A stretch of 35,465 nucleotides of DNA from the NCBI GenBank assembly GCA_947625615.1, contig CANQPB010000023.1, positions 1 to 35,465 of the forward strand. Reading direction: 5' to 3'. The translations under genes and the position numbers were made by a program. Positions 1-35,465 of this stretch are shown here, piece by piece. Below the pieces are notes generated by a model, which was not told where the DNA came from, made no database searches, and saw only the letters and a list, made by a program, of their open reading frames with translations. The DNA is from an uncultured Clostridia bacterium. GTDB lineage: Bacteria; Bacillota; Clostridia; Oscillospirales; Ruminococcaceae. The first letter of the stretch is position 1. Each line of letters starts with the position of its first letter.

Positions 1-75
1 TCGGCATGCCGAGGGTGATAATCCAAAAATATTACTTCATTCTATATGAATTTGCGAAAAATACTTGACAGTACC

Positions 76-404
76 GGTGGAACCCCCTCTCCCTTCGCGA
101 GGGAGAGGGGGCAGGGGGTGAGACAGGCAAAGAAACCGGGTATTTTTGCTCGGCGTTTGATATGGAAAAAGCTTTTTTATTTGCTTCGCCCTGCTCAGCA
201 AATCGGGGAGACCCCCGGCGAGGGTCTCCCCGCGAAAAAACTGTCCACCGGACAGTTTTTTCTCCCCGTCCTGCGCTTCGCTTCGCATTATCCCGGAGCG
301 TGCCTGCTCGGCCCGCTCCGGGGGAGGTTCCGCGATTGCGATCGCGTCTCGTGGGCTCTGCCCCCGAGACCCCCGCGGCCTTTTGAAAAAGGCCGGCGAA
401 AACT
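76..404 (-). repeat. Mosaic intergenic repeat, copy A
   Basis: Read on the minus strand, this copy opens with the shared edge AGTTTTCGCCGGCCTTTTTC (near 404-380). It then carries a TTTGCTGAG...GCGAAGCAAATAA inverted motif (about 174-205) and closes with the CCCCCTCTCCCT...AGGGAGAGGGGG palindrome module (129-76) also found at 32,685 and 34,467. Between the shared modules lie copy-specific hairpins: 205-231, 235-261, 292-322 and one near 340-372. No gene is supported here. Open frames across it are an artefact of GC-rich palindromes. Confidence 0.75.
235..261. terminator. Perfect bidirectional terminator-like hairpin
   Basis: AAAAAACTGTCC, a three-base loop, then GGACAGTTTTTT. The stem is perfect and ends in six T residues on either strand. 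It lies about 180 bases past the htpG stop inside repeat copy A and is the nearest convincing intrinsic terminator for htpG. Confidence 0.6.
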
Positions 405-442
405 TTTCTAATTTTCGGGTTTTCGGGCTTGGCCTGCGCTCC

Positions 443-2320
443 TCAGGCCAGCAGCTCGCAGATGAGATTCCCGAATTCCTCCGGGTCTTCTATCTCAAGC
501 CCCGACATCACCCTCGCGCAGTTCGCAAGTATCCTGCAATGCTTCGCGCAAAGCTCCTTGTCGGCGCTGTAAAGCTCCTTTATCTTCTCAACAGCCGGGT
601 GCGCGGCGTTTAGCTCGAGCACCAGCGACGCCGAAAGCTGAGAATCTGCGTCCGGCATCTTCGAGAGCACCCGAGCCATCTCTATGGTCATTCCGCCCTC
701 GCTTGAAAGCGCCGCGGGATGGTCGCCGAGAGCCGCCGAATACTTGACCGCGTGCAGGCCGCCCACCTTTTCCTTGATGAAGTCGAGGAGCTCCTTGCCG
801 CTCTCGTTTTCGTCGTTCAGCTTTTTGGTCTCCTCCTCGCTGGCGAGATCGAGCTCGTCCGTCGCGACGTTCACAAATTTCTTGTCCTCATAGCTCATGA
901 GCGTCTGGAGCGTGAATTCGTCGACGTCCTCGCTCAGCAGCAAAAGCTCGTAGCCCTTCGCCTTTACCGCGCCCGCCTGGGGAAGCCTAAGCGCCTTTTC
1001 GGGGGCGTCGCCGCAGGCATAGTAGATAGACTTCTGCTCCTCCGGCATTCTTGAGACATACTCCTTTAAGGTGGTGTATTTCATGTCGTTCGAGGAGGTG
1101 AACATTATGAGATCCTGCAAAAGCTCCTTATGGGTGCCGTAGTCGGAATAAACTCCGAATTTAAGCTGCGAACCGAAAGCCTTGAAGAATTTCTCGTATT
1201 TTTCGCGGTCGGTCTCCATCATCTTTGAAAGCTCGGATTTTATCTTTTTCTCGACCGCCCTTGAAATCGTGCGAAGCTGGTGATCCTGCTGAAGCGTCTC
1301 GCGGGAGATGTTAAGCGAGATGTCCGAGCTGTCGATAAGCCCCTTTACGAAGCTGAAGTAGTCGGGCAGCACCTCTGAGCACTTGTCCATCACCATTACC
1401 CCGCTCGAATAGAGCTGCAAGCCCTTTTCGTAATTTTTGGAGTAGTAGTCAAAGGGCGCGTGGGAGGGAATGTAGAGCAGCGCGGTATATTCGACGGTGC
1501 CCTCCTGCTTATAGTGCATCACCCTTATCGGCGGCTCGTAATCCATGAATTTTGAGGTGTAGAAATTGTTATACTCCTTCTCCGAGATCTCGGCGGCGGG
1601 CTTGCGCCAAAGAGGGGTTATGGAATTGAGCGTTCTGCGCTCGGTTACCTTTTCGGTCTCCCCCTCCTTGCCCTCGACAGGCTTATTCACCTCGAAGTCC
1701 ATTCTTATGGGATAGTGGATATAGTCGGAATACTTTTTAACCAGCCGCTGAATGGAATAGGGCTCCAAAAATTCGCAGTAGTCCTCCTCCTCGGAATCCG
1801 GCTTGATGTAAAGGGTGATCTCGGTGCCGACGGCGTCCTTTTCGCATTCCTCAAGGGTGTAGCCGTCAACGCCCTCGGATTCCCACTTATAGGCCTTGTC
1901 GGCGCCGTATACCTTTGATACTACGGTGACTTTTTCCGCCACCATGAACGCGGAATAAAATCCCACGCCGAACTGGCCGATGATGTCTACGCTGTCGGCG
2001 GAATTTTCGCTCTTGAAATCGAGTGAACCGCTCTTTGCTATGGTGCCGAGATTGTTTTCAAGCTCGTCGGCGGTCATGCCGCAGCCGTTGTCCGAAATTA
2101 CAAGCTTTCTCGATGCCTCGTCGGCGCTTATCGAAATCTCGTACTCGTCTCGGTTGAGCCCCGTCTCCGGCTCGGTCAGCGAGCGAAAATAGCGCTTGTC
2201 TATGGCGTCGCTCGCGTTGGATATAAGCTCCCTCAAAAAGATCTCCTTGTGGGTGTAGATCGAATTGATCATCATGTCAAGAAGCTTTTTCGATTCCGTC
2301 TGAAACTGTCTTTTTTCCAT
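443..2320 (-). CDS. htpG: HtpG, Hsp90-family chaperone
   Basis: Cytosolic ATP-dependent Hsp90 chaperone that remodels client proteins as a dimer. At 625 aa it matches the usual bacterial length. The N-terminal GHKL ATPase domain shows ELISNASDAIDK, the DNGCGM loop and the GQFGVGFYSAF lid (within residues 30-130). The middle domain carries the ISRETLQQ segment, and a C-terminal dimerisation region follows. The ATG at 2320 is preceded by AAGGAGAAG at good spacing. The gene stands alone: the upstream acetyltransferase ends in its own terminator, and a near-perfect CIRCE operator lies 114 bases before the start. This implies HrcA repression and heat induction (inference). Downstream is repeat copy A. 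Confidence 0.97.
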   Translation of the reverse strand: MEKRQFQTESKKLLDMMINSIYTHKEIFLRELISNASDAIDKRYFRSLTEPETGLNRDEYEISISADEASRKLVISDNGCGMTADELENNLGTIAKSGSLDFKSENSADSVDIIGQFGVGFYSAFMVAEKVTVVSKVYGADKAYKWESEGVDGYTLEECEKDAVGTEITLYIKPDSEEEDYCEFLEPYSIQRLVKKYSDYIHYPIRMDFEVNKPVEGKEGETEKVTERRTLNSITPLWRKPAAEISEKEYNNFYTSKFMDYEPPIRVMHYKQEGTVEYTALLYIPSHAPFDYYSKNYEKGLQLYSSGVMVMDKCSEVLPDYFSFVKGLIDSSDISLNISRETLQQDHQLRTISRAVEKKIKSELSKMMETDREKYEKFFKAFGSQLKFGVYSDYGTHKELLQDLIMFTSSNDMKYTTLKEYVSRMPEEQKSIYYACGDAPEKALRLPQAGAVKAKGYELLLLSEDVDEFTLQTLMSYEDKKFVNVATDELDLASEEETKKLNDENESGKELLDFIKEKVGGLHAVKYSAALGDHPAALSSEGGMTIEMARVLSKMPDADSQLSASLVLELNAAHPAVEKIKELYSADKELCAKHCRILANCARVMSGLEIEDPEEFGNLICELLA

Positions 2321-2433
2321 TTTATCTTCTCCTTAATAATTATCGGTTGCCGGGAAAATTTCCCCTGTCGAGATTATATTATAGCCTCACTATGTGACCG
2401 ATATGTGTACAATTTGTTTCTAAACTGTAAATT

Positions 2434-2460
2434 TTAGCACTCAGGCTTTTTTAGTGCTAA
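2434..2460 (-). promoter_or_regulatory. CIRCE operator (HrcA binding site) upstream of htpG
   Basis: On the minus strand the sequence is TTAGCACTA-N9-GAGTGCTAA, which matches the CIRCE consensus TTAGCACTC-N9-GAGTGCTAA at 17 of 18 positions with the canonical 9-base spacer. It sits between the acetyltransferase terminator (2480-2510) and the htpG start (2320), so htpG is the only plausible target. A candidate promoter overlaps it: TTAGCA at 2455-2460, 18-base spacer, TAAAAT at 2431-2436. Isolated TATAAT boxes also occur at 2373-2383, without a good -35. Confidence 0.9.
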
Positions 2461-2479
2461 ATTTTATGGGGTACACATC

Positions 2480-2510
2480 AAAAACGACCGCACTTTAGAG
2501 AGTACGGCCG
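2480..2510 (-). terminator. Rho-independent terminator of the GNAT gene
   Basis: On the minus strand, CGGCCGTACT and AGTGCGGTCG form a 10-bp stem (two G-U pairs) around a 6-base loop, followed by TTTTT. It starts 4 bases after the acetyltransferase stop. Confidence 0.85.
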
Positions 2511-2513
2511 GAT

Positions 2514-3098
2514 TTATTTCTCTTTGATCATGGGCTCATAGATATTCGAAAAGCGCCCGAGGCTTTCATCGACGTCTATTTCGTAGTCACGGACGAGGCA
2601 GTGGTCGAATTCCGAATCGAAATATTCGCGGAGCATCACCCCGCCGAGGGCCTCCATAGCCCGCCACGAAGCGGGGTTGTCGGTGTTGGCGTCAAGGAGC
2701 ACCTTTTTCAGGCCGTGCAGGCGGCAAAGCTTTAAAGCGAGGTAGAGATTTATCTTGCAGTAGCCCTTGTTGCGCTCGGTCGGGCGGGTGGAATAGCCGA
2801 TATTCCCGCCGTATTTTTTGAGCCGCTCGTTGAGGGCGTATCTTATGTTTATCATGCCGACGATTTTACCGTCGCCGTTACGGACTAAAAAATAGGTCTC
2901 GCCGGGAACGCGTTTTTCGTCGGGGATCCTTTTGCGGTCGGCCTCAAGCTTTAAAAGCCAGTCCTCGTAGTCATCGGTGAATCTGTCGAGCCCGCCGGAG
3001 CCGTTTATTTCGGAGTTGTATTCTCTGAATTCGTTTATATAGTCGAAAGCGTCGGCCTTGCGGGCAAGGGTCGGGTACTCGAGACGGAAGGTGTCCAT
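2514..3098 (-). CDS. GNAT-family N-acetyltransferase
   Basis: Predicted cytosolic acetyl-CoA-dependent acetyltransferase of 194 aa; the substrate cannot be told. The GNAT fold is visible in the order VGMINIRYALNERL (beta4 region), GYSTRPTERNKGYC (a degenerate acetyl-CoA pyrophosphate loop, residues about 100-113) and LLDANTDNPASWRAMEALGG (beta5/alpha4 signature). The ATG at 3098 has AAAGAAAGGAAC just upstream. It follows trkH on the same strand after a 135-base gap containing a long inverted repeat, and ends in a clear terminator. Co-transcription with trkAH is possible, but no promoter is obvious in the gap. The family is secure, the function is unknown. Confidence 0.85.
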   Translation of the reverse strand: MDTFRLEYPTLARKADAFDYINEFREYNSEINGSGGLDRFTDDYEDWLLKLEADRKRIPDEKRVPGETYFLVRNGDGKIVGMINIRYALNERLKKYGGNIGYSTRPTERNKGYCKINLYLALKLCRLHGLKKVLLDANTDNPASWRAMEALGGVMLREYFDSEFDHCLVRDYEIDVDESLGRFSNIYEPMIKEK

Positions 3099-3119
3099 AA
3101 ATAAGTTCCTTTCTTTGGG

Positions 3120-3206
3120 GTTGGCGGCGGAGGGGCGAAGGGAGGGTGGGTGGGGCCCGCGAAGCCGGAAATTAACGCGACTGAGGTAAGCCCCTTCGCC
3201 GCCAAC
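3120..3206. repeat. Long inverted repeat between trkH and the GNAT gene
   Basis: GTTGGCGGCGGAGGGG (3120-3135) is complementary to CCCCTTCGCCGCCAAC (3191-3206) at 15 of 16 positions, around a 55-base GC-rich loop. No T run follows on the gene strand, so it is not a standard intrinsic terminator. It may be an mRNA processing or stabilising hairpin within a trkAH-GNAT transcript. Confidence 0.6.
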
Positions 3207-3233
3207 GAGGGGCCGATGCCCGAAAATATGCGC

Positions 3234-4679
3234 TTAACGCTTTCTGAACCACACCGACGGGCTGAGGAGGAAAATTATCGGATATATCTCAAGCCTGCCG
3301 AGGAGCATGGAGACGGAGAGAACGATTTTTGAAAACGCGGTGTAGTCGGCGTAGTTGCCTATCGGGCCGACGGCGCCGAGGCCGGGGCCTACGTTGTTGA
3401 AGCAGGCGAGCACGCTTGTGAATTTCGTCTCGAAGTCAAAGGGCTCGAAGCTTATCAGCAGAAATACGCCGAGGGTTATAGCCATATAAAGCGCGAAATA
3501 TATGCATACGCCGGAAAGGGTGGAATCCTCAAGTGGCTTGCCCTCGAACCTAACCGCAGAAACCGAGCGCGGGTGGAGCATCTTTTTAAGCTCCCGCTTG
3601 ACCGCCTTGAAAAGCATAACCACCCTCGACACCTTAAGCCCGCCGGCGGTAGAGCCCGCGCAGGCACCTATAAACATTAAAAGGCAGAGAATGCTTCTTG
3701 AAAGCTGGGGCCAAAGGTTGAAATCGGCGGTGGCGAAGCCCGAGGTGGAAACTATCGTCATCACCTGAAACGCCGCGTATCTAAGCGTTTCGCCGAGGCT
3801 TTCGTAAAGCGGGCGGATATTTATCGCCACGGCCGCGACCGAAACCGCGACTATCCCGGTGTACGCCCAGAGCTCCTCACTCGTGAAGACGGACTTGAAG
3901 CGGCGTATCAACGCGAGGTAGTAAAGATTGAAGTTTATGCCGAATATGAACATGAATATAGTGATCACCCACTGGATATAGGGGCTGTAGCCGGCTATGC
4001 TGTCGGAATTGCAGCTGAAGCCGCCGGTGCCGGCGGTGCCGAAGGTGTGGATCATCGCCTCAAAGAGATTCATGCCCCCCGCCAAAAGAAGGGCTATCTG
4101 CAAAAGCGTCAGGCCGATGTAGATGACGTAGAGTATCTTCGCGGTCTGCCTGACCCGCGGGACGAGCTTGCCGACTATCGGCCCCGGCATCTCGGCGCGC
4201 ATTATATGTATAGAGCGGTCGGTAGTCATCGGGAGCACCGCCATGACCATTACAAGAATGCCCATGCCGCCCACCCAGTGGGTGAAGCTTCGCCACATCA
4301 AAAGCCCTTTGCTCATCGATTCGATGTCCCGCAGAATAGACGCGCCGGTGGTGGTGAAGCCGCTGACCGTCTCAAAGAACGCGTCGACGAACGAGGGGAT
4401 CTCCCCGCTTATGACAAAGGGAAGCGAGCCGACCAAAGAAAAGATCACCCATGTGAGCGCGGTTATGCAAAAGCCCTCGCGGGAATAGATGACGGTGTCC
4501 TTGGGCTTGTTCGCAAGCATCATGACTGCGCCCAAAGCGAGCGCTATTCCCATTGAGGCAACAAAGCTGAAAACGCATTTTTCGCCGTAAAACAGCGCGG
4601 TCACAAGGGGCAGGAGCATAAGCACGGCCTCTAAAAGCATCATCTGACCGCATATGTGAAATACCATTTTGCGATTCAT
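3234..4679 (-). CDS. trkH: TrkH/KtrB-type potassium uptake channel subunit
   Basis: Integral membrane K+-translocating subunit of a Trk system, about 481 aa and strongly hydrophobic. It has the four pore-loop repeats typical of the family: SGFTTTGAS, TAGTGGFS, STSGFATAD and NNVGPGLGAVGP, each supplying a filter glycine. THWVGGMGILV follows the first loop, as in TrkH proteins. A GTG at 4688 would add three residues. The ATG at 4679 is preferred because GGTGG lies five bases before it, but the two are hard to separate. The trkA gene ends 7-16 bases upstream, so the pair is an operon read from the trkA promoter, and the products should form one K+ transporter with a gating ring. Confidence 0.93.
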   Translation of the reverse strand: MNRKMVFHICGQMMLLEAVLMLLPLVTALFYGEKCVFSFVASMGIALALGAVMMLANKPKDTVIYSREGFCITALTWVIFSLVGSLPFVISGEIPSFVDAFFETVSGFTTTGASILRDIESMSKGLLMWRSFTHWVGGMGILVMVMAVLPMTTDRSIHIMRAEMPGPIVGKLVPRVRQTAKILYVIYIGLTLLQIALLLAGGMNLFEAMIHTFGTAGTGGFSCNSDSIAGYSPYIQWVITIFMFIFGINFNLYYLALIRRFKSVFTSEELWAYTGIVAVSVAAVAINIRPLYESLGETLRYAAFQVMTIVSTSGFATADFNLWPQLSRSILCLLMFIGACAGSTAGGLKVSRVVMLFKAVKRELKKMLHPRSVSAVRFEGKPLEDSTLSGVCIYFALYMAITLGVFLLISFEPFDFETKFTSVLACFNNVGPGLGAVGPIGNYADYTAFSKIVLSVSMLLGRLEIYPIIFLLSPSVWFRKR

Positions 4680-4695
4680 AAAATCCACCAGCCGA

Positions 4696-6060
4696 TTATT
4701 TTAATATGTCCGAAATGTCGCCGAGGCGGTTTTGGGAGGATATCACCACTACCCTGTCCCCCGGAATTATCATGTCGGAGCCGCTCGGGATTATGGTGCG
4801 GCGGCCTCTCATGATTCCGCCGATGAGGATATTCGGCTTGAGGCTTATATCTTTAAGGGGCACACCGGTGAGCTTCGATTCGGCGGCCACCTTGAATTCA
4901 AGCGCTTCGGCCTTGCCGTCGAAGATCTTATAGAGCGTCTCTACGGCCGACGAGCCGGAGGAATTTTCGAGGGCTCTGGCATACTGCACAAGAACGCTCG
5001 AGGTGATCTCTTTCGGGGAGACAACGCTTTCAAGGCCCATCTTCTTGGCCATGGCGGCAAGCTCGTCGCGGTTTATCTTGGTGACCGTCTTCGGGACGTT
5101 CTGCATTGAGGCGAACACCGAGAGCAGGATATTTTCCTCGTCTATGCCGGTGAGGGAGACAAAGGCGTCGCAGCCGTCGAGGCCCTCCTCCATCAAAAGC
5201 TCATGCTCGGCGCCGTTGCCCCGAATTATCGTAGTGGAGGGCAGCACCGCCGTAAGCTCGGCGCAGCGCTGCTCGTCCTGCTCGATTATCTTAACGCCGC
5301 TCGAACCGACCTCCTCAAACATCTGCGCGAGGTAAAAGGCGGTCTTGCTGCCGCCGAGAATGATTATGTTCTTCGCCTGTTTTCTTAGGGAATTGAGCAT
5401 TCTCATAAGCTTCTGCATTTCGCTCTGCGAGGCGGTGAGGCCTATTTTGTCCCCTGCCTGGAGGGTAAAGAAGCCGTTGGGGATATAAACCTCCTCGCCG
5501 CGCTGAACGCAGCATATCAGAAATTGGGCGTCGTATTTCTTTCTTATCTCTATGAGATTTTTGCCGCAGAGGGCGCTCTTCTCGGTGAGGCGGAATTCTA
5601 TGATCTCGAGGCTGCGGCGGGAAAACGTCTCGATTTTAAGCGCCGAGGGGAATTTCAAGATGTTGAAGATCTCTCGGGCGGCGCTCTGCTCGGGGTTTAT
5701 TGCCATGGCGAGTTCGAGATGCTGCCGCAAAAAGCCGAGGCTGGAATCGTTGTATTCGGGATTTCTTATGCGGGCGATGGTGTTTTCGGCGCCCATCTTC
5801 TTGGCCAAAAAACAGCTCAGCATGTTAAGCTCGTCCGATTCGGTCATGGCGACAAAAAGCCCGCAGTCCGAGGCTCCCGCCTCGATGAGGGTGTCGCAGT
5901 CGGCGGCGTTGCCGCACACGCCCATGACGTCATAGATATTGGTGAGCTCGGTGATAACCGCGCTGCTCTTATCGACGGCGACGACGTCGTGCCCCTCGGC
6001 GGCAAGATCGCCAAGCACCGCCGAGCCGATTTTTCCGCAGCCCGCAATAATTATCTTCAT
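4696..6060 (-). CDS. trkA: TrkA, NAD-binding K+ channel regulator (double RCK)
   Basis: Peripheral cytosolic subunit that gates TrkH. The 454 aa hold two RCK units, each with an N-terminal Rossmann lobe and a C-terminal RCK_C lobe. The first Rossmann motif is GCGKIGSAV at residues 8-16, with acidic VAVD after it. The second, GGSKTAF (about residue 236), has lost the strict GxGxxG. RCK_C lobes follow at about 140-220 and 370-454. The ATG at 6060 is chosen over an upstream in-frame ATG at 6132 because GGAGG lies about 8 bases before it, the protein then begins at the family's usual MKIIIAG, and the upstream ATG falls inside the promoter. It is transcribed with trkH from TTGCAA-17-TAAAAT. Confidence 0.93.
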   Translation of the reverse strand: MKIIIAGCGKIGSAVLGDLAAEGHDVVAVDKSSAVITELTNIYDVMGVCGNAADCDTLIEAGASDCGLFVAMTESDELNMLSCFLAKKMGAENTIARIRNPEYNDSSLGFLRQHLELAMAINPEQSAAREIFNILKFPSALKIETFSRRSLEIIEFRLTEKSALCGKNLIEIRKKYDAQFLICCVQRGEEVYIPNGFFTLQAGDKIGLTASQSEMQKLMRMLNSLRKQAKNIIILGGSKTAFYLAQMFEEVGSSGVKIIEQDEQRCAELTAVLPSTTIIRGNGAEHELLMEEGLDGCDAFVSLTGIDEENILLSVFASMQNVPKTVTKINRDELAAMAKKMGLESVVSPKEITSSVLVQYARALENSSGSSAVETLYKIFDGKAEALEFKVAAESKLTGVPLKDISLKPNILIGGIMRGRRTIIPSGSDMIIPGDRVVVISSQNRLGDISDILK

Positions 6061-6103
6061 GGATAAATGCCTCCGTAAAGTCGATATGCAAATATACGGT
6101 ATT

Positions 6104-6132
6104 ATTTTAGCACGTATGAAAAAAATTTGCAA
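6104..6132 (-). promoter_or_regulatory. Sigma-A-type promoter of trkA-trkH
   Basis: Minus strand TTGCAA (6132-6127), a 17-base spacer and TAAAAT (6109-6104), about 45 bases before the trkA start. It is back to back with the promoter at 6150-6178. Confidence 0.75.
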
Positions 6133-6149
6133 CAGTTTTCGTTAAAATC

Positions 6150-6178
6150 TTGCTTTTCCCGAAAAAATAGGTTATAAT
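6150..6178 (+). promoter_or_regulatory. Sigma-A-type promoter of the membrane protein gene (and possibly cwlD-radA)
   Basis: TTGCTT, 17 bases, TATAAT, 36 bases before the ATG at 6215. It is divergent from the trkA promoter, with 17 bases between the two -35 boxes. Confidence 0.8.
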
Positions 6179-6214
6179 TTCTTTTGAGCAATTCTGTCTG
6201 AAAGGATCGGTAAA

Positions 6215-6805
6215 ATGAAAAAGTCCAAACTGATTTTAAAATCCCTGCTCTTTCTGTTTTTAAGCTGGCTCGCGGGGTTCTTTATCTCCACCTTCTTCCC
6301 GATGTGCTACCAGCGCTTCGGGCTGCCGATGTGCTTTTTATTCGGATTCTGCACCCTTGGGGCGGCGGTATGCATTTTCGCCGACTTCTCAAACAAGGCC
6401 GGCGCCAGAATGAACACACGCTCGTATAGGGAGGAAAATCCCGCGAACGAGGAAAATTTCGGCCTCTGGATAGGTGCTCTCCCCACCGGGATAAACTATG
6501 TCTATGTGATCCTGCTCTGGCTTTCAAAATTCGGGGTGATAAAGACCGACTTTTACCCTTGGTTCAAAACGCTCACATTCTACTTCATGCCGCTCAGCTA
6601 CATCGTCGCCCCGAACGAGATAAATTACGACGCAAGCGGCGCGGTCAGTTCGCAAAGCGTGCCGGCGCCCGAGCTTTCGATCTGGGCGATGCTTCTTTTC
6701 ACCGTTCTGCCACTGGTATTTTTGCTGACATGCTGGATAGCTTTCCGCATAGGGTATAACCACATAGACGTAAAGGCGAAGATTCTTTACGGGCAGAAAA
6801 ATTAA
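6215..6805 (+). CDS. Uncharacterised four-helix membrane protein
   Basis: I do not recognise this 196-aa protein. It has a basic N-terminus and hydrophobic stretches at about residues 8-28, 36-57, 85-105 and 155-180, which suggests four membrane helices. A polar loop with ENPANEEN lies near residue 75, and the C-terminus is a short basic cytosolic tail. AAAGGAT precedes the ATG and the gene has a good promoter of its own. The cwlD gene follows after 79 bases on the same strand with no clear terminator or promoter between, so read-through into cwlD-radA is possible. That would not by itself show a cell-wall role. Confidence 0.75.
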   Translation: MKKSKLILKSLLFLFLSWLAGFFISTFFPMCYQRFGLPMCFLFGFCTLGAAVCIFADFSNKAGARMNTRSYREENPANEENFGLWIGALPTGINYVYVILLWLSKFGVIKTDFYPWFKTLTFYFMPLSYIVAPNEINYDASGAVSSQSVPAPELSIWAMLLFTVLPLVFLLTCWIAFRIGYNHIDVKAKILYGQKN

Positions 6806-6884
6806 CCCCGGACGGACTATTCTAAACAAGCCTTCTTTCTCATAGTCTTGTAAAAAAGACAAAACTGCAACGGAGGAAGAAGTC

Positions 6885-7619
6885 ATGTTAAAAAAGCTTT
6901 GGATAAACAGGGTCGGAGCGCTCATAGTTCTTTTGTGCACCTATCTTTTGGTGTTCGGGTTCATTAAAACCGCCGAGCTGCCGTCGGACATTCTGCCGGT
7001 AGGCTCGGAAACCGTGCCGCCGCTCCCGGTGATAGTTTTGGACGCCGGGCACGGGGGAATAGACAGCGGCTGCTTAAGCGTAAACGGCGTTGAGGAAAAG
7101 GACATTAACCTGAGCATTCTTTTGAAGCTTCGGGAGATGCTTAAGCTTTCGGGGTTTGATGTCGCCGTCACCCGGGACACCGACAGATCGATTCACAGCA
7201 CCGGCGTCACCGGGCTCGGGAATCAGAAAAAATCCGACATGGAAAACCGCCTCGCGATAATAAACTCCTACGACGACGCGGTTTTTCTCTCTATCCACCA
7301 GAATCAGTTCACCGACCCGAAATATTCCGGCGCGCAGATGTTCTATCCTCTTGAAAGCGCCGAGAGCGAGCGCCTTGCGCAGATCATGCAAAAAAGCTTT
7401 GCGGAATATCTTCAGCCGGAAAACAAGCGGGAGATAAAGCCGGTGGACACCGAGATATATCTTTTGCACAACGCAAACTGCCCCGCCGTCATGGCGGAAT
7501 GCGGATTTCTGTCTAATCCCGAGGAGGCGGCACTTTTGGAATCGGACGAGTATCAGGCAAAAGTGGCTTTTACGATATTCAAAAGCCTTTGCAGCTATAT
7601 TTTTGACGGGGCGGTCTGA
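6885..7619 (+). CDS. cwlD: CwlD-type N-acetylmuramoyl-L-alanine amidase
   Basis: Amidase_3 zinc hydrolase of 244 aa, which cleaves the bond between muramic acid and L-alanine in peptidoglycan. CwlD in spore-formers helps make cortex muramic-delta-lactam. An N-terminal membrane anchor or signal (about residues 9-28) places it outside the membrane. The catalytic signature is complete and in order: DAGHGG (about 52-57), EKDIN (about 67), SIHQN (about 135) and the glutamate of AECGFLSN (about 205). The ATG has GGAGG eight bases upstream. radA follows after only 23 bases, so the two are probably co-transcribed. The CwlD assignment rests on length, the single domain and the sporulating context. Confidence 0.88.
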   Translation: MLKKLWINRVGALIVLLCTYLLVFGFIKTAELPSDILPVGSETVPPLPVIVLDAGHGGIDSGCLSVNGVEEKDINLSILLKLREMLKLSGFDVAVTRDTDRSIHSTGVTGLGNQKKSDMENRLAIINSYDDAVFLSIHQNQFTDPKYSGAQMFYPLESAESERLAQIMQKSFAEYLQPENKREIKPVDTEIYLLHNANCPAVMAECGFLSNPEEAALLESDEYQAKVAFTIFKSLCSYIFDGAV

Positions 7620-7642
7620 CCCCCGCGAAAGGATTGTATAAA

Positions 7643-9019
7643 ATGGCAAAACCGAAAAGCGTGTTCGTCTGCCGCTCCTGCGGCTATGAAAGCCCGAAGT
7701 GGAACGGAAGGTGCCCGAGCTGCGGCGAATGGAATACATTCGACGAGGTTGAAAGCGCGCCCGCAAAGAGCGCGTCTTCAAGGGGCGGGGCTTCAAGGGC
7801 TCAATCGGCAAAGCTGAGCCTTTTGAAAGAGGTGGATATCTCGGAAAATTCCGAGGTGAGATATTCCACCGGCCTCGAGGAGCTCGACCGCGTTCTGGGC
7901 GGCGGGCTTGTCAAAGGGTCTCTGGTGCTTCTGGGCGGCGAGCCGGGCATTGGAAAATCCACCCTTTTATTGCAGATATGCGACAGCCTCGGCCGCGACA
8001 GAAACGTCCTTTACGTCTCGGGCGAGGAATCGGCAAGGCAGATACGCCTTCGTGCCGAGCGCCTCGGGGTGTCCGGCGAGACGCTTTACATACTTGCGGA
8101 ATCGGACGCGCAGACAATAGCCGACGCCGTTTTGTCGAACCGGCCGGATATAGTAATCATAGATTCCATTCAGACGATGTCGATAAGCGAGCTAAACTCG
8201 GCGCCGGGAAGCGTTACGCAGGTGCGCGAGTGCACAAACCTTTTCATGAGGCTGGCAAAGTCCGAGGAGATACCCTTTTTCATAGTGGGGCATGTCAACA
8301 AGGACGGCGCGATAGCCGGGCCGAAGGTTATGGAGCATATCGTCGACGCGGTGCTCTATTTTGAGGGCGACAGAAACCTAAGCTACAGAATTTTAAGAGC
8401 GGCGAAAAACCGCTTCGGCTCGACAAACGAAATAGGCGTGTTCGAGATGACCGACCGTGGGCTTGAGCAGGTGGAGAACCCCTCGCAGATGCTTCTTTCG
8501 GGGAGGCCGTCGGGGGTGTCGGGCTGCTGCGTTGTCTGCACTATGGAGGGCACAAGGCCGATCCTCGCCGAGGTGCAGGCGCTTGTGGCGAAGAGCAGCT
8601 CGAATCTGCCGCGGCGAATGGCCACCGGCTTCGATTTCAACCGGGTGTGGCTTATTCTTGCGGTGCTTGAAAAGCGGCTCGGGTTCTACTACGGCTCGCT
8701 CGACGTGTATGTCAACATCATCGGCGGGCTGAGGATAACGGAGCCCGCGGCGGATCTGCCGGTGGCTATGGCGCTTTACTCCTCGCTGACCGACAGGCCG
8801 ATAGACGACGGGGTGATAGCGTTCGGCGAGATAGGCCTCGGCGGAGAGATACGCTCGGTATCTCATCTTGAGCAGCGCGTGGCAGAGGCGCGGCGCCTCG
8901 GGTTCACAAAGTGCATAGTGCCGCGGCACTCTTTAAAAAATCTCACAAGGACAAGCGGGATAGAGATTGTCGGCGCGGCGAACCTGCGCCAGGCGTTCGA
9001 AGCCGTAAAACAGCATTAA
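7643..9019 (+). CDS. radA: RadA, DNA repair/branch-migration ATPase
   Basis: RecA-like helicase that extends recombination intermediates and aids DNA repair; 458 aa, the usual length. A C4 zinc finger comes first (Cys10, 13, 24, 27). The RecA core has Walker A GGEPGIGKST near residue 95, then VIIDSIQ as Walker B, then the RadA-specific KNRFG motif. A Lon-protease-like C-terminal domain follows, with DLPVAMALYSS and GEIGLGGEIR. The ATG at 7643 is chosen over an in-frame TTG at 7634 because AAAGGA ends nine bases before the ATG. It closes the cwlD-radA operon at a strong hairpin. Confidence 0.96.
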   Translation: MAKPKSVFVCRSCGYESPKWNGRCPSCGEWNTFDEVESAPAKSASSRGGASRAQSAKLSLLKEVDISENSEVRYSTGLEELDRVLGGGLVKGSLVLLGGEPGIGKSTLLLQICDSLGRDRNVLYVSGEESARQIRLRAERLGVSGETLYILAESDAQTIADAVLSNRPDIVIIDSIQTMSISELNSAPGSVTQVRECTNLFMRLAKSEEIPFFIVGHVNKDGAIAGPKVMEHIVDAVLYFEGDRNLSYRILRAAKNRFGSTNEIGVFEMTDRGLEQVENPSQMLLSGRPSGVSGCCVVCTMEGTRPILAEVQALVAKSSSNLPRRMATGFDFNRVWLILAVLEKRLGFYYGSLDVYVNIIGGLRITEPAADLPVAMALYSSLTDRPIDDGVIAFGEIGLGGEIRSVSHLEQRVAEARRLGFTKCIVPRHSLKNLTRTSGIEIVGAANLRQAFEAVKQH

Positions 9020-9022
9020 AAG

Positions 9023-9054
9023 CTGCCCGGGTAAAATCCGGGCGGCGGTTTTTT
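9023..9054 (+). terminator. Terminator after radA, probably bidirectional
   Basis: CTGCCCGG and CCGGGCGG form an 8-bp stem (one G-U) with a 7-base loop, then CGG and six T. On the minus strand the same stem is followed by CTTTT, so it may also serve the convergent mazF-like gene ending at 9072. Confidence 0.8.
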
Positions 9055-9071
9055 ATCGGGGCCGCGGCATT

Positions 9072-9419
9072 TCAGCTCAGGCCGAAGCTTATGGACAGGG
9101 CGTTGTTTATTCTGTCCATGGCGGTGCTGTCAAGGGTGCCCATTCGCTCTCTCAGACGCTTTTTGTCTATCGTGCGGATCTGCTCCAAAAGCACCACGCT
9201 GTCCTTTGCAAGCCCGCAGGACTGCGAATCTATCTCGATGTGGGTGGGAAGGCGGGTCTTTTCCTGGCGGCTCGTTATCGCCGCCGCTATGACGGTCGGA
9301 CTGTGCCTGTTGCCCACGTCGTTCTGTACGATAAGTACGGGTCTGATTCCGCCCTGCTCCGAACCGACCACAGGACTGAGGTCGGCGTAATAAATTTCTC
9401 CCCTGTAAACTGCAGGCAT
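9072..9419 (-). CDS. mazF: MazF/EndoA-type endoribonuclease toxin
   Basis: PemK/MazF-family ribonuclease of 115 aa, very close in pattern to Bacillus EndoA, which cuts single-stranded mRNA at short U-rich sites. Visible hallmarks are [19 protein letters not shown], the catalytic arginine (Arg26 of GGIRPVL) and threonine (Thr49 of AAIT), and [13 protein letters not shown]. Both key residues are intact, so an active enzyme is expected. The start has AAGGAG upstream. No antitoxin is present: the 185 bases upstream hold only the pnp terminator and a candidate promoter, and neither the usual EndoAI-type antitoxin gene nor alr is in the window. The antitoxin could be encoded elsewhere. Confidence 0.93.
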
Positions 9420-9512
9420 TTTATTTTCACGCTCCTTGTAAGGTGTTTGCCGTTAGTTTTGACAGTTTGGCAGTTTTTATACGGGTATAAGAGGTATAGG
9501 GGGATACTTTAT

Positions 9513-9540
9513 ATTATGCAGGGCTTGGGCGAAAGGACAA
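9513..9540 (-). promoter_or_regulatory. Candidate promoter of the mazF-like gene
   Basis: Minus strand TTGTCC, 16 bases, CATAAT, located after the pnp terminator and about 95 bases before the toxin start. Both boxes depart from consensus. Confidence 0.4.
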
Positions 9541-9546
9541 TCAGGC

Positions 9547-9583
9547 AAAAAACACCCGCCGCACCTGATTAAGATGCGGCGGG
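9547..9583 (-). terminator. Terminator of pnp
   Basis: On the minus strand CCCGCCGCATC and GGTGCGGCGGG pair over 11 bp (one G-U) around a 7-base loop, then TG and six T. It lies about 20 bases past the pnp stop. Confidence 0.92.
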
Positions 9584-9604
9584 CAGAATTTTTATAAGGA
9601 AAAA

Positions 9605-11746
9605 TTATTTGGAGCCGGCGTTCTTTTTGGCTGCAAGATCCAAAAGGGCGTCCTTGCGGGAGAGATTTATTCTGCCCTGATCGTCTATCTCAACGACCTT
9701 GACGATTATCTCGTCGCCGATGGAAACAACGTCCTCCACCTTTTCAACGCGGTGGGTGTCGAGCTTCGAGATGTGCACAAGTCCGTCCTTGCCGGGGGCG
9801 ATCTCGACGAACGCGCCGAAATTCATCAGGCGGACGACCTTGCCGCGGTAAATCGAGCCGATCTCGGGATCAAACGCGATGGTGTTGATGATGTCGATGG
9901 CAGCCTGGGCTTTTTTGAGATCGAGGCCGCTGACGTAAACGCTGCCGTCCTCTTCGACGTCGATCTTGACCTCGCAGTCGGCCTGGATCTTCTGAATGAC
10001 CTTGCCGCTCTTGCCGATGACCTCGCTGATCTTCTCGACGGGGATCTTGGTGGAGAGCATCTTGGGAGCCCACTTCGAAACCTCCGGCCTCGGCTCGGCA
10101 ATGGCCTTGGCCATTATCTCGTCAAGGATATAGTCGCGGGCCTTGTGGGTCTTTGCAAAGGCCTCCTCGATGATGTCGTAGGTGAGGCCGTCGACCTTGA
10201 TGTCTACCTGAATGGCGGTGATTCCCTTGTGGGTGCCGCCGACCTTGAAGTCCATGTCTCCGAAGAAGTCCTCAAGACCCTGGATATCTACCATCGTCTG
10301 GAAGGAGCCGTCGTCGCGGGTGATAAGTCCGCAGGAGATTCCGGCTACGGGAGCCTTTATCGGAACGCCGGCGTCCATGAGGGCGAGGGTGGAGCCGCAA
10401 ATCGAGCCCTGCGAGGTGGAGCCGTTGGAGGAAAGAACCTCGGAAACAACGCGAATCGCGTAGGGGAAATCGTCGACGGAAGGGAGCACGGGGACAAGGG
10501 CCTTTTCGGCGAGAGCGCCGTGGCCTATCTCACGTCTGCCGGGGCCGCGCGAGGGCTTGGTTTCGCCGACGGAATAGGACGGGAAGTTGTACTGATGCAT
10601 ATATCTCTTCTCTTCCTCGTCGTCGATGCCGTCAAGCTTCTGGGCGTCGCTGACGGGGCCGAGGGTGACTACCGAGAGAACCTGGGTCTGTCCCCTGGTG
10701 AACATGCCTGAGCCGTGAACGCGCGGGATAAGGCCTACCTCGGCGGTGAGGGGGCGGATCTGGTCGAGGCCGCGGCCGTCGACGCGCTTGCCCTCGTAGA
10801 GCCAATTGCGCACTATCTTCTTCTGGAGCTTATAGATGCACTCGTCTATCATGGCGAGCTGCTCGGGATATTCCTCGTCGAAGCGGGCGTGAATGGCGTC
10901 CTTGATAGGCTGCAAACGCGCCTCGCGGACGTTCTTGTCGTCGGTGTCGAGGGCGGCCTTTACGTCCTCGGAAGCCATCTCCTCGATCTTGTCGAAGAGA
11001 TCGTGATCAACCTCCATGGATTCGAATTCAAACTTCGGCTTGCCTACCTCGGCCTTGATGCCGTTGATGAATTCCACCATTCTCTTTATCTCCCGGTGGC
11101 CGGTCTTGATGGCTTCGAGCATCAGCTCGTCCGAGACCTCGTCGGCGCCGGCCTCTATCATGACTATCTTTTCCATGGTGCCGGCAACGGTGAGATTGAG
11201 GTGGTTATTCTCCTTCTGAGCGGCGGTGGGATTTATGACTATCTCGCCGTCGACAAGGCCGACGTTGACGCCGGCGATAGGCCCCGCCCAGGGGATATCC
11301 GAAATGGATATAGCTATCGAGGTGCCGAGCATTCCCGCGATTTCGGGAGAGCAGTCGGGATCGACCGACAGAACGGTCATAACGACGCAGACGTCGTTGC
11401 GCATGTCCTTGGGGAAGAGCGGGCGAATGGGGCGGTCTACCATGCGGGAGGTGAGTATAGCCTTATCGGTGGGCTTGCCCTCGCGCTTTGTGAACGAGCC
11501 GGGGATCTTTCCCACCGAGTAGAGCTTTTCCTCAAAGTCTACCGAGAGGGGGAAGAAGTCTATGCCGTCGCGGGGCTTTACCGAAGCCGTGACGTTGCAC
11601 ATGACGGTGGTTTCGCCGTAGCGCACCCAGCAGGAGCCGTTTGAAAGCTCGCAGGTCTTGCCCGTTTCGACGACGAGCGGCCTGCCGGCAAAGGTGGTCT
11701 CGAATTTTCTGTACCTGTCGAATTGCTTGATTTCTGACATTGCCAT
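9605..11746 (-). CDS. pnp: Polynucleotide phosphorylase (PNPase)
   Basis: Phosphorolytic 3'-to-5' exoribonuclease of RNA turnover, acting as a trimer in the cytosol; 713 aa. Domains in order are RNase PH 1 (about 15-150), the alpha-helical linker, RNase PH 2 (about 315-460), KH with GKSGKVIQKI (about 555-615) and C-terminal S1 with YRGKVVRLMNFGAFVEI (about 620-690). The ATG at 11746 is chosen because AGGAGG lies nine bases upstream. A longer in-frame reading from 11809 would run through the structured leader. It follows rpsO by 168 bases, the classic rpsO-pnp order. Two stem-loops in the leader resemble the architecture used for PNPase autocontrol elsewhere. Confidence 0.97.
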   Translation of the reverse strand: MAMSEIKQFDRYRKFETTFAGRPLVVETGKTCELSNGSCWVRYGETTVMCNVTASVKPRDGIDFFPLSVDFEEKLYSVGKIPGSFTKREGKPTDKAILTSRMVDRPIRPLFPKDMRNDVCVVMTVLSVDPDCSPEIAGMLGTSIAISISDIPWAGPIAGVNVGLVDGEIVINPTAAQKENNHLNLTVAGTMEKIVMIEAGADEVSDELMLEAIKTGHREIKRMVEFINGIKAEVGKPKFEFESMEVDHDLFDKIEEMASEDVKAALDTDDKNVREARLQPIKDAIHARFDEEYPEQLAMIDECIYKLQKKIVRNWLYEGKRVDGRGLDQIRPLTAEVGLIPRVHGSGMFTRGQTQVLSVVTLGPVSDAQKLDGIDDEEEKRYMHQYNFPSYSVGETKPSRGPGRREIGHGALAEKALVPVLPSVDDFPYAIRVVSEVLSSNGSTSQGSICGSTLALMDAGVPIKAPVAGISCGLITRDDGSFQTMVDIQGLEDFFGDMDFKVGGTHKGITAIQVDIKVDGLTYDIIEEAFAKTHKARDYILDEIMAKAIAEPRPEVSKWAPKMLSTKIPVEKISEVIGKSGKVIQKIQADCEVKIDVEEDGSVYVSGLDLKKAQAAIDIINTIAFDPEIGSIYRGKVVRLMNFGAFVEIAPGKDGLVHISKLDTHRVEKVEDVVSIGDEIIVKVVEIDDQGRINLSRKDALLDLAAKKNAGSK

Positions 11747-11759
11747 AATTTTGTCCTCC

Positions 11760-11785
11760 TTGAAATACATTATGTGTATTTTCAA
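11760..11785 (-). promoter_or_regulatory. Hairpin abutting the pnp ribosome binding site
   Basis: On the minus strand TTGAAAATACA and TGTATTTCAA pair (one bulged A) around a 5-base loop. The 3' arm runs directly into the GGAGG at 11754-11759, so the fold could restrict ribosome access. Confidence 0.6.
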
Positions 11786-11792
11786 GCAGCGT

Positions 11793-11843
11793 TTTAGCAA
11801 TAAATTCAACCTCCGGGCTGCGGCGGCTCAACTTATTACTAAA
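11793..11843 (-). promoter_or_regulatory. Long stem-loop in the pnp leader
   Basis: TTTAGTAATAAGTTGA (11843-11828) pairs with TCAATAAATTGC-type sequence at 11808-11793 over about 16 bp, with two wobble pairs and one mismatch, around a GC-rich 19-base apex. It sits just upstream of the second hairpin and is a candidate double-stranded ribonuclease or autoregulation target by analogy with other pnp leaders. Confidence 0.55.
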
Positions 11844-11872
11844 AAACGTCGCCCGAAAATACCAAAAATACA

Positions 11873-11903
11873 TCAAAAGGCAGATGCGGTAAGCCTCTGC
11901 CTT
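11873..11903 (-). terminator. Weak terminator or attenuator after rpsO
   Basis: AAGGCAGA and TCTGCCTT (8 bp, 11-base loop) end in TTTTGATGTATTTTT on the minus strand, 10 bases past rpsO. Part of the T run is in the stem, so partial read-through into pnp is likely. Confidence 0.55.
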
Positions 11904-11913
11904 ATTGACTGCA

Positions 11914-12180
11914 TTACTTTCTCAGGCCCAACTTTTCAACGATAGCTCTGTAGCGCTCGATGTCGGTGCGCATGAGATAGTTGAGAAGATTGCGCCTGCG
12001 GCCTACCATCTTAAGAAGTCCCCTGCGGGAATGGTGGTCGTTCTTGTGAACCTTCAGGTGTTCGGTGAGATCGGATATCCTCTTGGTGAGAATGGCTATC
12101 TGCACCTCGGGAGAGCCGGTATCGTTCTCGGACAGTCTGTTGGCCTCGATAATAGCGGTCTTTTCTTCCTTTAAAAGCAT
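11914..12180 (-). CDS. rpsO: 30S ribosomal protein S15
   Basis: Primary 16S-binding protein of the small-subunit platform, 88 aa, essentially the family length. It is typical throughout: [30 protein letters not shown] (rRNA contacts) and LLNYL near the end. The ATG has AAAGGGG upstream. It is transcribed from TTTACA-17-TAAAAT with a leader of about 110 bases that can fold, suggesting the translational self-control known for S15 in several bacteria, though I cannot match a described leader class. pnp follows. Confidence 0.97.
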
Positions 12181-12299
12181 CTTTATACCCCTTTCGTAAT
12201 ATTTGTTCCGGCATACATAGGCCGCGGCAGGTATATTTTTGTCCGCTTTGCGGCGTCACCCGCGGTCTGCGTTATGCGGCACGGCTTAAAGCCTCGACT

Positions 12300-12328
12300 A
12301 TTTTATCACAGAATTTTAATTTTGTAAA
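12300..12328 (-). promoter_or_regulatory. Promoter of rpsO-pnp
   Basis: Minus strand TTTACA (12328-12323), 17 bases, TAAAAT (12305-12300). It lies between the folD stop and the rpsO start and leaves a leader of about 110 bases. Confidence 0.8.
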
Positions 12329-12347
12329 GACCTTTTTTTAAAATTTT

Positions 12348-13208
12348 TCAGGATATTTCGCCGGCGGCCGTTTTTGCGGCGGTGAGGGTGTTGCGCATGA
12401 GCATGGCTATCGTCATGGGACCCACCCCGCCCGGCACCGGCGTGATGAACGACGCCTTTTTGCTGACGTTCTCAAAATCGACGTCGCCGCAGAGCTTGCC
12501 CTGCTCGTTTCGGTTCATTCCGACGTCTATGACTACGGCGCCCTCCTTTACCATGTCCTCGGTGATGAGCTTCGCCTTTCCGACGGCGGCGACTAAAATG
12601 TCGGCGCGAAGACATTCGGCCTTAAGGTCGGCGGTCTTTGAATGGCAGATGTTCACGGTGCCGTTTTCGTGCAGCAAAAGCATGGCCATGGGCTTGCCGA
12701 CGATATTTGATCTTCCGACGACGGTGCACCTTTTACCGCTTACCGATATGCCGGTGGAGTGAATAAGCTCCATTATCCCCGCGGGGGTGCAGGGCAGGAA
12801 TTTGTAATTGCCGGTCATTATTCTGCCGACGTTCTGCGGGTGGAACGCGTCGACGTCCTTTTCGGGGGAAATTGCCTCTATAACGGCGCGCTCGTTTATG
12901 TGCTTCGGAAGCGGGAGCTGGCATAAGATCCCGTGAACGGCGGGATCGGCGTTCAGCTTTTTGATCAGCTCAAGCAGCTCGGTCTCGGTTGTGCTCTCGG
13001 GGAGGATATGCTCGAAGGAATTGAAGCCCTCCTCAAGGCAGGCCTTTTTCTTGTTGCCGACGTAAATTTTCGAGGCGGGATCGTCCCCGACGAGTATGAC
13101 CGCAAGGCCTGGGGTGACGCCGGTTCTCTTTTTGAATTCCTCGGTCTCAAGGCGAACGCTTTCGCGCACCTTGGCCGAAACTTCCTTTCCGTTAATCAAC
13201 GCTGCCAC
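12348..13208 (-). CDS. folD: FolD, methylene-THF dehydrogenase/cyclohydrolase
   Basis: Bifunctional cytosolic enzyme interconverting 5,10-methylene- and 10-formyl-tetrahydrofolate in one-carbon metabolism; 286 aa. Seen are the substrate-domain YVGNKKKAC with the catalytic lysine region, GILCQLPLPKH, the NADP-binding GRSNIVGKPMAMLL and the C-terminal PVPGGVGPMTIAMLM. The start is taken as the GTG at 13208, which gives MAALINGKEV and has GGAGG about nine bases upstream; the longer frame upstream is only the other reading of the lgt tail. It therefore overlaps lgt by 17 bases and is the last gene of the ymfF-ymfH-lgt-folD operon. Confidence 0.95.
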   Translation of the reverse strand: MAALINGKEVSAKVRESVRLETEEFKKRTGVTPGLAVILVGDDPASKIYVGNKKKACLEEGFNSFEHILPESTTETELLELIKKLNADPAVHGILCQLPLPKHINERAVIEAISPEKDVDAFHPQNVGRIMTGNYKFLPCTPAGIMELIHSTGISVSGKRCTVVGRSNIVGKPMAMLLLHENGTVNICHSKTADLKAECLRADILVAAVGKAKLITEDMVKEGAVVIDVGMNRNEQGKLCGDVDFENVSKKASFITPVPGGVGPMTIAMLMRNTLTAAKTAAGEIS

Positions 13209-14430
13209 TGTCTGTCTCCTCCTTATCTGCCTCGGGTTCCGCCTCGGGTTCGGTTTCGGGTTCCGCATTTTCTTCGGGAGCCTCCCCTGCCGGCCGATCT
13301 TTCTCCGGCTCTTCTGCCTCTTCGGAATTTTCCTCCGTGGCTTCCTCCGGTGCTTCGGCGTCGGTATCGTTATCGTCTGCGTCGTCGGCAAGAATGTGCT
13401 CGGTCAGCTCGGCGTCGGCGTCAACCTTGACGTGCTTATCCGCCCTATCCTTTAAAAGCGCCTTTGATTCCTCAGTCTCGTAATAGAACGTATACCCGTG
13501 CTTTTTGACGTTGATATAGTTTATCGTCAAAAGAACTATCGAGAAGATAACGCAGGTGCCCGCGACGACCTGGGATACTTTAAAGGGCGTGCCGGGGATA
13601 TAAAGGCTGTCGGTGCGAAGGGCTTCTATCCAGAAGCGGCCGGCGCCGTACCAGCCGATGTAGAGAAGGAAGATCTCGCCGTCGAACTTGCGGAATTTTT
13701 TGGAATAGAAGTGAAGGATCAAAAAGCCTATCAGGCACCAGAGCGACTCGTAGAAGAAACAGGGGTGGGCCACCATCTCTCTCGCCTGGTTGGTGACGAC
13801 TACGTTGTCGTCGGGGTGGTAAAAGAAATAGAGCCTGTTTAAGATGGTGTTGCTCGTCATGCCCCAGGGAAGGGTGGTCTTCGAGCCGAAGGCCTCCTGA
13901 TTGAAGAAGTTGCCCCAGCGGCCTATGCACTGGCCTATCAAAAGACCGAGGCCGGTCAGATCGAGCATGGGGGATATCTTCACGCGGCGGATCATAGCGA
14001 CTATGCCGCCGAAAATAAGCGCGCCGATGACGCCGCCGTAGACCGCAAGGCCGCCGTCGCGGATATTTAAGACCTTGGGAATGTCGAGGCCGCCCTCGTC
14101 GGTGAGGTAGAGCTCGTTAAGCCTGAATATGACGTAATAGGCCCTCGCGCCGATTATTCCGCCGACAAGGCCCGCTAAAACGACGTCGAGCACCCTGTCC
14201 GGCTCGAGGCCGAATTTGCGCACCCTCGAGCTGACATAGATGACGGCAAGAAGCATTCCGAACGCGATCAGAAAGCCGTACCAGTAAACCTCTATGCTGG
14301 TGTCGTTGAACCACGGGATCGTGAAAAGGACGTTGTTAATTTTCAGTCCGTTCGGGAAAAGCCAGTCGCAGAACGGAAAATAGATAACGTCTTCCGAGGC
14401 CATAACCTCTTTTACAAAATCAACTGTCAT
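13192..14430 (-). CDS. lgt: Lgt, prolipoprotein diacylglyceryl transferase, with acidic tail
   Basis: Membrane enzyme that moves diacylglycerol from phosphatidylglycerol to the lipobox cysteine of prolipoproteins. This is the first step of lipoprotein maturation, needed by the many lipoproteins further along this window. Seven hydrophobic segments span about residues 30-320. Lgt signatures are DGGLAVYGGVIGA and RWGNFFNQEAFG. At 412 aa it is over 100 residues longer than usual, because about 80 C-terminal residues are nearly all Asp, Glu, Ala and Pro with no likely fold. The ATG has AAGGAG upstream. The acidic tail's coding sequence also contains the folD ribosome binding site and start. Confidence 0.95.
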   Translation of the reverse strand: MTVDFVKEVMASEDVIYFPFCDWLFPNGLKINNVLFTIPWFNDTSIEVYWYGFLIAFGMLLAVIYVSSRVRKFGLEPDRVLDVVLAGLVGGIIGARAYYVIFRLNELYLTDEGGLDIPKVLNIRDGGLAVYGGVIGALIFGGIVAMIRRVKISPMLDLTGLGLLIGQCIGRWGNFFNQEAFGSKTTLPWGMTSNTILNRLYFFYHPDDNVVVTNQAREMVAHPCFFYESLWCLIGFLILHFYSKKFRKFDGEIFLLYIGWYGAGRFWIEALRTDSLYIPGTPFKVSQVVAGTCVIFSIVLLTINYINVKKHGYTFYYETEESKALLKDRADKHVKVDADAELTEHILADDADDNDTDAEAPEEATEENSEEAEEPEKDRPAGEAPEENAEPETEPEAEPEADKEETDSGSVD

Positions 14431-14461
14431 ATATTATCTCTCCTTTTTGTCGCTTGGCGAT

Positions 14462-15757
14462 TTATTTGTCCGCGGCGGCCGCGGCGTTCGGCTCGATGAC
14501 GGATATCGCCGAGCGGTCGGGTCTTAAAAGTCCGTCAAGATATCCCGCGGCCTCCTCAAAGGTCATGTTCACCAGCACCTCGAGCGGGTCGAAAACGCCG
14601 ACGCCGTTTAAATGGGAATTGAGCATAAGCGTCGCGCAGGCGGAGACGTTGTTGAACGAGCGCACCGTTTCGCCGTAGCGGGCGCGCTTTAACTCCTCGA
14701 ATTCCCCGCGGGAAAGCCCGGATTTTTTGGCGCTTTCTATTTCAAGGTTTATCCTGCGGTATACCTCGCGCGGGTCTTGAGATTCTCCCGACAGCGCGCA
14801 CATGAAATATCCCTCGCCGCAGTTGGTTTCGGTGCCGAAGCTCTGGTTTATCAGCCCCGATTCGGAATTTTCTCTGTAAAAGCGGGACGTCGGGCCGAAT
14901 AGCATTGAAAGTATGAACGACGCCGCATAGGTCTTTTTCAGAAGCTCGGTGCCCGAGGCCGGCTCGGACTTGAAGCCTACCGCGAACATAGGCACGCCGA
15001 CCGACATTTTCTCGGTTATCTCGGTCTGCGCGACCTGCTGCGGCTCGTCCGGCATTTTTGTCTCAAGGCCGTTGTCCTCGGCGGGCTTTAACATTCTGTC
15101 GGCAACCTCTAAAACCTCGTCGACACGGCAATTGCCCGCAACGGTCAGCACCATGTTTCTCAGATTATAGAACGCGCCGTAGCAGCGGTATAACAGCGGG
15201 GCGTCTATTTCGGCGATGGAATCCACGGTTCCCGCGATCTCTATCCTGACGGGGTGATTTTTATAGAGCGCCCTCATCAGATTGAAATAGCTGCGCCGGT
15301 AGGGATTGTTCTCGCACATTCTTATCTCCTGCCCGATGATGCCCTGCTCCTTATCTACGGTCTCCTGTGTGAAATAGGGCTTTTGGACAAAATCGAGGAG
15401 GATCTCTAAGTTTTCCTTATAGCTTTCGGTGCATTCGAAATAGTAGACGGTGTGATCGAACGAGGTGTAAGCGTTAGCCGAGGCGCCGGTTTTTGCGAAA
15501 AGCTCGAACACCTGGCAGTCTTCGTTTTCAAAGAGCTTGTGCTCCAAAAAATGGGCTATACCCTCCGGCACGGGCGCGGGGGCGGGATCGGCCTTTGTTT
15601 TGAATACGGTGTTTATCGAGCCGTATTTCGTGCCGAACATGGCCGAGGTGCCGTTGAAGCCCTCAAGCTCCATGACGTATATCGTCAGACCCGAGGAATG
15701 GTTTATTTTATAATATCCCTCGCCTATTCTTTCGCTGTAAATCTTTAATTTATCCAT
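14462..15757 (-). CDS. ymfH: M16-family zinc peptidase, YmfH-like (catalytic member)
   Basis: Pitrilysin/insulinase-like metallopeptidase of 431 aa. The inverted zinc motif HFLEH (His69, Glu72, His73) is intact, and a downstream glutamate in the EQGIIGQEIRM region provides the third ligand. A second, non-catalytic M16 half follows. The ATG at 15757 is chosen because it begins just after the partner gene ends (10-base gap) and the product aligns to family length. A longer frame reaches back into the partner gene and is ignored; the ribosome site AGGCAGG is weak, consistent with translational coupling. In B. subtilis ymfF and ymfH are also neighbours. The substrate is unknown. Confidence 0.9.
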   Translation of the reverse strand: MDKLKIYSERIGEGYYKINHSSGLTIYVMELEGFNGTSAMFGTKYGSINTVFKTKADPAPAPVPEGIAHFLEHKLFENEDCQVFELFAKTGASANAYTSFDHTVYYFECTESYKENLEILLDFVQKPYFTQETVDKEQGIIGQEIRMCENNPYRRSYFNLMRALYKNHPVRIEIAGTVDSIAEIDAPLLYRCYGAFYNLRNMVLTVAGNCRVDEVLEVADRMLKPAEDNGLETKMPDEPQQVAQTEITEKMSVGVPMFAVGFKSEPASGTELLKKTYAASFILSMLFGPTSRFYRENSESGLINQSFGTETNCGEGYFMCALSGESQDPREVYRRINLEIESAKKSGLSRGEFEELKRARYGETVRSFNNVSACATLMLNSHLNGVGVFDPLEVLVNMTFEEAAGYLDGLLRPDRSAISVIEPNAAAAADK

Positions 15758-15767
15758 AACGGCCTGC

Positions 15768-17045
15768 CTATCTGCCGCTGTCCGTGAGGACGTATACGGT
15801 GTCGAGCTTAAAGCTTCCCGCCGCGGCAACAATGTCATCTGAGGTGATTTTTTGCATTTCGGCCATTCTCTCGGCCGGTGAAACCGCGCTGCCCCGCCGA
15901 ACCGTCTGATTGAAGAACCAGTTGTCGAGCGCCGGCACCGAGCAGTATATCGACCTGTAAGAATCGAACATCGCGAGGCGGGTTTTTTCAAGCTCCTCCT
16001 CGGTGAAATTGCCGGAGGATATCTCGCCGAGCTGGCGGATTATCTCGTCGCGGGCGGCGTTTACGTTTTCTGGCGCGACACCGCTTGAAACGGTCAGGGA
16101 ATTTTTGCTCTCGGAATATATCGCGGAGATATAATAGCAAAGCCCGAGCTTTTCGCGGACGTTCATGAACAGCTTTGAAAAGGGCGTGTCGCCGTAAAGC
16201 CAGCTGAACAAAAGCGCTGCGTTGGGATCGAATTTTTCGGACTTGAACACCATTATCAGATTCGCCTGCGCGACGTCGAGCCTTGTCTCGGCATATTCCG
16301 GCTCCGGCTTTATCGGGCTGAACGCGCGGTATTCGGGGCAACTGCGCTTGCATGTGCCGAGGGCGGAAAAGGCGTCTTCAAAGAGCTTTATATCGTTATC
16401 GAATTCTCCGCCGCCGCAGATGCCTATCTCAACCCTTGCGCCCAAAAGAATCTCTTTATACTTCTCATATGCGGCCTCTGGCGTTAATGCCTCAACGTCC
16501 TCGCGGGAGCCGTACCAGCGCTCGGCGGCGCTTTCTCCGCGGTAGGCGGTCTCGGCGGCTCTCGCCTCGGCGTATGAGGGCTTGTCGTTCAGCTCGCCGT
16601 CGATCTCACTCAAAAGATTGAGCTTTTGAATGTTGAACTCGCGGGCGTTGAAGCCGCCGTTTTCGACGGCGGGGCTGAAAATGCAGTCTCTCAAAAGCGC
16701 CGCGGCCTCGCCGGAGATATCCTCATCGCCGGGCGCGAAGCGGCTTCTGATAGACGACACCGAAACGGATATCTCAAACATTCCGCCGCAGTGGCGGCAG
16801 GCGCAGGACACCGTGGCGCCGTAAAGATAATTCAGGCGGCGGCTGAATGACGGCGAATCGGGAAATTCCGAATTGCAGGAAGTGAGGATCCCCGGGACTA
16901 TCGCGCGGGCGGCCGCCTTTTTGCGGTCGAAGGAGGTGAGAAACCTCACGCGGTAGATATTCGTCTTGAATTTCGGATCGCTCACAACATTGAAACCGAT
17001 GCCGCCGTCGGTTACAAATCGTTTATGTTCGGTTGGCAAGGACAT
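15768..17045 (-). CDS. ymfF: M16-like protein, YmfF-like (non-catalytic partner)
   Basis: 425-aa M16-fold protein without any HxxEH motif. The equivalent segment reads SRRLNYLYGA, as in the inactive member of two-subunit M16 peptidases. The C-terminal half keeps M16 features such as FSWLYGDTPFSKLF and VREKLGLCYYISA. By analogy it would pair with the catalytic YmfH-like protein encoded directly downstream to form the closed chamber (inference). The ATG has AAGGAG seven bases upstream. This is the first gene of a four-gene operon with ymfH, lgt and folD, driven by TTGCAT-17-TACAAT. Confidence 0.88.
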   Translation of the reverse strand: MSLPTEHKRFVTDGGIGFNVVSDPKFKTNIYRVRFLTSFDRKKAAARAIVPGILTSCNSEFPDSPSFSRRLNYLYGATVSCACRHCGGMFEISVSVSSIRSRFAPGDEDISGEAAALLRDCIFSPAVENGGFNAREFNIQKLNLLSEIDGELNDKPSYAEARAAETAYRGESAAERWYGSREDVEALTPEAAYEKYKEILLGARVEIGICGGGEFDNDIKLFEDAFSALGTCKRSCPEYRAFSPIKPEPEYAETRLDVAQANLIMVFKSEKFDPNAALLFSWLYGDTPFSKLFMNVREKLGLCYYISAIYSESKNSLTVSSGVAPENVNAARDEIIRQLGEISSGNFTEEELEKTRLAMFDSYRSIYCSVPALDNWFFNQTVRRGSAVSPAERMAEMQKITSDDIVAAAGSFKLDTVYVLTDSGR

Positions 17046-17074
17046 ACATCTCCTTAAAATTCACATTAAAGTTT

Positions 17075-17103
17075 ATTGTACCACAACGGCGCCGTTTATG
17101 CAA
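17075..17103 (-). promoter_or_regulatory. Promoter of the ymfF-ymfH-lgt-folD operon with spacer palindrome
   Basis: Minus strand TTGCAT (17103-17098), 17 bases, TACAAT (17080-17075), 29 bases before the ymfF start. The spacer contains the perfect 12-base palindrome AACGGCGCCGTT (17085-17096), positioned where a repressor would block polymerase. Confidence 0.8.
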
Positions 17104-17144
17104 GACAATTTTGAAAATATTGTTCGGCGGTTCGGCGGGCGAAT

Positions 17145-17169
17145 AAAAATCCGCCCCTTTCGGAGCGGA
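17145..17169 (-). terminator. Terminator of abrB
   Basis: Minus strand TCCGCTCC, GAAA loop, GGGGCGGA, then TTTTT. It is 85 bases past the abrB stop. Confidence 0.88.
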
Positions 17170-17253
17170 CGGTATGCGATGATATTGCGGCGGCCGTTAT
17201 AATGCGCGGCAAGGCCGCATATGTATTTTCTGTGAGGCAAAAACGCTGCGGAA

Positions 17254-17496
17254 TCAGAAGTCCTTGAGTTTTCCGAGACAGCTCTTGCAGATTATCTTGC
17301 CTTCAAAGCGCACGGCGTTTTCGTTTCCGCCGCAGAAGATGCAGGCGTCGGTGAATTTTCTGAGTATGATGTTATCGCCTTCGGTGAAGATCTCAATGGG
17401 ATCCTTTTCCTTGATGTCCATGGTCTTTCTGAGTTCCATGGGGACAACTATTCTGCCCAGCTCGTCGACTTTTCTTACAATACCTGTAGATTTCAT
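17254..17496 (-). CDS. abrB: AbrB-family transition-state regulator
   Basis: 80-aa DNA-binding protein with an N-terminal swapped-hairpin AbrB domain: MKSTGIVRKVDELGRIVVP and MDIKEKDPIEIF, nearly the same as B. subtilis AbrB/Abh. The C-terminal part is the clostridial version, with two CxxC pairs (CIFC and CKSC) in place of the Bacillus tail, perhaps binding zinc. Such proteins repress post-exponential genes as tetramers. The ATG at 17496 follows AAGGAGG; a longer in-frame reading covers only leader sequence. It has a strong promoter, TTGACA-17-TAATAT, about 190 bases upstream, giving an unusually long leader that contains a 15-base tandem repeat next to the ribosome site. Confidence 0.93.
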   Translation of the reverse strand: MKSTGIVRKVDELGRIVVPMELRKTMDIKEKDPIEIFTEGDNIILRKFTDACIFCGGNENAVRFEGKIICKSCLGKLKDF

Positions 17497-17509
17497 GATA
17501 GTCCTCCTT

Positions 17510-17539
17510 GATAAATAGTGACGTGATAAATAGTGTTGG
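17510..17539. repeat. Tandem 15-base repeat in the abrB leader
   Basis: GATAAATAGTG occurs at 17510-17520 and again at 17525-17535, period 15. The first unit abuts the abrB ribosome binding site. It may bind a regulator or be a replication-slippage duplication. Confidence 0.7.
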
Positions 17540-17679
17540 TGTCTGTTCGTTTCGCTCAGTAAAACGCCTCCGTCCCGTTCGGCAAATTCGGTAAAGGGGG
17601 CTGCCACGGGTAAAACCTAAAATAGATACGTGCCGCTATTTACTGTCTCACGATCTCACCTCATTTATCATTTTTCGAC

Positions 17680-17708
17680 ATATTACCATACTTTCCTGAG
17701 TTTGTCAA
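17680..17708 (-). promoter_or_regulatory. Strong promoter of abrB
   Basis: Minus strand TTGACA (17708-17703), 17 bases, TAATAT (17685-17680). The predicted leader to the abrB ATG is about 175 bases, and no gene or known riboswitch is seen in it. Confidence 0.85.
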
Positions 17709-17748
17709 TACCTCAAAAATAACAAATTTCTGGCGAAAAGGTGGCAAA

Positions 17749-18327
17749 ATGATAGGTTATTTGCTATTTTTCATGATTTTGGCAGCGACAATTTTTTCCA
17801 TGTCGGCTCAAAACATGCCCGATCTCTCAAACGCGGTCATAGCGGCGGGCTCCGACGCCGTATCGCTCTGTCTTTCGCTCGCCGGGGCTATGGCGGTGTG
17901 GGGCGGAATTATGAAGGTGGCCGAGCGCTCGGGGCTCACCGAAAAGCTCACCCGCGCCCTGCGGCCGATCATAGGCATTATCTTTCGCGGGATTGATAAA
18001 AACTCACCCGCTCTCGGTGCTATTGCCATGAATCTTGCGGCAAATCTTTTGGGGCTCGGCAACGCCGCCACGCCTTTGGGGATAGAAGCGATGAAGCTTT
18101 TGAAGCGGGAGGAAAATTCCGAGACTGCCACCCGCAACATGGCCATGCTCGCGGTGATGAACTGCTGCTCGGCGGAAATTATCCCGACGACGGTGGCCGC
18201 GATGAGGGCCTCCTGCGGGAGCGCCGCGCCTATGGAGATTCTGCCCTGCGTGGCGGCGGTGTCGGTGTGTTCGCTCGCGGCGGCCATGCTTACCGCCGAG
18301 GCGCTGTATATCGGGAGGAAAAAATGA
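17749..18327 (+). CDS. spmA: Spore maturation protein A
   Basis: 192-aa membrane protein with a nucleoside-recognition (Gate) domain; SpmA and SpmB together are needed for proper spore-core dehydration in Bacillus. Several membrane helices are visible, with the family motif NLLGLGNAATPLGIEAM near residue 105 and CCSAEIIPTT later. AAGGTGG stands close before the ATG. It overlaps spmB by ATGA, so translation is coupled. It is divergent from abrB with only 40 bases between the abrB -35 box and this start, so its own promoter must overlap the abrB promoter region; I could not identify it with confidence. Confidence 0.94.
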   Translation: MIGYLLFFMILAATIFSMSAQNMPDLSNAVIAAGSDAVSLCLSLAGAMAVWGGIMKVAERSGLTEKLTRALRPIIGIIFRGIDKNSPALGAIAMNLAANLLGLGNAATPLGIEAMKLLKREENSETATRNMAMLAVMNCCSAEIIPTTVAAMRASCGSAAPMEILPCVAAVSVCSLAAAMLTAEALYIGRKK

Positions 18328-18842
18328 CCGTAAGCGCGTTTATCATGCCGCTGATAGCCGTAGGCGTGTTCGGCTGGGGGCTGTATAAAAAGGTAGACAT
18401 CTTCGAGGCCTTCACCGAGGGCGCCGCGGAGAACCTGAAAACGGCCGCCGGGCTTCTGCCGACGCTCTGCTTTTTGATGCTCGGGGTGGGAATGCTTCGC
18501 GCCTCTGGTGGGACGGAGGCGCTCTGCCTTGCGCTCGCGCCGCTCTGCCAAAGCGCGGGCTTTCCGCCGGAATGCCTGCCCCTCGCGCTTCTGAGACCCG
18601 TATCGGGGAGCGGAGCTTTGAGCATTCTTGAGGGGATCCTGAAAGAAAAGGGGCCGGACAGCTTTGCCGGGCGGGTGGCGAGCGTTTTAATGGGCTCGAC
18701 CGAGACGACGTTTTACACCATTGCCGTATATTTCGGCGCGGCGGGGATAGAAAAATCCCGCAGGGCGCTGCTGGCTGCCCTTGCGGGAGACGTCACCGCG
18801 TTTTTGCTCTCGGCATTGGCGGTGAGGATATTTTTGGGCTGA
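18324..18842 (+). CDS. spmB: Spore maturation protein B
   Basis: 172-aa Gate-domain membrane protein, partner of SpmA in spore-core dehydration. The conserved stretch RPVSGSGALSILEGIL and the following MGSTETTFYTIAVYFG are typical of SpmB. The ATG at 18324 overlaps the spmA stop (ATGA) and has GGGAGG eight bases upstream. A longer frame starting within spmA is rejected. The gene ends six bases from the convergent gene at 18849, with no terminator between them. Confidence 0.94.
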   Translation: MTVSAFIMPLIAVGVFGWGLYKKVDIFEAFTEGAAENLKTAAGLLPTLCFLMLGVGMLRASGGTEALCLALAPLCQSAGFPPECLPLALLRPVSGSGALSILEGILKEKGPDSFAGRVASVLMGSTETTFYTIAVYFGAAGIEKSRRALLAALAGDVTAFLLSALAVRIFLG

Positions 18843-18848
18843 ACTCAG

Positions 18849-19277
18849 TCAGACCCGGTTGAATTTAAGCAGGGAATTTTTTTCGTAGGCGCCGGAGTAT
18901 TCGAGATCGGCGGTGCGGTTCACCCTGACGGTAAAGCCGTCCTTATTGCACTTTACACGCAGCCATTCGTCGATGTCGTTCTCCGAGATATATACCCCGA
19001 CTACGCTGTGCGCGCCGTCGGAGACGGTGTATGAGGTCTCAACGCCGTCGGGGGCGGTGTAAACGAGGACGGCCCTGCACTGGTAGGTGTCGTTGTCGTA
19101 TTCGCCGACGCTCAGCCTAAACGCGCCGTCCTCGGATACCCATTCGGTATTCGGATATTGGGTGGGCTTGGGGGAGAATTCCGTCCTGAGGCTGAATATA
19201 AGAAGCACCGCGAGGGTAATGGCGGCGACGGCCGCTGCGACGACCGCTATGGCGGTATAGACGTTTTCTTTTTTCAT
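18849..19277 (-). CDS. Small single-pass membrane protein of unknown function
   Basis: Not recognised. The 142 aa have one strong hydrophobic helix (about residues 8-31) after a short charged N-terminus, so the rest is probably outside the membrane. The remaining ~110 residues are rich in Tyr, Thr, Val and Asp with alternating patterns suggesting a small beta-sheet domain, and two cysteines. It overlaps the end of ymdB by four bases (ATGA), with its ribosome site AAAGGAT inside ymdB. It is therefore translationally coupled to ymdB, but whether it works with it is not known. Confidence 0.8.
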   Translation of the reverse strand: MKKENVYTAIAVVAAAVAAITLAVLLIFSLRTEFSPKPTQYPNTEWVSEDGAFRLSVGEYDNDTYQCRAVLVYTAPDGVETSYTVSDGAHSVVGVYISENDIDEWLRVKCNKDGFTVRVNRTADLEYSGAYEKNSLLKFNRV

Positions 19278-20041
19278 CTTACACAGATCCTTTCTATCGA
19301 ATTGGCGCGGCCGGTTTTTTCGTTGAAATCGACGACGACGCCGTTTATAAAGCAGGCCGTTTGGGCCTCGGTAAACCTTGTGGGAATGTGAAGCCTCATC
19401 TTTTCGGTGGCGGCTTCTATGTCCACCCCGAGCACCGAATCCTCCGGGCCGGTCATGCCGGCGTCGGTGATGTAGGCGGTGCCGCCGGGGAGTATTCTCT
19501 CGTCGGCGGTCTGAACATGGGTGTGGGTGCCGATAACGGCGGTCACCCTGCCGTCAAGGTAGTAGCCCATCACCTTTTTTTCGGCGGTGGCCTCGGCGTG
19601 AAAGTCTAAAAATATATTCGGGGTGTCGATATTCTCAAGAATGGAATCAATTTTGAAAAGCGGGTTGTCGAGGGGCTCCAAAAAGGCGGTGCCGAGAAGA
19701 TTCACGACCGCTATCTTCGCCCTGCCCATGTCGAGGACATGCACTCCCCTGCCGTAGACGCCCTCCGGGAAATTCGCGGGGCGGATAAGATGGGGTATAT
19801 TGTCGTAGATGGTCTGCGCCTCGTGGCGCTTGAATGCGTGGTTGCCGGTGGTGATGACGTCGGCGCCGAGCCGGGTAAGCATGTTCGCCGAGGCGGCCGT
19901 GACGCCGTTGCCGGTGGCAGAATTCTCGCCGTTCACGACTAAAATGTCGGTCAAATATCTTTCCCGCAGGGATTTTATCTTTGACGCCAAAAAATTGCAG
20001 CCGACCGCGCCTACGACGTCGCCGATAAACATCAGCCTCAT
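19274..20041 (-). CDS. ymdB: YmdB-type metallophosphoesterase
   Basis: 255-aa calcineurin-like phosphodiesterase; the Bacillus homologue hydrolyses 2',3'-cyclic nucleotides and affects biofilm and motility choice. The di-metal ligands are all in place: Asp8 (GDVVG), Glu39 and Asn40 (NGENSATG), Asn and His of TTGNHAFKRHE, His of DFHAEATAEK, and both His of GTHTHVQT. The ATG has AAAGGAG upstream. It lies 27 bases after the ttcA-like gene and overlaps the next gene, forming a three-gene operon. Confidence 0.95.
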   Translation of the reverse strand: MRLMFIGDVVGAVGCNFLASKIKSLRERYLTDILVVNGENSATGNGVTAASANMLTRLGADVITTGNHAFKRHEAQTIYDNIPHLIRPANFPEGVYGRGVHVLDMGRAKIAVVNLLGTAFLEPLDNPLFKIDSILENIDTPNIFLDFHAEATAEKKVMGYYLDGRVTAVIGTHTHVQTADERILPGGTAYITDAGMTGPEDSVLGVDIEAATEKMRLHIPTRFTEAQTACFINGVVVDFNEKTGRANSIERICVR

Positions 20042-20068
20042 AAAAACGCTCCTTTCTCGGACGGGGGG

Positions 20069-20797
20069 TTATTTTTTCTCCTTGAAGCCCCAGCCGTTTA
20101 TGTCCGCGCGGCGCATCGCCCCGAAGATCCTGTCGGTGAAGCCGTGGTCGAGCCTTTCGCGCTCGGCCAAAAAGCGCTTTGTCTCCTCACGCATGGTGTT
20201 GCCGTCGGCGGGACAGGCCGATTTTACAATCTCCACCCCCAGATGCTTCGCGGCGCGCCTTATCTCATGCTCCGGCGCAAAGACAAGCGGCCTTATCACG
20301 GTGATCTCCTTGCGGTCTAAAAAGCTCTTGGGGCTGAAGCAGCCTATTCTGCCCTCGACAAAAAGATTCATCACAAACGTCTCGACGGCGTCGTTGTAGT
20401 GATGCCCGAGCGCCACCTTGTTGCAGCCGGCGCTTTTGGCTACATTGTGCAAAGCTCCCCGGCGCATTCGCGAGCAGAGCGAGCAGGGGTGCTCCTCGTG
20501 GCGGACGTCGAAGACTATCTCGCCTATGCGGGTGCGCTCGAGTATGTAGGGCACGCCGCTCTCACGGCAAAGCTGCTCTACCGGGGAATAGTCCCCCTCT
20601 GCCCCGCCGAAGCAGGGGTCAAGGGTGACAGCGGTGAGGCTGTAGTCTATCCCGATAAAGCTGCGAAGAAGTATCAGCCCTTTTAACAGCACAAGGCTGT
20701 CCTTGCCGCCCGAAACGCCCACGGCTATGCTGTCGCCGTCGGATATGAGATCGAACTCCTCGATAGCCCGGCGCATGTATCCCAAAATTTTCTGCAT
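20069..20797 (-). CDS. TtcA-like tRNA 2-thiolation enzyme (PP-loop ATPase)
   Basis: 242-aa adenine nucleotide alpha-hydrolase of the TtcA/TilS superfamily. It would activate a tRNA base with ATP before sulfur insertion, as TtcA does for s2C32. The PP-loop is SGGKDS (residues 29-34). A CxxC pair (Cys105, Cys108) and Cys195 (SACPADGN) match the three ligands of the TtcA [4Fe-4S] cluster, and LGHHYNDAVET (130-140) is also family-typical. The ATG has AAAGGACGG upstream. The promoter TGTACA-17-TATAAT serves this gene, ymdB and the small membrane protein. The exact tRNA target in clostridia is uncertain. Confidence 0.88.
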   Translation of the reverse strand: MQKILGYMRRAIEEFDLISDGDSIAVGVSGGKDSLVLLKGLILLRSFIGIDYSLTAVTLDPCFGGAEGDYSPVEQLCRESGVPYILERTRIGEIVFDVRHEEHPCSLCSRMRRGALHNVAKSAGCNKVALGHHYNDAVETFVMNLFVEGRIGCFSPKSFLDRKEITVIRPLVFAPEHEIRRAAKHLGVEIVKSACPADGNTMREETKRFLAERERLDHGFTDRIFGAMRRADINGWGFKEKK

Positions 20798-20826
20798 TGT
20801 TACCGTCCTTTGGATTTTATACTTCC

Positions 20827-20855
20827 ATTATACACCTTTTCGGCGGTTTTGTACA
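20827..20855 (-). promoter_or_regulatory. Promoter of the ttcA-like/ymdB operon
   Basis: Minus strand TGTACA (20855-20850), 17 bases, TATAAT (20832-20827), 30 bases before the first ATG. The -10 is perfect, the -35 poor. Confidence 0.7.
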
Positions 20856-20891
20856 GTACCCGAAGGAAATTTTCCCGGATATGCCCGAAAA

Positions 20892-20925
20892 GCGAAATAA
20901 GCGAACAAACGCTCGCTTACTTCGC
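20892..20925. repeat. Inverted repeat in the 20,798-21,135 intergenic region
   Basis: GCGAAATAAGCGA and TCGCTTACTTCGC pair at 12 of 13 positions around an 8-base loop. No T run follows on either strand. Apart from this hairpin, the promoter at 20,827 and the terminator at 21,088, I see nothing in this 338-base gap. Confidence 0.6.
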
Positions 20926-21087
20926 CATTTACTTGGAACATTATATTATGAAGATGTCGTTTTTATCCGCGGACTTTACCCCGCTGCAATTTTATTATAC
21001 TCATTTTCGTCAAGATTGTAAATAGGTAAAAATGTATGAAAATAAGTCAATGCATAAGCTTTGATGATATCAGATTGCACAAAACCT

Positions 21088-21117
21088 AAAAAAAGCGCCT
21101 CCGAAGAGACGCTTTTT
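21088..21117 (-). terminator. Terminator of the purine permease gene
   Basis: Minus strand AAGCGTCTC, TTCG loop, GAGGCGCTT, continuing into seven T residues. A T run on the opposite strand makes it potentially bidirectional. Confidence 0.92.
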
Positions 21118-21135
21118 TGTGTTCCGAAGGCCGCT

Positions 21136-22572
21136 TTAGGCGACGATGAAGAACTTGAGAAGGAAGATGGCCGAGATGACGATGGTGAGCCAGGAGACTT
21201 CCTTTACCTTGCCGGTGCAGAGCTTGATAATAGTGTAGGTGATAAGCGCAAGGCCTATGGCGTGGCCTATCGAGCCGGTGATCGGCATGCCTATGAGCAT
21301 GATAGCCGCAGGGGCAAGCTGGCTGAAATCGTCGAAGTCGAGCTTCTTGAGGCCGGAGAGCATGAGTATGCCGACATATACGAGCGCCGAAGAGGTAGCT
21401 GCGGCGGGGATAACGGCGGCGATGGGGCTTAAGAACATGCAGGCCAGGAAGAGAATGCCGGTTGTGAGAGCGGTGAGGCCCGTTCTGCCGCCCGCCTCAA
21501 CGCCGGAAGCCGATTCGATGAAGGTGGTGACGGTAGAGGTGCCGGTGACGGCGCCGACGGTGGTGCCTACGGCGTCGGAAAGAAGGGCTTCCTTCATATT
21601 GGGCATGTTGCCCTTGTCGTCCATCATGCCGGCGCGGGAAGCGGTGCCGACGAGGGTGCCGATGGTGTCGAACATGTCTATCATGCAGAAGGTGATGATA
21701 AGAGTGATCGCGGTGAACCAGCCGACGTCGACAAACAGGGTCTTGAAGTCGAACTTAAAGAGCGTGGTGGAGACCATGTCGCTGAAAGGAGGCACCCAGG
21801 AAGCGTTTGCAAGGGATTCAAACGGGTTGGATCCGAGGGCGAACGAGCCGACCCAGTAGACGACGCTCGCGAAGAGCATGCCGAGAAGGACGTTGGCCTT
21901 GATGTTGAAATGCTTGAGGATTATCATGCAGAAGACGCCGAGGAAGATGGTGATAACGGTGAGAACCATCGTCGGATAGGCGTCGCCCATGCTGTCCTTT
22001 ACGACTGAGGGCGAGAGGGCGCCGAAGAAGTTGGCGAAGACGTAGTGGGCGTTGCCGTCTGCGTCATAAACGCCGACGTTCGAGCCGAAGCCGATGTTTA
22101 AAAGCATGAGGCCTATGCCGGGGGCGATCGCCACCCTGACGCCGAGAGGTATCGCCTCAACGATCTTTTCTCTGATGCTGAGAACAGAGAGAACGAGGAA
22201 GACTATGCCTTCAACGAGGATAATGCACAGCGCCGCCTGGAACGCGTTGGTATAGGTGAATTCGCTGTTCTTCGCCTGCATGATCACAACGATGTTGGAG
22301 CATACGGTGGCAAAGAAGCTGTTCAGTCCCATGCCTGGGGCCATCGCAAAGGGCTTGTTCGCAAGGAACGCCATGCATACGGTGCCGAGTCCGGAGGCTA
22401 TGCAGGTTGCAAGGAAAACGCCGTTCCACAGCGGAGAGCCGACATCGAAATTGGTGAGCAGGTTGGGGTTCAGGGCGATTATGTAGGCCATCGTCATGAA
22501 CGTAGTCAAACCTGCGAGGATCTCGGTGCGGACATTCGTGCCGTTTTCCTTAAGCTTGAACACTTTTTCCAT
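21136..22572 (-). CDS. NCS2/AzgA-family purine permease (PbuG-like)
   Basis: 478-aa polytopic membrane protein of the AzgA branch of NCS2, expected to import hypoxanthine, guanine or adenine with protons. Visible signatures are FAMAPGMGLNSFF (about 75-87), GVRVAIAPGIG, DMFDTIGTLVGTA and GTSTVTTFIESASGVEAGGR (the substrate-site region). About 12-14 hydrophobic segments agree with the family fold and length. The ATG has AAAGGATG upstream. It is a single-gene unit with promoter TTGACT-17-TAAAAT and a strong terminator. The roughly 100-base leader shows no recognisable purine riboswitch, though it has a hairpin near the ribosome site. Confidence 0.93.
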   Translation of the reverse strand: MEKVFKLKENGTNVRTEILAGLTTFMTMAYIIALNPNLLTNFDVGSPLWNGVFLATCIASGLGTVCMAFLANKPFAMAPGMGLNSFFATVCSNIVVIMQAKNSEFTYTNAFQAALCIILVEGIVFLVLSVLSIREKIVEAIPLGVRVAIAPGIGLMLLNIGFGSNVGVYDADGNAHYVFANFFGALSPSVVKDSMGDAYPTMVLTVITIFLGVFCMIILKHFNIKANVLLGMLFASVVYWVGSFALGSNPFESLANASWVPPFSDMVSTTLFKFDFKTLFVDVGWFTAITLIITFCMIDMFDTIGTLVGTASRAGMMDDKGNMPNMKEALLSDAVGTTVGAVTGTSTVTTFIESASGVEAGGRTGLTALTTGILFLACMFLSPIAAVIPAAATSSALVYVGILMLSGLKKLDFDDFSQLAPAAIMLIGMPITGSIGHAIGLALITYTIIKLCTGKVKEVSWLTIVISAIFLLKFFIVA

Positions 22573-22579
22573 TTTTGTT

Positions 22580-22620
22580 CATCCTTTCTTTTGCGCGGGA
22601 AATAGTCGCGTGAATCAGAT
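22580..22620 (-). promoter_or_regulatory. Leader hairpin before the purine permease
   Basis: On the minus strand GCGGAAAATA pairs with TATTTCCCGC (9 of 10) around a 15-base loop, ending about 10 bases before the ribosome site. It is a possible translational control element and does not match the guanine/adenine aptamer core. Confidence 0.35.
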
Positions 22621-22679
22621 ATTTTCCGCAGTTTTGCCGAAAATCAGGAAATACTCCCCGAAAATAACAGCATAGAATA

Positions 22680-22708
22680 ATTTTAAACCCTGCGGGCAAA
22701 AAAGTCAA
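22680..22708 (-). promoter_or_regulatory. Promoter of the purine permease gene
   Basis: Minus strand TTGACT (22708-22703), 17 bases, TAAAAT (22685-22680). Confidence 0.8.
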
Positions 22709-22951
22709 TATTTTCTACATGAATAATCTGCCAAAAAACAGCGGCAAAATATAAACAATTTGAACAAGACCCGGGACGGAGCAGACGCCGCCCGAAGACC
22801 GCGTCAAGAAGACGAGGTTAGAAATCGGAATTCGGAATTTCAAGGCGCCGCCTTCGGTGACGGATTTATAATTGTGAATATCGCGTGCGGAGCGGACGCT
22901 CCCTTTTTTAACAGGGGGTTTTGCATTTTCACCGAAAATGAAAAAAACCTC

Positions 22952-22980
22952 TTGTAATCCTCGGAAAAATGTAGTATACT
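22952..22980 (+). promoter_or_regulatory. Promoter of the Fe-S scaffold/GGGtGRT operon
   Basis: TTGTAA, 17 bases, TATACT, 49 bases before the ATG at 23030. Between this and the divergent permease promoter (22,709-22,951) I see no gene; a short GGAGC-GCTCC hairpin with a T run lies at 22,889-22,909. Confidence 0.8.
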
Positions 22981-23029
22981 GTTTCTGCGAATATTCTATC
23001 CCCAATATACCGAAAGGAGAAATTCAAAA

Positions 23030-23722
23030 ATGAACTATTCACACGAAGTTGAACAGATGTGCATGGTAGCCAAGGGCCCGAAGCACGGCCCCGCTCCCCT
23101 TCCCGAAGAGGGCAAGTGGGTTGAAGCCAAGCAGATCGGCGACATTTCCGGCTTCACACACGGAATCGGCTGGTGCGCCCCTCAGCAGGGAGCCTGCAAG
23201 CTCTCGCTGAACGTCAAGGAGGGCGTAATCGAAGAGGCTCTCGTTGAGACCATAGGCTGCTCGGGAATGACCCATTCGGCCGCCATGGCCGCGGAGATCC
23301 TCCCCGGCAAGACGATTCTTGAGGCCCTTAACACCGACCTCGTCTGCGACGCCATAAACACCGCCATGCGCGAGCTGTTTTTGCAGATCGTCTACGGCAG
23401 AACGCAGTCGGCCTTCTCGGAGGACGGCCTTTCAATCGGCGCCGGCCTTGAAGACCTCGGCAAGGGCACCCGTTCGCAGGTAGGCACAATGTACGGCACA
23501 AAGGCCAAGGGCGTAAGATATCTTGAAATGGCCGAGGGCTACGTCACGAGAATGGCCCTTGACGAGGACGATCAGGTTATCGGCTACGAATTCGTCTCGC
23601 TGGGCAAGATGACCGATTTCATCAAGAAGGGCGACGATCCCAACACCGCATACGAAAAGGCCAAGGGCACTTACGGCAGATTTGCAGACGCCGCAAAGTA
23701 CATCGACCCGAGAAAGCAATAA
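23030..23722 (+). CDS. IscU/NifU-like iron-sulfur scaffold-like protein
   Basis: 230-aa protein whose central part resembles the NifU_N/IscU fold: ALVETIGCSGMTHSAAMAAEIL (Cys77) is the equivalent of the segment around the second scaffold cysteine. Other cysteines are 11, 49, 56 and 106. The classical third scaffold cysteine near the C-terminus is not apparent, and the ~90-residue C-terminal extension is unlike IscU. It may therefore be a dedicated assembly or partner protein, not a general scaffold. Codon use is strongly biased to C- and G-ending codons (GCC, AAG, ATC, CTC), as in highly expressed genes. AAAGGAG precedes the ATG. The GGGtGRT gene follows after 21 bases. Confidence 0.85.
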   Translation: MNYSHEVEQMCMVAKGPKHGPAPLPEEGKWVEAKQIGDISGFTHGIGWCAPQQGACKLSLNVKEGVIEEALVETIGCSGMTHSAAMAAEILPGKTILEALNTDLVCDAINTAMRELFLQIVYGRTQSAFSEDGLSIGAGLEDLGKGTRSQVGTMYGTKAKGVRYLEMAEGYVTRMALDEDDQVIGYEFVSLGKMTDFIKKGDDPNTAYEKAKGTYGRFADAAKYIDPRKQ

Positions 23723-23743
23723 GACAGTAAGGAGGTAAAGAAT

Positions 23744-24745
23744 ATGGCTTTATTTGAAAACTATGAGAGAAGAATCGACAAAATAAACGCGGTTCTTGCT
23801 CAGTACGGTATCTCCTCTGTTGAGGAATGCAAAGAGATCACCCTTGCTAAGGGGATCGACTGCGATAAGATAGTCCGCGAGACCCAGCCCATCTGCTTTG
23901 AAAACGCCGTCTGGGCCTACACCGTAGGCTGCGCTATCGCCATAAAGAAGGGCTGCAAGAAGGCCGCAGACGCCGCCGTCGCCATCGGCGAGGGGCTTCA
24001 GAGCTTCTGCATACCCGGCTCGGTCGCCGAAAACAGAAAGGTCGGCCTCGGCCACGGAAACCTCGCTTCCATGCTTTTGTCCGAATCCACCGAATGCTTC
24101 TGCTTCCTTGCCGGCCACGAGAGCTTTGCCGCCGCCGAAGGCGCCATAAAGATCGCCCTCAACGCCAACAAGGTAAGAACCAAGCCGCTCCGCGTTATCT
24201 TGAACGGCCTCGGCAAGGACGCCGCCTTCATCATCTCGAGAATCAACGGCTTCACCTATGTTGAAACCAAGTTCGATCCCTTCACCGAGCAGGTTGAGGT
24301 CGTCTACGAAAAGGCCTACTCGAACGGCCCGCGCGCCGACGTTAAATGCTACGGCGCCGACAACGTCCCCGAGGGCGTGGCCATAATGAAGCTTGAGAAC
24401 GTCGGCGTTTCGATCACCGGCAACTCGACCAACCCGACAAGATTCCAGCACCCCGTCGCCGGCACCTACAAGAAATGGTGCGTTGAAAACGGCGTCAAAT
24501 ACTTCTCCGTCGCTTCCGGCGGCGGCACCGGCAGAACGCTTCACCCCGACAACATGGCCGCCGGCCCCTCCAGCTACGGCATGACCGACACCATGGGCAG
24601 AATGCACTCCGACGCCCAGTTCGCCGGCTCCTCCTCCGTCCCCGCCCACGTTGAAATGATGGGCCTCATCGGCATGGGCAACAACCCGATGGTTGGCGCT
24701 TCCGTCGCCTGCGCGGTGGCGGTTGAAGAGGCTATGAAAGCTTAA
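23744..24745 (+). CDS. GGGtGRT-family protein of unknown function
   Basis: 333-aa cytosolic protein carrying the defining SGGGTGRT motif (about residue 260), followed by LHPDNMAAGPSSYG and a C-terminal Ala/Gly-rich MVGASVACAVAVEEA. It matches the conserved family named for this motif, whose reaction is unknown. It is rich in cysteine (for example CDKI, PICFE, GCAIAIKKGC, SFCIPG, ECFCF), suggesting a metal or Fe-S site, which fits the scaffold-like gene 21 bases upstream. AAGGAGG stands before the ATG. Codon bias is as extreme as in its partner, and a perfect terminator ends the operon. I infer an abundant enzyme with a cofactor built or delivered by its neighbour. Confidence 0.88.
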   Translation: MALFENYERRIDKINAVLAQYGISSVEECKEITLAKGIDCDKIVRETQPICFENAVWAYTVGCAIAIKKGCKKAADAAVAIGEGLQSFCIPGSVAENRKVGLGHGNLASMLLSESTECFCFLAGHESFAAAEGAIKIALNANKVRTKPLRVILNGLGKDAAFIISRINGFTYVETKFDPFTEQVEVVYEKAYSNGPRADVKCYGADNVPEGVAIMKLENVGVSITGNSTNPTRFQHPVAGTYKKWCVENGVKYFSVASGGGTGRTLHPDNMAAGPSSYGMTDTMGRMHSDAQFAGSSSVPAHVEMMGLIGMGNNPMVGASVACAVAVEEAMKA

Positions 24746-24761
24746 TCACCTGATTCAAAAA

Positions 24762-24788
24762 ATCCCCGACGGCGTCGGGGATTTTTTT
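24762..24788 (+). terminator. Terminator of the Fe-S scaffold/GGGtGRT operon
   Basis: ATCCCCGAC, GGC loop, GTCGGGGAT, then a run of seven T; perfect stem. Confidence 0.95.
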
Positions 24789-24816
24789 GCGTATTTGCGC
24801 ATTTGCGTATTTGCGG
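24788..24816. repeat. Octamer tandem repeat
   Basis: About 3.5 units of TGCGTATT/TGCGCATT directly after the terminator. Probably slippage-derived; no function evident. Confidence 0.6.
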
Positions 24817-24860
24817 CTCGCTCCGGCAGGGTGAATTTCGGGGCGGAGGGGTATGGTATG

Positions 24861-24889
24861 ACATTTAATCAAAAACAGGTTTTAAATGT
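24861..24889. promoter_or_regulatory. Inverted repeat upstream of the GH2 promoter (possible operator)
   Basis: ACATTTAA (24861-24868) and TTAAATGT (24882-24889) are perfect complements 13 bases apart, just upstream of the -35 box, where an activator could bind. Confidence 0.4.
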
Positions 24890-24893
24890 TCAG

Positions 24894-24923
24894 TTTACAA
24901 GCGGGGTAAAAATATGGTAGAAT
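24894..24923 (+). promoter_or_regulatory. Promoter of the GH2 gene
   Basis: TTTACA, 18 bases, TAGAAT, 31 bases before the ATG. Confidence 0.65.
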
Positions 24924-24954
24924 AGATTGAAATAAATTCTCGGGAGGCAAAAAT

Positions 24955-27900
24955 ATGAAACTACACGGATTCAGACAGGCGCTGATTCTTTTGACGGCTG
25001 CGGCCTGCGCGGCGGTTTTATGCTCATGCGGCGACAGCGGTTCGCTGTGGGACTATTCCGCCGAGCCGACGCCCTTAGGGCTTCTTGATGGCGAGGAGAT
25101 AAGCTTTACCGGAAACGAATGGACGGGCAACACCCTTTCAAAGGACGCAAAGGGGAATTTTGTCTCCCAATCGGACATCGTGAGGGTGGGAAACCTTGAG
25201 CACCACACCGTCGGCACGGTGGTTTACGACAGCGCCGAAAAGGCCGCCGAGGGCGCCAAAAACTACGACCGCACCCTTTCGCCCTACTATAAGCTGCTCA
25301 CCGGCGATAAAAACGTCTGGCAGCTTGCGGTCTACAAGAACACCGACGACGCCGAAGCGGCGGGGGTGCTCGACAACTTTTACCGCACCGACTACAACAT
25401 GTCCTCAGCGCCGGTTTATGATGGCGAGGAGAGGATATATTCCTCCTCCGACGCATATTACGGCGGCTTCAAGGACGTGACCCTTCCCGCCTCCTGGCAG
25501 ATGCAGGGCTTCGATTTCCCCATTTACACAAACACGGTATACCCCTGGGCGGACGGCGCCTACGGCAACGAAAAGCGCTTCCCGCCCGACGTGCCGACAG
25601 TCACCAACCCGGTGGGATTCTATCGGTTCAGTTTTGACGTCGACCCCGAATGGATAAACACGGAGCGCAGGGTATATATCTCGTTCGGCGGGGTGGAATC
25701 GGCGTATTACGTCTATGTCAACGGCCATGAAGTGGGATATTCGGAGGACACCTTCGACGCCTGCGACTTTGACATCACGCCCTATCTCAACCCCGACGGC
25801 AGGGACAACCTTCTTGCCGTGAGGGTGCACCGCTGGTGCGACGGTAGCTATTTTGAAAATCAGGACTTCATGCGCCTTGCGGGCATTTTCAGGGACGTTT
25901 ATCTTTACAGCACCCCCGCGCTGAGAATATCCGACTACACCGTCGTGACCGACCTTGACAAGAGCTATACCTCGGCGGATATAAACCTTACGGTGGAGAT
26001 TTCAAACACCTCGGCAACGGCTGTCGGCAGCGGCGACTACAGCGTGTACGCCTCGCTTTTGGACGCCGACGGGAACGAGGCCGCCTCGGTGACAAAATCG
26101 GTGCCGGCGGCGGAGCCGGGCGAGACCGCGGAGATCAAGCTCAGCAAAAAGGTTTCGGAGCCGAAGCTCTGGTCGGACGAAGACCCCTACCTTTACACGC
26201 TCGTCATAACGCTTTATGAGAAAAACGGCGCATACCTCGGCAGCCTTTCGCAGCAGCTGGGTATCCGCGAAATTGAATTCACCCCCACCGATGGAACCAC
26301 GGAGAACGAAAGCTATTCGCAGGTGCTATTAAACGGCAAGCCGCTGATTTTAAAGGGCGTAGACAGGCATGAAATGAACCCCGAGACGGGAAGATATATC
26401 TCGCCCGAGCTGGAGGAAAAGGACGTAAAGATAATGAAGTCGCTGAACATAAACGCGGTCAGGACTTCGCACTACCCCGATTCCGAGAGCTTCTACGACA
26501 TGTGCGACCGCTACGGGATACTCGTTTTGGGCGAGTGCAACATTGAAACGCACTATAACGTCTCGGCACAGGACACCGAAACATATTTTAAAGAGGTCAT
26601 AAGAGACCGCGTTGAGGCGCACACAATGGCGTATAAAAACCGCACCTGCATAATCATCTGGTCTATGGGCAACGAGACGATAGGCGGCAGCGAGACATTT
26701 ATCAACCTGATTCAGGAGCTTAAGCAGCGCGACCCTACCCGCCCGGTGCACTTTGAATCTCAGGGAAGCGGCGGAGGCGTGGACATAGCCTCGTCGATGT
26801 ATTCCTCGGTTGACGACGTGAATCAGCGCGGAAACTGGGAAAACAACATGCCCTACCTGATGTGCGAATATGCCCACGCGATGGGAAACTCCGTCGGAAA
26901 CCTCTATGAATACTGGGAGGTATTCAGAAAATACGACAACATCTTGGGCGGGTTCATCTGGGACTTCGTCGATCAGGCCATATGGACGGAGATACCCTCC
27001 TCGGGCTACGACTATTACGGCAACGGGAAATATCTCGCTTACGGCGGTTCCTGGGGGGACAACCCCAACAGCGGCGATTTCTGCCAGAACGGAATCATCT
27101 CGGCGGACAGGACTGTTCAGCCCGAGGCGTATGAGGTGAAATACGTCTACCAGCCGGTGTGGTTCACGGCGGAAAATCTTTCGGAAAACAACAGAACCGT
27201 GAGCATATACAACGAATTTCGCTTTAAAGATCTTTCGGAATTCGACATAGGCTACGAGATCCTCAAAGACGGCGAAAAGGCTGCGGAGGGCGTATTCGAA
27301 GGCCTTAGCTGCGCTCCCCTTGAAACCGTCACCGTTGACCTTCCCGAGGGGATATGCTCCTACGGCGAGGGCGAATACCTTGTGAATCTTTACTGCAAGC
27401 TAAAAGAAGCCGGCCTTTGGGAGGACGCGGGATATATTGTCGCGCAGGAGCAGCTTGAGCTGAGCACCGATAGCGCCCCCGAGGAGGATATCGACATTTC
27501 CGGCATGCCGGCGCTTACCGTTTCGGAGACGGAGGAAGAGATAGCCCTCACAAACACCGAGGGGCTTAATATAACGATATCAAAGAAATCAGGCACCGTG
27601 AATTCCTATTCGATCAACGGGGACGTCATACTTTGCTCCGGCCCCGTGACCGACTTCAAGCGCGCGCATCTTTCAAACGACAACCTCGGCAGTCCCCTTT
27701 CCGGCGCGGGGATAGATTCCGCGGAAAACCTTGAATACGCCCTCTCGGACGGCGACAGGGTATTCACCATGACGGCAAAGCTCAACTTCCCGCGCTCCAC
27801 CTATGAGGACGTGAGCATAACCGTTTACGGCGACGGGACGGTCAAGTACAGCGGCAAGCTCAATCTTTCCTCCGAGTTTTCGGAGATCTACCGCTACGGC

Positions 27901-28359
27901 GCAAACCTGACGCTCCCGGCGGATTTCGAAGAGATCACCTATTACGGCCGCGGCCCCGCCGACACCTATTGCGACCGCAAGCGCGGCAGCCTCGCGGGGA
28001 TATATTCGCAGACGGTTTCGGAGAGCTTCTTCCCCTACGGGAATCCTCAGGACACCGGCAACAAGACAGACGTGAGATACTTCACGCTTGAAAACGGCAG
28101 CTACAGCGTTAAATTCAGCGCGCTGAAAGATATGGGGCTTATCGAAGCCTCGGCGCTGCACTATACTGCCGCCGACCTTGAACGGGCGCGGGCGCCCTAC
28201 CAGCTGAAAGCCGAGCCGGAATACACATATCTCTGCCTGAGCTATAAAAACCGCGGCACCGGCGGCGCCTCCTGCGGCCCCGAACCGCTCGATCAGTATA
28301 AGGTGAAAAACACGCCGGATATGGAATACGGCTTCACGATATCGGTGGAGAAAAAATGA
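24955..28359 (+). CDS. Lipoprotein GH2 beta-galactosidase (LacZ type)
   Basis: 1134-aa glycoside hydrolase of the LacZ branch of family GH2, predicted to release beta-galactosyl residues outside the cell. A signal peptide ends in a lipobox (LCSC, about residue 25). An extra ~140-residue region follows before the LacZ-like jelly-roll (about 175-325). Then come the Ig-like domain (325-440), the TIM barrel (445-745) and the C-terminal domains, with YGRGPADTYCDRKRG near 1000. The acid/base is Glu574 (SMGNET) and the nucleophile Glu638 (MCEYAHAMGNS); GVDRHEMNP and RTSHYPDS support LacZ type. The ATG has GGGAGG upstream. Promoter and terminator make it monocistronic. Exact substrate is uncertain. 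Confidence 0.93.
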   Translation: MKLHGFRQALILLTAAACAAVLCSCGDSGSLWDYSAEPTPLGLLDGEEISFTGNEWTGNTLSKDAKGNFVSQSDIVRVGNLEHHTVGTVVYDSAEKAAEGAKNYDRTLSPYYKLLTGDKNVWQLAVYKNTDDAEAAGVLDNFYRTDYNMSSAPVYDGEERIYSSSDAYYGGFKDVTLPASWQMQGFDFPIYTNTVYPWADGAYGNEKRFPPDVPTVTNPVGFYRFSFDVDPEWINTERRVYISFGGVESAYYVYVNGHEVGYSEDTFDACDFDITPYLNPDGRDNLLAVRVHRWCDGSYFENQDFMRLAGIFRDVYLYSTPALRISDYTVVTDLDKSYTSADINLTVEISNTSATAVGSGDYSVYASLLDADGNEAASVTKSVPAAEPGETAEIKLSKKVSEPKLWSDEDPYLYTLVITLYEKNGAYLGSLSQQLGIREIEFTPTDGTTENESYSQVLLNGKPLILKGVDRHEMNPETGRYISPELEEKDVKIMKSLNINAVRTSHYPDSESFYDMCDRYGILVLGECNIETHYNVSAQDTETYFKEVIRDRVEAHTMAYKNRTCIIIWSMGNETIGGSETFINLIQELKQRDPTRPVHFESQGSGGGVDIASSMYSSVDDVNQRGNWENNMPYLMCEYAHAMGNSVGNLYEYWEVFRKYDNILGGFIWDFVDQAIWTEIPSSGYDYYGNGKYLAYGGSWGDNPNSGDFCQNGIISADRTVQPEAYEVKYVYQPVWFTAENLSENNRTVSIYNEFRFKDLSEFDIGYEILKDGEKAAEGVFEGLSCAPLETVTVDLPEGICSYGEGEYLVNLYCKLKEAGLWEDAGYIVAQEQLELSTDSAPEEDIDISGMPALTVSETEEEIALTNTEGLNITISKKSGTVNSYSINGDVILCSGPVTDFKRAHLSNDNLGSPLSGAGIDSAENLEYALSDGDRVFTMTAKLNFPRSTYEDVSITVYGDGTVKYSGKLNLSSEFSEIYRYGANLTLPADFEEITYYGRGPADTYCDRKRGSLAGIYSQTVSESFFPYGNPQDTGNKTDVRYFTLENGSYSVKFSALKDMGLIEASALHYTAADLERARAPYQLKAEPEYTYLCLSYKNRGTGGASCGPEPLDQYKVKNTPDMEYGFTISVEKK

Positions 28360-28369
28360 TAATAACACG

Positions 28370-28403
28370 CCCGCCGCTCCCAAAACGGGAACGGCGGGTT
28401 TTT
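28370..28403 (+). terminator. Terminator of the GH2 gene
   Basis: CCCGCCG-C-TCCC, AAAAC loop, GGGA-A-CGGCGGG, then five T. A second palindrome (GTGAAAAATTTTTCAC, about 28,406-28,421) lies between it and the convergent gene and may help end that transcript. Confidence 0.9.
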
Positions 28404-28424
28404 GGTGAAAAATTTTTCACACCC

Positions 28425-29627
28425 TTATTTTTTCTTCTTTTTTGATGCGATGACCCCGGCGACTACGCCTACAACAACTGCCACCGCGACGACTATCGCG
28501 ACGATAATCAGCACTTTTTTCTGCGTCGCCTTTTTGGCGGCGGCCTCTTCGGCTGCGGCGGCGGCAGCGGCCTCTTCCTCCTGCTTAAGCTGCTTTGCGG
28601 CCTCTATCGCGTCGTTTATCTCCTGGAGCTTTGCCTTTGCCTCGCGGGCGGCCCTGTTGGCCTCGGAATTCGCCGAATCGTTCGCGGCCTTGACGATGTA
28701 GTCATAGGCGGCGTCGGCGTCGGCAAGCGCCTGCTCGGCGGCCGAAACGTCGGAACCGGCATTTTTCGCGGTCTCGACGGCGCTGTCTATAGTGTCGATG
28801 TAGCTTTGAAGATCCTCAAGGATCTTCGCGGATTCAACCCCCTCGGAGACGGCGTTATAAAGCTCCTCTATCTCGGAAAGAGTTTCGCGGGCGGCGTCTA
28901 CGGCGGTTACCACGTCGGCATAGCCGGCTTTCCCCGCTTCGCCGGTTTCTATAGATTCCATGGCGGCGGTGGCCTTGTCGTAAGCGGCCTTGACGGCGTC
29001 ATAGTCGTCGGGCGAGGCCTGGGCTTCGGCAAGGGCGGCGTTTATGGCGTCGACATCGGGCTGCATGACCCCGATGAGCCTTTCGGATTCCGCGGCGATG
29101 TCGGTTTCGGTGTCGTAGGTGACGCTGACGTATGTCAGTTTGAGATTGTCAAGGGTCTCGTGCGCGGCAAACGCCTTGAAGCAGAGCTTATTCGCCTCGG
29201 TGCCGCCGACAGGCTCTTCGTCGGAAGCGGTGAGGGAATAGGTGAGATCAAATTCGGTGCCGGGGGTGTAGCCGTTCTCCGAGGCCTTCCACATCTTCGA
29301 GAACGTAGCGTGGTCGCCCTTGTTGGCGGTCTCGTCGGCGCAGATGAGCCAGGAGCGGAAATCGCCGTCGGAGGAGCCCTTGATGTGAACGGTGACCGTC
29401 TCGCCGAGGACTACGTTTTTGGGGAGCTTGAACGCAAAGATCTCGACGTTGTCGGCGGTGACGCTGCCGTCTTCAAAGATGAGCTGCTCGGCGGCGGCGA
29501 AATAGTCGGTTCGTCCTATAAGGCTTTCGGGCTCGAGGGCGATGACGTTCTCGTCCGCGGCAAAAGCGGCAACGCAGGCGATAAGCGCCAGCGCAAGGGC
29601 AGTTAAAACCGATAAAATTCTTTTCAT
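28425..29627 (-). CDS. Membrane-anchored surface protein with beta-sandwich and helical stalk
   Basis: 400-aa protein of no recognised family. A signal peptide ends at about residue 24 (VAAFA-A). Residues 25-185 look like a beta-sandwich resembling a carbohydrate-binding module: regular Val/Thr/Phe alternation, then TLDNLKLTYVSVTYD. Residues 190-365 are Ala/Glu-rich helices with coiled-coil character, ending in a run of alanines. A membrane helix (about 373-395) and five lysines close the chain, so the N-terminal domain is displayed outside on a stalk. The ATG at 29627 follows GGAGG; a start six codons earlier lacks a ribosome site. It sits convergent to the GH2 gene, and polysaccharide binding is inferred only. 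Confidence 0.85.
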   Translation of the reverse strand: MKRILSVLTALALALIACVAAFAADENVIALEPESLIGRTDYFAAAEQLIFEDGSVTADNVEIFAFKLPKNVVLGETVTVHIKGSSDGDFRSWLICADETANKGDHATFSKMWKASENGYTPGTEFDLTYSLTASDEEPVGGTEANKLCFKAFAAHETLDNLKLTYVSVTYDTETDIAAESERLIGVMQPDVDAINAALAEAQASPDDYDAVKAAYDKATAAMESIETGEAGKAGYADVVTAVDAARETLSEIEELYNAVSEGVESAKILEDLQSYIDTIDSAVETAKNAGSDVSAAEQALADADAAYDYIVKAANDSANSEANRAAREAKAKLQEINDAIEAAKQLKQEEEAAAAAAAEEAAAKKATQKKVLIIVAIVVAVAVVVGVVAGVIASKKKKK

Positions 29628-29678
29628 AATCGGGCCTCCGTTCAAAAAATGGGTTAGATATATAAATTATACAATACA

Positions 29679-29707
29679 ATTATACTTTGTTGAAAAGAAA
29701 TTATCAA
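29679..29707 (-). promoter_or_regulatory. Promoter of the surface protein gene
   Basis: Minus strand TTGATA (29707-29702), 17 bases, TATAAT (29684-29679); 51 bases before the start. Confidence 0.85.
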
Positions 29708-29880
29708 TTGATGATTTGCACAAAAACCCTGGGGATTTTTTGGCAGCGGCGGGGTATGTTTCGCCATAAATACATTTTGCCGACACAAAACAGACAAAAA
29801 CCCGTCACAAATATATGCTATCCTTTTAAATGGTAAAAGCAGGCTGGATTGAATTCAGCAAATAGAAAGGTTGATTTCAA

Positions 29881-30954
29881 ATGAAAAAATCCAATCTCAG
29901 AAGAACAGTTGCCACTTTGCTTGCAGTTATCGTTTCTCTTATGGGACTTCCGATTACTGCATTTGCAGAAAACGGTGTTGCATTGTATGCATACACCGGC
30001 ATTGATGAAGGCGCACAGGAATATGCTACGGAAAAAGTAAATTCTTTCATGGTCGCATATGATTCTTTTGTCGATTCATCAAATCTAACATTAGGTAAAG
30101 GTATCAAAATTGTTGACCCCGTTGATGTGGAAAAATTCTTATATCCAATCTGGGACGGAAATGCAATTGTTGCAACTTTGACTGTAGCAAAAGCAGATGA
30201 AGAAACCTACACCGGAAAGTATTCAACAGCATACGCAGAACAGCTAAACGCAATAGTCGGACTTACAACTAAATCATCGCCGCTTTCTGTAGTTGTAAAG
30301 GACGAGGAGATTTACGGAGTCATTGGAAACAAATGGTTTGATTTGAACGGCACTCCCGGAAGTTGTTCAATTGAAGAGGATTATATTCTTGAGGAAAGCA
30401 GCGTTATAAATGCGCGTGAAACAATCAATTATCAAGTCCTCCCTCAGCCAAGAATTCCCACTACATTCTATCTCCCCTTTGTTATTACCTCGGCGTATAT
30501 TCAACCACCTAATATGGCATATTGTTATTCTTTTGCCATGGGAAATATTCTCTATAATATGGGTTATCGCGATATTACACCCTCTAAACTTCAAGAATAT
30601 GTCCAAGCTGAAGGCGCTACTGAATATCAGGTTGTAGGCTTTTTAAGTGCTAATGGTTTTACTTGTCAATATAGCGAATCCGGCTATCTTCCATTTTATG
30701 AATCTGCGAGCATGATATATAACAACGGTAGTTATATATATGCCGATGTGACTAATATGACTTCAGGCAAGGCTCATGCTTATGTAATTGCAGGATATAG
30801 TGATGACGGTTACTCACAGTTGTACTTAGCTTGGAATCCGTCAGAAGAACATACCTCAATGGTTAACGCTGATTCAAGGCTGTTTATCACAGATTCATCA
30901 AGAACATATTATTGGGACAACGGTTTTATTTGTAATATCCGAAAGGTGTATTAA
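29881..30954 (+). CDS. Secreted papain-like cysteine peptidase (AT-rich, likely acquired)
   Basis: 357-aa protein with a clear signal peptide (cleavage after ITAFA, residue 29). Residues 35-190 look like a pro-region (FLYPIWDGNAIVATLTV, then repeated short strands). The C-terminal ~150 residues have the order of a clan CA cysteine peptidase: an upstream Gln (Gln208), Cys215 at the start of a helix (AYCYSFAMGNILYNMG), His299 (GKAHAYVIAGY) and Asn319 (LAWNP). I cannot name the family; C39-like or C47-like are the nearest ideas. AAAGGTTG precedes the ATG, and no clear promoter is seen. Base composition and codon use are far more AT-rich than all neighbours except the next gene, a sign of transfer. 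Confidence 0.75.
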   Translation: MKKSNLRRTVATLLAVIVSLMGLPITAFAENGVALYAYTGIDEGAQEYATEKVNSFMVAYDSFVDSSNLTLGKGIKIVDPVDVEKFLYPIWDGNAIVATLTVAKADEETYTGKYSTAYAEQLNAIVGLTTKSSPLSVVVKDEEIYGVIGNKWFDLNGTPGSCSIEEDYILEESSVINARETINYQVLPQPRIPTTFYLPFVITSAYIQPPNMAYCYSFAMGNILYNMGYRDITPSKLQEYVQAEGATEYQVVGFLSANGFTCQYSESGYLPFYESASMIYNNGSYIYADVTNMTSGKAHAYVIAGYSDDGYSQLYLAWNPSEEHTSMVNADSRLFITDSSRTYYWDNGFICNIRKVY

Positions 30955-30959
30955 CTGCA

Positions 30960-31439
30960 ATGAAAAAAACATTTATAATAATAATTTGTATCGTTATGGC
31001 TTCCTGCCTATGCGGCTGTGCGCAAAAGGACGAGGAGTTAAGATATGACATAATCTCCGTGAGTATGCGGTTCCCGACCCCTACCCCGAATCTTGAGCCC
31101 TATTATCTCACAAACAGCGAAATAAATCGGCTATGCGACGCTCTTTTAGAGATATGGGATTCTGATCTTTACCACAACTGGAAAAATGTCCCTGATGAGG
31201 AATTACGTTTTGGAGCCCTGCACAAGCTTGCAGAGTATGAAGCAAAGATGGGGCCGCCTGCCGGTGAGCCGTATTATCTTCTGATAGACTGCGGCTTTGA
31301 ATATATACCGACAATTACCTGCTGCGGAAGCTATGTCACAATTAACGGCCAAGCATTTGAATTCGGCGAAGATGATAAATTTGAATTCCAGCGCGTAATC
31401 GACGAACTGATCAAAGAACATTTCGAGACGGAAGAATAA
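30960..31439 (+). CDS. Small lipoprotein downstream of the cysteine peptidase
   Basis: 159-aa protein of no recognised family. A hydrophobic N-terminus ends in a lipobox (LCGC, Cys20), so it should be tethered to the outer face of the membrane. The mature part is acidic, with four further cysteines (for example CDALLE, IDCGF, TCCGS) and a proline-rich linker TPTPN after the anchor. It begins five bases after the peptidase stop, with AAAGGTG within the end of that gene, so the two are one operon. It shares the AT shift. A role as inhibitor or partner of the peptidase is an inference from position only. Confidence 0.75.
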   Translation: MKKTFIIIICIVMASCLCGCAQKDEELRYDIISVSMRFPTPTPNLEPYYLTNSEINRLCDALLEIWDSDLYHNWKNVPDEELRFGALHKLAEYEAKMGPPAGEPYYLLIDCGFEYIPTITCCGSYVTINGQAFEFGEDDKFEFQRVIDELIKEHFETEE

Positions 31440-31450
31440 AGAATAAAAAT

Positions 31451-31488
31451 AAAACGGCGGTTCGGCTAAATGCCGGGTCGCCGTTTTT
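31451..31488 (+). terminator. Bidirectional terminator between the lipoprotein and esterase genes
   Basis: AAAACGGCG and CGCCGTTTT enclose an inner CGGC/GCCG stem. T runs follow on the plus strand (five T) and on the minus strand (TTTTATTTTTATT), so it serves both convergent genes. Confidence 0.92.
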
Positions 31489-31497
31489 ATGCCTGAA

Positions 31498-32484
31498 TTA
31501 TCCGAAGAACTTCGGCAGGCCGTTGTACATCACCCTATAGACGGTGTCGTAGGCGTGCCAGCCGCCCTGATACTCTATGAAGTAGCAGTTGCCGTCGCGG
31601 AAGTTTTCCGCCCACTTGAAGGCGTCGCCGAATTCCTCCTTTTTCATCGAGTTTATCATCGGCTTCATGTTCGGGCCGGCCATGTTGTCGTTCGAGCCGA
31701 CGCCGCAGTAGATGTAAAAGTCCTCCCAGTTGTAGCCGTAGTCGGCGACGACCTCGGCAAGGTGTCCGGCCGCGCCGTCGGGATTATATCCTCCCGCGCC
31801 CTGGCCGAGCGACCAGCTGTCCCCCGCGACGGGCAGGAAATATCCGACCTCTTTGAGGGCGTTTTCAAATACCCACCATGTGCAGGCCGAGCCCATCGAG
31901 AAGCCGCCGAAGCCGCGGTGGAGCCTTGAGGCCCTTATCCCCGAGCGCGAGGTGCTCTTGCAGTAGGTGTTGTACTCCCCTTCTACCGCGGGAATGAGAT
32001 CGTTGACGAGCTCCTCCCAGAAATAGTTGCAGCAGGCGCCCGCGTCGCCGTTGTACTGATTGTTATAGCTCGGCGTGACGACTATGCAGGGTTCAAGATC
32101 GCCGTTGGCTATCATGTTGTCCAAAAGATTCTTTCCGTCGGAATCCTCCATAAGCCCCTTGAAGAGCTCCTTTTCATCGCCGCCGCCGCCGTGCATCCAG
32201 TAAAACACGTTGTAGCAGGTGTCCTTGTCCTCCTTGTCATATCCCGCAGGGAGATAGACGAGCGCGGTTTTTTCGTATTTTTCCTTGCCGCCGGTGTAGT
32301 TTTTGGTTTCGTACTGAATGCTCATAACCTTGCCGCCGTTTTCGACGCGGTTGAAATACGCCGCGGGGATCTGCTGAAAGGCGTTGTCGGGGAATTCGGT
32401 CTTTCTCGGCGTCTCGGCGCCGCAGCCCGAAACCCCGAGGGTGAGCAGCATGCCGAGGGCCATAAGCCGTGCGATTCTTAACAT
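31498..32484 (-). CDS. Lipoprotein esterase, CE1/feruloyl-esterase-like
   Basis: 328-aa alpha/beta hydrolase. The lipobox VSGC (Cys21) anchors it outside. The fold shows the oxyanion region WMHGGGGDEKE (about 96-106), nucleophile elbow GGFSMGSA with Ser196, a candidate acid near Asp266 (GVGSNDN) and His310 (YQGGWHAYD). This pattern fits esterase D/CE1 enzymes that remove feruloyl or acetyl groups from xylan. Several extra cysteines (for example CC at 151-152) may form disulfides. The ATG follows AGGAGG. It has its own promoter TTGACA-17-TAATAT and a shared terminator. The acyl group removed cannot be read from sequence. Confidence 0.87.
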   Translation of the reverse strand: MLRIARLMALGMLLTLGVSGCGAETPRKTEFPDNAFQQIPAAYFNRVENGGKVMSIQYETKNYTGGKEKYEKTALVYLPAGYDKEDKDTCYNVFYWMHGGGGDEKELFKGLMEDSDGKNLLDNMIANGDLEPCIVVTPSYNNQYNGDAGACCNYFWEELVNDLIPAVEGEYNTYCKSTSRSGIRASRLHRGFGGFSMGSACTWWVFENALKEVGYFLPVAGDSWSLGQGAGGYNPDGAAGHLAEVVADYGYNWEDFYIYCGVGSNDNMAGPNMKPMINSMKKEEFGDAFKWAENFRDGNCYFIEYQGGWHAYDTVYRVMYNGLPKFFG

Positions 32485-32509
32485 ATAATGTTCCTCCTGT
32501 CTGAAAATT

Positions 32510-32539
32510 AAATCGGTAATATAATATTATCGCCGATTT
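32510..32539. promoter_or_regulatory. Inverted repeat over the esterase promoter (possible operator)
   Basis: AAATCGG (32510-32516) and CCGATTT (32533-32539) flank the -10 region, with an inner palindrome AATATAATATT. The placement would suit a repressor. Confidence 0.4.
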
Positions 32540-32552
32540 GAGAAATTGTCAA
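32524..32552 (-). promoter_or_regulatory. Promoter of the esterase gene
   Basis: Minus strand TTGACA (32552-32547), 17 bases, TAATAT (32529-32524); about 40 bases before the start. Confidence 0.88.
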
Positions 32553-32572
32553 GATAAGTTTTCCGGCAATAT

Positions 32573-32607
32573 CAAAACTGAGGCGAAATTGTATAATATC
32601 GCCTCAG
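32573..32607 (-). terminator. Hairpin with short T run upstream of the esterase promoter
   Basis: CTGAGGCGA and TCGCCTCAG pair perfectly around a 12-base AT-rich loop, followed on the minus strand by TTTTGATATTG. It could stop transcripts arriving from the SGNH gene and repeat copy B. Confidence 0.5.
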
Positions 32608-32645
32608 GTTTGGTTAAATTTTGAGATATTGCCCGGGAAAATCAG

Positions 32646-33010
32646 AAAAGTTTTCGCCGGCCTTTTTCAAAAGACTTTTTTGCCTGTCTCACCCCCTGCC
32701 CCCTCTCCCTCGCAAAGGGAGAGGGGGTTCCACCCCGTCACCCGGCCGTTCACCTTACGGCGAACGGCGCGACCCCTCCCCTCAAGGGGAGGGGTGCGTT
32801 CCCAAAGGTTCGCTAAAAAACGTCGCCGGGTTCGGCACTTTCGGTGCGGTGCTATGTCGTGTTTTACAAACCGCAGGACAGGTAGACCTATTGTATGTTT
32901 GGCCGAGCCCAACGGGCTCGGCAGCAGCTGCGCGCAGCCGGTGCGACAATCGCCAAAGTCCGAGCGCAGCGTGGTTGCCCCGCTTTGCCGAGCAACGCGA
33001 GGCAAATAAA
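32646..33010 (+). repeat. Mosaic intergenic repeat, copy B
   Basis: It opens with AGTTTTCGCCGGCCTTTTTC. A 125-base head module (32,685-32,809) follows, matching 34,467-34,591 with about four differences. Next is a GTGCGGTGCTAT...ACAAACCGCAGGAC module, then a 76-base block (32,900-32,975) identical to 34,681-34,756 that contains the hairpin GCCGAGCCC-AAC-GGGCTCGGC, and finally TTTGCCGAG...GCGAGGCAAATAAA. It fills most of the 596-base gap between the two esterase genes. No coding function is supported. Confidence 0.85.
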
Positions 33011-33037
33011 CAGGGACGCCCCTCATAAGAACGTCCC
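33007..33037 (-). terminator. Possible terminator of the SGNH esterase gene
   Basis: Minus strand GGGACG and CGTCCC (13-base loop) followed by TGTTTATTTG, 44 bases past the stop. The T run is interrupted. Confidence 0.4.
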
Positions 33038-33080
33038 ATAAAAATACTTGCTTGCTGATTCAAAATTTATGTCCGCCGTT

Positions 33081-34217
33081 TCAATCCTCCCAGCCGGTGA
33101 CCTGGCGGATCTTTTCTACCAGCTTGGCTGAGGCCTTGGCGTGGGTTCTCTCGGTCGGGTGCCAGTCGGCGGCGATGCCGTCCTCGGGCGACTGGTTGTC
33201 GAACCTGAGGCAGCTTACGTTTTCGTCGCCGGTCTCCTCGGTATAGGCCGAGACGGCCTCCTCGATATAGGGATAGAGATTCTGCCCCATAATTCCGAGG
33301 GAGCAGATTATAGCGGCGTCGGGGTTTTTCTTTCTGACAGTCTTGAGGAAGCTTATGTATTCGGTCTTGAATTCCTCGCAGCGCTCGGGAATGTTCTTGC
33401 AGTAGCTGTCGTCGTTGGTGCCGAGGTTTATGACGACGACATCGGGCTGACGTTCAAATTTCCACTTGGTGTCCTGCGGGGAGAAATCGCCGTTTTTCGC
33501 CCAGGTGTGCCCATAGCTGCCGTAATACTGAGGCAGAGCCTGCTCGGTCACCTTTTTCTCGCCGTCGCTGTAGCCCGAGATAATCCCGTAGCCGCTGAAA
33601 GATACCATAGACCAGTCGGCGTTGAGGGTCTCGGCGGTTTTAAAGGCGTAGGTCTTGGTGACGTCTTCCGTACGGGTTGAAAAATGGTGGTTCATATCCT
33701 CGTCGTCGACGCCGTAGCCGCAGGTGATGGAATCGCCGACAAATTCTATCAGCCTGTCCTTTTCGGGAAGGGGCGAGACGGTTCCGTCAGGGACGTCGAT
33801 TGAGGTTATCACGAAGTTAGACATCGGGGATTCCGAGAGCTTGATTATTCTCACCTCGGCGGTGCGCTCCGAATCGCCCTCGAAGACGGTATAGGTCTCC
33901 GGCATTTTGTCGACCATGTCGTTGATGACCCGCTCGCCGTCAAGGTAGATCGCCACGCGGGAAAAATTGTCGATGTTTCCTGCGGAGACGCTGGAATCGC
34001 CCTCAACGGTTACAGTGCAGGATTTGCCGGTGCAGGAAAATTCCACGCCGGTGCCGGAGAGCGCGCAGTAGATCCTGCCGTCGGAAAAATAGGTTCTGCC
34101 CAAAGGCTTTAAATTTTTTTCGGAAAGCATTCCGTCGTTTCCCCCTTCGCCGCATGCGCAAAGCGGCATCATAATTGCAGCGCAGAGCACCGCGGCCAAA
34201 AAGTTTCTGATTTTCAT
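33081..34217 (-). CDS. Lipoprotein SGNH-hydrolase esterase, CE2-like
   Basis: 378-aa protein predicted to remove acetyl groups from hemicellulose outside the cell. The signal peptide ends in a lipobox-like LCAC (Cys22). Residues 35-150 form a beta-rich jelly-roll with YLDGERV, as in family CE2. The SGNH domain starts at about 155: block I FVGDSITCGYG with Ser163, block III INLGTNDDS and the C-terminal DWHPTERTH supplying the histidine. This two-domain layout is the CE2 hallmark. The ATG at 34217 is preceded by AAAGGAG; a frame extending to 34271 runs into the promoter. Promoter TTGATT-17-TATCAT. Confidence 0.88.
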   Translation of the reverse strand: MKIRNFLAAVLCAAIMMPLCACGEGGNDGMLSEKNLKPLGRTYFSDGRIYCALSGTGVEFSCTGKSCTVTVEGDSSVSAGNIDNFSRVAIYLDGERVINDMVDKMPETYTVFEGDSERTAEVRIIKLSESPMSNFVITSIDVPDGTVSPLPEKDRLIEFVGDSITCGYGVDDEDMNHHFSTRTEDVTKTYAFKTAETLNADWSMVSFSGYGIISGYSDGEKKVTEQALPQYYGSYGHTWAKNGDFSPQDTKWKFERQPDVVVINLGTNDDSYCKNIPERCEEFKTEYISFLKTVRKKNPDAAIICSLGIMGQNLYPYIEEAVSAYTEETGDENVSCLRFDNQSPEDGIAADWHPTERTHAKASAKLVEKIRQVTGWED

Positions 34218-34242
34218 ATTTATCTCCTTTCTGTCTGACGAT

Positions 34243-34271
34243 ATGATATCACATCGCGGCGGAAAAATCAA
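34243..34271 (-). promoter_or_regulatory. Promoter of the SGNH esterase gene
   Basis: Minus strand TTGATT (34271-34266), 17 bases, TATCAT (34248-34243), 25 bases before the start. Confidence 0.75.
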
Positions 34272-34313
34272 TAGGTAAAGGGGAATTGGCGGTTATATCG
34301 GAGGCGGGAGGTG

Positions 34314-35025
34314 AAAAAAGTTTTCGCCGGCCTTTTTCAAATCTTCGCAGAAAAGTTCGGCAAAGCCAGTAGTCTGCGAAGCAGACCCGAGGCATTGCCG
34401 AGGCGGCTTTGCAGCGCAACGCAAAACTAAAGTGCGATTTTGTAGAATTCTTTCGCGTTGCGTATCTGTCTCACCCCCTGCCCCCTCTCCCTCGCGAAGG
34501 GAGAGGGGGTTCCACCCCGTCACCCGGCCGTTCACCTTGCGGCGAACGGCGCGACCCCTCCCCTCGAGGGGAGGGGTGTGTTCCCAAAGGTATCCCACAA
34601 AATCGAAATCTGCGAGGCACTTTAGGTGCGGTGCTATATCGTGTTTTACAAACCGCAGGACGGGGAGAGATGTTATAGCTTGGCCGAGCCCAACGGGCTC
34701 GGCAGCAGCTGCGCGCAGCCGGTGCGACAATCGCCAAAGTCCGAGCGCAGCGTGGTCTCCCCGGCGAGGCGCCTTGGGCGCCTCGCACACGGAAAGGGGC
34801 TCGGGGAAAACCCCGCAGGGGATTGTCCCCGATTTGCCGAGTGAAAGCGAGGCAAATAAAAAATGCGGCTTTGCAGCGCAACGCAAAACTAAAGTGCGAT
34901 TTTGCAAAAATCTTTCGCATTGAGCTCCCTGCCCTCCTCTCCCTCGCAAAGTGTGGGGGGTTCCACCCCGTCACCCGGCCGTTCACCTTGCGGCGCACGG
35001 CTCCTCGCTGCCCCGACTTGAAATG
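34314..35025 (+). repeat. Mosaic intergenic repeat, copy C (compound)
   Basis: Same module order as copy B: edge at 34,316-34,341, head module 34,467-34,591, mid module about 34,615-34,670, identical 76-base block 34,681-34,756 and TTTGCCGAG...GCGAGGCAAATAAA near 34,833-34,860. A second, degenerate head follows at 34,923-35,007. A 40-base direct repeat (34,403-34,442 and 34,865-34,904) precedes each head, so the copy looks like one and a half units in tandem. An extra GAGGCGCC-TTG-GGCGCCTC hairpin lies near 34,765. It fills most of the 948-base gap, and no gene is supported in it. Confidence 0.85.
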
Positions 35026-35050
35026 CAACATAAAGCGATGAAAAAGGTTA

Positions 35051-35079
35051 TTGATTTTTCATATGCAATACGTTATAAT
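35051..35079 (+). promoter_or_regulatory. Promoter of the GH5 gene
   Basis: TTGATT, 17 bases, TATAAT, starting about 25 bases after repeat copy C. Confidence 0.88.
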
Positions 35080-35165
35080 TAAATCATGCGGGCGTGGCGG
35101 CAAAAATCTCCCCTGCCCGCGAAAAACGAAATTCTTTTATCGGCATTATGAAAGGAAAATGTGCT

Positions 35166-35465
35166 ATGTTAAAATCATTTAAGCTTTTGGCGGCGGTGCT
35201 TGCATTGATTCTTCTTCTCGGCTCGCTTTCGGGCTGCGCAGGCGGCGAAAGCGCCGATATCCGCGAAATGAGAGAGGGTCTTACCGCCCAAGACGTCGCC
35301 TCGGAAATGGGGCTCGGGATAAACCTCGGCAACACGTTTGAGGCCTATTACAGCGACGACAGCAACATGTGCGGCTTCTCGCAGGTGGTCGGCGAGGGCG
35401 AGGCAACCGATTACGAAACCTGCTGGGGCGCCATTGAAACCACCCGCGAGATAATCGACGGCATG
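35166..35465 (+). CDS. Lipoprotein GH5 endoglucanase (partial, 5' end only)
   Basis: The first 100 codons of a gene that runs off the window. The product starts MLKSFKLL, with a signal peptide ending in the lipobox LSGC (Cys24). After a short linker comes GLGINLGNTFEAY (about residues 50-62), the N-terminal beta-strand signature of family GH5 cellulases. ETCWGAIETT (near 87) matches the usual ETxWG segment, here after an unusually long insert. The catalytic glutamates lie beyond the window. AAAGGA stands nine bases before the ATG. It is divergent from the SGNH esterase across repeat copy C. Cellulase or a related beta-glucanase is the best call. Confidence 0.85.
   Translation, partial: MLKSFKLLAAVLALILLLGSLSGCAGGESADIREMREGLTAQDVASEMGLGINLGNTFEAYYSDDSNMCGFSQVVGEGEATDYETCWGAIETTREIIDGM

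Follow-up and report, generated by a model that had tools for sequence, protein, structure and literature searches.

The window, the whole stretch of DNA analysed here, is 35,465 nt long and comes from an uncultured Clostridia bacterium of the Ruminococcaceae (assembly GCA_947625615.1, contig CANQPB010000023.1). It contains a genuine two-gene unit on the forward strand, in which gene A encodes a NifU-like protein and gene B, beginning 21 nt after A, a GGGtGRT protein (PF14057). The original prediction had described a self-contained operon with a good promoter, AGGAGG ribosome binding sites and a terminator. Both open reading frames, their spacing, the promoter and the terminator were recovered (Table 1), but the AGGAGG motif precedes B alone, the site of A being GAAAGGAG.

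Table 1. Features of the A-B unit, in positions of the window
Feature	Position	Strand	Description
Promoter	22952..22980	+	-35 TTGTAA, -10 TATACT, spacing 17 nt; 9/12 consensus positions
Ribosome binding site of A	23012..23019	+	GAAAGGAG, from sequence
Gene A	23030..23722	+	NifU_N-like subunit, 230 aa, invariant C49/C77/C106; proposed metal-bearing subunit
Ribosome binding site of B	23730..23735	+	AGGAGG, from sequence
Gene B	23744..24745	+	GGGtGRT protein (PF14057), 333 aa; proposed substrate-binding subunit
Intrinsic terminator	24757..24787	+	hairpin -19.6 kcal/mol, z -4.6

The terminator hairpin was matched by 1 of 200 shuffles, and elements like the -35 and -10 of the window precede A, as judged by eye, in most of the printed loci of the genus, with L017 as an exception. 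ENC is 31.2 for B, the lowest among the 22 genes of the window, and 34.6 for A, the fourth lowest, with PNP (33.3) and a short low-GC3 gene (34.4) close to A; the gene names in this comparison are mostly the analyst's own labels. The uniform codon use ascribed to the pair stands in part: ENC is low, both genes are enriched in GCC and ATC and A clearly in AAG, but CTC shows no such enrichment. The high expression proposed for the pair also holds, and a study of chicken caecum reports high GGGtGRT expression (PMC11204068).

A and B form an obligate pair. Among 123 loci, a set that includes the window's own and in which at least one contig was fetched twice, 120 have A immediately before B on one strand, and the other three are contig edges; GGGtGRT genes lacking a scaffold-like partner, the check put forward with the original prediction, were met at these edges only, an outcome in its favour. 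The intergenic gap ranges from -1 to 136 nt, apart from a single case of 637. In the phylum an identical 19 of 299 genomes carry A and B, at 20 places each and side by side, and an identical 10 of 72,556 plasmid records hold them. Pairwise distances of the two proteins correlate as well (Spearman 0.80 over 130 loci, uncorrected for shared ancestry). On a quick tree the Bacillota label requires four changes, which hints at transfer between phyla. Besides A, B and overlapping frames, no gene cluster recurs in more than 10 of the loci L044-L136.

Several loci bear additional elements in or around the pair. Integrase-like genes lie about 110-350 nt past B at L048, L063, L070, L082 and L124-L128, several of these genes standing at the start of viral contigs, and phages or elements may use the 3' end of B as their attachment site. 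A GA-cis RNA (RF02987, 67.8 bits) is found between A and B at L030 (1391-1473), as is a small annotated hypothetical gene in a Parabacteroides locus (L134, 3800-3991). One genome holds two copies of the pair, at L037 and L154 (G246:C94), one of them ordinary and the other divergent and without a fluoride riboswitch.

The relationship of A to NifU is distant. Its match to NifU_N (PF01592) is borderline, with E 2.4e-4 and 21.7 bits in one search and 22.5 bits in another against a cut-off of 22, and its best PDB match is a NifU (E 5e-4), which agrees with the likeness to IscU/NifU around Cys77 noticed originally. About 115 residues follow the NifU-matched part. A was also said to lack an obvious third scaffold cysteine, a view that the alignment overturns, as C49, C77 and C106 are present in all 135 aligned A rows (C56 is kept in 132). 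When A is aligned with NifU profiles (68 columns, hhalign probability 95%), C77 falls on the second scaffold cysteine, Gln52 and Gly54 of A stand where a scaffold has its first cysteine and the Asp, and C106 is unaligned, so that the three cysteines and Asp of a scaffold are not found at the aligned places. Nor does A reach the NCBIfam equivalog cut-offs for NifU, IscU and SufU, scoring 25.2, 21.3 and 19.1 bits against 187.9, 192.4 and 92.5. The genome of the window encodes a separate, canonical NifU (E 8.4e-51). Three conserved cysteines are what the mechanism of [4Fe-4S] hydro-lyases calls for, and A has them in every aligned row, the cluster itself being putative.

B is a full-length member of its family, matching PF14057 over residues 4-330 (E 3.6e-196, 651.1 bits, cut-off 27), and its full-length relatives are 61-100% identical to it. 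A Pfam search of B gave nothing significant besides this family, PDB searches for remote homologues returned one spurious match alone (E 0.12, 0.29, 0.89), and the accessible portions of open-access papers naming GGGtGRT give no function for it. B had been introduced as a Cys-rich member of the family; the membership is secure, but the cysteines are not conserved family-wide, none being invariant among 134 aligned B rows. Invariant polar residues in the same rows include H104, H125, E126, D159, R166, N227, R233, H236, K243, R264, D269, R286 and H302. Since the cysteines of A are invariant and none of B's is, a conserved cysteine site is possible only on A. In nine sequences designated type II, C89 and C118 of B are jointly lost, which, with the lack of any invariant cysteine, makes it unlikely that B is a Cys-ligated client. 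Pfam scans gave no enolase-family match (PF00113, PF03952) for either protein, and PDB and Pfam searches no sequence kinship of the pair to any enzyme of known reaction.

A fluoride riboswitch (RF01734) lies upstream of the pair in 9 of 48 scanned loci, spread over three phyla. Two of the 48 contain only a B fragment, and wider upstream stretches were covered for 12; two of the nine riboswitches are visible only in such stretches. The Rfam scan covered 11 of the 80 loci L044-L123, a set that also contributed 17 of the 63 sources to which model R1 was applied. Six riboswitch loci belong to the phylum of the window (L151, L152, L153, L168, L169 and L172), and the others are a Vibrio locus (L131, Pseudomonadota) and two Persicobacter loci (L132 and L133, Bacteroidota). 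At L151-L153 B is followed by crcB, crcB and DUF190 genes (eight of the nine assigned by Pfam, the DUF190 gene of L153 by similarity), while L169 has crcB, DUF190 and MFS genes upstream of A. A CLC gene stands between riboswitch and A at L132, 466 nt before A, and L168 brings together MutS-like genes linked to a riboswitch, the A-B pair and, about 5 kb away from it, a DUF190 gene paired with enolase. The nine type II pairs share changes at W48 and H82 of A and at C89, N106, C118 and E304 of B; six have the riboswitch, one more has crcB directly upstream, and nothing of the kind was found in two. The fluoride link is not limited to type II, because the Vibrio and Persicobacter pairs retain C89 and C118. 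The window's own locus has no RF01734 match and thus falls outside a fluoride-riboswitch regulon, and 11 other loci of the 48, mostly from gut bacteria, have no fluoride riboswitch either. At L174 and L175 a fluoride riboswitch, a dynamin-like gene and DUF190 are followed by B fragments that appear to be broken copies. Fluoride inhibits enolase, which is also found under fluoride riboswitches (PMC11139923).

The link of the pair to iron, another element of the original prediction, is upheld by published data. With iron, a GGGtGRT spot of Clostridium pasteurianum was 7.1-fold (early) and 2.2-fold (late) higher and two spots of its NifU-like neighbour 2.4- and 3.7-fold higher (early); two enolase spots were higher without iron, by 4.1- and 4.8-fold early and 4.0- and 1.8-fold late (PMC5395762). 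In Bacteroides thetaiotaomicron the pair is down 11- to 12.8-fold upon iron depletion, in a paper that makes no mention of enolase (PMC10434189). A signature search confirmed by Pfam placed enolase in three A-B loci, L168 and those of Clostridium sp. D43t1 (L094) and Faecalibacillus faecis (L118), the gene being divergent from A in the latter two, both of them gut loci. At L118 a perfect 10-nt inverted repeat with a 4-nt loop (4869-4892) lies upstream of A, beside the divergent enolase. In the A-eno gap of L094 there is one perfect Fur box, at 5033-5047, and a second copy with one mismatch at 4970-4984, and the 13 kb locus has three Fur-box matches with at most two mismatches, against 0.41 expected, a number reached by 3 of 200 shuffles. 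The L094 layout is that of an iron-sparing switch, in which the Fur boxes may control the enolase gene.

Enolase is an enzyme of glycolysis and is treated as universal. A rumen genome survey found about half of the sequenced Butyrivibrio to be without it, and a search there for a complementing gain of function gave no substantial insight (PMC6118326). Further enolase-negative strains occur in Prevotella and the Lachnospiraceae (PMC6118326, PMC6912079), and the enzyme is also missing from Endomicrobia (PMC11257099, PMC12483993) and from Oscillibacter valericigenes, for which the authors of the genome paper speculated about an alternative enolase-like enzyme (PMC3558957). Pseudobutyrivibrio has been described as having an incomplete glycolytic pathway (PMC7523725), and in a 2024 review the enolase substitute was still an open gap (PMC11187502). 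In a rumen metaproteome, GGGtGRT is listed for Pseudobutyrivibrio ruminis and a NifU scaffold, perhaps identical with A but perhaps not, for Butyrivibrio hungatei (PMC7035244), and the pair is carried by Butyrivibrio fibrisolvens 16/4 (L115). In the open-access literature (subscription journals lay outside the scope), the matches listed include no paper that assigns an enolase role to A-B and none that connects fluoride or crcB with GGGtGRT, and no paper was found that joins a fluoride riboswitch with NifU.

The fluoride and iron clues led to a search for enolase (PF00113, E 1e-20 or better) in genomes already searched for B, 41 related genomes comprising 25 of the genus (G000-G024) and 16 from other families. 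A-B only was found in 23, enolase only in 14, both in one (G034) and neither in three (G007, G013, G016). Put differently, 23 of 24 A-B genomes are without enolase and 14 of 17 genomes without A-B have it (Fisher p 2.6e-7, a statistic that overstates independence, the genomes being related); three of the 24 carry B as fragments located at contig ends. A small number of evolutionary events may underlie the pattern in the 25 genomes of the genus. The 16 genomes from 16 other families of the order give seven with A-B only, eight with enolase only, one with both and none with neither, and the 35 genomes that are at least 90% complete give 19, 13, 1 and 2, respectively.

The genome of the window (99.24% complete) yielded no enolase candidate in the PF00113 search, and it has GAPDH, pgk, tpiA, gpmI (iPGM) and PFK. 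In Firmicutes eno often comes next after gpmI. Here, pgk, tpiA and gpmI follow one another in that order on one strand of contig C10, the genes after gpmI are on the other strand, and GAPDH is on contig C3. This reading of glycolysis genes covered 1,196,103 of 2,168,673 bases, and pyruvate kinase was not found within that 55% of the genome. Enolase is also present in some organisms that carry the pair (G034, L094, L118, C. pasteurianum and Bacteroides ihuae, the control genome), so that A-B would not be the sole enolase in every case.

Within the genus, SUFBD is present in 0 of 16 pair-bearing genomes versus 6 of 9 without the pair. The six SUFBD genomes are also the six enolase genomes, all without A-B, and the genus seems to be divided into two metabolic lineages. 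The exclusion of SUF suggested at first a role in Fe-S assembly, an idea dropped as a lineage effect because the exclusion is gone at phylum scale: the 19 pair-bearing genomes of the phylum draw include 10 with full SUF, two with a weak SUF match and seven with none listed, and seven of 10 named pair-bearing genomes have a SUF match. The distribution of A-B follows the absence of enolase, and not Fe-S assembly systems in general.

Taken together, A-B is probably a two-subunit, iron-dependent replacement for enolase, unrelated to the ordinary enzyme in sequence, with a putative activity that would convert 2-phosphoglycerate to phosphoenolpyruvate and water. The evidence is stronger for the pair rendering enolase dispensable than for the exact reaction. 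C49, C77 and C106 of A would hold an iron-sulfur centre with one iron open for the substrate hydroxyl, an arrangement modelled on the [4Fe-4S] hydro-lyases, and the base, along with the contacts to phosphate and carboxylate, might come from the invariant His, Arg, Lys and Asp residues of B. An organism that has both enzymes would rely on A-B while iron is abundant and turn to magnesium enolase under iron scarcity, and in some cells A-B may be induced once fluoride blocks the magnesium enzyme.

The genome distribution by itself shows solely that enolase becomes dispensable, and the searches found no sequence relation to enzymes of known reaction. Both points leave room for a bypass, in which A-B would turn 2- or 3-phosphoglycerate into another product, such as pyruvate and phosphate, or reach phosphoenolpyruvate by another route. 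This seems unlikely, as co-induction with fluoride resistance and siting beside enolase appear to fit the same reaction best. The original prediction had instead cast A as a dedicated scaffold from which B, its client enzyme, receives an Fe-S cluster. The NifU/IscU likeness of A, the iron-dependent expression and the obligate pairing all suit that reading, and the pairing and the iron link are the parts of it that survive. We nevertheless consider it very unlikely: B has no invariant cysteine, a canonical NifU is encoded separately, Gln52 and Gly54 occupy the places of the first NifU cysteine and Asp, and the enolase pattern would go unexplained unless B alone were the enolase.

The riboswitch, together with CrcB, DUF190 or CLC genes at some loci, could point to a fluoride-protection system, with the enolase pattern as a lineage effect among 41 genomes that are, after all, related. 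The same pattern recurs across 16 families, no riboswitch was found at the window's locus or in the 11 scanned loci mostly from gut bacteria, and high GGGtGRT expression is reported for chicken caecum (PMC11204068), all of which render this explanation very improbable. On the preferred reading of A-B as an enolase replacement, glycolysis would be completed in many gut bacteria, the widespread GGGtGRT family would gain a function, iron supply would be tied to glycolysis, and fluoride resistance would acquire a metabolic arm. We lean, with less assurance, towards a fuller account, in which A-B would be an iron-sulfur 2-phosphoglycerate hydro-lyase and the first enolase that does not belong to the enolase superfamily. 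Its parts would be a NifU-like subunit put to a new use and a member of an orphan family; it would have spread among gut anaerobes, would stand in for magnesium enolase under fluoride and, in bacteria with both enzymes, would form an iron-sparing switch together with a magnesium enolase under Fur control.

The proposed enzyme can be set beside four known systems. With canonical enolase (PF00113/PF03952) it would share its reaction, and the two have a complementary distribution and common fluoride and iron contexts, yet Pfam scans show no match to the enolase families for A or for B. The [4Fe-4S] hydro-lyases include class I fumarase, aconitase and L-serine dehydratase; A resembles them in its three cysteines and, as proposed, in the elimination of water, but they have no Pfam sequence relation to A or B, and the cluster of A is putative. 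Compared with the IscU/NifU/SufU scaffolds, A aligns over 68 columns with C77 on the second scaffold cysteine, but it differs in having Gln52 and Gly54 in place of the first Cys and Asp, an unaligned C106, a long C-terminal part, a constant partner in B and a score of 25 against a 188-bit NCBIfam cut-off. The GGGtGRT family (PF14057) counts the window's B as a full-length member at 651 bits, and what distinguishes the present account of that family is the function and the partner proposed for it here.
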